Under the pieces are notes generated by a model. The model did not search any database. It was given only the letters and a program-made list of their open reading frames with translations, and was not told the origin of the DNA. Of a DNA stretch of 64,000 nucleotides, positions 1-64,000 are shown piece after piece; the first letter of the stretch is position 1; each line of letters opens with the position of its first letter. Made by a program: the position numbers and the translations under genes. The stretch is from Amycolatopsis viridis (GTDB lineage: Bacteria; Actinomycetota; Actinomycetes; Mycobacteriales; Pseudonocardiaceae): NCBI RefSeq assembly GCF_011758765.1, contig NZ_JAANOU010000001.1, forward strand, positions 4,712,001-4,776,000, written 5' to 3'.

Positions 1-39
1 GGTCAGAAAGCCCTCGTCGCTCACTCTGCTCCGATTCAC

Positions 40-54
40 ATTGATTCAATCAAT
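40..54. promoter_or_regulatory. 15-bp palindrome upstream of citrate synthase
   Basis: The sequence shows a perfect inverted repeat, ATTGATT-C-AATCAAT, 37 bases before the citrate synthase start codon. It lies in a locally AT-rich patch that contrasts with the surrounding GC-rich DNA. A position just upstream of a start codon is typical of a transcription-factor operator; which regulator binds it cannot be told, and any regulator gene would be left of the window. Confidence 0.4.
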
Positions 55-91
55 ATTGACAATACTCCGTCCACATAAGGACAGTAAGGCT

Positions 92-1226
92 ATGACCGAA
101 CTCATCGACGTGCCCGCCGGACTGCGGAACGTCGTCGTCACCACCACCGAGCTGGGAGACGTGCGCGGGCGCGAAGGCTTTTACCACTACCGGCAGTACT
201 CGGCCATCGACCTGGCCCGGGCCAAGACCTCCGAGGACGTCTGGTTCCTGTTCCTGGAGGGCCGTCTCCCCGAACCCGAGGAACGCACCCGCTTCGCCAA
301 GGAACTGGCACCGCTGCGCATCCTGCCGGCGGAAGTGCGCGAACTCCTGCCGCTGGTCGCCCGCGCCGGCGATCACCCCCTGGCCGGGCTGCGCACCGCC
401 CTGTCCGTGCTCGCCGCGGCGCGGAACCTGCCACCGCTGTGGGACGCCGATCCGGAGCGCCGCAAGGCTGACGCGATGCTCGTCTGCGCGGTGACGCCGA
501 CGATCCTGGCCGCGCTGCACCGCCTCCGCTCCGGGCAGGATCCGCTCGAGCCGCGCGCCGACCTCGGGGCGGCAGCCAACTGGCTGTACCTCGTGACCGG
601 TGCGGAACCGGCGGCCGAGCACGCGCGGGCCATCGAGCAGTACCTGATCGCCACCGTGGACCACGGGTTCAACGCCTCGACCTTCACCGCACGCGTGGTG
701 GCCTCCTGCGGCGCGGACCTGGTGTCGGCCGTCGCCGCCGCGCTCGGCGCGTTCAGCGGGCCGCTGCACGGCGGCGCACCCGACCGCGCCCTGGCGAGCC
801 TCGACGAGATCGGCACCCCGGACCGCATCGACGACTGGGTGCGTGCCCGCATCGCCGCCGGTGACCGCATCATGGGCTTCGGGCACGCCGTTTACCGGAC
901 GCAGGACCCGCGTGCGGTGCTGCTGCGGGACATCGCGCTCGGCCTCGGCGGCGACCTCGTCGACTTCGCCACCACCGTCGAGCGGCGGGTGGTGGAGATC
1001 CTGGCCGAGCTGAAACCGGGCCGCGAACTGTACGCGAACGTCGAGTTCTACGCCGGGGTCGTAATGGCGCTGTGCGGCCTGCCGCGCGCCCTGTTCACCC
1101 CGACGTTCGCGGTCAGCCGGGTCGTCGGCTGGTGCGCCAACGTGCTGGAACAGGCCGCCGGGTCGAAAGATCATCCGCCCGGCGGCGCGCTACGTCGGCC
1201 CGCCCGCCCCTCAGCCCTTGAGCTGA
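92..1226 (+). CDS. Citrate synthase, with an apparent 1-nt frameshift near the 3' end
   Basis: Condenses oxaloacetate with acetyl-CoA (or methylcitrate-type acyl-CoA) at the entry to the TCA cycle. ATG 92 is preceded by AAGGA at 77-81. Citrate synthase landmarks are His226 in GPLHGG, His265 in GFGHAVY, and NVEF with Glu318 where the classic enzyme has the catalytic Asp. The frame stays open beyond the gene: after QAAGS at about 1165 it reads antisense through the next gene to 2314. Dropping one A from the AAA at 1166-1168 restores the expected family ending KIIRPAARYVGPP and a stop at 1224-1226, giving about 377 residues. The coordinates assume this correction. The last 16 bases overlap the convergent oxidoreductase gene. 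Either a sequencing error or a real frameshift; the family call is firm. Confidence 0.85.
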
Positions 1227-2164
1227 GGCAGCACCTTCGACGACCAGGCGTCGAAGAACTTGTCCTGCTCCGGCCCGATCTGCGACACGTACACCTCGTC
1301 GAACCCGGCGTCGGCGAACTGGCGCACCGCCTGCGCGTGCGCGTCGGCGTCCGGGCCGCACGGGATCTGGCCCGCGACCTGCTCCTCCGTGACCACCGGG
1401 ACGGCCTGCTCGAAGTCGCGCGGGGTGGGCAGGATCCGGCCGAGGCTGCCGGGCAGCAGGTCGCTCGCCCACAACCGGTGCGCCGTCTCGCGGGCTTGGT
1501 CGGCCGAGTCGGCCCAGCACACCTTGAACCCGCCCTGGACCGGCCCGCGGCCACCGGCCTCCCGGTAGGAGTGCACCAGCTCGCCGTCCGGCATCACCGT
1601 GGCGAAGCCGTCCGCGATCTTCGCGATCCGGCGCGCGATCTTGGGCCCGAACGCCGACACGTAGATCGGCACCGGCTGCTCCGGCAGCGTGTAGATGCGG
1701 GCCTGCTCGACGGTGTAGTGCTTGCCGTAGTGGGTGATCTCCTCGCCGGTGTGCAGCTTGCGGATCACCTCGACGGCCTCCTCCAGCATCTCCAGCCGCC
1801 GCGACCCGGGCGGCCACGGGTCGCCGAAGATGTGCTCGTTGAGCGCCTCCCCGGAACCGACACCGAGGACGAACCGGCCCTCGCACTGCACGGCCGCCGT
1901 CGCCGCGGCCTGCGCGATGATCGCCGGGTGGATCCGCACCGTCGGGCACGTGACCGCGGTCGTGATGGGCAGCGACACGGCCTGGGACAGGGCACCGACC
2001 ACCGACCAGACGAACGGGCTGTTGCCCTGCTCGCCGGTCCACGGGTGGAAGTGGTCGGAGATCCACAACCGCTCGAACCCGGCCTGCTCCGCCTTCTTCG
2101 CCTGCTCCACCAGCTCGCGGGGCCCGTGCTCCTCGCTGGACAGGAAATAGCCGACACTCACCAT
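1211..2164 (-). CDS. LLM-class F420-dependent oxidoreductase (G6PDH-like family)
   Basis: A 317-residue protein of the luciferase-like monooxygenase fold, resembling the actinobacterial F420-dependent glucose-6-phosphate dehydrogenase family (the TIGR03557 type). Signs are the N-terminal VGYFLSSEE, the SDHFHPW motif near residue 36, the GVGSGEALNEH segment and VSAFGPKIA in the second half. It would move hydride to or from deazaflavin F420 on an unknown small substrate in the cytosol. The start is ATG 2164. Its 3' end overlaps the corrected end of the convergent citrate synthase gene. Glucose 6-phosphate as substrate is not established by the sequence. Confidence 0.85.
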   Translation of the reverse strand: MVSVGYFLSSEEHGPRELVEQAKKAEQAGFERLWISDHFHPWTGEQGNSPFVWSVVGALSQAVSLPITTAVTCPTVRIHPAIIAQAAATAAVQCEGRFVLGVGSGEALNEHIFGDPWPPGSRRLEMLEEAVEVIRKLHTGEEITHYGKHYTVEQARIYTLPEQPVPIYVSAFGPKIARRIAKIADGFATVMPDGELVHSYREAGGRGPVQGGFKVCWADSADQARETAHRLWASDLLPGSLGRILPTPRDFEQAVPVVTEEQVAGQIPCGPDADAHAQAVRQFADAGFDEVYVSQIGPEQDKFFDAWSSKVLPQLKG

Positions 2165-2186
2165 GTGCCGGGACTACCCACACCGC

Positions 2187-2507
2187 TCACCGCTCACGCA
2201 CCTTCGCCAACGGCTCGAAGCCGGACATCATCAGGACCCGGCGCACGGGTGATTCGGGTGCCACGATCAGGTCCAGACCCATCTGCAGCACCTTCAGCCG
2301 CCCGGCGAGCGTGAACAGCACCCGCAGACCGGAACTGTCCAGATAGGTCACCTCGGTGAGGTCGATCGAGACGTGGGACGCGTCGTTGCCGATGGCGGAG
2401 AAAACCTGTTCCTGAACGAGGTCGGCGTTGGCGAGGTCGATCTCGCCGCGGACCGTCAGCAGCACGTGCCCGCCGTCGTTCTCCGCGTCGATGGTCGCCG
2501 TGGTCAT
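2187..2507 (-). CDS. STAS-domain anti-anti-sigma factor
   Basis: A 106-residue single STAS domain protein of the SpoIIAA/RsbV type. It would bind an anti-sigma kinase and release a sigma factor when unphosphorylated. The LDSSGLRVLF segment around residues 56-65 holds the conserved phosphorylatable Ser of the family. The start ATG at 2507 overlaps the stop of the upstream SpoIIE phosphatase gene (ATGA), so the two are translationally coupled; this is the phosphatase/substrate pair expected in partner-switching signalling. Target sigma factor unknown. Confidence 0.87.
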   Translation of the reverse strand: MTTATIDAENDGGHVLLTVRGEIDLANADLVQEQVFSAIGNDASHVSIDLTEVTYLDSSGLRVLFTLAGRLKVLQMGLDLIVAPESPVRRVLMMSGFEPLAKVRER

Positions 2508-4114
2508 TGCGCTTGCCCGTCCACGATCGTCCGGCGAATCATGACCTCCGTCCCCTGGGGCCGATGGTCGATGCGGACCTCGTCCCCACAGCGGTGCATC
2601 AACAGTGTTCCCCGGCCGCGGTTCTCGCCCCGCGGGGGCCGCCAGCGGCCCTCGTCGCACACCCTAGCGATCACATCGGACCCGTGCAGTTCGAGCCGGA
2701 CGCGGACCACGCCGCCGGCCGGCCCGTAGGCGTGCTCGACCGCGTTCGAGGTGGCCTCGCCGACCGCGACCAGCAGGTCGGACGTGGCGTCCGGGCTCGC
2801 CCCGATGAGGTTCAGCCACCGCCGCATCGCGGAGCGGACCTCCTTCAGCGACTCGGGTACCGCGGGCACGGCGAGGTCCAGCGGGCCGACCTCGCTGCCG
2901 TCCTGGCGGCGCACGGCGAGCAGCGCGACGTCGTCGTCCGGGTTGTCCTCGCCGATCATCGCGCCCATCACGTCGGCGCAGACATCGGTGACCGGTACCG
3001 GGCGCACGGCCGCGCACAGGCGGTCGAGCCCCTCGTCGAGCGGGACACCGCGTCGTTCGACGAGGCCGTCGGTGTAGAAGCAGACGACCGAGCCGGGCGG
3101 GATGTCCACCACGCTCACCCGGCGCCGCACGTCCCGCAACGCCCCGATCGGCGGGTCGACGGCGACGTCCAGCAGCCGGGCCGGTTCCCCGACCCGGCCC
3201 TGGACCGGCACCAGGTGACCGGCCGACGACACGTGCAGCCGCTCGAAGTTCGGCTCCACCACCGCGTAGAGCACGGTCGCCATCATGCCCGGCTCGAAGT
3301 GCTGCATCTTGCGGTCGAGGTTGACGAGCACCTCGGCCGGGTCGCCGCCTTCCAGCGCGAACGCCCGCAGCGCACTGCGCATCCGGCCCATCACGATCGC
3401 GGCCGGCAGGCCGTGCCCGACGACGTCACCGATCACCACGCCGAGCCAGTTGTTCGGCAACAGGAACACGTCGTACCAGTCACCGGCGATCGCACCCTGG
3501 TCGCCGGGCACGTAGCGGGCGGCGAGCTCGAGCCCCGGGACGACCGGCAGCTTGCTCGGCAGCAGGCTGCGCTGCAGCTCGGCCGCCGCGGCCCGCTCGG
3601 CCTGCGACCGCTGGGCGTGCGCGGCCAGCGCGATCCGGTCGGCGGCCAGCTGGAGCAGCTCGACGTCCTCCGGGGTGAACTCGCGCTTGCTCAGCGTCCC
3701 GACGTGCAGCACACCCAGCGGCTCACCGCCCACCAACAGCGGAACGCCCAGCAGCGTCTGGATGCCCTTCTCCCACAGCAACCGGTTGACCACCGTCGTG
3801 GAGTCGACCCGCCGCAGCTGCACCGGCTCACGGCGCGCGACGACCTGTCCCGCGAAACCCTTGCCGACCGGGACCCGCACGCCCTGCGCCACCTCGGTCT
3901 CGATGCCGCGCGCGGCGACGGCGAGGAGCTCCCGCCCGCCCGGTTCGAGCAGCAGCACGGCCGCGGTGTCGGTGTGCAGGACCTGGCGCACCCGGTCCAA
4001 CAGCTCGGTCAGCAGGTCCTCGGCGGCCAGGTGGGCCAGCGCGCTGTCGCTCACGAGACCGATGCGCTGCAACTTCTGCTCGGCTTGCAGGCGCGTGCTG
4101 GCCGATGTGGACAT
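2504..4114 (-). CDS. GAF / SpoIIE PP2C phosphatase / HATPase signalling protein
   Basis: A 536-residue three-domain regulator. A GAF-type sensor domain spans about residues 30-165. A SpoIIE/RsbU PP2C domain follows at about 190-385, with AGDWYD near 211 and GDVVGHG near 229 as metal-binding motifs. A C-terminal histidine-kinase-like ATPase domain of the RsbW type (VGEATSNAVEHAYG) ends the protein. Such proteins combine the phosphatase and the anti-sigma kinase that act on a STAS antagonist. The downstream STAS gene starts inside its stop codon. No transmembrane segment is seen, so it is probably cytosolic. It may feed the SigF/SigB-like promoters seen at 38 kb, which is inference. Confidence 0.88.
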   Translation of the reverse strand: MSTSASTRLQAEQKLQRIGLVSDSALAHLAAEDLLTELLDRVRQVLHTDTAAVLLLEPGGRELLAVAARGIETEVAQGVRVPVGKGFAGQVVARREPVQLRRVDSTTVVNRLLWEKGIQTLLGVPLLVGGEPLGVLHVGTLSKREFTPEDVELLQLAADRIALAAHAQRSQAERAAAAELQRSLLPSKLPVVPGLELAARYVPGDQGAIAGDWYDVFLLPNNWLGVVIGDVVGHGLPAAIVMGRMRSALRAFALEGGDPAEVLVNLDRKMQHFEPGMMATVLYAVVEPNFERLHVSSAGHLVPVQGRVGEPARLLDVAVDPPIGALRDVRRRVSVVDIPPGSVVCFYTDGLVERRGVPLDEGLDRLCAAVRPVPVTDVCADVMGAMIGEDNPDDDVALLAVRRQDGSEVGPLDLAVPAVPESLKEVRSAMRRWLNLIGASPDATSDLLVAVGEATSNAVEHAYGPAGGVVRVRLELHGSDVIARVCDEGRWRPPRGENRGRGTLLMHRCGDEVRIDHRPQGTEVMIRRTIVDGQAQ

Positions 4115-4331
4115 GATGCGAGACTAGCCCCTGCCCTGGACGGAGAAACCTGTGGTTTTCAGCTGGTCGGAGCGGTTCCGCCACGGTTGTGCACCGGTAG
4201 GCCGCCCGAGCGGTGCGACAACGCCGCAGGCCAGCCCGTTCCGGGCGCGACGTGCACCACGATCCGCGCCGGGACCACGGCGCCCGCCACGCGGACCGAG
4301 ATGACCTTCCCGGGTGATCATCGGCCGCCCC

Positions 4332-6821
4332 TCAGCCACGCTCGATGAGGTGCCCGACGACGTCCGGGCCCGGGTGCGGCGCACCGGACGCGTCGCGGCG
4401 GGTGGTCGGTTCCGGCAGCTCCACCGGGTCGCCGTTCTTCGCGGCACCGGCCGGCCGTGGGCCCACCCAGCCGACCGTCAGCCGCGTCTCGCCCTTCAGG
4501 AACCGGTGCGCACGCACGCCGCCGGTCGCCCGGCCCTTCGCCGGGTACTCCGCGAACGGCGTCATCTTCACGCTCTGCCCGGTGGCCGTCACGACCATCG
4601 GCTCGCCGTGCCCGGCGTCGTCGGTGCGGACGGCGCCGAAGAACACCACCTCGGCGTCCCCGGCCAGCTTGATGCCCGCCATGCCGCCGCCCTTGAGACC
4701 CTGCGGCCGCACCAGCGACGCCGGGAACCGCAACAACGACGCATCCGAGGACAGGAACGCCAGCGTCTCCTCGCCGCCGGCGAGCCACACCGCGCCGACC
4801 ACCTCGTCCCCGTCCTTGAGGCCGATGACGTCGAACTCGTCGGAGCGCACCGGCCAGTCCGGTGCCACCACCTTCACCACACCCTGCCGGGTGCCGAGCG
4901 CGAGGCCCGGTGACCCGGCGGCCTGCTCGCCGAGCGGCGCGAGACCGACCACCTTCTCGCCCTTGTCCAGCGGCACCAGCTCGCGCGCCGCCATCCCGCC
5001 CCGCAGCGACACCGTGCCGGCCCGCTCGGGCAGCACCGGCAGGGGCAGCACATCCGTCTTGAACGCGCGTCCGCGGCTGGTGACGAGCAGGATCTGCCCG
5101 CGCGCGGTGGAGTGCACCATCGCCGCGACCGCGTCGTGCTTCACGCGCCCGTGGCGGCGGCGGCCCTCCGGCGCCTCCTCCGACTCCGCCGCCGTGCGCG
5201 CGACCAGGCCGGTGGCCGACAGGATCACCTGGCACGGGTCGTCGGCGACCTCCAGCGGCCCGGCCGGCTTGGACGCGGCCAGCACCTCCTTGAGGTCACC
5301 GTCGATCAGCGCGGTGCGCCGCTCGGTCGGGAAGTCCTTCGCGATCTTCGCCAGCTCGGCGGAGACGACCTTCTTCAGTTCCCGGTCGTCGTCGAGGATC
5401 CTGGTCAGCTCGGCGATCTCGGCGCGCAGCCGCTCCTGCTCGTCCTCGAGTTCGAGCTTGTCGTACTTGGTGAGCCGCCGCAGCGGCGTGTCGAGGATGT
5501 AGGCCGCCTGGATCTCGGACAGCTTGAACCGCTTCATCAGGCCGTCCTTGGCCTCCGCGGCGTTGTCGCTGTTGCGGATCAGCCGGATCACCTTGTCGAT
5601 GTCCAGCAGCGCGACGAGCAGGCCCTCGACCAGGTGCAGCCGCTCCTCGCGCTTGCGGCGCCGGTAGCGGGTGCGCCGGGTCACCACGTCGTAGCGGTGG
5701 TCCAGGAACACCTCGAGCAGCTGCTTGAGCCCGAGGGTCTGCGGCTGCCCGTCGACCAGCACGAGGTTGTTGATGCCGAACGACTGCTCCAGCGGCGTGA
5801 GCCGGTAGAGGTCGGCCAGCAGCGGCTGCGGGTTGACGCCGACCTTGCACTCGATGACCAGGCGGGTGCCGTTCTCCCGGTCGGTGAGGTCCTTGACGTC
5901 GGCGATCCCGGTGAGCCGCTTGGACTTGTTGACCTCCTCGGTGATCTTCTCGATCACCTTCTCCGGCCCGACGCCGTAGGGCAGCTCGGTGACGGTGATG
6001 GCCTGGCGGCCGCGGCTGCCGGGGAGCGGGCCGATCTCGACCTTGGCGCGCATGCGGACCACGCCGCGGCCCGTCTCGTACGCCTTGCGCACCTCGTCCA
6101 GGCCGAGCAGCAGACCGCCGGTCGGCAGGTCCGGGCCCGGGACGAACTCCATCAGCTTGTCCAGCGTGGCGCCCGGGTGGTTGATCAGCCACCGGGCGGC
6201 CGCGATGACCTCGCCCATGTTGTGCGGGATCATGTTGGTGGCCATGCCGACCGCGATGCCCGAGGTGCCGTTGACCAGCAGGTTCGGGTAGGCGGCCGGC
6301 AGCACCGACGGCTCCAGCAGGGATCCGTCGTAGTTGGGCCGGAACTCGACCGTCTCCTCGCCCAGCTCGCCCACGAGCAGCATCGCCTCGGGCGACATGC
6401 GTGCCTCGGTGTACCGGCTCGCCGCCGGGCCGTCGTCCGGGCTGCCGAAGTTGCCGTGCCCGTCGATGAGCGGCGCGTTCATCGAGAAGTCCTGCGCGAG
6501 GCGCACCATCGCGTCGTAGATCGCCGTGTCGCCGTGCGGGTGGTAACGGCCCATCACGTCGCCAACCACGCGCGAGGACTTCACGTACGCGTGACTGGGC
6601 CGGTAGCCCGCCTCGTTCATCGCGAACAGGATCCGGCGGTGCACCGGCTTGAGGCCGTCGCGCGCGTCGGGCAGGGCGCGGGAGTGGATGACCGAGTACG
6701 CGTACTCCAGGTAGGAGTCCTCGATCTCGGTCTTGACCGGGTTCTCGAAGACCTGCGCGCCCGCCTGGTCGAACGCGGCCGGATCGACGCGGGTGACGGT
6801 GGTCTTGGATCGGCGTGCCAT
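4332..6821 (-). CDS. parC: Type IIA DNA topoisomerase subunit A (ParC-like, second gyrase-type pair)
   Basis: An 829-residue breakage-reunion subunit. The active-site Tyr is Y137 in AASRYTEAR. The quinolone-determining region reads GRYHPHGDTAIYD, with Thr99 and Asp103 at the positions of E. coli GyrA Ser83 and Asp87. The long C-terminal half is the DNA-wrapping beta-pinwheel region. The gene sits 23 bases downstream of the ATPase subunit gene on the same strand. The partner's sequence looks like actinobacterial ParE rather than primary GyrB, and no dnaA/recF neighbours are present, so a topoisomerase IV assignment is favoured. Automated annotation may call it gyrA. Confidence 0.87.
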   Translation of the reverse strand: MARRSKTTVTRVDPAAFDQAGAQVFENPVKTEIEDSYLEYAYSVIHSRALPDARDGLKPVHRRILFAMNEAGYRPSHAYVKSSRVVGDVMGRYHPHGDTAIYDAMVRLAQDFSMNAPLIDGHGNFGSPDDGPAASRYTEARMSPEAMLLVGELGEETVEFRPNYDGSLLEPSVLPAAYPNLLVNGTSGIAVGMATNMIPHNMGEVIAAARWLINHPGATLDKLMEFVPGPDLPTGGLLLGLDEVRKAYETGRGVVRMRAKVEIGPLPGSRGRQAITVTELPYGVGPEKVIEKITEEVNKSKRLTGIADVKDLTDRENGTRLVIECKVGVNPQPLLADLYRLTPLEQSFGINNLVLVDGQPQTLGLKQLLEVFLDHRYDVVTRRTRYRRRKREERLHLVEGLLVALLDIDKVIRLIRNSDNAAEAKDGLMKRFKLSEIQAAYILDTPLRRLTKYDKLELEDEQERLRAEIAELTRILDDDRELKKVVSAELAKIAKDFPTERRTALIDGDLKEVLAASKPAGPLEVADDPCQVILSATGLVARTAAESEEAPEGRRRHGRVKHDAVAAMVHSTARGQILLVTSRGRAFKTDVLPLPVLPERAGTVSLRGGMAARELVPLDKGEKVVGLAPLGEQAAGSPGLALGTRQGVVKVVAPDWPVRSDEFDVIGLKDGDEVVGAVWLAGGEETLAFLSSDASLLRFPASLVRPQGLKGGGMAGIKLAGDAEVVFFGAVRTDDAGHGEPMVVTATGQSVKMTPFAEYPAKGRATGGVRAHRFLKGETRLTVGWVGPRPAGAAKNGDPVELPEPTTRRDASGAPHPGPDVVGHLIERG

Positions 6822-6844
6822 TGCTGTTGTCTCCTAGGAAAAGC

Positions 6845-8902
6845 TCAGACGTCGATCGCTTCGCGGTCCACCCGGGCGGCGGATTCGACGAGCCAGTTGC
6901 GCCGGGGTTCGACCTTCTCCCCCATCAGCAGTTCCAGCGCCGCTTCGGCGGCCTCGGCGTCGTCCAGGGTGATGCGGCGGACCGACCGGGTGGCCGGGTT
7001 CATCGTGGTCTCCCACAGCTCGTCGGCGTCCATCTCGCCCAGGCCCTTGAACCGCGGGACCGGCTTGACGATCTGCTTGCCGGCGGCCTCCAGCTCGGCG
7101 ACCTTCTGCTCCATCTCGCGCTGCGTGAAGGTGAAGATCGTCTCCGGGTTGCGGCCCTTCGTCACGATCTTGTGCAGCGGCGGCATCGCGGCGAACAGGC
7201 GGCCGTCCTCGATCACCGGCCGCATGTACTTGGCGAACAACGTGATCAGCAGTGTCCGGATGTGCGAGCCGTCCACGTCCGCGTCGGCCATCAGGATGAC
7301 CCGGCCGTACCGCATCGCGGACAGGTCGAACGTGCGCCCGGTGCCCGCGCCGAGCACCTGCACGATCGAGGCGATCTCGGCGTTCTTCAGCGTGTCGCCC
7401 AGCGACGCCTTCTGCACGTTGAGGATCTTGCCGCGCAGCGGCAGCAGCGCCTGGTACTCCGACACCCGCGCCATGCGGGCCGAGCCGAGCGCGCTGTCAC
7501 CCTCCACGAGGAACAGCTCGCTGCGCGAGATGCCGGTGGTGCGGCAGTCGACGAGCTTCGGCGGCATCGCCGCGCCCTCCAGCGCGGTCTTGCGGCGCGC
7601 GGCGTCCTTCTGCTGCTTCTGCGTCAGCCGCACGCGCGCGGCGTCGACGACCTTCTGCAGCACCACCTTGGCCTCGGCCTTGGTCCGGCGGTGCTCCGTC
7701 CACTCCCTGAGGTGCCGCTCGACGACGCCCTGCACCACGCGCGTGATGCCGGTGGTGGACAGCTCGTCCTTGGTCTGCGAGGTGAACTGCGGCTCCGGGA
7801 TGCGCACGTGGATGACCGCCGTCATGCCCTCGAGCACGTCGTCGAGCGTGGGCAGGTCCTCCTTGGCCTTGAGCAGGCCGCGGGTGCGGGAAATCGCTTC
7901 CTGCACCGCCTTGGTGACCCCGCGGTCGAAGCCGCGGCGGTGCGTGCCGCCGTGCACGTTGCGGATCGTGTTGGTGAAGGACTCGACGGTGCGCTCGTAG
8001 CCGGTGCCCCAGCGCAGCGCGATCTCCACCTCGGCCTGACGCTCCACATTGGACCGCATGACCCCGTTGGCGTCGGCCGCGTTCTCCTTGTACGTGCCCT
8101 CCCCGCGGATGATCAGCGTGCCGGACACCGGCTTCTCGTCCGACGGCGCGAGGTACTCCACCATGTCGGACAGGCCGTGCGGGAAGTGGAACGTCTCCTC
8201 GCTGATCGACCCCTCGGTGGCGGTGCGCAGCACGTACTCCACGCCGGGCACGAGGAACGCGGTGTTGCGCAGCTTGGTGCGCACCTGCTCGACGTCGAGC
8301 TCCGCGCCCTTTTCGAAGTAACGCGCGTCGTGCCAGTAGCGGATCGAGGTGCCGGTGCGCTCGCCGCGCTTCATCTTCCCGGCGACGCGCAGACCCGGCT
8401 GCGGCGTGAACTTCGCCTTCGGGCCGGGCCCGTCGAACACACCGGGCGTGCCGTGCGCGAACGACATCTCGTGCACCTTGCCGCCCTGCTTGACCGTGAC
8501 GTCGAACCGGTGGGACAACGCGTTCACCGCCGAGGCACCGACGCCGTGCAGACCGCCGGAGGTCTTGTAGCCGGACCCACCGAACTTGCCGCCCGCGTGC
8601 AGCCGGGTCAGCACCAGCTCGACACCGGACAGACCGGACTTGGCGTGCACGCCGGTCGGGATACCGCGCCCGTCGTCGTCGACCTGGACGCTGCCGTCCG
8701 CGTGCAGCGTCACCACCACCCGGGTCGCGTGGCCCCCGACACCCTCGTCCGTCGAGTTGTCGACGATCTCGCTGAACAGGTGGTTGACGCCGCGGCTGTC
8801 GGTCGACCCGATGTACATGCCGGGGCGCTTGCGGACCGCTTCCAGGCCTTCCAGGTGGGTAAGGTCGTCGGCCCCGTAGAGAGGCTCAGCCGAAGCAGTC
8901 AC
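6845..8902 (-). CDS. parE: Type IIA DNA topoisomerase subunit B (ParE-like)
   Basis: A 685-residue ATPase and TOPRIM subunit that partners the adjacent subunit A. The GHKL ATPase shows EIVDNSTDEG near residues 45-54, DDDGRGIPTG and the ATP-lid segment GLHGVGASAVNA. The TOPRIM half carries EGDSALGSAR near residue 466 and MADADVDGSHIR, the Mg-binding acidic cluster. EGDSALGS, with Leu where E. coli GyrB and ParE have Gly, and the following LPLRGKILNVQKAS match what I recall of Streptomyces-type ParE. The start is ATG 8902. It is read first in a two-gene operon with parC. Confidence 0.87.
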   Translation of the reverse strand: MTASAEPLYGADDLTHLEGLEAVRKRPGMYIGSTDSRGVNHLFSEIVDNSTDEGVGGHATRVVVTLHADGSVQVDDDGRGIPTGVHAKSGLSGVELVLTRLHAGGKFGGSGYKTSGGLHGVGASAVNALSHRFDVTVKQGGKVHEMSFAHGTPGVFDGPGPKAKFTPQPGLRVAGKMKRGERTGTSIRYWHDARYFEKGAELDVEQVRTKLRNTAFLVPGVEYVLRTATEGSISEETFHFPHGLSDMVEYLAPSDEKPVSGTLIIRGEGTYKENAADANGVMRSNVERQAEVEIALRWGTGYERTVESFTNTIRNVHGGTHRRGFDRGVTKAVQEAISRTRGLLKAKEDLPTLDDVLEGMTAVIHVRIPEPQFTSQTKDELSTTGITRVVQGVVERHLREWTEHRRTKAEAKVVLQKVVDAARVRLTQKQQKDAARRKTALEGAAMPPKLVDCRTTGISRSELFLVEGDSALGSARMARVSEYQALLPLRGKILNVQKASLGDTLKNAEIASIVQVLGAGTGRTFDLSAMRYGRVILMADADVDGSHIRTLLITLFAKYMRPVIEDGRLFAAMPPLHKIVTKGRNPETIFTFTQREMEQKVAELEAAGKQIVKPVPRFKGLGEMDADELWETTMNPATRSVRRITLDDAEAAEAALELLMGEKVEPRRNWLVESAARVDREAIDV

Positions 8903-9130
8903 AGGTTCTTCTCTCCCAGTAGCGATTGGGGTGATGTGGCGCCCGTGGCCCCACGAGAGTGCAGGGTAACCGAGGGCACCGACAACCCCGGGGATTGCGG
9001 CCCGCCGCCTCGCTGCGCGGACCGGCCGGCCACCTGGGGCGGAGGGAGCGCCTCCAGTGTAGGCGCCCCCGGCCCCGGCCGTCCGGCTCCGGTCCGAGCT
9101 GCGCGGACGTGGCGGCTACAGTGCTGGTCG

Positions 9131-10066
9131 ATGAGACGCAAGCCGCCCCCGTCCCCGTTGCCGCCGCGCGACGGGGTCAACGCGGCGCGCATCCGGACCC
9201 CGCCGGCGGGCCCGTGGGCCACGATCCGCGACTACCTGGTGCGGAAGCTGACCAAGCTGCCGCCGGAGACGATCGACGCCATGCTCGCCGAGGGCGCGGT
9301 CGTCGGGGTGGACGGGCCGATCGGCACGGACACCCCGTTCACGCCCGGCACGTTCCTGTGGTTCCACCGGGACCGCCAGGACGAGGTGCCGGTGCCGTTC
9401 GAACTCACCGTGCTGCACGAGGACGACGCGCTGCTGGTGGCCGACAAGCCGCACTTCCTGGCGACCACGCCGCGGGGCGGGCACGTGCGGGAGACCGCGC
9501 TGGTGCGGTTGCGGCACGCGCGCGACCTGCCCGGCCTCTCCCCGGCGCACCGGCTGGACCGGCTCACCGCGGGCGTGCTGATGTTCGTCAAGACCGCGGA
9601 GCACCGCAGCACCTACCAGAACCTGTTCCGGGACCGGCTGGTGCACAAGGAATACGAGGCGATCGCACCGTACGCGCCGGACCTGGCGCTGCCGCGGACG
9701 GTGACCAGCCGGATCGTGAAGAAGCGCGGGGTGCTGACGGCGCGTGAGCTGCCCGGGCCGGCGAACGCGTCGACGTACGTGGAGCTGCTGGAGCACCGCG
9801 ACGGGCTGGGCCGGTACCGGCTGGTGCCCGGAACCGGCCGCACGCACCAGCTGCGCGTGCACCTGAACTCGCTGGGGATCCCGATCCTCGGCGATCCGCT
9901 CTACCCGGTGGTCCGGGAGGTGCTGCCCGGTGACTTCTCCCGGCCGCTCCAGCTGCTGGCGAAGGTGCTCGCGTTCACCGATCCGCGGACGGGCCGCGAG
10001 CTGCGCTTCGAAAGCGCGCGCCGGCTGGGCGCGTGGGACTCCTACGCGGACTGGGCCGGCGGCTAG
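9131..10066 (+). CDS. RluA-family RNA pseudouridine synthase
   Basis: A 311-residue pseudouridine synthase that would isomerise uridine in rRNA or tRNA. The catalytic Asp is D143 in the family motif HRLDRLTAG. An N-terminal S4-like region (residues 30-80) precedes it, and GTGRTHQLRVHLNSLG is the conserved C-terminal motif. The ATG at 9131 is the first sensible start and gives the normal family length. It is a single gene, divergent from the parE-parC operon across a 228-base gap in which no other feature is seen. The modified position cannot be predicted. Confidence 0.87.
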   Translation: MRRKPPPSPLPPRDGVNAARIRTPPAGPWATIRDYLVRKLTKLPPETIDAMLAEGAVVGVDGPIGTDTPFTPGTFLWFHRDRQDEVPVPFELTVLHEDDALLVADKPHFLATTPRGGHVRETALVRLRHARDLPGLSPAHRLDRLTAGVLMFVKTAEHRSTYQNLFRDRLVHKEYEAIAPYAPDLALPRTVTSRIVKKRGVLTARELPGPANASTYVELLEHRDGLGRYRLVPGTGRTHQLRVHLNSLGIPILGDPLYPVVREVLPGDFSRPLQLLAKVLAFTDPRTGRELRFESARRLGAWDSYADWAGG

Positions 10067-10083
10067 GACCGTCCACTCCGGAG

Positions 10084-10698
10084 TCACGACCCGCCGGCCG
10101 GCGGTGCCAGCGCGATCTGCCGGTCCAGCGTCGCGCGGAAGACGTCCCGCGCGGTCTCTCCCGAGCCGGTCGTTTCGACGACCACCACCCGGTCGTAGAG
10201 CACGTACGCCGTGCCGAACCGGGCCGGTGCGGTACCCATCGGGGTCCGGTGGACGATGACGCCCCGCAGCGACAGCTCTCGGTCGGTGGTCAGGCCCTGG
10301 TCCGCCATCCCCTGGCCGTAGGCAGCGACCGCGGCCGGCGCATCGGTGGTGACCAGGGCGAAGAGCGTGGTCGTCGCATCCGCCCGCACACCGGTCCGGC
10401 GTACCGCGTCGGGCAGGCCGGCCGTGGTGAGCACGTCGACCAGCGGCTGCGGCAGGAACACGGTGCTGCGCAACGCGGCGAGCTGGAACGGCCCGCCCGG
10501 GCCGGGTGCGCCGGGCGGTTCGACGAGCGCTCCCGCGCTGTCCGCGGGCGCCGGCTTGGCGTCCGGCGGGTCGGGCAGGCCGGCGTTGCTCGTGCGGAGG
10601 TAACCGGCGGCGGACACGGCGAGTCCCAGCGCCAGAACCACGACGATCGCGATCCCGAGGTTGAGCTCCCGGCGCTGGCGGCGGGCGAAAGTGGACAC
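10084..10698 (-). CDS. Single-pass membrane-anchored protein of unknown function
   Basis: A 204-residue protein. A short basic N-terminus (RRQRRE) is followed by one hydrophobic segment at residues 14-33, then a Pro/Ala-rich linker to about residue 70 and a globular extracellular domain. This is the topology of a membrane-anchored exported protein with the C-terminus outside. There are no recognisable catalytic motifs. It faces away from the glycosyltransferase gene across an 79-base gap and converges on the pseudouridine synthase gene. Coding-like base use and a clear ATG support it as real; function unknown. Confidence 0.7.
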   Translation of the reverse strand: MSTFARRQRRELNLGIAIVVVLALGLAVSAAGYLRTSNAGLPDPPDAKPAPADSAGALVEPPGAPGPGGPFQLAALRSTVFLPQPLVDVLTTAGLPDAVRRTGVRADATTTLFALVTTDAPAAVAAYGQGMADQGLTTDRELSLRGVIVHRTPMGTAPARFGTAYVLYDRVVVVETTGSGETARDVFRATLDRQIALAPPAGGS

Positions 10699-10777
10699 CG
10701 TCGGTTATTCCCTCCCCGCCGGAGATTACCGGGCATCGGTCACCGGACCACCTGCGGTACCGGTAGCCTTCCGGCCC

Positions 10778-13462
10778 ATGGGTTCCCCGGGGAGCGTGTC
10801 CGGCGAGGTCCGGGTGATCTACGAGCAGTACCACCGCTACGCCCTCGCCGCCCGCTACGCGTTCGGGCGCCGCGTGCTCGACCTCACCGGCGGCGCCGGG
10901 CAGGGCAGTGCGCTGCTGGCGGCCAGCGCCGCCGAGCTGGTGCGGCCCGGCCCCCGCACCGGGGAGTTCGGTGCCGGGCAGTTCGGTGTCATCACCTGCT
11001 TCGACCTGGCCGGGCAGGACGCGGAGCCGGACGAGCTGGTCCGCGTGGTGCGCGAGCGGCTCGCCCCCGGCGGCCTCTTCTTCGCCGCCACGCCCGACAC
11101 GTTGGCCACCGGGACACCGCGTTCCGGCGGCGGGCTCACCGAGCCCGCGTTCCGCGCGCTGCTCGGCGGCTCGTTCCGGCACGTGACGGTCCTGCGGCAG
11201 CACGTCGCGGTCGGCTCGGTGCTGACCGGCGATCGCGAGCACGGACCGGTGCTGTCGCAGCAGCTGCGCCACGCGGGCACCTGGTCGGCCGGTCCCGGCG
11301 CGCCGCACACCCACCTGGTCGGGATCGCCTCCGACGAGCCGGTGGAGCCGCCGGCGGCGGCCACCCTGCTCGACCCGGACGAAACGCTGCTCGCGGCCGC
11401 CGCCGAGGGCGCCGCGGAGCCCTTGCGCACCGAGATCGAGCGGCTGACCTCGGGCCGCGCCGGTGGGCCGCCGGCACGGCGGCTGATCGAGCGGTACCGG
11501 CCGCGCCGCCGCGCCCCCGAAGGCCCGGTCGCGGTGAGCACGAGCGACGAACCGCTGGTCACCATCGTGATCCCGGTGCACGGCCAGTGGAGCTACACGC
11601 GCCGCTGCCTCCGGTCGATCGAGGACAGCGGTGCGCAGGTGCCGTTCGAGGTCGTGGTGGTCGACGACGCCTCGCCCGACGACTCGGCCGCGCAGCTCGC
11701 GGCGAGCCCGGGCGTGCGGCTGGTGCGCACCCCGGAGAACACCGGGTTCGGCGGGGCCGTCAACCTCGGTGCCGCGCAGGCCCGCGGCGAGCTGCTGGTG
11801 CTGCTCAACAACGACACCGAGGTCCGGCCCGGGTGGCTGGACGCGCTCACCGGCGTGGTCCGCGGCGACGAGTCGGTCGGCCTCGCCGGGGCGAAACTGG
11901 TGTACCCGGATGGCCGGTTGCAGGAGTGCGGCGGCATCGTGTTCGCCGACGGCAGCGCGGCGAACTACGGGCACGGTGACGACCCGGACGACCCGCGCTA
12001 CCAGGGCGTTCGCGACGTCGACTACTGCTCCGGCGCGGCCATCGCGGTGCGGCGCGACCTGTGGGAGCGGCTCGGCGGGTTCGACGAGCGCTACTCCCCC
12101 GCCTACTACGAAGATACCGACCTCGCGTTCGCGGTCCGGGACGCGGGCTACCGCGTCGTGGTGGTTCCGGACGCGGTCGTCGTCCACCACGAGGGTGTTT
12201 CGCACGGAACCGACATCACCCGGGGCACCAAGCGGTTCCAGGAGATCAACCGTACGGTGTTCGCGGAGAAGTGGGCGGCCGCCCTCGCCGAGCAGACCGA
12301 CCCGGGCACCACGCTGTGGGTGGCGCGCCAGCGGACGCCGGGCCGTCCGCCGCGGGAGGCCGAGTTCGTCCTGGTCGCCGACGTCGTGGTGCCGGCGCCG
12401 GACCGCGACTCGGGCTCGGTGCGCATGCGCGCCCTGCTGGACGAACTGGTCGCGCTCGGGCACCGGGTGGTGTTCTGCCCGATGCACGACGCGCCCCGGC
12501 AGCCCTACCTCGACCAGCTGCGGCGCGCGGGGGTCACCGTCCTGCCCGATCCGGCCACCCGGGAACAGTTCCTGCACGAGGCAGGCGGCCGGATCCGGCT
12601 GGCGCTGCTGTCCCGGCCCACCGTGGCGTGGCACCTGGCGGACCGGCTGCGGATCTGCGCACCCCGGGCGCGGATCGTGTTCGACACCGTCGACCTGCAC
12701 TTCGTGCGGCTGGCGCGGGAGGCCGAGCTGGTGGAGCGGCTCGGCGGCGCGCCGGAGACCTCGGCGATGCTGCACCACCGCGCCCGGCTGTACCGCGAGC
12801 TGGAGCTGGCGCTGGTGCGGGCCTGCGACCGCACGCTCGTGGTGTCGGAGGCGGAACGGGACCTGCTGGCCGAGCTGGCGCCCGGCGCGCCGGTCGAAGT
12901 GCTGTCCAATGTGCACAGTCCAGGGCCACCGGCGAGCCCGGCGGGGCGGCCGGGTGTGCTGTTCGTGGGCAGCTTCGAGCACGCGCCCAACCGGGACGCG
13001 GCCCACTGGCTGGCCGGGGAGATCTGGCCGCTGGTCCGCCGCGAACGGCCGGACGCGGTGCTGGACGTCGTCGGGCACGATCCGACGGACGAGCTGCGCG
13101 CGCTCGACGGGCACGGCGTCCGGTTCCGGGGGTGGGTGCCCGATCTCGCCGCGCTCTACGGGACGGCGCGGTTGTCGGTGGCGCCGTTGCGGTTCGGCGC
13201 CGGTGTGAAGGGCAAGGTCGGCGAGAGCCTCGCCGCCGGGGTGCCGGTGGTCGGCACGACGCTGGCGTTCGAGGGCATGCGGTTGCGGCACGCGGCCGAG
13301 GTGCTGGTGGGCGACAAGGCCGAGGAGATCGCCGCGGGAATCTTGTCGCTGCTCACCGACGACGAGCTGTGGCTGCGGTTGTCCCGCGCCGGTCAGGACG
13401 CGGTGGCCGCGCAGTTCGGCCCCGAAGCCGCCCGTGCCACGCTGACCGGGCTGCTGGGCTGA
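10778..13462 (+). CDS. Multidomain glycosyltransferase (methyltransferase-like N-terminus, GT2, GT4)
   Basis: An 894-residue cytosolic protein with three parts. Residues 1-120 look like a SAM-methyltransferase-type Rossmann region (VLDLTGGAGQGSALL). A GT2 domain starts near residue 260 (VTIVIPVHG) and includes VVVDDASPDDS, LLNNDTEVRPGW and EDTDLAF, the donor- and metal-binding motifs. A GT-B/GT4-type domain fills about 540-890 (GVLFVGSFEH, then GAGVKGKVGESLAAGVPVV). Proteins of this type add sugars to cell-surface polysaccharides or glycopeptidolipids. The acyltransferase gene begins 3 bases downstream, so the two likely modify the same surface glycan. Start ATG 10778; longer in-frame starts lack coding character. 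Confidence 0.83.
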   Translation: MGSPGSVSGEVRVIYEQYHRYALAARYAFGRRVLDLTGGAGQGSALLAASAAELVRPGPRTGEFGAGQFGVITCFDLAGQDAEPDELVRVVRERLAPGGLFFAATPDTLATGTPRSGGGLTEPAFRALLGGSFRHVTVLRQHVAVGSVLTGDREHGPVLSQQLRHAGTWSAGPGAPHTHLVGIASDEPVEPPAAATLLDPDETLLAAAAEGAAEPLRTEIERLTSGRAGGPPARRLIERYRPRRRAPEGPVAVSTSDEPLVTIVIPVHGQWSYTRRCLRSIEDSGAQVPFEVVVVDDASPDDSAAQLAASPGVRLVRTPENTGFGGAVNLGAAQARGELLVLLNNDTEVRPGWLDALTGVVRGDESVGLAGAKLVYPDGRLQECGGIVFADGSAANYGHGDDPDDPRYQGVRDVDYCSGAAIAVRRDLWERLGGFDERYSPAYYEDTDLAFAVRDAGYRVVVVPDAVVVHHEGVSHGTDITRGTKRFQEINRTVFAEKWAAALAEQTDPGTTLWVARQRTPGRPPREAEFVLVADVVVPAPDRDSGSVRMRALLDELVALGHRVVFCPMHDAPRQPYLDQLRRAGVTVLPDPATREQFLHEAGGRIRLALLSRPTVAWHLADRLRICAPRARIVFDTVDLHFVRLAREAELVERLGGAPETSAMLHHRARLYRELELALVRACDRTLVVSEAERDLLAELAPGAPVEVLSNVHSPGPPASPAGRPGVLFVGSFEHAPNRDAAHWLAGEIWPLVRRERPDAVLDVVGHDPTDELRALDGHGVRFRGWVPDLAALYGTARLSVAPLRFGAGVKGKVGESLAAGVPVVGTTLAFEGMRLRHAAEVLVGDKAEEIAAGILSLLTDDELWLRLSRAGQDAVAAQFGPEAARATLTGLLG

Positions 13463-13465
13463 GCC

Positions 13466-14593
13466 GTGGTCGCGGTCGGCAACGCGGCGGAGCGCACCCA
13501 GGAGATCCGGCCCGCCCGCTACGCCAAGGCGGAGACCGGGTTCGCCTCGCTGCGGCTCATCGGTGCGAGCATGGTGGTGATCGAGCACTCGTTCCCGCTG
13601 GTGAACCCGGAGCGGCTGTGGATGCTGCCGCAGAGCTGGCAGATCTCGCCCGGCTACTTCGCGCTCATGGGCTTCTTCGCGATGAGCGGGTTCCAGATCA
13701 CCGACAGCTGGACGCGGGACGCGTCGTGGTGGCGCTACGCCGTCAAGCGGGTGCTGCGCATCTGGCCGCCGCTGCTGGTGGTCGTCATGGTCACCGCGTT
13801 CGTGATCGGCCCGCTGGTCACGCTGGTGGATCAGGCGGAGTACTGGCGGGACCCGGCGACCTGGGGCTACGTGGTGCACAACGCGGCGATGTACCCGCTG
13901 CAGCACCTGCTGCCCGGCGTGTTCGCGAACAACCCGTACCCCTGGTCGGCGAACGGCTCACTGTGGACACTGCCGATGGAGACCACCGGGTACGCCCTGG
14001 TCCTCGTCGCGGGACTGGCCGGGCTGCTCGCCCGCGCCCGCGCGGGCCTGTTCGCGGTGCTCGCCGGCATCGTGGTGCTCGACGGTTTCCTCGGTGCCAC
14101 CTATGCCTTCCAGGGCCGCGGTGGCTCGTTCCTGTCGATGCCGGTCGGTGCGACGGTCGCGTTCGGGGTGGCGTTCGTGACCGGGATGGTGCTGCACCGC
14201 TTCGCCGGCACGATCCCGTTGTCCCGCGGCGCCGCGTACGCGGGCGTCGCCCTGTACCTGGTGGTCAACTTCGTGCCGGTGCTGCACCCGTGCGCGCGGA
14301 CCGTCCTGCCGTTCGCCGCGGGGTACGGCGCGATCGTGTGGGCGCACCACTGGCCGCGCCGGCTGGCGCGGTACGACAAGTGGGTCTACGGCAGCTACGG
14401 CATGTACATCTGGGCGATGCCGGTGCAGCAACTGATCGTGTTCGCCGGTGTGCGCGACCCGTTCCTGCTGATGGCGCTGGCGTTGCCGCTCGCGTACGCC
14501 TGCGGGCTGCTGTCCTGGCTGGTCGTCGAAGTCCCGACGCAGCGGTTGCGGGTCTTCCTCCGACCGCGGCCGGCCGCTCCCGACCGGCGGTGA
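13466..14593 (+). CDS. Acyltransferase-3 family integral membrane protein
   Basis: A 375-residue polytopic protein with about ten hydrophobic segments. The N-terminal SLRLIGASMVVIEHSFPL carries the Arg and His pattern of the acyltransferase-3 (OafA-like) family, which O-acylates sugars of surface polysaccharides. GTG 13466 lies 3 bases after the stop of the glycosyltransferase gene, so the pair forms an operon. No C-terminal SGNH domain is present. A strong hairpin follows the stop. Substrate is inferred only from context. Confidence 0.82.
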   Translation: MVAVGNAAERTQEIRPARYAKAETGFASLRLIGASMVVIEHSFPLVNPERLWMLPQSWQISPGYFALMGFFAMSGFQITDSWTRDASWWRYAVKRVLRIWPPLLVVVMVTAFVIGPLVTLVDQAEYWRDPATWGYVVHNAAMYPLQHLLPGVFANNPYPWSANGSLWTLPMETTGYALVLVAGLAGLLARARAGLFAVLAGIVVLDGFLGATYAFQGRGGSFLSMPVGATVAFGVAFVTGMVLHRFAGTIPLSRGAAYAGVALYLVVNFVPVLHPCARTVLPFAAGYGAIVWAHHWPRRLARYDKWVYGSYGMYIWAMPVQQLIVFAGVRDPFLLMALALPLAYACGLLSWLVVEVPTQRLRVFLRPRPAAPDRR

Positions 14594-14594
14594 G

Positions 14595-14634
14595 CCGGGC
14601 CGGCCGCCCGTTGCAGTGGGGGCGGCCGGCCCGG
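14595..14634. terminator. Bidirectional hairpin terminator
   Basis: A perfect 15-bp inverted repeat (arms 14595-14609 and 14620-14634, 10-base loop) lies exactly between two convergent genes, the acyltransferase (ends 14593) and the hemerythrin (ends 14638). Its position and strength suggest a shared terminator; there is no U-tract, as is usual in actinomycetes. Confidence 0.75.
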
Positions 14635-14637
14635 GTG

Positions 14638-15189
14638 TCACCGCTTCAGAATGCTCCGGATGGCGTCGCGCGCCCGGTCCATGAGCGCGGCGGGCGGGCC
14701 GAGCAGCATGTTCTTCGCGGCGCTTTCCGCACCGGGGTGCGGGCGGGTGGGGGCCACCGCCTCGGCCGCCCGCACGGTGTCGGCCATCGCCGCGAGCCGC
14801 GAGGCGTCGCAGTGCCGGCGCAGCAGGGGGAACTCGGCCCGCTCCTCGTGTTCGGCGTGGGCCAGCACGTCGTCCCGGAGCTGGATGAGCAGCGTGTCGA
14901 AGCCCTCCGCGTCCGGCCCCATATCGTCCAATGTGGACAGCAGTTCCTTGGCGCGGTGCTCCTCGCCGAGCCGTGCCTCCACGATCTGCTCGCCACCCTC
15001 CTGGCGGCGCACCTCGGGGTGGACCAGTTCTTCCTCGGCTGTTTCGTGCACCGACAGCAGGCGCACGAGCTCGCGGAACGCGTCCCGGCGTTCGTCGCCC
15101 TTGGCCCGTTCGACCTCGCCGAACAGTCGGCGGATCTCCTGGTGCTGGTCCTCCAGCAACGCGATGACGTCCTTGTTGTCCGTCGGCAC
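14638..15189 (-). CDS. Hemerythrin HHE cation-binding domain protein
   Basis: A 183-residue protein whose first 150 residues form a hemerythrin-like four-helix bundle: DQHQEIRRLF near residue 15, LLSVHETAEEELVHP near 44-58, and HAEHEERAEFPLL near 110-125 supply the His and Glu di-iron ligands. The C-terminal 30 residues are a basic tail. Family members sense or carry O2 or NO and are often stress-induced. A GGGTAG element with a suitably spaced GAGT lies upstream at 15217-15242. Substrate and role unproven. Confidence 0.83.
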   Translation of the reverse strand: MPTDNKDVIALLEDQHQEIRRLFGEVERAKGDERRDAFRELVRLLSVHETAEEELVHPEVRRQEGGEQIVEARLGEEHRAKELLSTLDDMGPDAEGFDTLLIQLRDDVLAHAEHEERAEFPLLRRHCDASRLAAMADTVRAAEAVAPTRPHPGAESAAKNMLLGPPAALMDRARDAIRSILKR

Positions 15190-15216
15190 GATGTCCTCCT
15201 TCGCTTCGCCGGGGGG

Positions 15217-15242
15217 CTACCCGGATCGGCGGCGGTTCACTC
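15217..15242 (-). promoter_or_regulatory. Possible SigB/SigF-type promoter for the hemerythrin gene
   Basis: On the minus strand, GAGT, 16 bases, then GGGTAG ends 28 bases upstream of the hemerythrin start. This fits the loose actinobacterial stress-sigma consensus GNNT-N14-16-GGGTAY, though the last base is G and the -35 is weak. Confidence 0.3.
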
Positions 15243-15244
15243 GC

Positions 15245-16225
15245 TCAGTGCCGGACGCGGACCACGACCTTGCCCACCTGGGCGTTGGACTCGAGGTGCC
15301 GGTGGGCCTCGACGATGTCGGACAGGTCGTCGAACACCCGGTCCACGGCGGGGCGCAGCGTGCCGAGGCGCAGTCCGGCGTTGATGAAGTGCTCCGACCG
15401 CCGGCGCCGTGCGGGATCGCGCTGGAGGTAGCTGACGTTGCCGTAGCCGAAGACGGTGACCTGCCGGTTCCAGTTCATCGGCAGCGGCGGCTTCCCGGCC
15501 ACCCAGCCGTACTCGATGAGCAGGCCGCCGACGGCGGTGGCTTCCACCAGGTCCACCACGCCCGGGCCGCCCACGGAGTCGAACGTCAGCCGGGCACCCT
15601 CGCCGCCGGTGAATGCGCGCACCTCCTCGACCAGGTCCTGCGAGTCCAGGGTGACGACGTGCGCAGCGCCGGCGGCGAGCAGCTGGTCGCGCTTGGCGCT
15701 GGTGCGGGTGACCGCGATCGGCACCGCTCCGAAGTGGTTGGCGATCTGGATCGCGGCCAGGCCGACCCCGCTGGAGGCGGCGGTGAGCAGCACGGGGTCG
15801 CCGGGGCGCAGGCCGCCCCGTTCGACCAGCGCTCCGTACGCGGTCTGGTAGGTGAGCCAGACCGCGGCGCCGGTGACCTCGTCGACGGTGCGGCGGACCA
15901 GGCTGGACGCCGGTACGACGACGCGGTCGCCGTACACGCCGTACTCCCGCATGGAGAACGAGGCCATCGTGCTGATCTCGGTGCCCTCGGGGAAGCCCTC
16001 GACGGCGGTTTCCACCACGCCGGCCGCCTCGTAGCCCATACCCGAGCCGGGCAGCACCGGCTGCTCGAAATAGGTGCCGGCGCGGAACATCGCCTCGGCC
16101 CGGTTGAGGCCGATCGCGTCCACGCGGATGCGCACCTCCCCCGGTCCCGGTTCGGGGACCGGCCGGTCCTCGACCCGCAACACCTCGGGTCCGCCCAGCT
16201 GGTCGAACACCACCGCTCTCGCCAC
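15245..16225 (-). CDS. MDR-family NAD(P)-dependent oxidoreductase (quinone oxidoreductase type)
   Basis: A 326-residue medium-chain dehydrogenase/reductase. It has the GroES-like N-terminal half (GEVRIRVDAIGLNRAE) and a Rossmann half with the AASSGVGLAA dinucleotide motif. The structural-zinc Cys cluster of true alcohol dehydrogenases is missing, pointing to the zinc-free quinone-reductase/enoyl-reductase branch. It is divergent from a TetR gene across 84 bases that contain a 17-bp palindrome, so it is probably the regulated target. Substrate unknown. Confidence 0.85.
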   Translation of the reverse strand: MARAVVFDQLGGPEVLRVEDRPVPEPGPGEVRIRVDAIGLNRAEAMFRAGTYFEQPVLPGSGMGYEAAGVVETAVEGFPEGTEISTMASFSMREYGVYGDRVVVPASSLVRRTVDEVTGAAVWLTYQTAYGALVERGGLRPGDPVLLTAASSGVGLAAIQIANHFGAVPIAVTRTSAKRDQLLAAGAAHVVTLDSQDLVEEVRAFTGGEGARLTFDSVGGPGVVDLVEATAVGGLLIEYGWVAGKPPLPMNWNRQVTVFGYGNVSYLQRDPARRRRSEHFINAGLRLGTLRPAVDRVFDDLSDIVEAHRHLESNAQVGKVVVRVRH

Positions 16226-16250
16226 GACTGCTCCTCATCATCGTTCATTT

Positions 16251-16267
16251 ACTACACGCCGTGTAGT
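16251..16267. promoter_or_regulatory. TetR-type operator palindrome
   Basis: A perfect inverted repeat, ACTACAC-GCC-GTGTAGT, lies 26 bases before the oxidoreductase start and 43 before the TetR start. A partial relative (GCCGTACAGTGTC) follows at about 16293-16305. A palindrome between a TetR gene and its divergent neighbour is the classic autoregulatory operator arrangement. Confidence 0.6.
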
Positions 16268-16309
16268 GACTGCACGGGCGATAGTAGACCAACGCCGTAC
16301 AGTGTCAAG

Positions 16310-17005
16310 GTGGGCGAAGTGCGGACGAGCCGCCGGGAACGACTGCGGGCGGAGACGGCGCGCGAGATCAAGACGATCGCGCTGGAGCTGATGGCCAAGG
16401 GCGGGCCGGACGCCATCTCCCTGCGCGCCATCGCGCGGGAGATGGGCATGACCGCCGGCGCGATCTACGGCTACTACCCCACCCGGGACGACCTGATCAC
16501 GACGCTGATCTCGGACGTCTACACCTCGCTCCTGGACACCGTGGAGCGGGCGCGGGACGCGGTGCCCGCCGACGATCCGGGCGGGCGGATCCTGGCCTGG
16601 GGCCGGGCGCTGCGGCGGTGGTCGCTGGACAACCCGGAGGGGTTCCGCCTCGTCTACGGCGACCCGGTGCCCGGCTACCGCCCGCCGGACGGTGGCGCAG
16701 CGGCCGACGCCGGGCTCCGCGCGTGCGCGGGACTGACCGGGCTGGTCGCCGCCGCGTGGCCGTCGATGGGAGCGCCGCCGGACGAGTTCACCTGGGCGGA
16801 CTTCGGCCCGGAGCTGGTGCGGCACATGCACGAGGAGTTCCCCGGCCTGCCGCCCGCCGTGCTGGCGCTGTCGCTGCGGACGTGGGGCCGGATGCACGGC
16901 CTCATCTCGCTCGAGGTCTACGGGCACCTCGGTCCGCAGGTCACCGACGTGGAAAAGCTCTACGAGTCCGAGCTGCGGCACCTGGTCCGCTCGCTGGGGT
17001 GGTGA
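16310..17005 (+). CDS. TetR/AcrR family transcriptional repressor
   Basis: A 231-residue regulator. The N-terminal HTH (ISLRAIAREMGMTAGAIYGYYPTRDDL, about residues 33-60) is followed by a ligand-binding domain with a TetR_C-type WSLDNPEGFRLVYGDP segment common in actinobacterial members. GTG 16310 is chosen because the frame upstream has no coding character and the operator lies just before it. It probably represses itself and the divergent MDR oxidoreductase. Ligand unknown. Confidence 0.87.
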   Translation: MGEVRTSRRERLRAETAREIKTIALELMAKGGPDAISLRAIAREMGMTAGAIYGYYPTRDDLITTLISDVYTSLLDTVERARDAVPADDPGGRILAWGRALRRWSLDNPEGFRLVYGDPVPGYRPPDGGAAADAGLRACAGLTGLVAAAWPSMGAPPDEFTWADFGPELVRHMHEEFPGLPPAVLALSLRTWGRMHGLISLEVYGHLGPQVTDVEKLYESELRHLVRSLGW

Positions 17006-17036
17006 CCGCGCCACGCCGGTGGTCGTGCGCAGCCGG

Positions 17037-18194
17037 CTAGGACACCCCGGCCAGCCACACCCGCTCGGGCCGCGCCAGGGCCGTGATGTCGGTCAGCGGA
17101 TCGCCGTCCACCAGCACCAGGTCGGCGTCGAAACCGGGACGGATACGGCCCTTGCGGCCACCCAGACCGGCCACGTCCGCGGCCACCGAGGTCGCCGAGG
17201 CGAGGGCCGCCGCGGTGTCGACACCGCCGTCCACCAGCCATTCCACCGAGCTGGCGACCATCCCGTGTGGTTTGCCCGGGGAGATGCCCGAATCGCCGCC
17301 GGACACGATCCGCACGCCGGCGGCCGCCAGCCGGGCCACCTGGCCGATCCGGTCGCGGATCGTCGAGCCCGTGCGAACCAGGAATTCCTGCAGGGCCGGT
17401 GGCGGCGTCATCGCGCCGACCGCCCCGAGCGTGGGGCACACCGTGATGTCCTGTCCGGCGATCGTGGCGGCCAGCTCGTCGCTCATCCGGATGCCGTCCG
17501 GCGTGAAGCAACTGCAGTGCTCGATCCCGTCCACCCGGGCCGCCACCGCCTGCTCGACGGCCGGGGTGCCGTGCGCGTGCGCGGTCACCGGCAGACCGGC
17601 CGCGTGCGCCTCCTCGACGATCAGCCGCAGCTCGGCGAGCGTGAACTGGCAGGCCATGATGTCGGTGCCCGGCGTCATGCCGCCGCCGCTGGCCATCACC
17701 TTCACGACGTCCACGCCGCGCTCGGCCCGCTCGGCCACGGCCGCCCGCAGCGCGTCCGGGCCGTCGGCCTCGCCGCCCATGTTCCAGCAGTGCCCGCCGA
17801 CGCTGGTGATCGGCGGCCCGGCGGCGAGGATCGTGGGCACTCCGGGCCGGCCGCGCCAGCGCAGGGTCGCGTAGCGGCGGTCGCCCAGGTCCCGCACCGT
17901 GGTGACCCCGGCGGCGAGCTGGGCCCGCAGCGCACGCTCGATCACCTGGTCCAGCTCGTCGGCGGAGTAGCCGGCGAGCCGGTCGAGCGCGCCGGGCGCA
18001 CCATCCCCGCAGAGGTGGGTGTGCATGTCGAACAACCCGGGCAGCAGCGTGCCGGGCGAGCCGACCACCGGCAGCCCGGCCGGCACCGGGCCGCCGACCG
18101 CGTCGATCCGCCCGTCCCGCACGACGACCGGCAGGTCGTCATGCGCCCGCTCGCCGTCGAACACGCGGGCGGCGCGGATCACGAACGCGTCCAT
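17037..18194 (-). CDS. Amidohydrolase family metal-dependent hydrolase
   Basis: A 385-residue amidohydrolase (imidazolonepropionase/prolidase-like branch). Metal ligands are visible: H58 and H60 in FDMHTHL, a Lys in VVKVMASGG, His in AHAHG and IEHCSC, and the Asp of SGGDSG. The C-terminal PGFDADLVLVDGDPL is the usual return to the small beta-sandwich domain. Start ATG 18194 gives a normal family N-terminus (FVIRAARVFDG). It is the last gene of a five-gene minus-strand run, 25 bases after the small protein gene. Substrate unknown. Confidence 0.85.
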   Translation of the reverse strand: MDAFVIRAARVFDGERAHDDLPVVVRDGRIDAVGGPVPAGLPVVGSPGTLLPGLFDMHTHLCGDGAPGALDRLAGYSADELDQVIERALRAQLAAGVTTVRDLGDRRYATLRWRGRPGVPTILAAGPPITSVGGHCWNMGGEADGPDALRAAVAERAERGVDVVKVMASGGGMTPGTDIMACQFTLAELRLIVEEAHAAGLPVTAHAHGTPAVEQAVAARVDGIEHCSCFTPDGIRMSDELAATIAGQDITVCPTLGAVGAMTPPPALQEFLVRTGSTIRDRIGQVARLAAAGVRIVSGGDSGISPGKPHGMVASSVEWLVDGGVDTAAALASATSVAADVAGLGGRKGRIRPGFDADLVLVDGDPLTDITALARPERVWLAGVS

Positions 18195-18219
18195 CGCCGA
18201 GGTTCGCTTGCCGCGGCCG

Positions 18220-18453
18220 CTAGGCGCCGAGGGTGTCGATCTCGGTGGAGAGGATCGCCGCCTGCTCGTCGAGTTCGTGCTCGCCGGGCTGGTCCCCGGC
18301 CCGCTGCCGCAGCGCGTCACGCTCGATGACGGTCAGCGCGCCGCCCGGCGCGTCACCGGCCGGCAGCACCTCGAGCCGGCCCTCCTGCAGCACGAGCCGC
18401 GCTCCGTCGCCGGCCTCCAGCAGCGCCTTCAGATCCGCCGCGGTCACCTTCAT
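18220..18453 (-). CDS. Small hypothetical protein (77 aa)
   Basis: A 77-residue acidic protein with no recognised domain. The N-terminal half looks like a small alpha-beta unit (VTAADLKALLEAGDGARLVL) and the C-terminal half is predicted helical. ATG 18453 lies 45 bases after the PucR-type regulator gene and the stop 25 bases before the amidohydrolase gene, so it is carried in the same transcript. Codon use is typical of its neighbours. Function unknown. Confidence 0.6.
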   Translation of the reverse strand: MKVTAADLKALLEAGDGARLVLQEGRLEVLPAGDAPGGALTVIERDALRQRAGDQPGEHELDEQAAILSTEIDTLGA

Positions 18454-18498
18454 CGGGTCTCCCTTCGCCGCGCGCCGGTTACCCGCTCGGTGCGGTAG

Positions 18499-20280
18499 TC
18501 ACGCGTGCAGGGCGTGCACCCGCAGCGCGAGCTGGATCTCCAGCGCCCGGCCGGGCTCCTGCCAGTCGTCACCGAGGAGGGTCGCGACGCGGTCCAGCCG
18601 CTGCACCACCGTGTTCACGTGGACGTGCAGCGCCTCCTTCGCGCGCGTGGAGTTGCCGCCCGCCGCGAAGTAGGCCTGCAAGGTGCCGATCAGATCGGTG
18701 CCGCGCCGCTCGTCGTAGTCCAGCACCGGGCCGAGCGTGCGCCGCACGAACCCGGTCAGGTCCCCGCGATCGCCGAGCAGCACGCCGAGGAACCCCAGCC
18801 CGGCGGCCGACGCGCCGTCACCGGAACGGCCCAGCGCCAGCAGCGCACGCAGGCACCGGACGGCTTCCGCGTGGGCACCGGCGATCGCCACCGGACCACG
18901 GGCCGGGCCGGCCGCGCCCACCGTCACCGGGGTGTCCACGGCGGCCGTCAGCGCTTCGGCGGTGCGTGCCGCCACCGCGTCCGGATCGTCGCCGCGCACC
19001 AGCAGCACCACCTCCTCGGCGTGGATACCGGCCAGCGTGGCGTGCCGCGCGGCGGCCACCGCGAGCCGGGCCCGGGACACCGACTCGGCGTGCGCGACCA
19101 GCACCGCGTGCGCTTCGGTCAGGTCGACACCCAGCCGTCCGGCCCGGGTGAGCAGGGCGCCCGGGTTGCGGTCCGGCGCGGTCAGCAGGTCGGTGAGCAG
19201 CTCGCCGCGGACCTCCTCCTCGGCCTTCGCCACCGACCGGCGGAGCAGGAGCAGCAGCGCGGTCACGACGGCGGCCCGCTCGAACAGCCGCCGGTCGGCG
19301 TCGAGCAGCGCGTCCCGCCCGGCCAGCACCATGCTGCCGAGCAGTTCCGGACCGGCCTGCACCGCGCACACCAGCGAGTCGTCCCCGGCCACCGAGCGGC
19401 CGGTGCTGCGCGACGCCGCGACCACCTCCGGATCGGGCGCGGGCGGGGCGGTTCCGGCGTGTGCCAGTTCCTCGCCCGCCGCGTCGAACAACCCGATCGA
19501 GCCGTGCAGGACGCCGGCCAGCGCGGCGGCCACCTCAGGCACGTCACCGCCGCGCAGCACCAGGTCCATCAGCCGGTCGTGCGCCTCCTCCGCGCGGTGC
19601 ATCGCCGCCGAGTGCGAGCTGATCTCGTCCAGCAGGCGGGCGTTGTCGAGCGCGATGACGGCGTGGTCGGCCAGCGACGACAGCAACGCGACCTCGTCCG
19701 GCGTGAAGTCGCGCGGTGTGCGGTCGGACGCGTACAGCACGCCGATCACCGTCCCGCCCAGCGACAGCGGAACGCCGAGGATCGCGGCCAGCCCCTCGTC
19801 GCGCACCGCCTCGTCGATCGGGCTGGTGTGCCGGAACCGCTCGTCCCGGAAGTAGTCCGGGGTCGCGTAGGGGCGCGCGCTCTGCGCCACCAGGCCGCCG
19901 AGCCCCTCGCCCATGCCCAGGATGACTTCCTTGAACAGCGGCGACACGCACCCGTCGGTGACGCGCATGTAGGTGCGCCCGGCGGTTTCGTCGTTGAGGC
20001 TGAGGTAGGAGACGTCGGCGCCGAGCAGCGTCCGGGCCCGGCGCACGATCGAGCGGAGCACGGCGTCCGGGTCACGCAGGCGGGCCAGGTCGCTGGCCGT
20101 GTCGAACAACGCGGTCAGCTCGGCTTCGCGCCGGCGGTGCGCGGTCAGGGTGGCGTGGATGCGCAGCGCCAGCTCGGTGGCCTTGGGGTCGGCGGCGCCG
20201 GCGTGCGCCAGCTGCTCGCTGCTCGCCCCGCCGGCGAGCAGGTCGAGCAGCCGGCGCACGTCGTGGTCCACGCCGGTCAT
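18499..20280 (-). CDS. GAF-domain PucR/CdaR-type transcriptional activator
   Basis: A 593-residue regulator. A GAF sensor domain lies at about 50-220 (LGADVSYLSLND, then ILGVPLSLGGTVIGVLYASD), a central GGDEF-like/CdaR region follows, and a PucR-type HTH closes the protein (about 525-590), with HVHVNTVVQRLDR as the recognition segment. Members activate catabolic operons in response to a small ligand. It starts 4 bases after the transporter gene stop, so it probably controls the dehydrogenase-transporter genes with which it is cotranscribed. Confidence 0.85.
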   Translation of the reverse strand: MTGVDHDVRRLLDLLAGGASSEQLAHAGAADPKATELALRIHATLTAHRRREAELTALFDTASDLARLRDPDAVLRSIVRRARTLLGADVSYLSLNDETAGRTYMRVTDGCVSPLFKEVILGMGEGLGGLVAQSARPYATPDYFRDERFRHTSPIDEAVRDEGLAAILGVPLSLGGTVIGVLYASDRTPRDFTPDEVALLSSLADHAVIALDNARLLDEISSHSAAMHRAEEAHDRLMDLVLRGGDVPEVAAALAGVLHGSIGLFDAAGEELAHAGTAPPAPDPEVVAASRSTGRSVAGDDSLVCAVQAGPELLGSMVLAGRDALLDADRRLFERAAVVTALLLLLRRSVAKAEEEVRGELLTDLLTAPDRNPGALLTRAGRLGVDLTEAHAVLVAHAESVSRARLAVAAARHATLAGIHAEEVVLLVRGDDPDAVAARTAEALTAAVDTPVTVGAAGPARGPVAIAGAHAEAVRCLRALLALGRSGDGASAAGLGFLGVLLGDRGDLTGFVRRTLGPVLDYDERRGTDLIGTLQAYFAAGGNSTRAKEALHVHVNTVVQRLDRVATLLGDDWQEPGRALEIQLALRVHALHA

Positions 20281-20284
20281 CGTC

Positions 20285-21625
20285 TCACCGGGCGACGGGT
20301 TCCGCGGTGCTCCCGGTGGGCGCGGCGGCCTCGTCGTGCAGCGAGGTCCGCGCGGTCTCCTTGGCGCTGGTCACCGCGATCAGGGTGAGCACGCACATCG
20401 CCACCACGTACAAGGAGACCGCGAGCGTGCCGCCGAACTCCTTGAACAGCGCGACCGCGAGGATCGGAGCCAGCGCGCCGGCCGCGATCGAGGACAGCTG
20501 CCCGCCGATGGACAGGCCGGTGTAGCGGACACGGGTCGGGAACTGCTCGGCGAAGAACGCCGCCTGCGGCCCGTACATCGCGCCGTGCAGCACCAGGCCG
20601 ACGGTCGCGGCGAGCACGATCATCGCGGGCGAGCGGGTGTCCATCAGCGCGAAGAACGCGAACGCCCAGCCGGCCATCGCCACGGTGCCGAACAGGTACA
20701 CCGGACGGCGCCCGACCCGGTCGGACAGGGCACCCCACAGCGGGATCGTCACGAAGTGGATCGCCGAGCCGATGAGCACCGCGTTGAGCCCGGTGGACTT
20801 GCTCAGCCCGAGCGGTCCGGTGACGTAGACCAGGATGAACGCGGTGAGGACGTAGTAGGACACGTTCTCCGCCATCCGGGCGCCGATGGTGATGAGCACC
20901 CGTCGCCAGGCGGTGCGGAAGACCTCCACCGCCGGGGCGCCGTGCTGTTCGCCGCGCTGCCGCGCCTTCTCCTGCGCGGCCAGGAAGACCGGCGATTCGG
21001 TGACGGTGAGCCGGATCCACAGGCCGATCATCACCAGCACACCGGAGAGCAGGAACGGGATCCGCCACCCCCAGGAGATGAATGCGGCGTCGGACTGCAC
21101 CGCGGCCAGCACGGCGAGCACCGCGGTGGCCAGCAGGTTGCCACCCGGGGCGCCGCACTGCGGCCAGGAGGCCCAGAAGCCGCGGCGGCGGTCGTCGCCG
21201 TGCTCGGACACGATGAGCACCGCGCCGCCCCACTCGCCACCGAGCGCGAAGCCCTGGATCAGCCGCAACGCGGTGAGCAGCAGCGGAGCGGCGACGCCCA
21301 CCGTGGCGTAGGTCGGCAGCAGGCCCATCGCGCAGGTGGACGCGCCCATCAGCAGCAGGCTGAAGACCAGCAGCTTCTTGCGGCCCACCCGGTCGCCGAA
21401 GTGGCCGAACACCAGACCGCCCAGCGGCCGGGCGAGGAAGCCGATCGCGTAGGTCGCGAAGGACAGCAGGGTGCCGGTCAGCGGATCGCTGCCGGGGAAG
21501 AACAGCTTGTTGAAGACCAGGGCCGCGGCCGATCCGTAGAGGAAGAAGTCGTACCACTCGATCGTCGTGCCGACGAGGCTCGCGCCGACGACTTTCGCGA
21601 TCGAGTGCTTCTCGGTGCGGGGCAT
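20285..21625 (-). CDS. MFS transporter, metabolite:H+ symporter (MHS) family
   Basis: A 446-residue, 12-helix inner-membrane transporter. The TIEWYDFFLYG segment near residue 20 and GHFGDRVGRKK in the loop between helices 2 and 3 are signatures of the MHS (ProP/KgtP/ShiA) group, which takes up carboxylates, betaines or related solutes with H+. ATG 21625 follows the dehydrogenase gene by 32 bases; an upstream extension of the frame is only shadow. With a 3-hydroxybutyrate-type dehydrogenase upstream, a hydroxy-acid substrate is plausible but unproven. Confidence 0.85.
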   Translation of the reverse strand: MPRTEKHSIAKVVGASLVGTTIEWYDFFLYGSAAALVFNKLFFPGSDPLTGTLLSFATYAIGFLARPLGGLVFGHFGDRVGRKKLLVFSLLLMGASTCAMGLLPTYATVGVAAPLLLTALRLIQGFALGGEWGGAVLIVSEHGDDRRRGFWASWPQCGAPGGNLLATAVLAVLAAVQSDAAFISWGWRIPFLLSGVLVMIGLWIRLTVTESPVFLAAQEKARQRGEQHGAPAVEVFRTAWRRVLITIGARMAENVSYYVLTAFILVYVTGPLGLSKSTGLNAVLIGSAIHFVTIPLWGALSDRVGRRPVYLFGTVAMAGWAFAFFALMDTRSPAMIVLAATVGLVLHGAMYGPQAAFFAEQFPTRVRYTGLSIGGQLSSIAAGALAPILAVALFKEFGGTLAVSLYVVAMCVLTLIAVTSAKETARTSLHDEAAAPTGSTAEPVAR

Positions 21626-21657
21626 GGGCAACACTCCTTTGTGCCGTGGCGGGAACG

Positions 21658-22407
21658 TCAGGCGGCGGTCCAGCCGCCGTCGAGGGGGAGGGAAACGCCG
21701 GTGATGTGGCCGGCGGACGGGCCGCACAGCCAGCGCACCGCGTCGGCGACCTCGGCCGGGTCGACGAGCCGCTTGATCGCGGCGCGCCGCAGCAGGACCT
21801 CGCCGACGATCTCGTCCTCGGGACGGCCGTGCGCAGCGGCCTGGTCGGCGAGCTGGCCGCGGACCAGGGGCGTGTCGACGTAACCCGGGCTGACGCAGTT
21901 GCTGGTCACCCCGTGCGGCGCGCCTTCCAGAGCGGCCACTTTGGACAGTCCTTCGAGCGCGTGCTTCGCGGAGACGTACGCGGATTTGAAGGCGCTCGCG
22001 CGCAGGCCGTGCACACTGGAGACGTTCACGATGCGACCCCAGTTCTGCGCGTACATGTGCGGCAGCACGTGGCGGATCAGCAGGAACGGCGCGGTGACCA
22101 TGACCGCGTGCATGCGGGTGAACACCTCGGGCGGGAACTCGGTCAGCGGCGCGACGTGCTGGAAGCCGGCGTTGTTGACGAGGATGTCGACGTCGGCGGG
22201 CAGCCCGGCGGCGGCCGCCGGGTCGGCCAGGTCGGCGGTGTGCGCCCAGCCGCCGGTCTCGGCGGCGACCCGCTCGGCGGCGCCGGAGTCGATGTCCACG
22301 GCGTGCACCTTCGCCCCGGCCGCGGACAGCGCGACCGCACACGCCCGCCCGATCCCGCTGCCTGCGCCGGTGACCAGCGCGACCCGCCCGTCCCAGTACT
22401 CGCTCAT
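21658..22407 (-). CDS. SDR oxidoreductase, 3-hydroxybutyrate dehydrogenase-like
   Basis: A 249-residue short-chain dehydrogenase. The NAD-binding motif TGAGSGIG is at 13-20, NNAG near 78, Ser131 in NVSSVHG, Tyr144 and Lys148 in SAYVSAKHA. The HG after the catalytic Ser and the overall pattern match 3-hydroxybutyrate dehydrogenases, which convert (R)-3-hydroxybutyrate to acetoacetate. It is first in the run dehydrogenase, MHS transporter, PucR regulator. A weak inverted repeat CGGAC-N8-GTCCG lies upstream at 22468-22485. Confidence 0.83.
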   Translation of the reverse strand: MSEYWDGRVALVTGAGSGIGRACAVALSAAGAKVHAVDIDSGAAERVAAETGGWAHTADLADPAAAAGLPADVDILVNNAGFQHVAPLTEFPPEVFTRMHAVMVTAPFLLIRHVLPHMYAQNWGRIVNVSSVHGLRASAFKSAYVSAKHALEGLSKVAALEGAPHGVTSNCVSPGYVDTPLVRGQLADQAAAHGRPEDEIVGEVLLRRAAIKRLVDPAEVADAVRWLCGPSAGHITGVSLPLDGGWTAA

Positions 22408-22622
22408 GGCGACCGAAGGTAAGCGCCCGGCCGCGGTACGCCTATGTGTCTGTCCACCACAACTTCGCGGACAACCATGGGTCCGTCAACTACTGTCCGT
22501 GCCCGGCTCCTGCGCGGCTTCGGTGGCGCGACTCGCGCATCCACTTCGTGACGGCGCTCGCCGGAATAGGTCACCGGCCAGGGTTGTTGCGGTTGGGAAG
22601 GGATCTGCGAGGAGGTTCACGA

Positions 22623-22988
22623 ATGGCGACGGTCACCCTGACCAAGGACAACTTCGAAGAGGTCGTCAACTCCGACGGCATGGTGCTCGTCGACTTCTGG
22701 GCGGCCTGGTGCGGGCCCTGCCGGATGTTCGCACCCGTGTTCGAGGGGGCGGCCGGCCGGCACGACGACATCGTGTTCGGCAAGGTCGACACCGAGGACC
22801 AGACCGAACTGGCCCAGGCGTTCGGCATCCAGTCGATCCCGACCCTGATGGCGGTGCGGGACGGCGTCGTGCTCTACGCGCAGCCCGGCGCGCTGCCCGA
22901 GGCGAGCCTGGAGGAGCTGATCGGCAAGCTGCGCGAGGTCGACATGGACCAGGTGCGCGCGGAGATCGCGAAGCAGCAGGCCGAGTGA
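22623..22988 (+). CDS. Thioredoxin
   Basis: A 121-residue thioredoxin with the active site WCGPC (Cys30, Cys33) and the cis-Pro segment QSIPTLMAV. The family norm is about 105 residues; the extra is a C-terminal helix (DQVRAEIAKQQAE). A strong GGAGG lies 9 bases before ATG 22623. Single gene with its own promoter region of about 215 bases shared with the divergent dehydrogenase operon. It reduces protein disulfides in the cytosol. Confidence 0.9.
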   Translation: MATVTLTKDNFEEVVNSDGMVLVDFWAAWCGPCRMFAPVFEGAAGRHDDIVFGKVDTEDQTELAQAFGIQSIPTLMAVRDGVVLYAQPGALPEASLEELIGKLREVDMDQVRAEIAKQQAE

Positions 22989-23050
22989 GCGTTTGCCGCT
23001 GATCGCCGGCGGGCCGATGATGGTGCCATGACCTCCCGGGGCGGGCGCCG

Positions 23051-23911
23051 ATGAAGTTCGAGACGGTCGCCGACGAGCTGTACGCCCTGCCCCGGGACGA
23101 GTTCACCGCCGCCCGCACGGAACGGGCCAAGGCGGCGAAGGCCCGGCAACCGGACCTCGCGAAGCGCATCAGCGGCCTGCGCAAGCCGACGGTCGCCGCG
23201 TGGCTGGTCAACCAGGTGGCGCGGCAGCACCCGCGGGAGATCGAGCAGCTGGACGATCTGGGGTCGCGGTTGCGGGCCGCGCACCAGAAACTCGCGGGCG
23301 ACGAGCTGCGCACGCTGTCCCGGCAGCGCAACGAGCTGATCCGCCGGTTGAGCGGCCTGGCGAGCGCCATCGCCGCCACCGCGGGCGTGGCCTACGGCGA
23401 CGCCGCCGAACGGCAGGTCGAGGACACGTTCGAAGCGGCCGTGTCCAATCCGGACTCCGCGGCGGAAGTGCGGGCGGGGCGGTTGTCCACCGCGTTGACA
23501 CCGTCCTCTTCGGAGGACTGGCTCGCCGCCGCGCTCGCCGCGTCGCCGGCCCGCAAGGCCGCGCCGCAACCACCTCCCCCGGCCCGGGCGAAGCAGAAGC
23601 GGCCACGCGACCCCGAAGCCGAACGCCGGGAGGCGGCACTGGCCGAGGCGCGCGCGAACGCCGCCGCCGCAGCCGCCGCCCGCGACGAGGCCCAGCAGAA
23701 CCTCGACGAAACCACCGCCCGCGCGGCGAAAGCTGCCGACACGGTTGCTGGCCTGCGCACCCGTTTGGACGAAGCCGTCCGGGCCGAACGCGCGGTGCGC
23801 AAGGAAGTGACGGCCGCGCGCAAGGCGGTCACGGCGGCGGAGAAGGCGGCTGGGGAAGCCGAACGGCGGGTCACCGAAATGACGTCGTTCGGCCGACGCT
23901 CCCGGCGGTGA
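23051..23911 (+). CDS. Conserved coiled-coil protein of unknown function
   Basis: A 286-residue highly charged protein. The first 150 residues are mixed helical (ELYALPRDEFTAAR, then PTVAAWLVNQVAR) and resemble uncharacterised actinobacterial proteins I have seen without a named domain. Residues about 160-280 are Ala/Arg/Glu-rich and predicted to form a long coiled coil. No signal peptide or membrane segment. ATG 23051 is the start. Gene-like codon use throughout, and no partner is evident. Confidence 0.75.
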   Translation: MKFETVADELYALPRDEFTAARTERAKAAKARQPDLAKRISGLRKPTVAAWLVNQVARQHPREIEQLDDLGSRLRAAHQKLAGDELRTLSRQRNELIRRLSGLASAIAATAGVAYGDAAERQVEDTFEAAVSNPDSAAEVRAGRLSTALTPSSSEDWLAAALAASPARKAAPQPPPPARAKQKRPRDPEAERREAALAEARANAAAAAAARDEAQQNLDETTARAAKAADTVAGLRTRLDEAVRAERAVRKEVTAARKAVTAAEKAAGEAERRVTEMTSFGRRSRR

Positions 23912-23960
23912 CCTTGTGCCACACTGGCGAGAACCCGTGACCGGAGGCTGGTGATCACCG

Positions 23961-24755
23961 ATGACCCCGAAGGCACCGCGCGAACGCACCACCGCGACGG
24001 CCGCCGGCGTCTACGACTGGTACCTCAACGGGCATCACCACCTGCCCTGCGACGCGGAGGCGGCGATCGCCGCGCAGCAGGCGTTCCCCCTCGCCGGGCA
24101 GACCGCCCGCTACAACCGCGACTTCCTGCAACGGGCCGTCCGCTGGATGACCGAGCACGGCATCCGCCAGTTCCTGGACATCGGCTCGGGTTACCCGACG
24201 GCCGGCAACGTGCACGAGATCGCGCAGCGGTACGCGCCGGGTACCCGGGTGGTCTACGCCGACCTCGACCCGGACACCGTCGAGGTCAGCAACCGGCTGC
24301 TCACGGGCACCCCGGACGCGACCTGCCTGCAGGGCGACGTGCGCGATCCGGATGACATCCTCGGCCGGGCGGAGCTGCTGGACTTCGCACAGCCGGTGGG
24401 GCTGCTCCTGGTGTCGGTGCTGCCGTTCGTGCCCGGGGACGTGGGCCCGCTGGTGCGCCGCTACCTCGCCCGGCTCGCGCCGGGCAGCTACCTGGCGCTC
24501 ACGCACCTCACGCCGGCCGACGACGAGCGGATCCGCCGGCGGCAGGCGGACGTGGAACAGACGTACAACGCGAAGGTGCAGCAGAACGTGCACATGCGCG
24601 ACCCGGACGAGATCGCGGACCTGTTCGCCGGCACCGAGCTCGTCCCGCCCGGTCTCGTGCTCGCCACGCACTGGCACCCGCCCCGGGGTTACCGGCCCGG
24701 CCCGGACGACCAGGCGAGCGCCGTCCTCCTCGGTGGCGTGGGGCGGATTCCCTGA
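23961..24755 (+). CDS. SAM-dependent methyltransferase, DUF574/Methyltransf_19 family
   Basis: A 264-residue cytosolic methyltransferase. AGVYDWYLNGHHHLPCD near residues 15-31 and ARYNRDFLQRAVRWM are hallmarks of the actinobacteria-restricted Methyltransf_19 (formerly DUF574) family. FLDIGSGYPTAGNVHE is the SAM-binding loop and VYADLDP its acidic partner. Substrates of this family are mostly unknown. It converges on the ABC ATPase gene with a 9-base gap. Confidence 0.85.
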   Translation: MTPKAPRERTTATAAGVYDWYLNGHHHLPCDAEAAIAAQQAFPLAGQTARYNRDFLQRAVRWMTEHGIRQFLDIGSGYPTAGNVHEIAQRYAPGTRVVYADLDPDTVEVSNRLLTGTPDATCLQGDVRDPDDILGRAELLDFAQPVGLLLVSVLPFVPGDVGPLVRRYLARLAPGSYLALTHLTPADDERIRRRQADVEQTYNAKVQQNVHMRDPDEIADLFAGTELVPPGLVLATHWHPPRGYRPGPDDQASAVLLGGVGRIP

Positions 24756-24764
24756 CGCGGCCGG

Positions 24765-25553
24765 TCAGACCACCGGCTCCGCGCGCGCGGCCCACCGGCC
24801 GTCGGTGCGGGTGATGCGGACCGGGTGGTCGAAGCACTTGCTGATGTGGTCCGTCGTCACCACCTCGTCGGCGGAACCGGCGGCCAGGCACTGGCCCTCC
24901 CGCAGCAGCAGCGCGTGCGTGGTGCTCGCCGGCAGCTCCTCGAGGTGGTGGGTCACCAGGACCGTCGCCAGTTCCGGGTGTTCCCGGCGCAGTGCGTCCA
25001 CACTGGACAACAGCTGCTCGCGCGCGGCGACGTCCAGGCCGGTGGCCGGCTCGTCCAGCAGCAGCAGGCGCGGCGCGGGCATCAGCGCGCGGGCGATCAG
25101 CGCCCGGCCCCGCTCGCCCTGGGACAGCGTCGGCCAGCGGGCGTCGCGCTGGGCCGTCAGGCCGAGCATGCCGATCAGGCCCTCGGCGCGGTCCCGCTCC
25201 ACCGCCGCCGGCTGCCAGCGCGGCACCAGCTCGGTCGTGTTCGTCAGCCCGGTCAGCACGACCTCGAACACGGTCAGCGGCGAGCGCAGCGGGTGGCGGG
25301 GGTTGACGTGCCCGAGGAAGGACCGCAGCTTGCGCAGGTCCACCCTGCCCAGCCGGTGCCCCAGCACGTCGACCGTTCCGCGCGTCGGATGCGTGACCGC
25401 CCCGAGCAGGCCGAGCAGCGTGCTCTTGCCGGCCCCGTTCGCGCCGAGCAGCGCCCAGTGTTCACCTTCGCGCACGGTGAGGGAGATCGACCGGAGCAGG
25501 TACCGGCCGTCCCGGACGAGATCGACATCGCTCACCTGCAGCACCGGCGTCAT
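24765..25553 (-). CDS. ABC transporter ATP-binding protein
   Basis: A 262-residue nucleotide-binding subunit. Walker A is GANGAGKST (37-45), the signature LSQGERGRALIA is slightly divergent from LSGGQ, and Walker B is LLLLDEPATGLD. No permease or substrate-binding gene is adjacent, so it either works with a distant membrane subunit or is a soluble ABC protein of the ModF-like type, which these motifs and the short length also fit. It is divergent from a LysR gene across 61 bases. Confidence 0.83.
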   Translation of the reverse strand: MTPVLQVSDVDLVRDGRYLLRSISLTVREGEHWALLGANGAGKSTLLGLLGAVTHPTRGTVDVLGHRLGRVDLRKLRSFLGHVNPRHPLRSPLTVFEVVLTGLTNTTELVPRWQPAAVERDRAEGLIGMLGLTAQRDARWPTLSQGERGRALIARALMPAPRLLLLDEPATGLDVAAREQLLSSVDALRREHPELATVLVTHHLEELPASTTHALLLREGQCLAAGSADEVVTTDHISKCFDHPVRITRTDGRWAARAEPVV

Positions 25554-25614
25554 GGCGGCACCGTACCAAGTCCTCAGACGTCCGACGAAAAGGGAGATCC
25601 GATAACGTCGGGGA

Positions 25615-26517
25615 ATGGATCGGGTCGAAACACGCGAACTCGCCTACTTCGTGGCCGTCGCGGAGGCGCTGCACTTCGGCCGCGCCGCGGAGGGACTGGG
25701 ACTGGCCCAGCCGGCGCTGTCGAAGGCTGTGCGGTCGCTGGAACGGCGGCTGGACGTGACGTTGTTCGAGCGCACCAGCAGGCGGGTCGAGCTCACCCCC
25801 GCCGGTGAGGTGCTGCTCGGCGAGGCCCGCAAAGCGCTCGCGGCGGTCGCCGCGGCGGCCCGGCGTGCCCAGCGAGCCGGGCGCGGCGTGCCCTACCTCG
25901 CCCTCGCCGCCAAGCCCGGCGGCGACGCCGGCCTGCTGGCCCGCGTCCTGCACCGCTACGAAACCGATCCGTCCGCGGTGCCCGTCGAACTGGTGCCCGC
26001 CCACGAGGACCGGGTGCCGATGCTGCACGACGGCCGGGCGGACGTGGCGCTGCTGCACACGCCCTTCGACGACGCCGCCGGGCTGGCGACCGAGGAACTG
26101 CGGGCCGAACCGCGGTCGGCCCTGCTGCCGCCGCAGCACCACCTCGCGCGGCGGGCGATCCTGCAGCTGGCCGACCTCCGTGGCGAACCGGTCGGGCGCT
26201 GGGGCGGCTATCCGGACGACGGTGGCGTGGAGATCACCGACCTGGCGAAGCTGCTGCGGGTGACGGCACGCGGCCGGGCCGTCGCGGTACTGCCGAAGTC
26301 GGTGCTGGACACGCTGGAGCACAACCTGGTCACCGTCCCGGTCGTGGACGCCGCGCCGGCCCGGCTGCTGCTCGCATGGCCACAGGGCAGCCCCTCCCCC
26401 GCGGTCGCGGCCCTGGTGCGGGCGGCGCGGGAGGTGGCCGCCGGCTACCGCTCGACGAACACCTCGGACAGGTCCTTGCGGCCGGTGGGAATGGCCGACC
26501 GCCCGCGCGGCCGCTGA
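25615..26517 (+). CDS. LysR family transcriptional regulator
   Basis: A 300-residue LysR regulator. The N-terminal winged HTH (ELAYFVAVAEALHFGRAAEGLGLAQPALSK begins here) is canonical, followed by a periplasmic-binding-like effector domain. The last 24 residues read antisense to the 3' end of the nitroreductase gene (73-base overlap) and are not family-like, suggesting loss of an earlier stop. Probably controls itself and the divergent ABC ATPase gene or a distant target. Confidence 0.85.
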   Translation: MDRVETRELAYFVAVAEALHFGRAAEGLGLAQPALSKAVRSLERRLDVTLFERTSRRVELTPAGEVLLGEARKALAAVAAAARRAQRAGRGVPYLALAAKPGGDAGLLARVLHRYETDPSAVPVELVPAHEDRVPMLHDGRADVALLHTPFDDAAGLATEELRAEPRSALLPPQHHLARRAILQLADLRGEPVGRWGGYPDDGGVEITDLAKLLRVTARGRAVAVLPKSVLDTLEHNLVTVPVVDAAPARLLLAWPQGSPSPAVAALVRAAREVAAGYRSTNTSDRSLRPVGMADRPRGR

Positions 26518-26960
26518 CCCGGCCAGCCCAGGGCGAGCGCGTGGTGCGCCCGCCACGGGTGCGCTTGGCCGACGAGCGCGGCGGCCTCGACGGCGTTGGC
26601 CTCGGGGTACAACGACACCGGGCAGCTGCCGAGCCCGGCGAAGTGCGCGGCGACCACGAGCGTCTGGCACACCCGGCCCAGGTCGAACTCGGTGTCGTGG
26701 CCGGCCTCGGCGTCGGAGAGCAGGACGAGCGCGACCGGCGCGGCGGCCAGCGGCAGCGCGTACTGGCCGAGCCGGGCGAGCGCGCGGCGCCGGTCCGGGT
26801 CGGTGACCGGGACGAACCGCCACGGCTGCCGGTTCCGCGCCGATCCGGTCCAGCGCGCGGTGTCGGCGAGCGCGGCGACGAGGTCCCGCGGCACCGGCCG
26901 GTCGGCGAACACGCGGGTCGCCCGGATCGCGGTGAGCGCGTGCAAGGCGTCGGGGAGCAC
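26445..26960 (-). CDS. Nitroreductase family protein (FMN-dependent)
   Basis: A 171-residue nitroreductase-fold protein. IRATRVFADRPV near the N-terminus and ARNRQPWRFVPV are the FMN-binding motifs, and the C-terminal HALALGWPGQRP is the usual ALGYP-type motif. GTG 26960 is chosen since the in-frame extension upstream lacks coding character. It would reduce nitro compounds or quinones with NAD(P)H. The 3' end overlaps the LysR gene by 73 bases. Confidence 0.83.
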   Translation of the reverse strand: MLPDALHALTAIRATRVFADRPVPRDLVAALADTARWTGSARNRQPWRFVPVTDPDRRRALARLGQYALPLAAAPVALVLLSDAEAGHDTEFDLGRVCQTLVVAAHFAGLGSCPVSLYPEANAVEAAALVGQAHPWRAHHALALGWPGQRPRGRSAIPTGRKDLSEVFVER

Positions 26961-27050
26961 GCCCCGATCCTGACATGCCGGAGACGACCTCCGGCCCTCG
27001 ACCGCACTGTCCCGGCCGAGCGGGGCGGCGACGATTGCTAGCGTGTCGGG

Positions 27051-27836
27051 GTGGCCATCGGAGATCCCGCCGCTGAGGGTGTCCACGCCGGGAACGGGTT
27101 CATCCAGCGTGTCGCGGTGGCTCCGAACGCCGGCACCGGGCGCTATCCCTTCACGCTGCCCGCAGTGGAACACCTGGTTCGCTCGGGCGGGTTGCGGCTC
27201 AACCCCGGCGTGACGTTCCTGGTCGGCGAGAACGGCACCGGCAAGTCCACCCTCGTCGAGGCGCTCGCGGTCGCCGCCGGGTTCAACCCGGAGGGCGGCA
27301 GCCAGAACTTCCGATTCGCCACCCGCGCCACCGAGTCCTCCCTGGGCGACCAGCTGATCCTGACGTGGGGTGTGGCGAAGCCGCGCACCGGGTTCTTCCT
27401 GCGTGCCGAGTCGTACTACAACGTCGCCTCGGAGATCGAGCGCCTGGCCCGTGAGCCGGGACCGCCACTCCTACCGGCCTACGGCGGCGTGTCCCCGCAC
27501 GAGCGGTCCCACGGGGAATCCTTCGTGGACCTCATCACGCACCGGTTCGGGCCACGGGGCCTGTACATCCTGGACGAGCCGGAAGCAGCGCTCTCGGTAC
27601 GTAGCTGCATGGCCGTGCTGGCACGCCTCGCCGAACTCGCGAAGCAACACAGCCAGATCGTCGTGGCCACCCACTCCCCGGTGCTGCTCGCGCTGCCCGG
27701 CGCCACGATCTACGAGATCGCCGAGACGGGTGACATCGTCCCCGTGCCCTACGAGCAAGCGTTGCCGGTGCGACTGACGCGTGACTTCCTCACCGCACCG
27801 GAACGCTACCTCCGGCACCTTCTCGCCGACGATTGA
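27051..27836 (+). CDS. AAA family (ABC-type) ATPase
   Basis: A 261-residue ATPase with Walker A GENGTGKST (59-67), a YGGVSPHERSHGES signature-like loop, Walker B GLYILDEPEAAL and a C-terminal THSPVLLALPGA H-loop. This is the AAA_21/RecF-like layout of small stand-alone ABC-type ATPases. There is no TOPRIM domain, so it is not a full OLD nuclease. GTG 27051 is the start. No partner gene adjoins it, so its role in DNA metabolism or defence is undecided. Confidence 0.8.
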   Translation: MAIGDPAAEGVHAGNGFIQRVAVAPNAGTGRYPFTLPAVEHLVRSGGLRLNPGVTFLVGENGTGKSTLVEALAVAAGFNPEGGSQNFRFATRATESSLGDQLILTWGVAKPRTGFFLRAESYYNVASEIERLAREPGPPLLPAYGGVSPHERSHGESFVDLITHRFGPRGLYILDEPEAALSVRSCMAVLARLAELAKQHSQIVVATHSPVLLALPGATIYEIAETGDIVPVPYEQALPVRLTRDFLTAPERYLRHLLADD

Positions 27837-27977
27837 AAACGCGACCTGGCTCGGGTAACCACAACTACTCGCGAGGCACCTCCCTCTCTCTTGCGGTTCA
27901 CCGGGTTTGCGCGGCATCTCTCGAAACATCTCTGGACATGCGTACTCGTTGAGCGTTCAGCGTTCGGCTGCGGGCCG

Positions 27978-29195
27978 TCAGGGGATGACCGCCTCGGCGG
28001 CACCGGCCACCAGCCGCGCCGCGCGGTTGGTCTCCGCGAGGTCCTCGGCCGTCACCCGCGGTGGAACACCGTCGGCCAGCCACGCGGACAGCAGCAGCGC
28101 CACCTTGGCCCGCATCTCGGTCCGCAGCCGGTGGAACGAGTCGACCGGGTCGGCGCCCACCTGGCCCAGCAGCAGCCACCACGCCCACGCCGCGGCACCG
28201 GCGTTCGCCACGAAGTCCGGGATCACCGGCACCCCCCGGGCCGCCAGCATCGCCTCCGCCGCGGGCGTCGTCGCCGCGTTCGCCGCCTCCACGACCACCT
28301 TCGCGGCCACGTCCGCGACGTTGTCCGGCGTCAGCGCGTAGGAGATCGCGGCCGGCACGAAGACGTCCGCCGCCACGCCGAGCACCGCCTCCCGGGGCAG
28401 CCGCCGGACCCTCGCGGGCAGCCGTGACCGGTCCACCTCGCCGTAGCCGTCCCGCAGCTCCAGCAGCGCCGGCACGTCCAAGCCCGCCGGGTCGTACAGC
28501 GTCCCGGCCGCATCGGCCACCGCGACCACCCGCAGGCCCGCCTCGTGCAGGTACCACGCCGCGCCCCCGCCCATGGTGCCGATGCCCTGGATCGCGACCG
28601 TCGTCGCGGCCGGCTCCCAGCCCCACGCACTCACCGCGCCCAGGCACGCCTGCGCCACGCCGTACCCGCCGACCACGTCGCCCAGCAGCAACCCGCCCGG
28701 CACCGGGGCGTTCAGCCCGGCCTGCACCCGCCGCAGCGTCCGCTCCGGATCGGGCGACCGGCGGATCGCCGCGTGGTAGGACTGCTCGAGGCCGAGCCGC
28801 GCGAAGACGTCGTCGATGAGGTGCTGCGGAACCCCGAGGTCCTCCGCGGTCACCCAGTGCGCGTCCAGCCACGGGCGCATCGCCTGGCAGAACCGCTCCA
28901 GCACCCCGACCGCGCCCGGGTCCTTCGGGTCGAAGTCGATGCCGCCCTTCGCCCCGCCCACCGGCAGGTCGAACGCCGCGGTCTTGGCGGCCATCCCGCG
29001 GGCCAGGTCCGCCACCTCGGACAGCGTGCAGCCGGCCCGCATCCGGGTGCCGCCGGTGGCCAGACCGGACACCAGCGTGTGCACCACGAGGTAGCCGTGC
29101 GTGCCGGTGACCGGGTCGGTCCAGGTCAGCCGCAGCATCGGCTCCTGCGTGCGCGGCCGGGTCCCCTCGCCGGTGGCCCCGCGCGGGTCGTGCAT
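27978..29195 (-). CDS. Glu/Leu/Phe/Val dehydrogenase family protein
   Basis: A 405-residue amino-acid dehydrogenase. The substrate Lys motif GGAKGGI is near residue 80-86, an upstream MAAKTAAFDLPVGG supplies the second Lys, and the Rossmann motif GIGTMGGGA lies in the C-terminal half. It deaminates a 2-amino acid to its oxo acid with NAD(P). ATG 29195 is listed, but GGAGG sits only 6 bases before an in-frame TTG at 29204, which may be the real start. It is divergent from a LysR gene that may regulate it. Confidence 0.82.
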   Translation of the reverse strand: MHDPRGATGEGTRPRTQEPMLRLTWTDPVTGTHGYLVVHTLVSGLATGGTRMRAGCTLSEVADLARGMAAKTAAFDLPVGGAKGGIDFDPKDPGAVGVLERFCQAMRPWLDAHWVTAEDLGVPQHLIDDVFARLGLEQSYHAAIRRSPDPERTLRRVQAGLNAPVPGGLLLGDVVGGYGVAQACLGAVSAWGWEPAATTVAIQGIGTMGGGAAWYLHEAGLRVVAVADAAGTLYDPAGLDVPALLELRDGYGEVDRSRLPARVRRLPREAVLGVAADVFVPAAISYALTPDNVADVAAKVVVEAANAATTPAAEAMLAARGVPVIPDFVANAGAAAWAWWLLLGQVGADPVDSFHRLRTEMRAKVALLLSAWLADGVPPRVTAEDLAETNRAARLVAGAAEAVIP

Positions 29196-29410
29196 CGTGG
29201 TCAACTGTCCCCTCCAAGCCTGGTTCCGGGCACAGCGCGGCCCGCCTCCGCCACGGGACGTGGCTTCGGTGACCGGTTGTGTGGATTCGGAAGATCCGCT
29301 CCCGCTGCCACCAGGGTGCGGCAGGGCCGCCGCGAACGTCCAGTTAGGGATCATGCACGGTTCCGTTCACGTTCCCTGCACAGCGGAAGATCCTTACCTA
29401 CCCTGACCTC

Positions 29411-30331
29411 ATGGAGCTTTCGCTGCACCGCTTGCGGATGCTTCGGGAGCTGCATCGCCGGGGCACCGTCACCGCGGCCGCGGCTGCCCTGCACTACACG
29501 GCCTCGGCCGTCTCGCAGCAGCTCGCGCAACTGGAACGGGACGTCGGGGGCAAGCTGTTCGAACGGCTCGGCAGGCGGGTGCAGCTCACCGAGCTGGGCG
29601 TGGTGCTGGCCGAACACGCCGAGGAGATCCTCAAGTCGGTCGAACGGGCGACGGCGGCCGTAGCGGAGGCGCAGGACGGGGTCACCGCGCGGCTGACCGC
29701 GGGTGTGTGGGCTTCGGTGGCGTCCGGGCTGCTGCCGTTCGCGCTGTCCGCACTGGCGAAGGAGCACCCCGGCATCGAGGTGCGCACGAAGGAGCTGGCG
29801 CCGGAGGAGACCGCGGGCGCGGTGCGCGACGGCGCGCTCGACTTCTCCTTCGTGATCGACTACTCCGACTACCCGATGCCGTGGGACCCCGCGCTGACCC
29901 GCGTGGTGATCGCGGTGGAACGGCTGCACGCGGCGGTGCCGCGCGGTGCCGTCCCAGCCAGCACCGTGGGCCTGCCCGACCTGGCCGAGCACCCGTGGAT
30001 CCTGGCCGGACCGCGCTCGCACTTCGGCCGCGCGGTGCGGCTGGCGTGCCAGCGGCACGGGTTCGAGCCGAAGATCACCCACGAGGTCGGCGAGCAGGCG
30101 ACGGCACTCGCGATGGTGGCCGCCGGGCTGGGCGTCACGCTGGTGTCCGATCTGGGGCTGTCGCTGCGGCCGCCCGGCCTCGACGTCGTGGCGCTGACCG
30201 AACCGCCGATGCGCACGGTGTCCATCGCCCACCGGACGGCCTCGACGCGACCGTCCCTGCAACTGGTGATCGACGCGGTGCGGGCCGCCGCCGCGGAGCG
30301 GGGCCTGGGCGCGGCGGCGCCACTGCCCTGA
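29411..30331 (+). CDS. LysR family transcriptional regulator
   Basis: A 306-residue LysR protein. The HTH covers residues 3-60 (LRMLRELHRRGTVTAAAAAL, with SAVSQQLAQLE as recognition helix) and the effector domain follows (GVWASVASGLLPFAL onward). ATG 29411 is the start. A 215-base divergent region separates it from the amino-acid dehydrogenase gene, and the segment 29360-29390 has short repeated TTCC/GTTC units that may be its binding site. A 71-base gap separates it from the sigma factor gene. Confidence 0.87.
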   Translation: MELSLHRLRMLRELHRRGTVTAAAAALHYTASAVSQQLAQLERDVGGKLFERLGRRVQLTELGVVLAEHAEEILKSVERATAAVAEAQDGVTARLTAGVWASVASGLLPFALSALAKEHPGIEVRTKELAPEETAGAVRDGALDFSFVIDYSDYPMPWDPALTRVVIAVERLHAAVPRGAVPASTVGLPDLAEHPWILAGPRSHFGRAVRLACQRHGFEPKITHEVGEQATALAMVAAGLGVTLVSDLGLSLRPPGLDVVALTEPPMRTVSIAHRTASTRPSLQLVIDAVRAAAAERGLGAAAPLP

Positions 30332-30402
30332 CGCCGGGACCGCGGCTACCATTCACGGCGCAGAGCCGGTCACATCGGCGGGAGGGGATCCGTCAGAGCG
30401 GT

Positions 30403-31284
30403 ATGACCGAGAACGAGTGGCTGGCCGAGCAGTTCGAAGCGCACCGGGGGCACCTGCGTGCGGTGGCGTACCGGATGCTGGGTTCGCTGGCCGAGGCCGA
30501 GGACGCGGTGCAGGAGACGTGGCTGAAGCTGAGCCGCGCCGACAGCGGTGAGGTCCGGAACCTGGGTGGCTGGCTGACGACCGTGGTGGGCCGGGTGTGC
30601 CTGGACATGCTGCGGTCGCGGACCTCCCGGCGGGAGGACTACTCCGGGCACCTGCCCGACCCGGTCGTCGACCGGGAGGACGGCACGCACCCCGAGCACC
30701 AGGCGCTCATCGCGGACTCGGTCGGGCTGGCGCTGCTCGTGGTGCTGGACACGCTCGACCCGGCGGAACGGCTGGCGTTCGTGCTGCACGACATGTTCGG
30801 CCTGCCGTTCGACGAGATCGCGCCGATCGTCGACCGCACCCCCGCGGCGGCCCGTCAGCTGGCCAGCCGGGCGCGGCGGCGGGTCCAGGGGACGCCGACG
30901 GCGCCGAACACGGATCTGCACCGCCAGCGCGCGGTGGTGGACGCGTTCTTCGCCGCCGCGCGGGACGGCGATTTCGCCGCACTGGTGAGCGTGCTGGATC
31001 CGGACGTGGTGCTGCGGGCCGAATCCCGCGAGATGCCGGCCGGTACGGCACGGCTGGTGCGCGGCGCGGAGGCGGTGGCGGGTCAGGCCCTCACCTTCCG
31101 GCAGGCCGGCGCGGGCGGCCGACCGGTCCCGACGCTCGTCAACGGCGCCGCGGGAACTCTCATCCTGCGCGACGGCCGTCCGCAGGCGCTCTTCGCGTTC
31201 ACCGTGGTGGACGACCTCATCGCGGCGATCGACATCATCTCCGACCCCGACCGCCTCGCCGAGCTCCTCGGGCACCACGGCTAG
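30403..31284 (+). CDS. ECF sigma factor, SigJ-like with SnoaL-like C-terminal domain
   Basis: A 293-residue sigma factor. Region 2 lies at about 10-75 (AYRMLGSLAEAEDAVQETWLK), region 4 at about 105-160 (LDTLDPAERLAFVLHDMFG), and the C-terminal 110 residues form a SnoaL/NTF2-like domain (VVDAFFAAARDGDF). This fusion is the hallmark of the SigJ/ECF41-like groups, in which the C-terminal domain replaces a separate anti-sigma factor. GGAGGG precedes ATG 30403 by about 15 bases. No cognate target is adjacent. Confidence 0.87.
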   Translation: MTENEWLAEQFEAHRGHLRAVAYRMLGSLAEAEDAVQETWLKLSRADSGEVRNLGGWLTTVVGRVCLDMLRSRTSRREDYSGHLPDPVVDREDGTHPEHQALIADSVGLALLVVLDTLDPAERLAFVLHDMFGLPFDEIAPIVDRTPAAARQLASRARRRVQGTPTAPNTDLHRQRAVVDAFFAAARDGDFAALVSVLDPDVVLRAESREMPAGTARLVRGAEAVAGQALTFRQAGAGGRPVPTLVNGAAGTLILRDGRPQALFAFTVVDDLIAAIDIISDPDRLAELLGHHG

Positions 31285-31311
31285 GCGTGTTCCGGCGCAC
31301 GCAGCCGAGGT

Positions 31312-31929
31312 TCACTGCTGAAGCAATCCCGTCACCACGTCCACCGTCCAGTGCCCCGCCACGCCGCGCAGCCCGCACAGGTACCGGGCCACCCGCGGGA
31401 CCGGCCACCCGTGGGCCTCCCGCAACCCCTCGCCCAGCATCCGCAGGTACACCGCGGACGGCGGGTTCCACGCCACCTCGCGGGCCGACCACGGAGCGGT
31501 GAACGTCAGGACCGGGAATCCCTCGCGGTCCCCCACGTACAGCAACGTTTCGTACCGACCTGGGCCCAGCACGTCCCGCCCGGTCGACAGCACCGTCGTC
31601 AGGTCGAGGTCCCGGTCGGGTGGCCGGTACATCTCCTGCGCCGCCAGGTCGGAGAACTGTCCGCGGGTCAGCAGGTACGCGCGGGCCGCGGCCGTCCCCG
31701 GCAGCGACGCGTCGTAGAACGCGCGCCCGCCGCCCCAGGTGGCCGATTCCGTCGCGAAGTACACGCCGCCGCGCAGGCAGTGCGGCTCGATCTTCAGCGG
31801 CGGGCTGGAGTCACGGCAGCCCGGGCACGACCGCTGCCCGCCCGGCGGGGTACCACCTTCCAGGTAGTACCGCAGCCGCCCGGCGTGCAGGTTGGACCCG
31901 TACCCGACATACCAGACCGGCCCCGCCAC
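31312..31929 (-). CDS. Gamma-glutamylcyclotransferase-like protein
   Basis: A 205-residue protein beginning with WYVGYGSNLHAGRL, the YGSN substrate-binding loop of gamma-glutamylcyclotransferase-like (AIG2/GGCT) folds. A Cys-rich loop (CPGCRD) follows near residue 45. Related actinobacterial proteins are often listed under misleading names such as histone deacetylase. GTG 31929 is chosen as it directly precedes the fold; the in-frame upstream part is Arg/Pro-rich shadow. Reaction and substrate not established. Confidence 0.72.
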   Translation of the reverse strand: MAGPVWYVGYGSNLHAGRLRYYLEGGTPPGGQRSCPGCRDSSPPLKIEPHCLRGGVYFATESATWGGGRAFYDASLPGTAAARAYLLTRGQFSDLAAQEMYRPPDRDLDLTTVLSTGRDVLGPGRYETLLYVGDREGFPVLTFTAPWSAREVAWNPPSAVYLRMLGEGLREAHGWPVPRVARYLCGLRGVAGHWTVDVVTGLLQQ

Positions 31930-32026
31930 GATCCGATTCTGCCGGGCTTTTTCCCGCCCCGCAGGGTGTTGTCCCAGGCAGAGGGGTCTGCGACGATGGA
32001 TGGTCCGCGGTGGAGGGAGACCGGAA

Positions 32027-32434
32027 ATGGCTTCGCGGCTCAACCCCTACATCACCTTCGACGGCGATGCCCGGCAGGCGATGGAGTTCTACCAGCAGGT
32101 GTTCGGCGGCGAGCTGAACATCAACACGTTCGGCGACCTCGGCGGCATGGCGGGCGAGAACGCCGACAAGATCATGCACGCGATGCTCGAGACCGAGCGC
32201 GGTTTCACCCTGATGGCGTCGGACACCGCGCCCGGCATGGAACGCACGGCGGGCAACAACATCGCCATCAGCCTCAGTGGCGACGACGCGGGCGAGCTGC
32301 GCGGCTACTGGGAGAAGCTGTCCGGCGGCGGCACCGTCACCGTGCCGCTGGAGAAGCAGATGTGGGGTGACGAGTTCGGCGCCTGCCTGGACCGGTTCGG
32401 CATTTCGTGGATGGTCAACATCGGTCAGAGCTGA
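32027..32434 (+). CDS. VOC superfamily PhnB-like protein
   Basis: A 135-residue two-repeat glyoxalase-fold protein of the PhnB/3-demethylubiquinone-like type: LNPYITFDGDARQAMEFYQQVFGG at the N-terminus and WGDEFGACLDRFGISWMVNIG at the C-terminus are family signatures. ATG 32027 with GGAGGGAGACC upstream. Metal-binding residues are incomplete, as in other PhnB-like proteins. Function unknown; single gene 38 bases before the fusion gene. Confidence 0.85.
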   Translation: MASRLNPYITFDGDARQAMEFYQQVFGGELNINTFGDLGGMAGENADKIMHAMLETERGFTLMASDTAPGMERTAGNNIAISLSGDDAGELRGYWEKLSGGGTVTVPLEKQMWGDEFGACLDRFGISWMVNIGQS

Positions 32435-32472
32435 AGATCGAAAAACGGGGCGCCGCCGGGTTACCGTGCGGT

Positions 32473-34821
32473 ATGACCTCTCTCGACCACCGGACGCCGG
32501 TCCTCGTCGGCGTCGGCCAGGCGTCCGAGCGCATCGATGATCCTCGGTACCGCGGGCTGTCCCCGGTCGAGCTCGCGGCCGCGGCGGCCCGGGCGGCCCT
32601 CGTGGACACCGGCGCCGACGCACCGGCGATCGCGTCCGCCCTGGACACCGTCGCCGGGGTGCGTCAGTTCGAGATCTCCACGCCCGTCTCGCAGTCCCCG
32701 CTGGGCCGGTCGGACAACTTCCCCCGCTCGGTCGCCCGCCGCCTGGGCGCCACGCCCGCGCGTGCCGTCCTGGACGTCACCGGCGGGCAGTCGCCACAGC
32801 ACCTGGTCACCGAGCTCGCCGGGACGATCGCCGCCGGCGGCGCCGAGGTCGCGCTCGTCGTCGGCGCGGAAGCGATCTCCACGGTCCGCCACCTGCGTCA
32901 GGCCGCGGACAGGCCGGATTTCACCGAGCACGTCGGCGGCGACCTGGAGGACCGCGGGTTCGGGCTGGCCGGTCTGGCCAGCCGGCAGATGCTCGCGCAC
33001 GGCCTGGTCGAGCCGGTGAGCCAGTACGCGCTGTTCGACAACGCCCGCCGCGCCCGGCTCGGTCTGTCGCGCGCGGACTACGCGCTCGCGATGGGTGAGC
33101 TGTTCGCCCCGTTCACGAAGGTCGCCGCCGCGAACCCGCACGCCGCCGCCCCGGTGGTGCGCAGCGCGCCGGAACTGGTGACCCCGACCGAGCGCAACCG
33201 GCCCATCGTCGATCCGTACCCGCGGTTCCTCGTCGCCCGCGAACAGGTCAACCAGGGCGCCGCGGTGCTGATGATGTCGGTGGGCGCCGCGCGGCGGCTG
33301 GGGGTGCCCGAGGACAAGTGGGTCTTCCTGCACGGTCACGCCGATCTGGTGGAACAACCGCTGCTGGAACGCGAGGACCTCAGCGCCGCGCCCGCCGCGG
33401 TGTTCGCGGTGCGGCACGCGCTCGAGGTGGCCGGAATCGGCATCGGCGACCTGGCCACGCTCGACCTCTACAGCTGCTTCCCGATCGCGGTCTTCGCGGT
33501 GTGCGACGGGCTCGGGCTGGCGCCGGACGACCCGCGCGGCCTCACCGTCACCGGCGGCCTGCCCTTCTTCGGTGGCCCTGGCAACAACTACTCGACGCAC
33601 GCGATCGCCGAGACCGTCGTGCGCCTGCGCGACCAGCCGGGTGCCTTCGGACTGGTCGGCGCGAACGGCGGCATGCTCAGCAAGTACTCCGCCGGCGTCT
33701 ACTCGACCACGCCCGCGCCGTGGCGGCCGGACCGCAGCGGCGAGCTCCAGACCACGCTGGACGCCCGTCCCCGCGTGCCGACCGCGACCCACCCGGACGG
33801 CTGGGCCACGGTGGAGACCTACACGGTCCAGCACGCGACCCGCACCGCGGTGGTGATCGGACGGCTCGACGACGGCCGCCGGTTCATCGCCTCCAGCGAC
33901 GATGCGGACATGGTCGGCCGGCTGCTCGAGGGCGAGCCGATCGGCAGCAGGGTCCACGTGCGCTCGTTCGGGTTCGGCAACCGCGTCACGGCGACCCCGG
34001 AGCGGATGGACGAGCTGTTCCCGCCCCGCGCGCCGGGGTTCCGGGACCACTACGAGCACGTGCTCGTGCGCCGGGACGGGCACCTGCTGGAGGTCACGAT
34101 CAACCGGCCGGATTCCCGCAACAGCCTGCACCCGCCCGCGAACGAGGAGCTGGCCGAGATCTTCGACGCCTACTTCGCCGACCCGGACCTGTGGGTCGCG
34201 ATCATCACCGGTGCCGGGGACAAGGCGTTCTCCGCGGGCAACGACCTGGTCTACGCGGCGAGCGGCCGGCCGATGTGGGTGCCCAAGTCCGGACTGGCCG
34301 GGCTGACGAGTCGCGAATCGCTGCCCAAGCCGGTGATCGCGGCGGTCAACGGGTTCGCGCTGGGCGGCGGTTGTGAGATCGCCCTCGCCTGCCACCTCGT
34401 GGTCGCCGACGAGACCGCGCAGTTCGGGCTGCCGGAGGTGCGGGTCGGGCTGGTCGCCGCGGCGGGCGGGCTGGTGCGGCTGCCGCGTGCGGTGCCGCCG
34501 AAGGTGGCGGCCGACGTGATCCTCACCGGCCGGCGGCTGTCCGCGGCGGAGGCCGAGTCGTACGGCCTGGTCAGCCGGGTCGCCCCGGCGGGCCAGGCGC
34601 TCGCGGTCGCGCGGGAGGTGGCGGCGGCGATCCTGGCGGGCTCCCCGACCTCGGTGCGCACGTCGCTGCGGATGATGGCGGAGGCGGATGCCGTCGCGGA
34701 CACCACCGCGGCCGTCCGGCACCCGTCGCCCGCCCTCGACGAGCTGCTCGTCACCCACGACGCGTTCGAAGGGCCCGCCGCGTTCGCGCAGAAGCGGAAA
34801 CCGGTGTGGCGCAACCGGTGA
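32473..34821 (+). CDS. Thiolase-like (TLP1-type) / enoyl-CoA hydratase fusion protein
   Basis: A 782-residue fusion. Residues 1 to about 400 form a thiolase-like fold (TPVLVGVGQASERI at the start, DLYSCFPIAVFA, FFGGPGNNYSTHAI). Where true thiolases carry the nucleophilic Cys, this protein has VTGGQSPQHL. About 400-515 match the extra C-terminal domain of mycobacterial thiolase-like protein 1 (VETYTVQHATRTAVVIGRL). About 520-782 form a crotonase domain (EVTINRPDSRNSL, ITGAGDKAFSAGNDL, GFALGGGCEIALAC). It should act on acyl-CoA esters in the cytosol. ATG 32473 is the start. Fusion to a crotonase is unusual. Confidence 0.85.
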   Translation: MTSLDHRTPVLVGVGQASERIDDPRYRGLSPVELAAAAARAALVDTGADAPAIASALDTVAGVRQFEISTPVSQSPLGRSDNFPRSVARRLGATPARAVLDVTGGQSPQHLVTELAGTIAAGGAEVALVVGAEAISTVRHLRQAADRPDFTEHVGGDLEDRGFGLAGLASRQMLAHGLVEPVSQYALFDNARRARLGLSRADYALAMGELFAPFTKVAAANPHAAAPVVRSAPELVTPTERNRPIVDPYPRFLVAREQVNQGAAVLMMSVGAARRLGVPEDKWVFLHGHADLVEQPLLEREDLSAAPAAVFAVRHALEVAGIGIGDLATLDLYSCFPIAVFAVCDGLGLAPDDPRGLTVTGGLPFFGGPGNNYSTHAIAETVVRLRDQPGAFGLVGANGGMLSKYSAGVYSTTPAPWRPDRSGELQTTLDARPRVPTATHPDGWATVETYTVQHATRTAVVIGRLDDGRRFIASSDDADMVGRLLEGEPIGSRVHVRSFGFGNRVTATPERMDELFPPRAPGFRDHYEHVLVRRDGHLLEVTINRPDSRNSLHPPANEELAEIFDAYFADPDLWVAIITGAGDKAFSAGNDLVYAASGRPMWVPKSGLAGLTSRESLPKPVIAAVNGFALGGGCEIALACHLVVADETAQFGLPEVRVGLVAAAGGLVRLPRAVPPKVAADVILTGRRLSAAEAESYGLVSRVAPAGQALAVAREVAAAILAGSPTSVRTSLRMMAEADAVADTTAAVRHPSPALDELLVTHDAFEGPAAFAQKRKPVWRNR

Positions 34822-34946
34822 GACCCCTCGGTCAGGGGTCGTTCGACCCGGGGAACCCCCTTCCGGAACGGCCACGCCCGGTACAGACTGAACAGCGCAA
34901 TTCCGCCTGACGGAAACTGGTTCCGGACTCCCTCCCGGAGGGCCCC

Positions 34947-37265
34947 ATGCCTGAGGCCGCGCTGGTGCGGGTGGCCGCGCTGTCCCCGGCGCTGGCCGCC
35001 GCCCTGGGCACCCCGGACCTGACCGAACGGATGCGTCACCTGATCCGCGCCGAGACGGCGTACCGGGCGTGCGCGGCGGAGGTGGCCCGCCGGATGGGCG
35101 ACGAGCTGGTCCCGGTGCTGCCGCGGACCCTGCGGTGGCAGGCCCTCGACGTGCGGCGGCGTCTGCACCGCGGCGAGGTGGTCCGGCCGGGCGACCTGGA
35201 CTTCCCGCCGCTGTCCCGGATCGTGGCGTGGGGCGGCAGGCTGGCCGCGGAGACCGCCGCGCTGCAGGAAGCCGTGGCGGACGCCGATCGGACGCGGCAC
35301 GACCGGATGTGGGCGGCGATCCGCCACGATCCGGAGGCGGTGCGCGTGCTCGACGCGGCCGCACCGGATGTCCTCGCCGATGTCCGCGCCCGCCTGGCCG
35401 CGGGTGAACCGTGGACGAGCAGGCACCTGCGCAAGCGCGGTGACCACCTGCTGCGCCTGTTGTTCCGCATCACCTTCGGCACCGGCCCGCGAGGCCGGCT
35501 CGCACCTGCCGCCCCTGTCGGTGGCGAGGCGGTCCACCGGCCCGGCACCGGCCACGACGACCGCCGACCGGGCACCGCCGGTGCGCGGCCCGACGGGTGG
35601 CTGAGCCTGACCCCGCTGCGGTGGACCGAGGACGACCGGCTCTGCTGGGAGTCCAGCCGCGGCCACCTGGGGGCGCCGCGCCGGGGCGAGGTCCAGCGCA
35701 CGGCGGAGGTGGACGCGCTGTGCCGGGTGCTGGGCTCCCGGTCGATGCGGACCCGCGAGGTGGTCGACCTGCTCGCACCGGACGCGCGGCGCAAGCCGCT
35801 GGTGCGGGAGTCGTTGCAGCACCTTGCGCAGGCGGGGCTCGTGCAGGTGTCGTCCGCGCCATCCGGGCAGCGGCACCGCCCACCGGTCTCCGCCGAGCCC
35901 GGCGCGGTCGTGGTGCCGGCGCGGCTGCCCGAGCTGGTGGATCACGCGGGACGGCTGGCCGCGGTGCTGACCGGCCGCCGGACGCCGCCGGGGCTCGGCC
36001 TGATCGGCCCCGAACCACGGCCGGTCATGGAGATCGTCGCGCACACCGTGGACGCCGCGGACCCGCTGCCCGCACCGGCATGGCCGGAGCCGCGGCCCCG
36101 CACGCCCTACCAGCGGCTGTGCGAGTGGCTGGCGCGGCACGCCGACGACCGCGAGATCGAGCTGGGACCGGCGGTGCTCGACTACCTGGGCGCGCCGCCG
36201 GCGAAGCCGTCGCGGTGGCCGGTGGACTGCCTGCTGCGCCCGCTGCCCGAGGGCCGGGCCGTGCTGGAGGCCGTCACGCCGGCCGGGACGATGGACGCGT
36301 GGTTCGCGGCGCCGCTGGAAAGCCGGCCCGGCGAGCTGCCCCCGGTGAGCGCGTATCGCGCGTTCCTCGTCGAAACCGCGGCCCGGTGCGGCGCGGAGCT
36401 CGTCGAGATCCTCCCGCCGCCTGCGGGTGGCGACGCCACCCCGGCCCGCGGCCCGCGCTACACGCGGACCTGGACCGGCGCCGCCGATCCGGCTTCCACT
36501 GTGGACGATCCCGCGGGCCTGCACCGCTATCTGCCGCTGACGGAGATCACCCTGCGCCGTGAGGCGCGCCGGGTGATCGCCGAGGACCGGTCCGGCCGCG
36601 AGCTGTGGCCCCTCTACCACGGTGCCCGGCGCCCACCGCCGCCGTGGGACCTGGTGGTTTCGCTGCTCACCGCGGCCTCCCCGGCCTGGCGGCTCAGCAC
36701 GCCGTGCGCGTTCGGCGATCCCCGGGCCGCGTTCCCCGGCCGGACCCGCACACCGCGCCTGCTGCTGGACCGGGACCTGGTGATCGCCCCGGCCACCGTG
36801 TTCGCCGGCCGGGACCTGTTGCCGGAGCCGGGCGGGGACCGGTTCGCCCGGGTGCGGGCGCTGGCGAACCTGCGGCTGGCGACCGGCGTGCCGCGCTGGG
36901 TGATCGCCCGGCGGGGGCGGGACTCCCGGCCGGTGGACCTGGACAACATCGCCACGCTGCGGGTCTTCGACCGGATGCTCGCCGATCCGGCCGTGCCGGG
37001 GCTGGTCCTGGAGGAGATGCTGCCCGGGCCGGAGGACCTGATCGTGTCCGATGTGGACGGTAGTCGGCGGGCAGCGCGCACCCTGGTGCGGTTGCCGTTC
37101 GGCACCACGCCGGCCGACCTGGCGGAGCGGGCTACGCACGCCTGGCAGCAGCTCACGCGCCGCACGCAGGGGGCGGCACCCGCACTCGCGGCACCGCGGT
37201 CACCGACGGCTCCTCCGGCACCGTCGAGGACGTCGCCGGCGTCCGCCGGGCGCCGCGGGAGCTAG
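34947..37265 (+). CDS. Lantibiotic dehydratase (LanB)-like protein
   Basis: A 772-residue protein. N-terminal RVAALSPALAAAL and the C-terminal part (PRLLLDRDLVIAPAT, then GVPRWVIARR, PVDLDN, LVLEEMLPGPEDL) fit the glutamyl-transfer domain of class I lanthipeptide dehydratases, which use Glu-tRNA to activate Ser/Thr. No separate SpaB_C elimination domain, cyclase, transporter or precursor peptide gene is seen nearby. Strong RBS GGAGGG lies 6 bases before ATG 34947. The last 45 residues are Ala/Pro/Ser-rich. It could be a tRNA-dependent glutamyl or peptide ligase acting on a distant target. Confidence 0.72.
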   Translation: MPEAALVRVAALSPALAAALGTPDLTERMRHLIRAETAYRACAAEVARRMGDELVPVLPRTLRWQALDVRRRLHRGEVVRPGDLDFPPLSRIVAWGGRLAAETAALQEAVADADRTRHDRMWAAIRHDPEAVRVLDAAAPDVLADVRARLAAGEPWTSRHLRKRGDHLLRLLFRITFGTGPRGRLAPAAPVGGEAVHRPGTGHDDRRPGTAGARPDGWLSLTPLRWTEDDRLCWESSRGHLGAPRRGEVQRTAEVDALCRVLGSRSMRTREVVDLLAPDARRKPLVRESLQHLAQAGLVQVSSAPSGQRHRPPVSAEPGAVVVPARLPELVDHAGRLAAVLTGRRTPPGLGLIGPEPRPVMEIVAHTVDAADPLPAPAWPEPRPRTPYQRLCEWLARHADDREIELGPAVLDYLGAPPAKPSRWPVDCLLRPLPEGRAVLEAVTPAGTMDAWFAAPLESRPGELPPVSAYRAFLVETAARCGAELVEILPPPAGGDATPARGPRYTRTWTGAADPASTVDDPAGLHRYLPLTEITLRREARRVIAEDRSGRELWPLYHGARRPPPPWDLVVSLLTAASPAWRLSTPCAFGDPRAAFPGRTRTPRLLLDRDLVIAPATVFAGRDLLPEPGGDRFARVRALANLRLATGVPRWVIARRGRDSRPVDLDNIATLRVFDRMLADPAVPGLVLEEMLPGPEDLIVSDVDGSRRAARTLVRLPFGTTPADLAERATHAWQQLTRRTQGAAPALAAPRSPTAPPAPSRTSPASAGRRGS

Positions 37266-37381
37266 CCGGTCCGACGAGCAACCGGATTCTTCCGATGCCG
37301 GGACGTGTTTGCCCCCGCTGGCCGACGGGAACGCACCGGGTCAGCCCGAGCCGCGGGTACGTCGTGCAAGGAGGAACCGCC

Positions 37382-37642
37382 GTGCGCCCCAAGGTCTTCG
37401 TCCGCGAGTTCCCGACGATCCACCTCACCATCGGCGTGACCGGGAACATCATCTTCTTCGTGGGCAGCGTGTTGTTCCTCTGGCACGCGGCCGAGCGCAT
37501 CGCGATCTGGCTGTTCATCGTCGGCTCGTTCGGGATGATGGTGGGCGCCATCGGCCACGCGGTCTACATCCACGAGCGGCACCGCCTCAACGGCGCCCCC
37601 GGCCACCCGGCACCCCGGGAAAGCACGCAGACCCGCTCCTGA
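37382..37642 (+). CDS. YrhK-domain membrane protein
   Basis: An 86-residue protein with two hydrophobic helices (GNIIFFVGSVLFLW and IAIWLFIVGSFGMMVGAIG), the pattern of YrhK-like proteins. GTG 37382 is chosen over an upstream ATG at 37295 because AAGGAGG stands 7 bases before it. A GGGTAC element lies at 37355-37360. It is at the head of a group of stress-type genes; function unknown, in the cell membrane. Confidence 0.8.
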   Translation: MRPKVFVREFPTIHLTIGVTGNIIFFVGSVLFLWHAAERIAIWLFIVGSFGMMVGAIGHAVYIHERHRLNGAPGHPAPRESTQTRS

Positions 37643-37696
37643 CGCCCGGCCCGCCGGAGCCGGATCACCGCCTCGACGGCGAGCCGGCCGCGGTGG

Positions 37697-38143
37697 TCAT
37701 CGGGCCGGCGTGGTGCGCCTGCCGGTGGCGAGGCCGAGGGCGATCATGCCCACGGCGAGACCGAGGTGGAGCCAGTTGTCCGCGGTGTTGACGGGGACGA
37801 AGTTGCCCGCGGAGTCGTGGTCGACGATCAGCCCGTAGATCCACAGGACCAGGTAGATCGCGCCGCCGGCGATGAGGAACGTGCGCGCGCCGGAAGCGGT
37901 GCGGGCCAGCGCCAGGCCGGCGACGCCGAAGGCCAGGTGGACCAGGTTGTGCAGGATCGACACGGCGAACACGCCGAGCAGCATCGCGCCGGAGTGGTGC
38001 CCGGCGAAGCTGAGCGTGTCGTAGTGGGTGGTCAGGCCGGGGATGAAGCCGGCGATGCCGACGAGCAGGAACACGACGCCCACCGCGGCGGCGACGACTT
38101 GCGCCGCGGTGCGCGACTGGGCGCTGGTGACGGAACGGGACAT
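37697..38143 (-). CDS. DUF4383 family membrane protein
   Basis: A 148-residue four-helix membrane protein. TAAQVVAAAVGVVFLLVGIAG, NLVHLAFGVAGLALAR and DNWLHLGLAVGMIALG are typical of DUF4383, a family common in actinobacteria and often under stress control. A GGGTAT element lies 39 bases upstream. It is divergent from the PRC-barrel/YsnF gene, which has a matching GGGTAG promoter. Function unknown. Confidence 0.83.
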   Translation of the reverse strand: MSRSVTSAQSRTAAQVVAAAVGVVFLLVGIAGFIPGLTTHYDTLSFAGHHSGAMLLGVFAVSILHNLVHLAFGVAGLALARTASGARTFLIAGGAIYLVLWIYGLIVDHDSAGNFVPVNTADNWLHLGLAVGMIALGLATGRRTTPAR

Positions 38144-38163
38144 GCGCTTTCTCCTTCACGGAA

Positions 38164-38187
38164 TTGGTGATGCCGAGAGCGATACCC
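38164..38187 (-). promoter_or_regulatory. GGGTAT element upstream of the DUF4383 gene
   Basis: On the minus strand GGGTAT occupies 38187-38182, with a GCGT 16 bases further upstream. It resembles a SigB/SigF -10 element, and faces the better match that serves the divergent gene. Confidence 0.35.
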
Positions 38188-38230
38188 GGCGGGCCCGGTC
38201 TCAACGCACAAACTGCATCGATTTTGCATC

Positions 38231-38256
38231 GTTTCGCAGTTCACTCGTTCGGGTAG
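38231..38256 (+). promoter_or_regulatory. SigF/SigB-type promoter for the PRC-barrel gene
   Basis: GTTT, exactly 16 bases, then GGGTAG ends 53 bases before the ATG at 38310. This is a close match to the mycobacterial SigF consensus (GTTT-N16-GGGTA). An inverted repeat AACTGC...GCAGTT (38210-38240) overlaps its -35 and could hold a repressor. Confidence 0.6.
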
Positions 38257-38309
38257 CTGGGATGAGTGCGGTCCCGCCCCGGGGCCGCGGCCCGAAGGGA
38301 TGACAACCG

Positions 38310-39101
38310 ATGACGCAAACCAACCAGCACTACGCCCACTGGAGCGGACGCACGCTGTACGACAGCAGCGGCGCCAAGGTCGGCCAGATCGGCCAGTTGT
38401 GGGCCGACGACGCGGACGGACACCCGACCTGGCTGACGACGCGGACCGGCATGTTCGGCACCCGCGAGTCGTTCGTCCCGGTGCAGGGCGTGCAGGAACG
38501 CGACGACGGCAACCTGGAGACCCGCTACCCGAAGGAGCTGATCAAGGACGCACCACAGGTGGAACCGGCTCCCACCGAGCGCGGGCAGCACCTCGACGTG
38601 ACCGAGGAACAGCAGCTCTACCGCCACTACCAGCTCGCCGGCGAGCACGGTGCGCAGGCCGGGCACGGCGGCGGCCGGCCCGCGGGCGCGGAAGGCCACG
38701 ACGTCTCGGGACCCACGACCGACGAGGCGATGACGCGCTCGGAGGAGCGGTTGCGGGTGGGCACCGAACGGCGCGAGCGCGGGCGTGCCCGGCTGCGCAA
38801 GTACGTCGTCACCGAGACCGAGCAGGTCGAGGTGCCGGTCACCCGGGAGGAAGTGCGGGTCGAGCGGGAACCGATCACCGACGCCAACCGCGAGCAGGCG
38901 ATGTCGGGACCGGGGATCTCCGAAGAGGAACACGAGGTCACCCTGCACGAGGAACGGCCCGTGGTGGCCACCGAAGCCGTGCCCGTGGAACGGGTCCGGC
39001 TGGCCAAGCACCAGGTGCAGGACACCGAAACCGTCCGCGGCGAGGTCCGCAAGGAACACATCGACACCGACACCGGTGCCGAGCACGGCCGCCGGGAGTG
39101 A
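38310..39101 (+). CDS. PRC-barrel / YsnF (DUF2382) stress protein
   Basis: A 263-residue hydrophilic protein. An N-terminal PRC-barrel-like domain (residues 10-75, GRTLYDSSGAKVGQIGQLW) and a C-terminal YsnF/AvaK domain (about 145-255, with repeated EEVRVEREPI, HEERPVV and VRKEHI motifs) are joined by a charged linker. This architecture is typical of actinobacterial general-stress proteins. A SigF/SigB-like promoter lies just upstream. Cytosolic; molecular function unknown. Confidence 0.85.
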   Translation: MTQTNQHYAHWSGRTLYDSSGAKVGQIGQLWADDADGHPTWLTTRTGMFGTRESFVPVQGVQERDDGNLETRYPKELIKDAPQVEPAPTERGQHLDVTEEQQLYRHYQLAGEHGAQAGHGGGRPAGAEGHDVSGPTTDEAMTRSEERLRVGTERRERGRARLRKYVVTETEQVEVPVTREEVRVEREPITDANREQAMSGPGISEEEHEVTLHEERPVVATEAVPVERVRLAKHQVQDTETVRGEVRKEHIDTDTGAEHGRRE

Positions 39102-39128
39102 GCCCGGCTCGCGTCATGGCGACCGCCT

Positions 39129-39208
39129 GGTGCCCCGGCCATCCGCGCCCGGCCGGGGCACCCCTGACCTCCCGCCCGACCGGACACCGGACGGGCGGGA
39201 GGTCAGGG
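39129..39208. terminator. Two tandem hairpins between convergent genes
   Basis: A 12-bp stem (39129-39140 with 39151-39162, 10-base loop) is followed by a 17-bp stem (39162-39178 with 39192-39208, 13-base loop). They fill the gap between the PRC-barrel gene (ends 39101) and the protease gene (ends 39218), and most likely terminate transcription from both sides. Confidence 0.75.
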
Positions 39209-39217
39209 AGGCCCGGC

Positions 39218-40234
39218 TCAGCTGCTGAGGCCCGGCCGATCGGTCAGCGTCAGCGAGGCACTCACGTCCCGCCCGTCGGGTCCGTGGAAGGTCAACGTGA
39301 TCACCTGGCCCGGGTCCCGCCGTCGCAACTGGACCAGGAACTCCTCGGGCGTGGCGACCACGGCGTCGTCGACGCGGGTGATCACGTCACCCGGACGCAG
39401 CCCGGCGGTGGCCGCCGGACCGCCCGGGACGATCGCCGCCGCGATCACCCCGTCGGACCGGGACAGCCGCAGCTGCGCGGCGATCTGCGGGGTGAGCTGG
39501 GCGGGTTCGAGCCCGGCGAAGGCGTGCCGGGCGCGGCCGGTGGTCCGCAGCTGTTCGGCGACGTCGACCGCGGTGGCGGCCGGGATGGCGAACCCCAGCG
39601 ACACCGCGCCTGCCTGGGGCGGGATGTAGGCCTCGCTGATGCCGACGACCTCGCCGCCGGCGTTGAACACGCCGCCGCCACTGCTGCCCGGGCTGATCGG
39701 CGCGTCGGTCTGGATGAGGTCGACCAGCGCCTGGGTCTCGACCGCACTGCCCGGGATCTCCCGGTGCAGGCCCGAAACCACACCGGCGGTGACACTGTTT
39801 TCGAACCCGAGCGGGCTGCCGATCACGATGAGGAGTTCACCCGTCTGCGGCAGTGCGGCCTGGAACCGGGCCGGTGGCAGCCCGGTGCGGGACACCGCGA
39901 CGAGAGCCAGATCGGTCACGGCGTCGGCGGCGCGGACGGTTCCGCCGAGCCGCTGGCCGTCGGCGAAGGCGACCTGCACGGCGGACGCTCCGCGCACCAC
40001 ATGCTCGTTGGTGAGAATGAGACCGTCGGCGGTGTAGACGACCCCGCTGCCGTTGCCGCCCGGTGTGAGGATCTTGACCACGCGCGGCTGCGCCTGGCTC
40101 GCCACCCCGACCACACCGGCCGTGACCTGGGGCGACGGCGGCTGCGGCGCCGGTGTGGGTGACGTGCACGAGGCGAGGAGGAGGAGCACCGCGGCCCCAG
40201 CCGCGGCGGGCACACGAACCCGCCACGAGGTCAT
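39218..40234 (-). CDS. HtrA/DegP-like serine protease lipoprotein with PDZ domain
   Basis: A 338-residue exported protease. A signal peptide ends in the lipobox LLASC (Cys23). The trypsin-like domain shows His78 in TNEHVV, Asp108 in VTDLA and Ser185 in GSSGGG. A PDZ domain follows at about 240-330 (GLRPGDVITRVDDAVV). Such proteases degrade or refold damaged proteins on the outer face of the membrane. Start ATG 40234. Context among stress-type genes fits envelope quality control. Confidence 0.87.
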   Translation of the reverse strand: MTSWRVRVPAAAGAAVLLLLASCTSPTPAPQPPSPQVTAGVVGVASQAQPRVVKILTPGGNGSGVVYTADGLILTNEHVVRGASAVQVAFADGQRLGGTVRAADAVTDLALVAVSRTGLPPARFQAALPQTGELLIVIGSPLGFENSVTAGVVSGLHREIPGSAVETQALVDLIQTDAPISPGSSGGGVFNAGGEVVGISEAYIPPQAGAVSLGFAIPAATAVDVAEQLRTTGRARHAFAGLEPAQLTPQIAAQLRLSRSDGVIAAAIVPGGPAATAGLRPGDVITRVDDAVVATPEEFLVQLRRRDPGQVITLTFHGPDGRDVSASLTLTDRPGLSS

Positions 40235-40410
40235 GCCCGGGAGCCACCCCGCACCGCTGTCGTGCGCGGGCGGCCGGGGCCGGCGGTCAACAGGGTCATC
40301 CCAGCGATGCTAGTGGCGGGCGATGGCCTCTGCTGTCTTCTGCCGACACGAACGGGCGTTCCCACCGCGCCCAGCACCGGCTTGCGGTGAACCGGGCGTT
40401 CGGGTGCCGG

Positions 40411-41118
40411 TCAGGCGCCGCTGGTTGCTGTGCGACGCGCCTCGACACCGTCGAGCATGCGGTCGATGGCGTAGTCGAACAGCGCGCGGAAGTAACCGGG
40501 ATTCTCCTCCGGGCTCGTGGGCCGGTCCGTTACGCCCGCGTCGGCGCGGTGGTCCGTCGCCTTGCTCGCGCGGCGCTGGTCGTCCTGCAGCGTGGTGAAC
40601 AGGCAAGCTTGACTCACCAGGATGCGGCACACCATCGCGGCCTCGTCCCGTTCGAATCCGGCCGCCAGGAGCGTCCGCATCGCACAGTCCACAATAGAAT
40701 CCGCAAACGCACGCGATGGCCCGTGGGTTGCGACGTGCCGCGCCGTGCCGGGGAACTGGACGAAGACTGCACGCAGGTTGGTGAGGAATCCCCGCCACCA
40801 GTCCTGCCACGGCAGGTCTTCTTCGGGGAGCTGCTGGTACTCCGCGAGGACGCGGTCGACGACTGCGGTGGCCACCGTCGCGCGGTTGCCCATGTGGTGG
40901 TGGATCACCGCGGGGTAGACACCGAGGACTTTCGCGAGGTCCCGCATGCTCCAGTCATCCAGGCCCTTGTCGCGCGTCAGCTCGACGGCGGCCGTGATGA
41001 TCGCGTCTTCGGTGATTCCCTTCGACCGCCGTGGCTTGCCAGGACGGGGAGACAAGCACGGCTTCCCACCGGAACAGTCCCGGTCCTCCGTTTCGGAGCT
41101 CGAGACCCGATGTGTCAC
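40411..41118 (-). CDS. TetR family transcriptional regulator
   Basis: A 235-residue regulator. After a 35-residue Ser/Arg/Pro-rich leader, the HTH is at about 40-80 (SMRDLAKVLGVYPAVIHHHMGNRATV), with a TetR_C-type ligand domain downstream. GTG 41118 is chosen because it lies 4 bases after the stop of the upstream gene, giving a tight two-gene unit; a shorter start is possible. Target and ligand unknown. Confidence 0.82.
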   Translation of the reverse strand: MTHRVSSSETEDRDCSGGKPCLSPRPGKPRRSKGITEDAIITAAVELTRDKGLDDWSMRDLAKVLGVYPAVIHHHMGNRATVATAVVDRVLAEYQQLPEEDLPWQDWWRGFLTNLRAVFVQFPGTARHVATHGPSRAFADSIVDCAMRTLLAAGFERDEAAMVCRILVSQACLFTTLQDDQRRASKATDHRADAGVTDRPTSPEENPGYFRALFDYAIDRMLDGVEARRTATSGA

Positions 41119-41122
41119 ACCG

Positions 41123-41773
41123 TCAATCCTCCCCGTGCCAGTGCCACCACTGATCGAGAACGTCCGCGCGCGGGTGCACCGAGCCGGGGCTACCGAGGTC
41201 GACGATGTGCACACCGCGCCAACGCCGGAAACCAGCTCTCTCCAGCTTCGCGGCGGCCCGGAGGGCGGTCGTTTCGGCGGCCTCGCGGGAGGCGCCGCCA
41301 CCGCGGAATTCCTGCGGGGATACCCGGCACACGGCCAGCCGGGCGTGCGGGGCCATGATGCGTAGCGCACTCGCGGTGAGCGCCGCGCCGAGCCCGTGGC
41401 CGCGCCAGGGCTCCTCGATACCGATCGAGCGGAGGACGATCAGGCGAGGCGGGCCATCGCTGATCATGCTGTCCAGCTCGGGGTGCAGGCCGCCGCGGTC
41501 CGGGTCGATGACGGTCTCGGCGATGAACTCCAACGCCCACTCGCCGAGCACGACGGAGTCCAGCAGGTTCCGTTTCCTGGTGAGGTCGGCGACCGCGAAC
41601 ACGATGTCCCCCACGTGCCGGAGGTCGTCCCGGCAGCGCTCCAGGTGGGAAATGTCGGCGGAGGCGTCCCACTGCTCCGGTTCCTCGTCCTCGTCGTCGA
41701 TCCGCCACCAGAACCGTCGGTGGGTCAGCGTCAGCTCGATCGAGAGCGGGTTCGCCGGGAGAGCAGGGACCAT
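41123..41773 (-). CDS. GNAT-like hypothetical protein
   Basis: A 216-residue protein. The centre (IGIEEPWRGHGLGAALTASALRI begins the match) carries an R-G-H-G-L-G acetyl-CoA loop like that of GNAT acetyltransferases, and ERAGFRRWRG resembles the C-terminal GNAT beta strand. The N-terminus is Trp/Asp-rich and unlike known domains. It precedes the TetR gene by 4 bases and is probably cotranscribed. Substrate unknown; acetyltransferase activity is inference. Confidence 0.7.
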   Translation of the reverse strand: MVPALPANPLSIELTLTHRRFWWRIDDEDEEPEQWDASADISHLERCRDDLRHVGDIVFAVADLTRKRNLLDSVVLGEWALEFIAETVIDPDRGGLHPELDSMISDGPPRLIVLRSIGIEEPWRGHGLGAALTASALRIMAPHARLAVCRVSPQEFRGGGASREAAETTALRAAAKLERAGFRRWRGVHIVDLGSPGSVHPRADVLDQWWHWHGED

Positions 41774-41824
41774 GACCGTCGCCCTTCACGTGGTGTCATG
41801 CCAGACCAGAAGAAGCGGTCCCGG

Positions 41825-42052
41825 CTAGGAACGGGCGGTCTGAGGCCTGTCGACCACGGTGAACTCTCGGGTCAGCTCGATGAGCATCACCCCGGCTTGG
41901 TCGACGGCAGGCATGTCCTCCGGCCGGAGATCCCTCCCCGCCGCCGGCGCCCGAACCGCCCGCGGTCCCGGCCCAGGCCGATACCTCAGGTGACGCATCG
42001 GCACCTCCGACTCGACGCGCAGGACGCCGGATACCGGAACGGTCGTTGACAT
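41825..42052 (-). CDS. Small hypothetical protein
   Basis: A 75-residue protein with no known domain, ending IELTREFTVVDRPQ. Three close starts compete: ATG 42070, GTG 42058 and ATG 42052. GGAGG at about 42063-42067 favours one of the latter two. It is 51 bases upstream of the GNAT-like gene on the same strand. Short but with coding-like third-position GC. Function unknown. Confidence 0.45.
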   Translation of the reverse strand: MSTTVPVSGVLRVESEVPMRHLRYRPGPGPRAVRAPAAGRDLRPEDMPAVDQAGVMLIELTREFTVVDRPQTARS

Positions 42053-42542
42053 GTTCACGTGATCCTCCACGCCGCCGCCGTGGGGGCGGGGCCGTCCGTG
42101 GTTCCTGCGCTGTCACATCGCTGGTCGTCGCTGGTCGCACTGACTTGACCGGCGCGGGCCGCCGCCCCGGCGGTTCACGGTGTTGTTCCGCTGCGCGCCG
42201 GAGCTCGGATCAAGCGCAGCAACTTGCTGCAAGTTAAGTATTACCGAGCCGACGGTATCCAAGTCAACTCAACCGCAAGTATTTACTCCATAGAGGTCAA
42301 CTCAAGCCATTGCCACGGCCATGCTCATCCCCGTTTGCTTGCTACGCAGTTAAGTCCCGGCCGGAACCAACAGCAACACGTTTGCGGCCAGGGCGAGCAG
42401 CACTCGTGGTGACACCAGTGACCAATGCGGCCAGTCTCGTCCGAACCCAGGCCTCGGTCCACGTTGGACGGTACGCGTGCAGGAACATGTGTGGTGGCCT
42501 CGGCGGATGTGGCGCGCCGCGGTCCGGGCTGGGGGTAACGGC
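42053..42542. other. 490-base intergenic region with AT-rich core and repeats
   Basis: No convincing gene is visible. The core 42200-42370 has a distinctly lower GC than the rest of the window. It holds two overlapping 15-bp palindromes (GCAGCAA-C-TTGCTGC at 42215-42229 and AACTTGC-T-GCAAGTT at 42221-42235) and a direct repeat GTCAACTCAA at 42263-42272 and 42296-42305, spaced 33 bases apart. It lies downstream of the three-gene operon and upstream of the small-protein/GNAT/TetR genes, and looks like a regulatory or horizontally acquired segment. Confidence 0.5.
42215..42235. repeat. Two overlapping 15-bp palindromes
   Basis: GCAGCAA-C-TTGCTGC (42215-42229) and AACTTGC-T-GCAAGTT (42221-42235) share nine bases. 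Only one of the two hairpins or dyads can form at a time, which suggests a compact protein-binding site. Confidence 0.55.
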
Positions 42543-43934
42543 TCACACCGCCAGAGGTGCGCTCGCGGAGGCCCGGTCGTGGCGCGCCCATTCACGTAGC
42601 CGGGTCACTTCCGCATGCCGGAAAGCCCTGGCGAGCCGGATGAGCGGCAGGTCCTGGGCGATCTGGGCTTTCAGGGAAACCGGCTCCGCCGCGATGTCCG
42701 GCATGTCTTCGTATGTCTCGATGCCCGCCGGGGTGATCTTCACGAAGATCGTCGCTGTGTGTGGTGCGATGTCGGTGGCGTGCGCGAGGAGCTGACGTAC
42801 CCGGTTGGCGCGCTGGGCGGCCGTGTCCGTCCGGCATTCGTCGTCGAAGGCGTCGAGCGCCGACGCGAGTTCCGCCGCTTTGACCAGTGCCTCGGTCTTT
42901 GCCCGGGACCGCCTCATCGGGGCGGCTCGCACCCGTTCCGCGATGCCGGGATGTACGTATGGCTCCAGCGCAATGCGAACGTCCTGGATCTCTCCGGTGA
43001 TCCAGGTGCGCTGGACGCCGAGGTCGTCGTCGTCGCAGTCGAGCAGGAGATCCGCGGGCAGTGCATTGTGCAGGGGGGCCATGGCGTGGACGGCCCACCA
43101 GGCCCATCCGAGCAGAAGCCGCTCCATCACCGCGGGCGCCCACACCAGCCATGTCGCTCCGAGGACCATGGGCGCGAAGGTGGCCGCCGAGAGGATCTCG
43201 CTGATCGTGGTGTTGTCCAGCACGGCGTTGCCGCCGTACTGGTCTGCCCACGCACCCGCGATCTGCCGCCCGGCCAGGACGAAAGCGAGTACGCCTCCGC
43301 TGATCTCCAGCCAGACGCTGATCACGACCCGCCGCGGAGGTTCCTCCCGGCGGAGATACCTGCTGCAGATGACGAGGAACTCGGTGACGCCGACGGCGAT
43401 GTACAGGGCGTAGATCGCCCGGATCCAGTCGAGGCGGGGCTCCCCACCGTGGGCTGGGAAAGTAGCGACGTTCGGCGGGTTGTGCAGGCCGATCGCCAGC
43501 ACGGTCATGGCGATGATGCTGCCCAGGAGCGTCAGCACCCGCCGGATGGTGCGCCGCCGACCGCTGGAACCGTTCTCCTCGAGTGTGCTGGCCAGCATCG
43601 ACAGCACCGAAAAGGTGGCGATGTTGGACAGGACGCAGCCGAGGAGGTAGACGACCGTTGGCGGCAGGCCGGCTTGCACGATCGTGTGGTTGGTGGCCGG
43701 GTCCCAGAAGAGCGCGGTAAGGCCGCCGGCGATGAAGACCGCGCAGAAAAAACCGAAACCCGGATCACCGGATCTCAGTCCGCGTGCCTGCAGAGCGACG
43801 ACTGCCAGCACCGCTCCCGCGGCGGCGCCGGTGCCGTACCAACTACCCGACCGCACTCCCACTACCAGCACAGCGGCGACCGCCAGCAAGACTGCCACGC
43901 CGACACCGCGGCGACACCAGCTCCGCATGTTCAT
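42543..43934 (-). CDS. MAB_1171c-type multi-spanning membrane protein
   Basis: A 463-residue protein. About eight hydrophobic helices fill residues 10-290; the remaining 170 residues are a hydrophilic, helical cytosolic domain (from about LLLDCDDDDLGVQRTW). This matches the uncharacterised actinobacterial family annotated as MAB_1171c putative transporter. ATG 43934 overlaps the stop of the HExxH gene (ATGA), so translation is coupled. The recurrent partnership with an HTH protein and an ImmA-like protein suggests a membrane signal receiver rather than a nutrient transporter, which is inference. Confidence 0.75.
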   Translation of the reverse strand: MNMRSWCRRGVGVAVLLAVAAVLVVGVRSGSWYGTGAAAGAVLAVVALQARGLRSGDPGFGFFCAVFIAGGLTALFWDPATNHTIVQAGLPPTVVYLLGCVLSNIATFSVLSMLASTLEENGSSGRRRTIRRVLTLLGSIIAMTVLAIGLHNPPNVATFPAHGGEPRLDWIRAIYALYIAVGVTEFLVICSRYLRREEPPRRVVISVWLEISGGVLAFVLAGRQIAGAWADQYGGNAVLDNTTISEILSAATFAPMVLGATWLVWAPAVMERLLLGWAWWAVHAMAPLHNALPADLLLDCDDDDLGVQRTWITGEIQDVRIALEPYVHPGIAERVRAAPMRRSRAKTEALVKAAELASALDAFDDECRTDTAAQRANRVRQLLAHATDIAPHTATIFVKITPAGIETYEDMPDIAAEPVSLKAQIAQDLPLIRLARAFRHAEVTRLREWARHDRASASAPLAV

Positions 43935-44641
43935 CCTCGCCGGCCGCGCCGGCTGGTGCTCCCGAGCAGCGACTCAAGGGCGGTACGGGGTTTCCACCGT
44001 CTCATCGCGTGAGCGACATCGGTCGTGTAGTGCTCCAGCAGGCGCGCCGACGCTTCGGCCTGCTGTTCGGTCGCCGTGTCGTAGACGTCCCGGCCCAGGA
44101 TGGCGATGGGTTGTTCCCCGCGCACGATGGCGAGGAGTTCCTTGTCCTCGTCCACCAAGCCTGGCGCCACCCGCTGCCAGAACGTGCGCCGCTCCGCATC
44201 AGCTTCTTCGTCGGCGTGCGCATGCCCGGCATCCCCACCGGGATCCCCCGGCGTGGCTGGGCCGGCCGCTGCGTGGGTACCGATTTCACGGTAGTGGAAG
44301 TACTCGTGCCACCACACCCGCCGGCCGACGTCGGGGCCACCGCGCCCGGGCACCCGGTCACCGACCACGACCAAGTCGCACTCCTCGTACTGCACGGTGA
44401 ACCCGCACGTGACACTGCCGATGGGGCCCCGAGCGAAGTAGATGGTGCGGCCGCGACGTTGCGACTCCAGCCAGAACAAGTCCTGGGGCCGCAGCGGCCC
44501 GTCGAACCGCTGCTCGTGCATCTCGATCACTGCCATCGCGGCCACCTTGGCGGCCTCGAGCACCCCGGGATCCACCCGGCGGAGAAAAGGGTCCGAAGAC
44601 ACCAGCCGAGCGCTGCCTGCAGAGGCGCGGTTGCCGGACAC
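43931..44641 (-). CDS. ImmA/IrrE-like protein with HExxH motif
   Basis: A 236-residue soluble protein. WWHEYFHY carries an HExxH zinc-protease motif (His112, Glu113, His116), as in the ImmA/IrrE family that cleaves partner HTH repressors. A His/Glu/Asp-rich segment follows at about 125-150. GTG 44641 begins 3 bases after the HTH gene stop. The gene order HTH, HExxH protein, membrane protein mirrors repressor/anti-repressor protease pairs such as ImmR-ImmA. Proteolytic activity and target are inference. Confidence 0.7.
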   Translation of the reverse strand: MSGNRASAGSARLVSSDPFLRRVDPGVLEAAKVAAMAVIEMHEQRFDGPLRPQDLFWLESQRRGRTIYFARGPIGSVTCGFTVQYEECDLVVVGDRVPGRGGPDVGRRVWWHEYFHYREIGTHAAAGPATPGDPGGDAGHAHADEEADAERRTFWQRVAPGLVDEDKELLAIVRGEQPIAILGRDVYDTATEQQAEASARLLEHYTTDVAHAMRRWKPRTALESLLGSTSRRGRRG

Positions 44642-44644
44642 TCG

Positions 44645-45439
44645 TCATTCACCCCCCTCGTAGCGGGGCGCGAGAAACTCCGGTCCTGCTGCCGGGGGCA
44701 GCGATGACGCGGCTCGCGCCCGCTCCAGCTCCTTGACCACTTGAAGGAGCCCCGCCAGATCCATGTGCTCGGCTTGCCTGGCCGCCACCGGCACGCCATC
44801 GAGGCGCCAGCGCAGCTCCAGGAAATGACTGATCTCCGCCTCGTCGTACTCGGTCTCGCGACGGAACAGCTTGAGCGTCGCGTGGAAGAACTGCGCGATG
44901 GCGTCGAACGCCTCCGCACTGATCAGGCGAATCGGGTGCCGTCTTCCCTGGAGGAGGTCCGCCACTTCGGAGGCGGTCCACTGTTCGCCGGTCTTGTGAC
45001 TGAGGTGGCCGGCCAGCTCCGGCACGGTGTAGCCACCGCCGCTGGGCCGCTCCTTGTCGGCGAACAGGCGGACGACGAAGTTGAGGCGGGTGACCAGCTC
45101 GTCGAAGCCGGCCGGCTCGTTGATCTCCAACGTCAGCTCGACGATGCGTGCGACCACCTCGTCGCCCGGCCACGGGCGCAGCTGGTTGAGCAAGTGGTCA
45201 CCGATGCCGAAGTACAACGCCATGGCGCCGATGCCCCGGCTCCCGGGGTTGTCGATCTCTCCTTTGAGCAGCTTGCTGACCTGCGCCTCGGTCCACTGAC
45301 CGGCGTGCTGCTGGACGAACTCCGCGCAGTTGCGCTGGTTGAAAGCCTTGCCGTCGGTCGGCCGGGTCCGTCCCCGGTAGCGGGCGAAGAAGAACCTCGC
45401 CCGTTCCGCGGTGGACAGAGGTCGGTAAGCCTCAGACAT
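44645..45439 (-). CDS. Tandem-HTH (XRE-like) regulator
   Basis: A 264-residue protein with two similar helix-turn-helix-like modules, at about 33-81 (QWTEAQVSKLLKGEIDNPGSRG) and 138-192 (QWTASEVADLLQGRRHPIRL). Both read Gln-Trp-Thr, a helix, and then a charged turn, so they look like an internal duplication. ATG 45439 is chosen since the upstream frame is not coding-like. It leads the three-gene operon. It could be the substrate of the neighbouring HExxH protein. Confidence 0.72.
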   Translation of the reverse strand: MSEAYRPLSTAERARFFFARYRGRTRPTDGKAFNQRNCAEFVQQHAGQWTEAQVSKLLKGEIDNPGSRGIGAMALYFGIGDHLLNQLRPWPGDEVVARIVELTLEINEPAGFDELVTRLNFVVRLFADKERPSGGGYTVPELAGHLSHKTGEQWTASEVADLLQGRRHPIRLISAEAFDAIAQFFHATLKLFRRETEYDEAEISHFLELRWRLDGVPVAARQAEHMDLAGLLQVVKELERARAASSLPPAAGPEFLAPRYEGGE

Positions 45440-45776
45440 CAACGCCCCACCCCCCGTGGGCTCACACCCGATACGACCATCGGGAGGTTGCAGTGCGGTC
45501 GACTCCCCCTGGTAACGACAGCCGCCCGAGCTTAACCGAGACACAAGTCTCCGGAAAGGGGCCAGCGCGCACGCCCGTAGAACTTGACTGGAAGAGGAAC
45601 TGGGCACTCCGAGCTGACCCACGGGAACCCGCCGATACCCCCGCGTGAGGTCGCCCGCCTGCTCGCCGAGGCTGAGCGCCGACCACGGGAGTCCGGGCTG
45701 GAGTGCTGGTCACCGGGTTATGGTGTGCTGGTCCCGTTCCGCGGAACGGGCTTCTGGTGCGGAAAGGTGGGCCCGG
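45440..45776. promoter_or_regulatory. Divergent control region between the tandem-HTH operon and IclR gene
   Basis: No gene is visible in these 337 bases. They include a small dyad GAGAC-ACAA-GTCTC at 45538-45551 on the operon side and the 18-bp palindrome on the IclR side. Promoters for both divergent units must lie here. Confidence 0.5.
45733..45750. promoter_or_regulatory. 18-bp perfect palindrome, likely IclR operator
   Basis: CCCGTTCCGCGGAACGGG is a perfect palindrome whose end lies 26 bases before the IclR start. IclR-family proteins commonly bind palindromes with a GTTCC/GGAAC-type core, and they usually bind near their own promoter, so this is a strong autoregulatory operator candidate. 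Confidence 0.65.
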
Positions 45777-46535
45777 ATGGACAAACCGTTCAAGGCGCCG
45801 CCGCCGTACGCTGTCGCCAGCGTGGACAACGCCCTGCGGATCGCGGCGATGTTGCAGCTCGAAGGCCCGCTGACGGTCACCGAGGTCGCCGAACGGATCG
45901 GCGTCGCGGCCTCGACCGCGCACCGGCTGCTCGCGATGCTCGTGTACCGCGATTTCGCGGTTCAGGACGCCAACCGGGCCTACCGGGTCGGTCCGGTGCT
46001 GGAGCTGGCCGCCCATTCGCAGTCCGCGGCCTCGCGGCTGCGCGCGGCCGCGCTCCCGCATCTGCGCCGCCTGGTCGACCTGCTCGACGAGTCCGCGAAC
46101 CTGACCGTCCGCACCGGGGTCAAGGCGCGCTTCATCGCGAGCGTGGAGTGTTCGCAGGCGTTGCGCGTGGGCTCTCGCGAAGGGATGGTTTTCCCGGTCC
46201 ACGAGACGACGGGCGGCCTGCTGCTGCTCGCCGAACTGCCACCCGAGCAGGTCGAGGAACTGTACGCGGTGAACGAGCCCGGCGACCGGCCCGACCTGGC
46301 CGAACTGCGGGCGGACCTGGCGCGCGTGCGCCGCAGCGGCTTCGCGCTCAACCAGGGCCGGTCCGAACGGGGAGTGGTCGCCGTCGGAGTCCCGGTGCAC
46401 GGGGCCGACGGCGCGGTCGTCGCGGGGCTGTCGGTGTCGATGCCGAGCGTGCGGTACCGGAAGGATCAGCTGCCGGTGCTGGTGGCGACGCTGCGCACCA
46501 CCGCGGTTGCGCTGGAGGCGGACCTGCGCGGCTAA
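45777..46535 (+). CDS. IclR family transcriptional regulator
   Basis: A 252-residue regulator with an N-terminal winged HTH (VTEVAERIGVAASTAHRLLAML is the recognition region, about 33-55) and a C-terminal IclR effector domain (about 80-250). IclR proteins often control aromatic catabolism, which matches the hydroxylase/dioxygenase genes 0.8 kb downstream. ATG 45777 follows the 18-bp palindrome. Its stop overlaps the stop of the convergent TetR gene by 4 bases. Confidence 0.87.
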   Translation: MDKPFKAPPPYAVASVDNALRIAAMLQLEGPLTVTEVAERIGVAASTAHRLLAMLVYRDFAVQDANRAYRVGPVLELAAHSQSAASRLRAAALPHLRRLVDLLDESANLTVRTGVKARFIASVECSQALRVGSREGMVFPVHETTGGLLLLAELPPEQVEELYAVNEPGDRPDLAELRADLARVRRSGFALNQGRSERGVVAVGVPVHGADGAVVAGLSVSMPSVRYRKDQLPVLVATLRTTAVALEADLRG

Positions 46536-47182
46536 CGCGCGGCGATGACGCGCTCGGCGATGGCGACCATGGCTTCGGTGAGCAGTGCCATCTGGTCGCG
46601 CATGGACCGGTTCGGCTCTGCCTGCCAGGCGACGAACGCGCCGTCGAACCCGGCGATGCCGAAGTAGTCCAGCGCCTCGCCCACCGCGTCGGCGACCTCC
46701 GGTCCCAGGCCGGCCCACGACTGGCGGATCATCCGCCGCATGTGCCGGCGGCCGTCGGTGCGGACGCGCTCGATGATGTCCTTCACCTCGATGTCCTCAA
46801 CCGCCTCGGCGCTCATCAGCAGGATCAGGTGCAGCCGCAGGAAGTCGGGCTTCGCGACGAAGACCTCGCCGGTGCGCTGGAGGAACCACCCGAGCAGTTC
46901 GGCCGGCGGCAGGTCCGCGGGTGGATCGGCCTGCGCCTCGCGCAGGTGCCGGAAGAACTCGTACGCGCCGCGCTCCATGACGGCCGACAACAGGCCGCCC
47001 TTGGAGCGGAAGTGGTGGTAGATCGCGCTCTTCGGCAGGCCGGTCTCGGCGCTCAGCACCGACATGGTCGTGGCGGAGTAGCCGCGTTCGGCCATGATCC
47101 GCGACGCCGCGTCGAGGATCTCCTCCCGGGAACGCCGTCCCCGCCGGTTCCCGGCCCGCGCTGTGTCCACAGCGAGCAGCAT
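46532..47182 (-). CDS. TetR family transcriptional regulator
   Basis: A 216-residue repressor with HTH at about 18-65 (LSAETGLPKSAIYHHFRSKGGLL) and a ligand domain. ATG 47182 is the first start after a non-coding-like stretch. It is divergent from the catabolic operon, and ACCG-AACGAC-CGGT at 47268-47281 within the 120-base gap may be its operator. It probably represses the downstream hydroxylase-dioxygenase-hydrolase genes; the inducer would be a pathway intermediate. Confidence 0.87.
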   Translation of the reverse strand: MLLAVDTARAGNRRGRRSREEILDAASRIMAERGYSATTMSVLSAETGLPKSAIYHHFRSKGGLLSAVMERGAYEFFRHLREAQADPPADLPPAELLGWFLQRTGEVFVAKPDFLRLHLILLMSAEAVEDIEVKDIIERVRTDGRRHMRRMIRQSWAGLGPEVADAVGEALDYFGIAGFDGAFVAWQAEPNRSMRDQMALLTEAMVAIAERVIAAR

Positions 47183-47302
47183 AGGGCCGCGCGTTTTCTG
47201 CGCACCGGAATCTTCGGCGAGGCGCTTGACGGATCCCGAGGTGAATGTGATCGTAACCACTAATGAACCGAACGACCGGTACAAAACTGTGCGGAGCCTG
47301 CG

Positions 47303-48913
47303 ATGACTGAGCACTACGACGCCGACGTCGCTCTCGTCGGCTACGGCCCGACGGGCCTGACCGCGGCGCTGACCCTGGCCGGCAAGGGCGCGCGGGTCGT
47401 CGCGTTCGAGCGGGACCCGGACATCTATCCGCGGGCGCGGGCGGTCACGATCAACGACTGGACGATGCGGATCCTCCAGGACCTCGGCGTCGACGACCGC
47501 GTCGAGCGCGTGGTCGAGCCGCAGCGAGCACTGCGCTGGGTGACCTACGACGGCCACGAGGTGATGCGGGTCGAGCATCCGCCGAGCACGCTCGGCACCC
47601 GCGGGAGCAAGCCGCGGTTCTACAACATCTACCAGCCGGCTCTGGAGGCCGAGCTGCGCCGCTGCGCCGACGAGCGGGACAACCTCACCGTGCGCTTCGG
47701 AGCCGAGGTCGTCGCCGTCGATCAGGACGCCGACGGCGTGACCGTCACCGCGCGCGATCGCGTCACCGGGGAGGAGACCACCGTCCGCACCCGGTACGCG
47801 ATCGCGGCCGACGGCGGCTCGTCGCCGGTGCGCAAGCTGTGCGGAATCCCGATGCACGGCGACACGGGCAACACGCTGTGGATCGTCATCGACTGCCGGG
47901 TCAAGCGCTGGTGGCCGGATCGCGATTTCCTCACGTTCTGGACCGACCGGGAACGCCCGGTCGTCGACATCGCACTGTCAGCGGGCAACCACCGCTGGGA
48001 AATCCCGCTCAAGCCCACCGAGACCGAGGCGGACTTCCCGACCGACGCCGAGGTGTGGCCGCTGCTGCGCGCGCTGGGCGTGACCGGGGACGACGTCGAG
48101 ATCCATCAGTACGCGTTCTACCGGCACCACGTGCGGATGGCCGAAACCTACCGGCAGGGCAGGGTTTTCCTCGCCGGCGACGCCGCGCACCTGATGCCGC
48201 CGTGGGCGGGCGCCGGCATGCAGACCGGGATGCGCGACGCGTACGACCTCGGCTGGAAGATCGCCGGCATCGTCCGCGGCGAGCTCGGCGAGGAGTGGCT
48301 CGACACCTACGAACCGGAGCGCCGTCCGTCGGCCGAGTTCTACACCCGGATCGCGGTCGCGCTGGGGCGGGTGATCAAGCAGGAGGCGACCCCGGCGGAG
48401 ATCGAAGCGATGAACGCCGTCCCGCCGAACCTGGTCACCCCCTGGGAACCGCCGCTGAACGCACCGCCGACGCTCACCGCCGGCTGGCTGCGCGGCGAGA
48501 CGGGGGACGCGTCTGTCGTCGGCCGGTACCTCCCGCAGCCGCTCGCCTGCGACGCCGTTGGCCGGATGGACCGGCTGGATGCCTTGCTGCCCGGCGGTTT
48601 CCTCCTCCTCGGCAACGACGTCGACCCGGCCACCCTGCTGACCCCCGAGGAAAAGGCGGGCTGGGACGCGCTCGGCGCGTCCTACGTCGCCGTCCGCCCG
48701 CGAACCGCCTACACCCGCGCAGCCACCGACCTCGTGGACCTCGAGGACGCGTTGCTGCCGTGGCTCGACCGGTACGGCGTCCAGGCGATCGCCGTACGCC
48801 CCGACAAGTTCGTCGCGGCGGCCGACAAGACCGGCCTCGCCGTGCCGGGCCGCCCCTCTGCCACCGCATCCCACCAAGCGGCTGCGCCGCACCGAAAGGA
48901 AGAAATCCGATGA
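47303..48913 (+). CDS. FAD-dependent 3-(3-hydroxyphenyl)propionate hydroxylase-like monooxygenase
   Basis: A 536-residue flavin monooxygenase of the MhpA/phenol hydroxylase group. FAD motifs are GYGPTG (13-18), DGGSSPVRK near 173 and GDAAHLMPP near 292. The C-terminal 120 residues form the thioredoxin-like domain of the group. It should hydroxylate a phenolic substrate to a catechol with NAD(P)H and O2. Its stop overlaps the dioxygenase start (ATGA). Start ATG 47303. Exact substrate (hydroxyphenylpropionate or another phenol) unproven. Confidence 0.85.
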   Translation: MTEHYDADVALVGYGPTGLTAALTLAGKGARVVAFERDPDIYPRARAVTINDWTMRILQDLGVDDRVERVVEPQRALRWVTYDGHEVMRVEHPPSTLGTRGSKPRFYNIYQPALEAELRRCADERDNLTVRFGAEVVAVDQDADGVTVTARDRVTGEETTVRTRYAIAADGGSSPVRKLCGIPMHGDTGNTLWIVIDCRVKRWWPDRDFLTFWTDRERPVVDIALSAGNHRWEIPLKPTETEADFPTDAEVWPLLRALGVTGDDVEIHQYAFYRHHVRMAETYRQGRVFLAGDAAHLMPPWAGAGMQTGMRDAYDLGWKIAGIVRGELGEEWLDTYEPERRPSAEFYTRIAVALGRVIKQEATPAEIEAMNAVPPNLVTPWEPPLNAPPTLTAGWLRGETGDASVVGRYLPQPLACDAVGRMDRLDALLPGGFLLLGNDVDPATLLTPEEKAGWDALGASYVAVRPRTAYTRAATDLVDLEDALLPWLDRYGVQAIAVRPDKFVAAADKTGLAVPGRPSATASHQAAAPHRKEEIR

Positions 48914-49839
48914 CCGGAGTGAAGGAGCTCGCCTACGTCGTCTACGAGGTCCGCGACCTCGCCGAATGGGAACGCTTCGCGGTGTCCCTGCTCGGCATGC
49001 AGCTGGGCGAGAAGACCGCCGACGGCCTCACCCTGCGCACCGACGACAAGGCGCACCGCTGGATCCTCACCGAAGGGCCCGCGGACGACCTGGTCCGCAG
49101 CGGCTACGAGGTGACGTCGGCCGCGGAGCTCGACGCCCTGGTCGCGCGGCTGCGCGACGCGGGGATCGAGACCGTGGAAGGCGGCGCCGAGCTGGCCGCG
49201 GCGCGGAAGGTCGAGCGGATCGTGCTCGTCACCGACCCGCTGGGCAACGAACTCGAACTGGTCACCGGCCTGGCCGACGCCGCGACACCGTTCCACAGCG
49301 ATGTGCTGCTCGGCGGTTTCGTCACCGGAGCCGGCGGCGCGGGACACCAGGTGCTGCTGTCCAAGGGCGTCCCGCGCGAGACTTACCTGGCCTTCTACCA
49401 GGGGCTGCTCGGTTTCAAGCTCAGCGACATCATCGTCGAGGAGCTCGCGCCCGGCATCGTCGCCGATCTGGCCTTCCTGCACTGCAATCCCCGGCATCAC
49501 ACGGTCGCGTTCGGGGACATGCCGCACCCGAAGCGGACGCACCACTTCATGATCGAGGTCACCGACATCCGCGACGTCGGCCTGGCCTACGACCGGTGCC
49601 TCGATGCGAAGCAGCCGTTCGAGATGACCCTCGGGATGCACCCGAACGACCACATGTTCAGCTTCTACGTCCGCACGCCGTCCGGCTTCTCCGTGGAATA
49701 CGGCTGGGGCGGTCTGCTGATCGACGACGAGACCTGGGAGGTGCGCACGCTCGACCAGCTGCACTGGTGGGGCCACCGCGCCCCGGAGGTGGTTTCGGAG
49801 CTGCTCGGCGCGGCCGTCGTTCCCGGGGGTGAGCGCTGA
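48910..49839 (+). CDS. Extradiol ring-cleavage dioxygenase (VOC family, BphC-like)
   Basis: A 309-residue type I extradiol dioxygenase. Iron ligands match the BphC pattern: His146 in GHQVLL, a His in THHFMIEV (211 or 212) and Glu263 in FSVEYGWGG. It cleaves the catechol made by the upstream hydroxylase at the meta position. ATG 48910 overlaps the hydroxylase stop and its own stop overlaps the hydrolase start (TGATG), so the three genes are translationally coupled. Confidence 0.87.
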   Translation: MTGVKELAYVVYEVRDLAEWERFAVSLLGMQLGEKTADGLTLRTDDKAHRWILTEGPADDLVRSGYEVTSAAELDALVARLRDAGIETVEGGAELAAARKVERIVLVTDPLGNELELVTGLADAATPFHSDVLLGGFVTGAGGAGHQVLLSKGVPRETYLAFYQGLLGFKLSDIIVEELAPGIVADLAFLHCNPRHHTVAFGDMPHPKRTHHFMIEVTDIRDVGLAYDRCLDAKQPFEMTLGMHPNDHMFSFYVRTPSGFSVEYGWGGLLIDDETWEVRTLDQLHWWGHRAPEVVSELLGAAVVPGGER

Positions 49840-50663
49840 TGGCTTCCCGGTACGTGCAGACGCGTGACTGGAAGATCCACTACCACGAAGCCGGCGAGGG
49901 GCACCCGCTCGTCCTGCTGCACGGTGGCGGCCCCGGTGCGACCGGCTGGAGCAACTACGCGCCGAACATCGATGCGCTGTCGCGGCGTTTCCGGGTGATC
50001 GCCCCGGACATGCCGGGCTGGGGCGACTCCGACGGCGCGGACTTCGGCACGCTCGATCACGTCGAGGCCGCCTGCCAGCTCCTGGACGCACTCGGCATCG
50101 GCAAGGCCGCGTTCGTCGGCAACTCGATGGGCGGGCACACCTCGTTGCGCCTTGCCGTCGAGCGTCCCGAGCGGGTCTCGCACCTCATCACGATGGGGCC
50201 GCCGATCCAGATGAAGCCGTTCCTGTTCGGCGCGGGCGGCGGGCCGACCGAGGGCCTGAAGATCATGTTCGAGACGTACTCCGACGCATCGCCGGAGGGC
50301 ATGCGCCGGCTGGTCGAAATCATGGTCTACGACAAGGCCCGGTTTGCGACGCCCGAGCTGTGCCAGGAGCGTTCGGACGCGGCACTCGCACGGCCCGAGC
50401 ACCTGCGTGCCGTCGCCGCCGCCGTGCCGAAGGCGCCGATCCCGATCTGGCTCGATCTCGCGGCGGTCTCCCGGATCACCGCGCCGTCGCTGCTGATCCA
50501 CGGCCGCGACGACCGTGTGGTGTCGTTCGAATCGACGCTGTTCCTGGCGGCGAACATCCCGGACTCGCGGGCGGTCCTGATCAACCGGTGCGGGCACTGG
50601 GCCCAGCTGGAACACGCGGACGAATTCAACCGCCTGGTGACGGATTTCGTTCTGCACCACTGA
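49839..50663 (+). CDS. Meta-cleavage product hydrolase (alpha/beta hydrolase)
   Basis: A 274-residue C-C bond hydrolase of the BphD/MhpC/HsaD type. LLHGGGPGATGWSNY near residue 26-40 is diagnostic for the group, Ser96 in GNSMGG is the nucleophile, Asp224/225 in HGRDDR and His253 in CGHWAQLEH complete the triad. It would split the ring-opened product into a carboxylic acid and a 2-hydroxydienoate. The downstream dienoate hydratase, aldolase and dehydrogenase genes are not in the window. Confidence 0.87.
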   Translation: MASRYVQTRDWKIHYHEAGEGHPLVLLHGGGPGATGWSNYAPNIDALSRRFRVIAPDMPGWGDSDGADFGTLDHVEAACQLLDALGIGKAAFVGNSMGGHTSLRLAVERPERVSHLITMGPPIQMKPFLFGAGGGPTEGLKIMFETYSDASPEGMRRLVEIMVYDKARFATPELCQERSDAALARPEHLRAVAAAVPKAPIPIWLDLAAVSRITAPSLLIHGRDDRVVSFESTLFLAANIPDSRAVLINRCGHWAQLEHADEFNRLVTDFVLHH

Positions 50664-50711
50664 CACCAGCGCGCCCGGCTGGGCCGGCCGCTGTCGATCG
50701 AGGAGGATCAC

Positions 50712-51842
50712 ATGTGCATGTCGGGTCACGCCGGCGAGGACGCAGGTGAACGCGGCACGCTCGGCCGGCGCGGGCTGCTGACGGCGCTGGGCGGCGCGGG
50801 CCTGGCCCTGGGGCTGGCGGCCGCGAGCGGCGGACCGCTCGCGGCCGCCGCGCCGCCGGGTCCGGCCCCGCGAAAAGCGCACCTCGAGGTGGTGCTGCTC
50901 GGGACCCAGGCCGGACCACCGCCGAAACCGGACCGGGCCGGCATATCCACCGCCTTGCTGGTGGACGGGAGCATCTACCTGATCGACTGCGGGCGGTCCT
51001 CGCTGACCCAGTTCATGCGGGCCGGCCTCGACCTCACCGCGATCCGGTCGATCTTCCTGACCCACCTGCACATCGACCACATCGCCGACTACTACAACTA
51101 CGTCGCGCTGGGCGGCGCGCCGGTCAGCGGCGGGCTCGGCAGCACCGGGCCGGTCGGCGTGTACGGGCCCGGTTCCGCGGGCGGGCTGCCGCCCAAATTC
51201 GGCGGCGGTACCGCGCCGGTGGTGTCACCGCCGGATCCGGTTCCGGGCACCCGCGCGCTGACCCAGCAGTGGACGAACGCTGTCGCCTACTCCAGCAACC
51301 TGTTCATCCGCGACTCCGGCATCACCGATCCGACCACCCTGCTCGACGTCCACGAGATCGCGCTGCCCGACGTGGGAGCGAGCTTCACCAACACCGCCCC
51401 GGCGATGCGGCCGTTCCCGGTGATGAGCGACGACAAGGTCAAAGTGACCGCCATCCTCGTGCCACACGGTCCGGTGTTCCCCTCGTTCGCGTTCCGCTTC
51501 GACACCGCCTACGGATCGGTGACGTTCTCCGGCGACACCACCCGCAGCCCCAACCTCCTCGCCCTCGCCGAGAACACCGACCTGCTCGTGCACGAAGCGA
51601 TCAACCTGGAGGGCGCCCAGCTCCCGCCCGCGCTGCGGAACCACATGCTGGAGTCGCACGTCGAGGTCCAGTCGGTGGGCTCCATCGCCGAGGCCGCGCA
51701 CGCCAAACGGCTGGTCCTCAGCCACCTGGTCGACTTCGCGCACGATTCGATCGACGTGCCCCGGTGGCGGCGCTGGGCGCAGAACGGCTACACCGGCCCG
51801 GTCGCGGTCGGCACCGACCTGCAGCGGATCGCCATCGGGTGA
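50712..51842 (+). CDS. Tat-exported MBL-fold metallo-hydrolase
   Basis: A 376-residue metallo-beta-lactamase fold protein. Twin Arg (Arg19, Arg20 in LGRRGLL) and a hydrophobic Ala/Gly run indicate Tat export. HLHIDH (118-123) is the metal site, with further ligands in GDTTRS and LSHLVDF, resembling RNase Z/arylsulfatase-type enzymes. AGGAGG stands 5 bases before ATG 50712. It follows the hydrolase gene by 48 bases, so it is probably cotranscribed with the catabolic genes. Substrate unknown. Confidence 0.85.
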   Translation: MCMSGHAGEDAGERGTLGRRGLLTALGGAGLALGLAAASGGPLAAAAPPGPAPRKAHLEVVLLGTQAGPPPKPDRAGISTALLVDGSIYLIDCGRSSLTQFMRAGLDLTAIRSIFLTHLHIDHIADYYNYVALGGAPVSGGLGSTGPVGVYGPGSAGGLPPKFGGGTAPVVSPPDPVPGTRALTQQWTNAVAYSSNLFIRDSGITDPTTLLDVHEIALPDVGASFTNTAPAMRPFPVMSDDKVKVTAILVPHGPVFPSFAFRFDTAYGSVTFSGDTTRSPNLLALAENTDLLVHEAINLEGAQLPPALRNHMLESHVEVQSVGSIAEAAHAKRLVLSHLVDFAHDSIDVPRWRRWAQNGYTGPVAVGTDLQRIAIG

Positions 51843-52051
51843 CGCCGGCGGGACAACCGGTTGCCACGGCGAAGTGCGCTCAGCCGGTGATCGGGTACGG
51901 GTCGCAGCCCCCAGCCCGGCGTTGTCGTACGGTTGACAGGAAAACGTGGTGCAAGCGCGCCGTGCCCGGGCGTCACCTGCGCCCTGGGTGTCTCCGGCAA
52001 CGGCCGGTTCCTGCCCCGCTTCCGCGCCGACCGCCGACACGGGAGTTGACG

Positions 52052-52456
52052 ATGTGGCAGGGCACGGTGGTTCTCCAGCCCGGCCGGCTGGTTTATGCCG
52101 GTCAGCTGGGTGCCGCGCACCAGCACCGGCATGCCGCGGTGCAGCTGGTGATCGCCACGGCGGGGACAGTGTGGTTGCGCGACAAGTCCGGCGCCGAACG
52201 GGAGGGCCAGGTGGCGGTCATCCCGTCCGGCGCGCCGCACGAGATGCTCGGCGGTCCGGCAGGGCTGATCTCGGCATGGCCGCCAAACCCCACTACCCCA
52301 CCGGCTACCTCGCCCATCTCGCCGAATCGTTCCGGCCCAGCGGGGCCTGCACGGCCAGGGAACCACGACGACGAGCGGCGACGGAACGCACGACCGGCCC
52401 GGTGTCGCACTGACGTGCGGTGGACAGCCGTTGCCCGTGCGGGTGAGATGGCCTGA
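52052..52456 (+). pseudogene. Broken AraC-type regulator: cupin N-terminus only
   Basis: ATG 52052 begins a clear cupin domain (WQGTVVLQPGRLVYAG, then AHQHRHAAVQLVIA and VAVIPSGAPHEM) like the N-terminus of actinobacterial AraC-type regulators. After about residue 78 the frame turns to low-complexity Pro/Ser/Arg sequence, and no C-terminal HTH follows. A protein-like stretch in another frame (MAAKPHYPTGYLAHLAESF, 52275 onward) hints at a frameshift or fusion to a second fragment. Probably non-functional. Confidence 0.55.
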
Positions 52457-52489
52457 TCCGCGAGTGCACGGGTGGTCCAGTCCGCGGCC

Positions 52490-52906
52490 TCACCTCTCGT
52501 CGCCGTACACCGGCAGCAGGCCGCGTTCGCCGAACACCTTCTTCGCCACGAAGGTCGCGTTCACCGCCTTCGGGAATCCGCAGTACACCGACGAGTGCAG
52601 CAGCGCCTCCACGATCTCCACCGGCGTCAGCCCCACGTTCAGCGCGGCGTTGATGTGCACGTCCAACTGCGCCTCACACCCGCCGAGCGCGGTCAGCATG
52701 CCCAGCGTGACCAACTGGCGGTCCCGCGGCGACAGTTCCTGTCGCGAATAGACTTCCCCGAAGCCCCACGCCACCACGTGATGGCCCAGCTCCGGCGAAA
52801 TCGCGGCGAGTGAGTCGATAACCCGTTGGCCTGCCTCGCCATCCACCTCGTCCAGCACCTGCATACCGCGCTCGAACCGGTCCTGCCTGGTCTCTGCCTT
52901 CGTCAT
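52490..52906 (-). CDS. Carboxymuconolactone decarboxylase (CMD) family protein
   Basis: A 138-residue CMD-domain protein. DRQLVTLGMLTALGGCEAQLDVH and LLHSSVYCGFPKAVNA are family signatures. A two-Cys AhpD-type redox site is absent (one Cys in each motif), so a decarboxylase-like or small-molecule role is more likely than peroxidase. ATG 52906 is chosen over an upstream frame without coding character. Single gene next to a catabolic cluster. Confidence 0.85.
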   Translation of the reverse strand: MTKAETRQDRFERGMQVLDEVDGEAGQRVIDSLAAISPELGHHVVAWGFGEVYSRQELSPRDRQLVTLGMLTALGGCEAQLDVHINAALNVGLTPVEIVEALLHSSVYCGFPKAVNATFVAKKVFGERGLLPVYGDER

Positions 52907-53176
52907 GCCGCAGACGCTAGTTGCTGGTGCGCGCTCCAGGGCAACACCGGAACCTCGCGGGTGAGGTCTTGGGTGACACGGAGGCGGACGTCGCGTCGTC
53001 TGCTCGCCCAGAACCCCAACCAGCTCGCTGGATCGCACCGCGGGTGGGCCCGTGCCACACTCCGGGCGGACCCCTGTCATGGTCGTCTACAGTGGATCAG
53101 ACTGGCTTCCCCGCAACCTGACCCATTGCCGTGGTCGGGACCCTCGCGCGGATGTGGGTGCCGCGCTGCTCAGCAC

Positions 53177-53581
53177 CTACCGTGGGCGGTTGAACCAGGC
53201 GCTGGCCTGTGTGGTGACCATCAATGCCAGGATGACGCCGCCACAGGCGAGCCCGATGACCGGCCCGCCCGTGAAGATGGGGCCGAAGCCGTCCCCGAGG
53301 CCCAGGCTGCCCAGGCAGGCCACGATCATCAGCGAGGCGTACACGATCGTGGTGACCCGGACACCTCCGCCGCGAGTGGCGAACTTCGTCCCCAGGACGA
53401 TCGACAGCGCACCCAGGCCCAGCAGCACACTGACGATCGCGACGGCATCGGCGATGCTGCCGCCGTCGTTCGCAATGATGCCGGCCAAAAGACCAGCGAC
53501 GAGCACACCGACGGTGAGCTGCATGCCACCCATGACGAACAGAAGTACCCGCACCCCCCTCATCAGTCCGGGCATATCCAC
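53177..53581 (-). CDS. Small membrane protein of unknown function
   Basis: A 134-residue protein with four hydrophobic helices (for example LTVGVLVAGLLAGIIA and IVSVLLGLGALSIVLG) and short loops. No family is recognised. Either ATG 53581 or ATG 53575 may be the start. Codon use is gene-like and the helices are well formed, so it is probably real. Confidence 0.65.
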   Translation of the reverse strand: MDMPGLMRGVRVLLFVMGGMQLTVGVLVAGLLAGIIANDGGSIADAVAIVSVLLGLGALSIVLGTKFATRGGGVRVTTIVYASLMIVACLGSLGLGDGFGPIFTGGPVIGLACGGVILALMVTTQASAWFNRPR

Positions 53582-53942
53582 GCCCGACGAGTCCCCGGAG
53601 AGCCGTAGGAGCTGTTCGGGGCACCAGATCTCATGGGGGCGTCTCCTCCGTCAGACGTCCGGGACGGGCGCAGTGTACGACGGAGGCAGGGGTCAGGGTG
53701 GTGCAGTCCTCAGCAGCCCGTCCCCCCGGTACTGCCCGCTACTCACCGCCCGTCACCCTGGTTAGCATGGCCCCGACGCCGGCGCCGAGAACGAGGGCTG
53801 TCAAGGTGTCCGAAGGGATCTGTCTCACCGCGCGGTGTCGCTGGGCAGGAGGTGCCCCGGCTCCGCTGCCCGTCCGGTCCGGGAAGAAGTCGACGGACTG
53901 TGGTTCTCCGTGACCGGTTCCAGTGGCACCCTCCTCGAATGA
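53582..53942. other. 361-base gap, part of a long direct repeat
   Basis: No gene is supported. The right part (53826-53942) belongs to the first copy of the 193-bp repeat. The rest is GC-rich non-coding-like sequence without a clear hairpin. Confidence 0.5.
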
Positions 53943-54018
53943 TCAGACGCCAGGGGTGTACTCGGGGAGGGTGGGCGCCTGCGTCCGGTAGCGCCGCTCG
54001 ACCGCAGCCGCCGCGCGC
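53826..54018. repeat. 193-bp direct repeat, copy 1
   Basis: This segment matches 56774-56967 with only about a dozen mismatches and one small indel by eye. It covers the last 76 bases of the monooxygenase gene plus 117 bases beyond its stop. Both copies have the same orientation, 2.9 kb apart. Confidence 0.88.
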
Positions 54019-55112
54019 AGCAGCGGCAGCCGGGCGACCGCGTTGCGCACGGCGATGCCAGTCCGCGTTCCGGGCACCATGAGGCGCACGTTCGGCCCGA
54101 TCTGTTGCCGCTTCAGGACTAGTGCGCGATGGCTGTCCTGATAGCGCGGGAAGGCGATCCGATGGTCGCCGGACGCGGCGACCAGTTCCCCGGCGAGCCG
54201 GTACGCCCCGACGAGGGCCAGTTCGGCGCCGGCTCCGGAGGCGGGGGAGGCACACCACGCGGCGTCGCCGACGAGGGTCACTCGCCCGGCCGACCAGGAG
54301 TCCATGCGCACTTGACTGACGGCGTCGAAGTAGAAGTCGGGATCGCCGAGCGCCGCCGCGAGCAGTTCCTGGACACGCCAGCCGGTCTCGTGCGCGAACG
54401 CGGCGTGGACCAGCCGCTTGTGCGCGGCTACGTCGCGGTGGTCGTAGGCGATGGGCGCGGAACGGAAGATGAAGTATGCCTTGGCCTGGAGGTGGTTGCC
54501 CGAGCGGTAGAGGCCCGCCATGTGGCCCGGCCGGTTGAACATGGTGACGCACCGGTCCTCACCCAGCGACGCGTCGGCGTTCGCGAACGCGAAGTAGTGG
54601 CCGCCGTGCGTGACGTGGTCGGCCTCCGGGCCGAACGCCAGTCGCCGCACCGTGGAGTGCAGGCCGTCCGCTCCGATCACCAGGTCGAACCGCCGGTCGG
54701 GCCCGTGCTCGAAGGCGACGGTCACGCCGTCGGCGTCCTGCGTCAGATCCCGCACACCGTCGCCGAAGACATACTCGACGCCTTCGGTGACATCGCGCAG
54801 CAGCGCGACAAGATCGCCTCGCATGATCTCGGGCTCGGTCGCGCCCGCGACATCCAGCCGTGCGACGGCGCGGTTGCGGGCGTCGACGAACTTCATGCTG
54901 CGCACGTCTGCGGCGGCCGCACGGATCCGCGTCAGGATGCCCATCCGGTCCACGACGTCGATCGCCTGTTCCCGGACGTCCACGCCGTTGCCGCCGGGCC
55001 GCGGGCCGGGCGCGCGTTCGACGACCGTCGGCCGGAAACCGTGCCGCGCCAGCCAGTACGCGGTAGTCAGGCCGCCGATGCCGGCCCCGGCGATGAGGAT
55101 CTGCGCGTTCAT
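53943..55112 (-). CDS. FAD-dependent monooxygenase (TetX/PHBH-like)
   Basis: A 389-residue flavoprotein. The FAD motif GAGIGGLTTAYWL is near residue 8-20, GADGLHSTVRRL near 157 and GDAAWCASP near 285. The group hydroxylates small aromatics or drugs. ATG 55112 is chosen since it begins the beta strand before the GxGxxG motif and has AAGG upstream. It is divergent from a TetR gene whose operator-like repeats lie between them. The 3' end is duplicated at 56.9 kb. Confidence 0.85.
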   Translation of the reverse strand: MNAQILIAGAGIGGLTTAYWLARHGFRPTVVERAPGPRPGGNGVDVREQAIDVVDRMGILTRIRAAAADVRSMKFVDARNRAVARLDVAGATEPEIMRGDLVALLRDVTEGVEYVFGDGVRDLTQDADGVTVAFEHGPDRRFDLVIGADGLHSTVRRLAFGPEADHVTHGGHYFAFANADASLGEDRCVTMFNRPGHMAGLYRSGNHLQAKAYFIFRSAPIAYDHRDVAAHKRLVHAAFAHETGWRVQELLAAALGDPDFYFDAVSQVRMDSWSAGRVTLVGDAAWCASPASGAGAELALVGAYRLAGELVAASGDHRIAFPRYQDSHRALVLKRQQIGPNVRLMVPGTRTGIAVRNAVARLPLLRAAAAVERRYRTQAPTLPEYTPGV

Positions 55113-55146
55113 GATGGGTCCCTTCCTGTATCTTAACTGAAGTGCA

Positions 55147-55182
55147 CGTTCCAGATAATGATGTGGAAGAAGCGTTCCAGAT
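55147..55182. promoter_or_regulatory. Operator-like direct and inverted repeats before the TetR gene
   Basis: CGTTCCAGAT occurs at 55147-55156 and again at 55173-55182, 26 bases apart. Between them TTCCA-N10-TGGAA forms a dyad. This fits a TetR binding region and supports ATG 55181 rather than GTG 55142 as the regulator's start. Confidence 0.5.
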
Positions 55183-55744
55183 GTCAAATGTGCCTGCTCA
55201 TGGACGCCGAGCGGACGCCGTCCGCAACCGGCAGATCGCCCTCGATGCGGCCACCGCGTTACTCGGCGAACCCGGAACGGCGCTGACGGTCGAGGCCATC
55301 GCCAAACGCGCTGGACTCGGCGCGGCCACGGTCGTGCGCGCCTTCGGCGGAAAGGACGCCCTGCTCGACGCTGCCGTCGCGGAGCTGCTGCGGCCCGTGG
55401 TGCAGCGGGCCAAGGACCTGTCCGGCGCGTCTCAACCCGATCGCGCGTTGCGGACGTTCTTAGCCGAGCTGATGGACTTCCAGTCGGCGTACCACGGGAT
55501 CAGCACCGAGCTGCGCGGCCTGAACGTGCCCGCGACAACGGCGCTGCGCGCGGAGCTGGAAGGCGTGGTGCGCGCGATGGTCGCCAGGGCGCAGCGCGCC
55601 GGGGTGATCCGCACGGACCTGGAGCCGGACGTGCTGACCGATCTCATCGGACAGACGGCGTTCGCGATCGCGCGCTTCGACGGCGATCTGGCCGGCGCCT
55701 ACCTCACCGTTCTGATGGACGGCCTGTGCCCGTCCACGCGTTGA
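55181..55744 (+). CDS. TetR family transcriptional regulator
   Basis: A 187-residue TetR protein. The HTH is at about 25-60 (LTVEAIAKRAGLGAATVVRAFGGKDAL). A GTG at 55142 would add 13 residues, but repeats that look like its operator overlap that stretch, and GGAAGA lies 10 bases before ATG 55181. It most likely represses the divergent flavin monooxygenase gene and itself. Confidence 0.85.
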   Translation: MSNVPAHGRRADAVRNRQIALDAATALLGEPGTALTVEAIAKRAGLGAATVVRAFGGKDALLDAAVAELLRPVVQRAKDLSGASQPDRALRTFLAELMDFQSAYHGISTELRGLNVPATTALRAELEGVVRAMVARAQRAGVIRTDLEPDVLTDLIGQTAFAIARFDGDLAGAYLTVLMDGLCPSTR

Positions 55745-56167
55745 TCATGTGCCCGCCACCGATCGGTTCGCCGAGCTCCGGGGTTGAAGAAGATCGGTAC
55801 CCCAATCGTAAGCCGAGTACGCCGTTCCACATCGATGACAACGGAACACGGCTATCCGGTGACATAGCCACCACCTTGCAGCTCAGCAGCTTCGCGCGCG
55901 ACTCACTCTGGGCGAGCCGACCGCGGTGGAACGGATGACGGAACGCGCGATCGAAATCGCCACCACACACGCCACCGCAGCCACCGAAGCCCGGCGCGCA
56001 GCGATGCCGGCTGTGTTCCGCACCTCCGCCGAGCACGAGCTGGCGTTCTTCCGCGCACCAACTGAAGCGAGCAGCTCATGAACAACCGTGAGCGGCACAA
56101 CGCGTCGTCCGGGAAATGGCCGATCAAAAAGGATTGCGCGACGGGGCCGGTCTGCGATGCTGGCCCG
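55745..56167. other. 423-base gap with a possible small gene remnant
   Basis: No full gene is supported. A 48-codon open frame at 55935-56081 (begins TERAIEIATTHATAATEAR) has gene-like third-position GC, and its stop overlaps an ATG (56078) in the frame of the next gene. Its frame stays open for some 25 codons upstream without a start, so it looks like the 3' fragment of a lost gene. Confidence 0.35.
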
Positions 56168-56578
56168 GTGAGCGAAGCGATCTCCTACGCCTGGCGGGAC
56201 CCCATCACCGACGACGAAATGGTCGATCTCGTCCGATCGCACGGCGGCAACGCCGTGGCCGGCTGGTGGAGCCGGATCCAGCAGCACAGCCTGGGCTGGG
56301 TGGGCGCCCGTGATGGCGAAGGGCTCCTGGTCGGCTTCGTGAACGTGGCCTGGGACGGTGGCGACCACGCGTTCCTGATCGACACGAAGACCCGCGGCTC
56401 GCACCAGCACCGCGGGATCGGAACGGCGGTCGTCCGGCTGGCGGCGGCGCAGGCACGTGCGGCGGGCTGTGAGTGGCTGCACGTCGACTTCGAGCCGGAA
56501 CTGCGACGCTTCTACTTCGACGCGTGCGGCTTCCGCACCACTGATGCCGGGCTGATCCACCTGGTGGCAGGGCGCTGA
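56168..56578 (+). CDS. GNAT family N-acetyltransferase
   Basis: A 136-residue acetyltransferase. HQHRGIGTAVVRLAAAQARAA holds the Q/R-x-x-G-x-G/A acetyl-CoA loop, LHVDFEPELRRFYFDACGFR is the C-terminal motif. GTG 56168 is favoured; an in-frame ATG at 56078 adds 30 residues without fold. Substrate unknown. A single gene inside the repeat-flanked block. Confidence 0.82.
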   Translation: MSEAISYAWRDPITDDEMVDLVRSHGGNAVAGWWSRIQQHSLGWVGARDGEGLLVGFVNVAWDGGDHAFLIDTKTRGSHQHRGIGTAVVRLAAAQARAAGCEWLHVDFEPELRRFYFDACGFRTTDAGLIHLVAGR

Positions 56579-57182
56579 CCGGGCGATACCCCACCCGGTA
56601 GTAGCGAGTTGAATTCCGAGCCACAAGCGACATGATCGACACCGCCGACCTGAAGCGGGATGGCATCGTCGCGACTTCCGTCGACGTCGCCCTCGCCAAG
56701 TACAACCATTCCCATAACCCCACGAGCATCTGGTCGACCTGGCCACGGCATGAGAAGGCTTCGGTGCCGAGAACACCGCGCGATGTCGCTGCGACAGGAG
56801 GTGCCCCGGCTCCGCTGCCCGTCCGGTCAGGGAAGAAGTCGACGGACTGTGGTTCTCTGTGATCGGTTCCAGTGGCGCCCTCCTCAACTGATCAGACGCC
56901 AGGGGCGTACTCGGGGAGGGTGGGCGCTTGCGTCCGGTAGCGCGGCTCGACCGCAGCCGCCGCGCGCTTCCCGCCCCCAAACCCCTTAATTCAGGACGCT
57001 CCTAGTACGGCAGCCGCAGTTTGGCGATCTCGGCTGGTCAGGGTTGCGAGTGTCCCTGTTGATCAGTGGGCAACCGGCTCGCGATGATTCCACCTGCACG
57101 TCGAAGCGGGTGGCCGCCGATCGACACCGACCCCGAAAACCCCGGCCGAACCGATTCGCGCAGGTCGGAGCATGATGGATGC
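56579..57182. other. 604-base gap containing repeat copy 2
   Basis: No intact gene. It contains the second copy of the direct repeat at 56774-56967. A short open frame at 56632-56862 has no recognisable fold and runs into the repeat. After 56968 an abrupt change of sequence marks the end of the homology. Confidence 0.5.
56774..56967. repeat. 193-bp direct repeat, copy 2, with monooxygenase 3' remnant
   Basis: It matches 53826-54018. On the minus strand 56892-56967 reads AVEPRYRTQAPTLPEYAPGV and stop, the C-terminus of the monooxygenase with two changes in these 20 residues. The remainder of that gene copy is missing, so this is the stump of a paralogue or duplicate. Confidence 0.85.
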
Positions 57183-57608
57183 GTGATCGCGTTGCGGGTG
57201 TCCGGTGAACTGGCGTGCTCGGCCGAACGGGCCTGGGCACTGGTGGCCGACTACGGCCAGGACCCGCGCTGGCGGGCCGGGGTGACCACGATGAACCCAC
57301 AGCCGCCGGGGATCGTGACGCCGGGCACCACGACCGAAGAGGTGCTCCGGTTCGGTGGCCGCACCTACCGCAGCGGCGGGCTGGTGACCTCGGTCGACCC
57401 GGGCCGGGAGTTCTCCTGGCGCACCACCTCGGGCCTGCGGGCCTCGGGCGGGCGCATCCTCGAACCGCTCGACGACCGACGAACCCGCCTGACGCTGCAC
57501 GCCCAGGTCCGACCACCGGGCATCCTGCGCCTGTTCGAACCCGTTCTCACGCCGCTGTTGCGTCGCCAGCTGCTGGCCGACATCGGGCGCCTCACCCGTC
57601 TGGTCTGA
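57183..57608 (+). CDS. SRPBCC family protein
   Basis: A 141-residue START/Bet v1-like (SRPBCC) ligand-binding protein: SGELACSAERAWALVADYGQDPRWRAG at the N-terminus and PLLRRQLLADIGRLTRL helix at the C-terminus are typical. GTG 57183 begins the first strand. Such proteins act as polyketide cyclases or lipid/small-molecule carriers. It converges on a dead XRE gene. Confidence 0.8.
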   Translation: MIALRVSGELACSAERAWALVADYGQDPRWRAGVTTMNPQPPGIVTPGTTTEEVLRFGGRTYRSGGLVTSVDPGREFSWRTTSGLRASGGRILEPLDDRRTRLTLHAQVRPPGILRLFEPVLTPLLRRQLLADIGRLTRLV

Positions 57609-57613
57609 CCGCT

Positions 57614-57874
57614 CTACCACCGGGTCCGTGCGAGCAGCGGGTGTCTGTTGGCGGGCGGGCGGTCCAGCCCGATGGGGCGCCGAAGGCCCGCCTGGACGTA
57701 CAGCTCCTCGGCGGAAATCCGCAATCCCTTGGCGATCTGCTGAAGAATCTCCGCGCTCGGCTTCCGGACAGACAACTGCTGCAGCGAGATCTTGGCGGTA
57801 CTCCCCTGCTGCTTGATATGGGCGCCGATGCCCTTCCGAGATCGGCGACGCGGCGATCGATCCTTGACCTGTGG
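57614..57874 (-). pseudogene. XRE-family HTH regulator remnant
   Basis: Minus-strand translation gives GIGAHIKQQ, KISLQQLSV, then directly RKPSAEILQQIAKGL and ISAEELYVQAGL. In intact relatives about 20 residues with the turn and recognition helix (the NPYLSQIERG region) stand between LSV and RKPS; here they are deleted. No start codon exists in the open frame, which is closed upstream by a stop at 57875. The DNA-binding function must be lost. Confidence 0.75.
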
Positions 57875-57954
57875 TTAGTTCGCGTCGGGCGCCGGTCCGG
57901 CCATCCGCTCACCTCCTCTCGACACCATCGACGGCATGCGCGCGTGCTAGCTAT

Positions 57955-57973
57955 TGCAAGCGAAGCGCTTGCA
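57955..57973. promoter_or_regulatory. 19-bp palindrome
   Basis: TGCAAGCG-AAG-CGCTTGCA is a perfect dyad 108 bases before the next TetR gene. Further nested dyads follow at 58015-58053 (CGTAAT...ATTACG around TTAGC...GCTAA). They are candidate operators for the TetR protein. Confidence 0.5.
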
Positions 57974-58080
57974 CCCCGGCCGCGAGGCCGGTTCCATTTC
58001 GATACGGCTGTTGCGTAATTAGCGCCGAGCGAGCTAACCTTCGGGCATTACGAAACAGCAGTAGCGGAAAGGGGGGTGAC

Positions 58081-58710
58081 GTGGTCGAGGAGAAGCGTCG
58101 CGGACGGCCGAGGGACGAGCAGGTGGACGGCCGAATTCTGGACGCCGCCCTGGAACTGGTGCTGGCCGAGGGCTATGACCGGTTCTCACCCGACGGTGTC
58201 GCGGCGAAGGCCGGGGTCGCCAAGACCACGCTGTACCGACGCTGGCCTACCAAGGATCACCTGATCCTCGCCGTGGTCACCAGGATGCAGAACGAGGTCG
58301 AGGTGACTGACACCGGAGACCTCCCCCGCGACCTGACCCGCTATCTCGACGAGATCGCCGCCGGGCTGAATCGGATGCGCAAGGCCGGTCGCCCGCAACT
58401 GGCCGGCGACCAGTCCGCAGGGCTGATCGCCGAGATCGCCGCGGCCGCGGCACGGCACGCGGACATCGGCGCGGTGGTGCGTCAGATGTTCGCCCTGCGC
58501 AACAAGGTTCCGATCGGCCTGCTGGCCAGAGCGAGGGAGCGCGGCGACCTGCCAGAAGACGTCGACCCCGAAGTGCTGTTCGAACAACTCGCCGGCGCGC
58601 TCTACTACCGCGTGCTGATCACCGGAAGCCCCATCGGCCCCGCGTATGTACAACGCCTTGTCACCACCGCACTCAGCGCTACCCCCGCAGCGAACAGGAG
58701 AAAGTCATGA
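58081..58710 (+). CDS. TetR family transcriptional regulator
   Basis: A 209-residue TetR regulator with HTH at about 12-60 (FSPDGVAAKAGVAKTTLYRRWPTKDHL) and a TetR_C_16-type C-terminus. GTG 58081 is preceded by AAAGGGGGG. Its stop overlaps the ATG of the next gene (ATGA at 58707-58710), so the two are coupled. Dyads at 57955 and 58015-58053 probably mediate autoregulation. Confidence 0.87.
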   Translation: MVEEKRRGRPRDEQVDGRILDAALELVLAEGYDRFSPDGVAAKAGVAKTTLYRRWPTKDHLILAVVTRMQNEVEVTDTGDLPRDLTRYLDEIAAGLNRMRKAGRPQLAGDQSAGLIAEIAAAAARHADIGAVVRQMFALRNKVPIGLLARARERGDLPEDVDPEVLFEQLAGALYYRVLITGSPIGPAYVQRLVTTALSATPAANRRKS

Positions 58711-59273
58711 CCGTCATCGACAGCATCGAAACCGCCCCACGTAAGCGGAAAGGGCGCCGTATCGCGATCATCGCGGGCACCGTGCTGGTGATCATCGCCG
58801 GCTACCTCACCTGGAGCAACCTGCGTCGAGACACGCTCACCACCTCGGTGGAAATCCCGGCGAGCGCGGATCGGGTGTGGCAGGTGCTCACCGACTTCGG
58901 CGCCTATCCAGAGTGGAACCCGTTCATCGTGTCGGCGGAGGTGACCTCGCCTGGCGGGCTCGCCAAGGATGCCGAGCTGCGCATTGTCCTGCGGGACGCG
59001 AGCGGCGACACCACGTTCAACCCCACCGTGCTTGCCGCCGTACCCGGCAAGGAACTGCGTTGGATCGGCAAGGTCCCGCCCGGCCTGATCTTCGACGGCG
59101 AGCACAGTTTCGAACTGCAGCCGCTCGGTCCCGGCCGCACCCGGCTGGTGCAGCACGAGCGATTCACCGGCGCGCTGGTCCCGTTCATGGCAGGAACCCT
59201 GCGAGCGAACACCCTTCCGCAGTTCGAGGCGATGAACCGGGCACTCGCTCAGCGCGCGAGCACAGGCTCGTAG
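58707..59273 (+). CDS. Membrane-anchored SRPBCC domain protein
   Basis: A 188-residue protein. A basic leader (PRKRKGRR) and one hydrophobic helix at about 18-36 anchor an SRPBCC domain (TTSVEIPASADRVWQVLTDF, PEWNPFIVSAEV). A membrane-bound SRPBCC domain is less common than the soluble form. It is translationally coupled to the TetR gene and likely regulated by it. Ligand unknown. Confidence 0.82.
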   Translation: MTVIDSIETAPRKRKGRRIAIIAGTVLVIIAGYLTWSNLRRDTLTTSVEIPASADRVWQVLTDFGAYPEWNPFIVSAEVTSPGGLAKDAELRIVLRDASGDTTFNPTVLAAVPGKELRWIGKVPPGLIFDGEHSFELQPLGPGRTRLVQHERFTGALVPFMAGTLRANTLPQFEAMNRALAQRASTGS

Positions 59274-59275
59274 CG

Positions 59276-59501
59276 TCAGCGGAGGTGGAGCAGGATCCAC
59301 TCTCGGACCCGGTCGGCGACCTCTCCGACCGGGATTCCAGTGGTGTCGAGCAGAGTCACCGGCGTGGTCATGGCCGCCGCGCCTGCGCGCAGCCACTCGG
59401 TCCACTCAACGGTCTTGCCCGTTCTGCCCGATCATCGCGGCCATCCGCAGCCAGGCCGCGCGAAACGCGGGATGACCGTCGATGTCATCCCACGTCACCA
59501 T
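59276..59501 (-). pseudogene. Kinase C-terminal fragment, frameshifted
   Basis: Minus-strand translation reads WDDIDGHPAFRAAWLRMAAMIGQN and, after a 1-base shift, GKTVEWTEWLRAGAAAM and PVTLLDTTGIPVGEVADRV to a stop at 59276. These are the C-terminal parts of a P-loop kinase-like protein I recall from actinomycetes; the N-terminal half with the P-loop is absent. Truncation plus frameshift indicate a dead gene. Confidence 0.6.
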
Positions 59502-59520
59502 CACGCTTTCCTCCCTTAGC

Positions 59521-60140
59521 GGAGGACTGTTCCGGACAGTTGAAGGACGGTGCCAAGAAAGTTGACGACGGCGCCGGGAACTCGCCTCCCAGCTGGGCAA
59601 GGGCCGTGACCAGGTGCCCAGCTACACCGATGCCGAACGAGCGCACCTCAAGACCGTCGCCGCGGATCCCAGTGCCGCCACGACCGACGGCACGCCGACC
59701 GGCACTTTTGCCCTCACGCTGTTCGCCGCGCTCGCCCTCTGGGCGCTGGCCCTGGCCACCTACATCGTCACCCGGGCCGTGCTGATCGCGCTGCTGGCCG
59801 CGTCGGCGTTCGTCGCGCCCAACCAGGCCGCCACGGCGAACTTCGGCCACGCCGGCCGGATAGCCTCGCTGGCCGTGCTGGTCCTGACGGGCGCGACGGG
59901 CGTCGTCTCGACGCTTTCCGGCCCGCTGTACGCCCTCGCGGACCACCTTCGACCCACGGTGCCGTCTTGGCGCTGCGTGCGGCGGCCGCCGACGGCACCG
60001 GCCTCACGACGGGGTCGCCCAGCTCGCCGCGTGGCTGGTGGTCGGGCACCATCGCCTCGATCCTGATCACCGATCGCCGCCGCTACCTGTCCGCCAAGAG
60101 CATCCGGCCTCGCCAAGTACACCCGCTCGCGACCGTCTGA
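59521..60140 (+). pseudogene. YhgE/Pip-family membrane protein remnant
   Basis: In successive frames the sequence gives LKDGAKKVDDGAG, ELASQLGKGRDQVPSYT, then GTFALTLFAALALWALALATYIVTR, ATANFGHAGRIASLAVL, and finally VLALRAAAADGTGLTTG and ASILITDRRRYLSAK. These are ordered parts of the C-terminal half of a YhgE/Pip protein. At least two frameshifts (near 59577 and about 59960-60020) and internal deletions separate them, and the N-terminal two thirds are missing. Confidence 0.7.
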
Positions 60141-60318
60141 CCGAGAGGGGACCGCTCCGATGAGCCGTGCCGCACCCGGCGCATCGACTGGCGTCGCAGC
60201 ACAGTCCGGACAGTTGACCTGGCCCTCGCCGTTGACAACAACCCCGGTCAGGCACGAAAGAATTGCACTACACAACGAAACCGATCCAATTCGGCTTCGC
60301 GTGTCCAAAAGTGTTCTG

Positions 60319-60391
60319 TGGAGCTAAGGGGACTCGAACCCCTGACCCCCACACTGCCAGTGTGGTGCGCTACCAGCTGCGCCATAGCCCC
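60319..60391 (-). tRNA. tRNA-Ala (anticodon GGC)
   Basis: The minus strand folds into a full cloverleaf: acceptor GGGGCTA with TAGCTCC, D-arm GCGC/GCGC, anticodon stem CCACA/TGTGG with loop CTGGCAG (anticodon GGC), and T-arm AGGGG-TTCGAGT-CCCCT. The discriminator base is A and CCA is not encoded. Its 3' end points towards the eroded region at lower coordinates. Confidence 0.95.
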
Positions 60392-60495
60392 GGAGCGAAG
60401 GTGAACTCCGCATCTCGTCTGCGACTACTGTACATGACCCCGCTGCGGCCGTTGCGCGGGGGGTCGGTGTGACGGCCGGCCCCCCGCGGCGCGCG

Positions 60496-61281
60496 TCAGC
60501 CGGCCTGGTTGATCAGGTTCGTCAGCCAGTCGTTCTGGGTCCAGTTGACGACCGTGCCGTTGTGCATGACCGTCGGCGTGCCCTGGAAGGCCGGGTTCTT
60601 GGAGACCTCGGTGAGGGCGTCCTGGAGCTGCTGGTTGTACGTACCGGCGTTCACGCACCCCGCGAACCCGGGCGCGGTGACGCCCAGGTCCTGGCCGAGT
60701 TTGATCAGCTGCGCGTTGTCGTAGCCGCGCTTGCCCTCGGCGGGCTGGGAAGCGAACAGGCTGTCGTGGTACGGGGTGAACTTGCCCTGGTCGGCCGCGC
60801 ACAGGGCGGCGTTGGCCGACGCCAGCGAGTAGCCCGGCGGGTCCGACCGGTTGTTCAGCAGCGGGATCATGTGGTACGTGACCTGCACGTTCCCCGCCTG
60901 GATCTGGTCCTCGATCTGCTTGCCGTACTGCTGCTGCAACCGCGCGCAGTAGGGGCACAGGAAATCGGCCCAGATGTCGAGCTTCACCTTGGCCTCGGGC
61001 TTGCCCGAGACCACCGTGGCGCCCTGACGTTCACCCGGGCTGTCCAGCGCGGCCGACGCGGTCTGCGGCGCGATGGTCGTGCCCTCGGTGGCGTTCTTCG
61101 ACTTGTTCGTCCAGATCACACCGCCGATTACCACGGCGGCGAGCACCACCACGGCGACCACCGACACGATCGTCTTCCGGCTGGGGCCACCACCGCGGGC
61201 CTGGGTCACCGCCCTGGCCGCCGGGGACTGCTGCTGGCGGCGCTTGCGCGCGGACCGTTCCGCTCCACCCACGTTCTTCAA
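60496..61281 (-). CDS. Membrane-anchored DsbA-like thioredoxin-fold protein
   Basis: A 261-residue protein. After a basic N-terminus, one hydrophobic helix (about 37-57) anchors it, and the exported domain carries the redox motif CPYC (Cys109, Cys112) and the cis-Pro segment GTPTVM. This is the actinobacterial DsbA/MPT53-like layout, for disulfide formation in exported proteins. Its ATG overlaps the stop of the MauE-like gene (ATGA), a common pairing. Confidence 0.87.
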   Translation of the reverse strand: MKNVGGAERSARKRRQQQSPAARAVTQARGGGPSRKTIVSVVAVVVLAAVVIGGVIWTNKSKNATEGTTIAPQTASAALDSPGERQGATVVSGKPEAKVKLDIWADFLCPYCARLQQQYGKQIEDQIQAGNVQVTYHMIPLLNNRSDPPGYSLASANAALCAADQGKFTPYHDSLFASQPAEGKRGYDNAQLIKLGQDLGVTAPGFAGCVNAGTYNQQLQDALTEVSKNPAFQGTPTVMHNGTVVNWTQNDWLTNLINQAG

Positions 61282-61784
61282 ATCCTCTCTTTCTCCGTCT
61301 CGGCCCGCGGCTCCCCGCCGCGCAGCCAGCGATCCAGCGCAACCCGGGTGGCCGGGCGCACGATCAGCCAGCAGGCCAGGACCAGAAAGCCCACGTCACG
61401 CGCGATCTCCTCGGGGTACCGGGTGTGTCCCGCCTCGACCTGACCGCCACCGCCGAAGCAACCGCAGTCGATGGTCAGCCCCCGCGCCCAGGACTGCGCG
61501 ACCCCGGCGATGAACACCAGCAGCAGCAGGGCCGAGACGACGCCCACCCAGCGGGTGAGCAGCCCGAGCAGCAGGAAGGCGCCCAGCGCCAGCTCCAGTA
61601 GCGGCAGCCCCGTCGCGACCGGGTGCAGCAACGCGTCGGGCAGCACCTCGTACGCCTTGACCGCCAGGTACGTCTGGCCGGAGTCGCTGATCTTGGCGAC
61701 CCCGGAGACGAGCCACACGGCGGCCAGACCGAGTCGCACGAGCGTGCCGACGATGTCGAGCACTGGGGGGGACGGGCGGGACAC
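61278..61784 (-). CDS. MauE/DoxX-family membrane protein
   Basis: A 168-residue protein with four hydrophobic helices. IVGTLVRLGLAAVWLVSGVAKI at the N-terminus and the DCGCFGGGG Cys motif near 106-114 are typical of MauE-like redox membrane proteins. Coupled to the DsbA-like gene, it probably passes electrons or supports disulfide chemistry at the membrane. Start ATG 61784. Confidence 0.85.
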   Translation of the reverse strand: MSRPSPPVLDIVGTLVRLGLAAVWLVSGVAKISDSGQTYLAVKAYEVLPDALLHPVATGLPLLELALGAFLLLGLLTRWVGVVSALLLLVFIAGVAQSWARGLTIDCGCFGGGGQVEAGHTRYPEEIARDVGFLVLACWLIVRPATRVALDRWLRGGEPRAETEKERI

Positions 61785-61893
61785 GGGCCCAGGCTAGCGG
61801 CCCGCCCTGAGAAACCTGTGAGTTCCGGCCGTGCCCGGCCGATGCCATACGTCCGGGTGACCGGCGCCGCGGTCGTCTACCGTGACTCTCGCC

Positions 61894-64000
61894 ATGAACC
61901 TGCCCGACCTCCCCGTGCGCGCCGTCCTCGACGACGTCGCCGGTGCCCTGGCCGCGCACGGCACCGCGGTGCTGGTCGCGCCGCCCGGGACCGGCAAGAC
62001 GACCCTCGTCCCGCTGGACCTGATGTCACGCACCGAGGGCCGGGTCGTCGTGGCCGAGCCGCGGCGCCTCGCCGCGCGGGCCGCGGCCGTGCGCATGGCG
62101 GCGCTGCTCGGGGAACCGGTCGGCGAGACCGTCGGCTACTCCGTGCGGGGCGACCGGAAGGTGTCGCAGCGCACGCGCGTCGAAGTGGTCACCTCGGGCC
62201 TGCTGGTCCGCCGCGTGCAGAACGATCCGGAGCTGCCCGGCGTCGCGGCCGTGCTGCTCGACGAGTGCCACGAACGGCACCTGGACGCCGACCTGCTGCT
62301 CGCGCTCCTGCTCGACGTGCGCGGTGGGCTCCGCGACGACCTGCGCTTGCTGGCCACCTCGGCCACGGTGGCGTCGGGCCGGCTCGCGGACCTGCTCGGC
62401 GGTGCTCCCGTAGTGACCGCGCAGGCCCGGACGTTCCCGGTCGACACGATCCACGTCCCGCCCGCCCGCGGCGAACGGATCGAGGCGTGCGTGGCGCGGG
62501 CGATCCACCGGGCTCTGGCCGACGGGGACGGGGACGTCCTCGCCTTCCTGCCCGGTGCCGGCGAGATCGCCCGCGTCGGCGCCATGCTCGACCTCCCCGA
62601 GGTGGACGTCCTGCCGTTGCACGGCCGCCTTGCACCCGGGAAGCAGGACGCGGCGCTGCGCCCGGGGCAGCGCCGCCGGGTGGTGCTCGCGACCGCGGTG
62701 GCCGAGTCGAGCCTGACCGTTCCCGGCGTCCGGGCGGTCGTCGATTCGGGACAGGCCCGGGTGCCGCGCGTGGACCACCGCCGCGGGTTGCCGGGCCTGG
62801 CGACCGTGCGGGTTTCGGCCGCCGTGGCCGAGCAACGCGCCGGCCGGGCCGGCCGTGAGGCGCCGGGGCGGGCGTACCGCTGCTGGTCGCAGCACGAGCA
62901 GGCGAGCCTGCCCGCCTATCCGGAGCCGGAGATCCGCACCGCCGAGCTGGCGCGGCTCGCACTGGAGCTGGCCTGCTGGTCGACGCCGGACGGCGCGGGC
63001 CTGTCCTGGTGGGACCCGCCGCCGGAGGGACCGCTCGCCGCGGGCCAGGCGCTGCTCCGCACGCTGGGCGCGCTGGACGGCGGCACCGTGACCTCCCGCG
63101 GGCGCCGCATGGCCGAGCTCGGCCTGCACCCCCGCCTCGCGCGCGCGTTGCTCGACGGGGCCGCCGAGGTCGGAGCCCGGCACGCAGCCGAAGTAGTGGC
63201 CCTGATGGACGCCGGTGGCACGGCCACGGATGTGGAGACCGAGCTGCGCCGCCTCCGCGACGACCGTGGCGCGCGCTGGCATGCCGAGGTCCGCCGGTTG
63301 GCGCGGCTGGTGCCGGGCGGGCCGGATGCGCCCGATCCGGCGCTGGTGGTCGCGCTGGCTCATCCCGAGCGGCTGGCCCGGCGACGGGCGCCGGACTCGC
63401 CGGTCTACCTGATGGCGGGTGGCACCGCCGCGGAGCTGCCGGCCGGCAGCGGTCTCGGCGACGCAGAGTGGCTGGCGGTGGCCGAAGCCACCCGTGACCC
63501 CGGCCGGGCCCACGGCGTCATCCGGCTCGCCGCGCGGGCGGACGAGGAGCTGGCCGTGCGGGCGGCACCGAACCTGGTCTCCGAGCACGACGACGTGTCC
63601 TGGAACGGGGACGTGGTCGCCCGGCGGGTGCGGCGGCTGGGCGCGATCGTCCTGCGGGACCGGCCGTTGCGGGACCCGGACCCGGCGCGGGTTCGCGAGG
63701 CGTTGCTGACCGGGCTCCGGACCGGAGATGTGCTCACCTGGACCGCGGAGGCGGACCGGTTGCGCGCCCGGCTCGCCTTCCTGCACGGAGTCCTCGGCGG
63801 CCCCTGGCCCGCGGTGGACGACGAGGCGCTGTGGTCGAGAGTCGACGAATGGCTGGAGCCCGAGTTGTCTCGCGCTCGCCGCCGCGCCGACCTCGCTCGC
63901 GTGGACACGGCAGCCGCATTGCGTCGGCTGCTGCCGTGGCCGGAGGCGGGACGGCTGGACGAGCTGGCACCGGACCGGATCGAAGTTCCCTCGGGTGGCC
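61894..64000 (+). CDS. hrpB: ATP-dependent helicase HrpB (3' end outside the window)
   Basis: The first 702 codons of an HrpB-type DEAH/RHA helicase; family members are about 800 residues, so roughly the last 100 are missing. Walker A is APPGTGKT (29-36), the DEAH-box reads DECH (123-126), followed by SATV (motif III) and the motif VI segment QRAGRAGR. The C-terminal HrpB region (PNLVSEHDDVSWNGDVV) is begun. ATG 61894 is the start. The frame is open to the last base. RNA substrate unknown. Confidence 0.9.
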   Translation, partial: MNLPDLPVRAVLDDVAGALAAHGTAVLVAPPGTGKTTLVPLDLMSRTEGRVVVAEPRRLAARAAAVRMAALLGEPVGETVGYSVRGDRKVSQRTRVEVVTSGLLVRRVQNDPELPGVAAVLLDECHERHLDADLLLALLLDVRGGLRDDLRLLATSATVASGRLADLLGGAPVVTAQARTFPVDTIHVPPARGERIEACVARAIHRALADGDGDVLAFLPGAGEIARVGAMLDLPEVDVLPLHGRLAPGKQDAALRPGQRRRVVLATAVAESSLTVPGVRAVVDSGQARVPRVDHRRGLPGLATVRVSAAVAEQRAGRAGREAPGRAYRCWSQHEQASLPAYPEPEIRTAELARLALELACWSTPDGAGLSWWDPPPEGPLAAGQALLRTLGALDGGTVTSRGRRMAELGLHPRLARALLDGAAEVGARHAAEVVALMDAGGTATDVETELRRLRDDRGARWHAEVRRLARLVPGGPDAPDPALVVALAHPERLARRRAPDSPVYLMAGGTAAELPAGSGLGDAEWLAVAEATRDPGRAHGVIRLAARADEELAVRAAPNLVSEHDDVSWNGDVVARRVRRLGAIVLRDRPLRDPDPARVREALLTGLRTGDVLTWTAEADRLRARLAFLHGVLGGPWPAVDDEALWSRVDEWLEPELSRARRRADLARVDTAAALRRLLPWPEAGRLDELAPDRIEVPSGG

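What the first reader, a model, noticed from the sequence alone, without database searches (positions are those of the whole stretch)
42543..45439. Translationally coupled operon: tandem-HTH protein, HExxH ImmA-like protein and multi-spanning membrane protein
Seen: three minus-strand genes with a 3-base gap and an ATGA overlap. The first has two HTH-like modules that resemble each other, the second an HEYFH zinc-protease motif, the third about eight helices plus a 170-residue cytosolic domain. Known: ImmA/IrrE proteases cut HTH repressors, and the MAB_1171c-type membrane family has no described function. Inference: a membrane sensor that triggers proteolysis of a DNA-binding partner, or a small immunity/communication module. 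Flanking non-coding regions of 337 and 490 bases are unusually long for this window.
Basis: partly seen in the sequence, partly recalled or inferred. Interest (0 to 1): 0.72.

Follow-up and report, generated by a model that had tools for sequence, protein, structure and literature searches.

The report
Membrane sensor, protease, EspR-like regulator operon
Three neighbouring bacterial genes, for a membrane protein, a zinc-protease-like protein and a DNA-binding protein related to EspR, turn out to be a divergent copy of a three-gene set that recurs in many actinobacteria and probably carries signals from the cell membrane to gene control by cutting the DNA-binding protein.

Summary
In detail: three minus-strand genes (3-base gap, ATGA overlap) under purifying selection. 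They are a divergent copy of a recurring actinobacterial trio. With the protease family as bait, 79 of 80 named loci hold a DUF6545-like membrane gene and 71 of 80 also an XRE gene. This genome has two of each family, in two trios. In 200 genomes of the order, 49 hold both protease and regulator, far above chance though ancestry is shared. The HExxH family matches Pfam M78 (IrrE/ImmA) in 22 of 36 members; P0002 itself is recognised only by profile (E 6.7e-9) and its fold test was inconclusive. Unexpected: the trio's regulator family is EspR-type (E 2.8e-38, full length). In a mycobacterium-like genus some espR genes lie beside a protease and DUF6545 pair, others alone. P0001 is a two-module relative. 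Most likely mechanism, inferred: the 7TM-like protein senses a signal and activates the peptidase, which inactivates the EspR-like protein by cutting it. No cleavage was tested. Novelty: a new variant of the M78/XRE derepression kind, with a membrane partner and an EspR-type target.

The parts
44645..45439 (-). P0001, EspR-related regulator with two HTH modules (264 aa)
   Evidence: profile matches to the trio's XRE family
45197..45421 (-). first HTH module (residues 7-81)
   Evidence: hhalign to A8, E 9.4e-7
44705..45070 (-). second HTH module with EspR-like C-terminal tail (residues 124-245)
   Evidence: hhalign to A8, E 7.2e-9
43931..44641 (-). P0002, HExxH protein related to the M78-type peptidase family of the trio (236 aa, GTG start)
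   Evidence: E 1.3e-6, best of 551 window ORFs; E 6.7e-9
44294..44308 (-). HEYFH, putative zinc-binding and catalytic motif (residues 112-116)
44054..44068 (-). EQQAE, aligned with the family's ExxxE (residues 192-196), proposed third zinc ligand
   Evidence: invariant in A1; aligned; ligand role recalled, not from a call
42543..43934 (-). P0003, membrane protein of the DUF6545 / MAB_1171c-like kind (463 aa)
42810..43100 (-). DUF6545 domain (residues 279-375), cytosolic by inference
   Evidence: PF20182, 25.5 bits against a cut-off of 24.4
43931..43934 (-). ATGA overlap of P0002 stop and P0003 start

Best explanation
The operon is a divergent copy of an actinobacterial three-component module: a membrane protein with a probable N-out seven-helix core and a cytosolic DUF6545 domain (P0003, which has one extra N-terminal helix), an M78-type metallopeptidase (P0002) and an EspR-type XRE DNA-binding protein (P0001). 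Shown: the three genes, their orthologs, the recurring linkage and co-occurrence, and the sequence relation of each protein to its family. Inferred: a signal at the membrane changes the DUF6545 domain, which activates or releases the peptidase; the peptidase cuts the regulator in or near its C-terminal tail; this removes the oligomer needed for its action on DNA and changes transcription of the operon and other targets. When the signal stops, new regulator resets the switch.
For: Linkage with the protease as bait: DUF6545-like gene in 79 of 80 named loci, in 76 of these 79 downstream on the same strand; all three families in 71 of 80, the XRE gene counted anywhere in the locus, about 4 kb either side. 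With DUF6545 as bait: protease in 80 of 87 loci, all three in 70 of 87 (profiles built from these loci, so partly circular). Co-occurrence in 200 genomes: DUF6545 and protease 38 genomes with both, Fisher P 1.3e-23; protease and EspR-like 49, P 9.4e-31. This genome has two of each. Pairwise distances of the three proteins correlate over 143 loci (r 0.88, 0.84, 0.74). Two genomes of one genus, probably one event, join a protease-like domain to the DUF6545 domain without membrane helices (L104, L230), pointing to direct contact. Published pairs of this kind work by cleavage: IrrE cuts DdrO in its dimerisation domain (PMC8072749, passages), and CapP cuts CapH (PMC10904395, passages). EspR lacking its last 10 residues does not dimerise and loses espACD activation (PMC3315491, passages).
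Against: No cleavage, binding, zinc or signal was tested. P0002 has no Pfam match at E 1; its model is weak, with no significant fold match. EQQAE lies 75 residues after HEYFH, against 12-55 in 161 relatives by a first-match rule; the same rule would give 29 for P0002, so its ExxxE rests on the alignments. HExxH is lost in L104, L230, L228, L258 and the second copy in L054, so a non-catalytic role is possible at least there; its apparent conservation elsewhere is biased, because profile and bait were chosen by the motif. EspR can stand without partners: nine mycobacterium-like loci, and L259, L260 and L262 of other genera, have it with no pair in the roughly 3 kb fetched on either side. The EspR-delta10 passage says DNA binding was kept, so a clipped tail need not release DNA. 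The receptor reading of P0003 rests on topology and on Foldseek matches none of which passes E 1e-3. Correlated trees are also expected from joint inheritance.
Confidence: 0.52

Rival explanations
1. Antirepressor without cleavage: the HExxH protein binds the EspR-like protein or the DUF6545 domain and works by sequestration at the membrane; catalysis is dispensable.
For: HExxH-less relatives in L104, L230, L228, L258 and L054; the fusion to the DUF6545 domain has a degenerate motif.
Against: 164 of 166 strong family hits in L034-L204 keep HExxH and 161 of these 164 a downstream E..[AVS]E, but the loci and profile were chosen by that motif. Of seven loci found later without the motif rule (L244-L248, L261, L258) six keep it.
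Confidence: 0.22
2. Toxin-antitoxin module: the HExxH protein is a toxin, the HTH protein its antitoxin, the membrane protein an effector or immunity part.
For: One plasmid annotation calls the protease gene 'toxin'; Xre/COG2856 pairs were predicted as such (PMC2701414, passages); copies lie on plasmids and in a phage.
Against: The same source finds a protease that cuts an Xre repressor most likely; a conserved membrane partner is not part of the scheme in the passages read; nothing here shows toxicity, which was not tested.
Confidence: 0.1
3. Transporter or RiPP immunity and communication module: P0003 exports or senses a peptide or other compound, with a dedicated regulator.
For: NCBI names the family 'putative transporter'; an LxmA-leader RiPP gene lies about 400 bases upstream of the pair in S. 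clavuligerus; loss of MAB_1171c lowered biofilm by about half (PMC8707978, passages).
Against: No similar RiPP peptide in the other loci (best other E 0.78); the 25 top groups of conserved small ORFs looked like shadow frames of larger genes; no match to a known transporter by family, fold or solved sequence at the limits used.
Confidence: 0.15

Closest known systems
IrrE(PprI)/DdrO of Deinococcus and ImmA/ImmR of ICEBs1
   Same: M78 (COG2856) metallopeptidase paired with an XRE regulator; cleavage inactivates the regulator (passages in PMC8072749 and PMC2701414)
   Different: No membrane partner in the passages read; IrrE activation is ascribed to zinc or single-stranded DNA; here a DUF6545 membrane gene follows the peptidase
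CapP/CapH of CBASS loci
   Same: Peptidase and HTH regulator; 7t5u, recalled as CapH (its record says only helix-turn-helix protein), is a weak match of the regulator profile (E 1.5e-5); CapP 7t5t is listed without significance for the protease (E 1.0)
   Different: Activated by single-stranded DNA (passage in PMC10904395); PADLOC finds nothing for the window proteins
EspR (mycobacterial nucleoid-associated ESX-1 regulator)
   Same: The trio's regulator family matches EspR over its full length (E 2.8e-38)
   Different: No protease or membrane partner in the passages read; P0001 has two HTH modules and itself matches no PDB chain by single-sequence search
MAB_1171c family / DUF6545
   Same: P0003 matches DUF6545 above the Pfam cut-off and aligns along the NCBI model
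   Different: Below the NCBI cut-off (54.8 against 100 bits); extra N-terminal helix
BlaR1/MecR1 sensor-proteases (recalled)
   Same: Works alike in outline: membrane sensing leads to zinc-protease control of a DNA-binding repressor; BlaR1 chains appear among non-significant fold matches of P0002
   Different: One polypeptide in BlaR1 (recalled); separate genes here, and no family relation found

Membership tests
M78 peptidase (ImmA/IrrE, PF06114) | match to the Pfam model above cut-off | tested here: not met
   P0002: none at E 1. Relatives: 22 of 36 at E 0.01, L042 26.2 bits against cut-off 22
M78 peptidase (ImmA/IrrE, PF06114) | HExxH plus downstream glutamate region, homologous over the domain | tested here: met
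   HEYFH and EQQAE kept; hhalign to canonical trio proteases E 6.7e-9
M78 peptidase (ImmA/IrrE, PF06114) | predicted fold like IrrE/ImmA | tested here: inconclusive
   pLDDT 70.1, no Foldseek match at E 1e-3
M78 peptidase (ImmA/IrrE, PF06114) | cleaves its XRE partner | not testable with these tools
   needs protein work
EspR-type XRE regulator | full-length HTH plus C-terminal dimerisation tail | tested here: inconclusive
   second module aligns through the tail, first only over the HTH; own-genome profile hits E 3.9e-7 and 2.5e-4; no direct PDB match
DUF6545 (PF20182) | Pfam gathering score | tested here: met
   25.5 against 24.4 bits
MAB_1171c family (NF042915) | NCBI cut-off of 100 bits | tested here: not met
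   54.8 bits
Actinobacterial trio described here | all three families, adjacent, same strand | tested here: met
   window; orthologs L115 and L227
Type II toxin-antitoxin | toxic protein neutralised by its partner | not testable with these tools
   no assay
Known anti-phage defence systems | match to a PADLOC model | tested here: not met
   0 families at E 1 for all three proteins

The most novel reading that the evidence does not exclude
EspR is the DNA-binding arm of an ancestral membrane-signalling module: a GPCR-like seven-helix receptor (DUF6545) directly switches a cytosolic M78 peptidase that clips the EspR-type architectural DNA-binding protein. Orphan EspR in part of the mycobacterium-like genomes would be the remnant of a module that lost its receptor and protease. 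The window carries a two-module EspR variant of the same switch.
Probability: 0.3. Interest if true: 0.87.

Novelty: new variant of a known kind. Interest (0 to 1): 0.68.

Why it matters
How IrrE/ImmA-type peptidases are switched on is debated; zinc and single-stranded DNA have been put forward (passages). This trio supplies a genetically linked membrane partner, so activation from the membrane becomes testable. It also ties EspR, described in the passages read as a regulator without such partners, to a protease and a membrane protein family. I found no paper that states this in the held open-access library (listings only, except the five papers whose passages are cited).

Tried and rejected
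Single-protein search of genome contigs with P0002 found no relatives; 2 of 298 order genomes, the window's own included, matched it. Fold search of P0002 gave nothing significant, and of P0003 only non-significant matches. Hydropathy counts on 51 DUF6545 proteins were not clean: 15 with seven segments, 22 with six, 9 with eight, 5 with fewer; in the 15, mean charge per loop favours N-out except loop 6. A search for conserved small ORFs near the trio gave what look like shadow frames in the 25 groups printed; the S. clavuligerus RiPP has no relative in the other loci. Upstream regions of the three orthologs share short blocks but I saw no clear operator. The 744-aa fusion in L041 was set aside: the genome is 74% complete and its HTH frame is broken. 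Solved-structure searches with the protease and membrane profiles found nothing significant. In 296 genomes spread over the phylum, PF20182 is in only 10, so the trio is common in some groups, not general. On the required check I lowered the main confidence from 0.55 to 0.52 and raised the antirepressor rival from 0.20 to 0.22, because HExxH conservation was counted on motif-chosen loci and L258 is a further loss.

Rows dropped before counts: the 88th DUF6545 place is the window itself and was not fetched. 34 of 42 non-redundant relatives outside the window's own subfamily went into A1; 51 of 53 protease relatives into A3 and 50 of 50 into A4; A8 holds 35 hand-picked of 69 non-redundant regulators plus L128, leaving out many of the most divergent. 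L119 gave no profile hit and stays in the denominator of 87.
Full report
What is there. Three minus-strand genes are packed like one transcription unit: P0001 (45439-44645, 264 aa), P0002 (44641-43931, 236 aa, GTG start three bases after the P0001 stop) and P0003 (43934-42543, 463 aa, sharing ATGA with P0002). The frames are under purifying selection against genome G156 of the same genus (dN/dS 0.22, 0.24, 0.37), and a third ortholog set lies in G308 (P0001 55%, P0002 59%, P0003 58% identity). By library search only P0003 is named: DUF6545 at 25.5 bits against a cut-off of 24.4, and NCBI's MAB_1171c family below its cut-off. P0001 has a sub-threshold HTH_31 match and P0002 none. PADLOC finds nothing.

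A recurring trio. PF20182 was searched in 200 genomes of the order: 42 have it, at 88 places. I fetched the surroundings of 87 places (the 88th is the window). A script picked an HExxH-bearing ORF in 79 of 87, two of the picks (L049, L106) wrong. In a set of 77 such proteins L042 finds 76, itself included, at E below 1e-7. Profiles built from these loci find the protease in 80 of 87, the membrane protein in 86, an XRE gene in 70, all three in 70; in 77 of the 80 with both, the membrane gene follows the protease on the same strand. That count is partly circular. Among them are Amycolatopsis, Streptomyces, Micromonospora, Kitasatospora, Lentzea, Nocardia and Rhodococcus loci and one Chloroflexi MAG; the one without the membrane gene is Nonomuraea (L193). 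In viral contigs four relatives were found, two with all three genes, two cut by the contig end after the protease. Of 31 plasmid and 2 phage records with a DUF6545 match I opened five plasmid regions and one phage region; all six match all three profiles, in S. clavuligerus with the XRE gene about 3 kb away.

Co-occurrence without neighbourhood. In what by its handles is the same sample of 200 genomes, the protease profile matches 54 (E 1e-5), the EspR-like profile 59 (E 1e-10), DUF6545 42 (E 1e-3). Protease and EspR-like together: 49 (Fisher P 9.4e-31); DUF6545 and protease: 38 (P 1.3e-23); all three: 36. Exceptions: 5 with protease but no EspR-like gene, 10 the reverse, 4 with DUF6545 but no protease, 16 the reverse. 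Of these 16 I looked at seven: six have a membrane gene that the Pfam model misses (L244-L248, L261), one does not (L258). The searches scored only a part of the first-look candidates in each genome and the genomes share ancestry, so absences are soft and the P values overstate independence. In the window's family, copy numbers of protease and DUF6545 agree in 18 of the 22 genomes with either. The window's genome has two of each family in two trios (the profile contains P0002). Distances between the proteins correlate over 143 loci (0.88, 0.84, 0.74; permuted maxima 0.13 or less), as joint inheritance alone would also give. Over the phylum PF20182 is patchy: 10 of 296 genomes.

The protease. 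In 36 aligned members H, E, H of HExxH and two later glutamates are invariant, P0002 included, but members had been chosen by the motif. Of those 36, 22 match Pfam M78 (IrrE/ImmA) at E 0.01. P0002 is the outlier: the family profile built without it and its ortholog finds it as the best of 551 window ORFs (E 1.3e-6, next 0.044), and profile comparison gives E 6.7e-9 across the HExxH and ExxxE regions. EQQAE lies 75 residues after HEYFH; relatives show 12-55 by a first-match rule, which would give 29 for P0002. Its model is weak (pLDDT 70.1, pTM 0.56) and no solved structure matches at E 1e-3. HExxH is kept in 164 of 166 strong hits in L034-L204, again a motif-chosen set. It is lost in L104, L230, L228, L258 and one of two copies in L054.

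The regulator. The XRE profile of the trio matches mycobacterial EspR over its full length (3r1f, E 2.8e-38), then 9sf2 (7.6e-9), 7t5u (1.5e-5, recalled as CapH) and an immunity repressor (8bny, 3.1e-5). P0001 holds two modules of this family: the first aligns over the HTH (E 9.4e-7), the second over HTH and tail (E 7.2e-9). They do not match each other significantly (E 0.038), and P0001 alone matches no PDB chain. Regulators with two profile stretches also occur in L102, L103, L104 and L180.

EspR itself. In one genus (f8 g27, taken to be mycobacteria because two of its regulators align to EspR almost letter for letter outside the tail) the espR-like gene lies convergent to a protease and membrane pair in L244-L248 and L114. 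In nine other loci of that genus (L249-L257) no pair lies in the roughly 3 kb fetched on either side; two of those genomes, G102 and G109, have trios elsewhere. A neighbouring gene of L250, which lacks the pair, matches L244 and L245, which have it, which fits gain or loss of the pair at one place. I did not test the tuberculosis germ's own genome.

The membrane protein. The model of P0003 is good (pLDDT 82.7, pTM 0.73) with long helices, then a helical domain. The alignment shows most relatives beginning about one helix later, which suggests a seven-helix core, though hydropathy counts vary. Foldseek ranks 1, 2, 4 and 5 are the receptor TAS2R14 (best E 0.17, probability 0.98), and many of the 50 rows listed are 7TM receptors or rhodopsins; others, such as TRPV4 at rank 3 and srGAP2 at rank 6, are not; none passes E 1e-3. 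I read this as topology, not homology. Two genomes of the window's genus have a protease-like domain, motif lost, joined to the DUF6545 domain with no membrane part, the best hint of direct contact.

How it most likely works. Known M78/XRE pairs work by cutting the regulator: IrrE cuts DdrO in its dimerisation domain (PMC8072749, passages), ImmA is needed for proteolytic inactivation of ImmR (PMC2701414, passages), CapP cuts CapH with single-stranded DNA as activator (PMC10904395, passages). EspR without its last ten residues cannot dimerise and loses activation of espACD, though it still binds DNA (PMC3315491, passages). The simplest reading is that the DUF6545 protein supplies the trigger for the peptidase and that the EspR-like tail is the target. 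The linkage and the families are shown; trigger, cleavage and target site are inferred.

What is known and what is new. Searches of the held open-access papers: DUF6545 0 papers; MAB_1171c 1 paper, a knock-out with about half the biofilm and a transporter label (PMC8707978, passages); EspR, CapP, ImmA, IrrE, M78 and DUF955 in pairs gave 66 papers, of which the 40 listed show no EspR. The pieces are known kinds; the EspR-type target and the membrane partner make it a new variant.

Noticed in passing
L074 (G000:C1:2396594-2406965): A second, canonical trio in the same genome, with a single-module EspR-like regulator.
   Followed up: partly
window 41135-51850 and L115: The block right of the operon (45711-51850) is 96% identical to G156 while the operon is 84%; in G156 the block lies on the other side of the operon and the stretch at 41135-41804 is inverted, so the place is rearranged.
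   Followed up: partly
L244-L257: In a mycobacterium-like genus espR stands beside a protease and DUF6545 pair in some genomes and alone in others.
   Followed up: partly
L104:4956-5900, L230:4365-5312: One ORF joins a protease-like domain with a degenerate HExxH to the DUF6545 domain, without membrane helices.
   Followed up: partly
L054:2992-3627 and L258:2956-3441: Protease-like genes with HGVGH and HGLAH in place of HExxH; in L054 beside an intact copy, in L258 without a membrane gene found.
   Followed up: no
L233:2886-3056: An LxmA-leader RiPP gene annotated about 400 bases upstream of the protease and membrane genes on an S. clavuligerus plasmid.
   Followed up: partly
L236:2864-5215: Phage Gilgamesh carries HTH, metalloprotease and membrane protein genes in trio order.
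   Followed up: no
L041:3231-5462: Protease and membrane protein in one 744-aa frame, in a 74% complete genome with a broken HTH frame; probably a sequence fault.
   Followed up: partly
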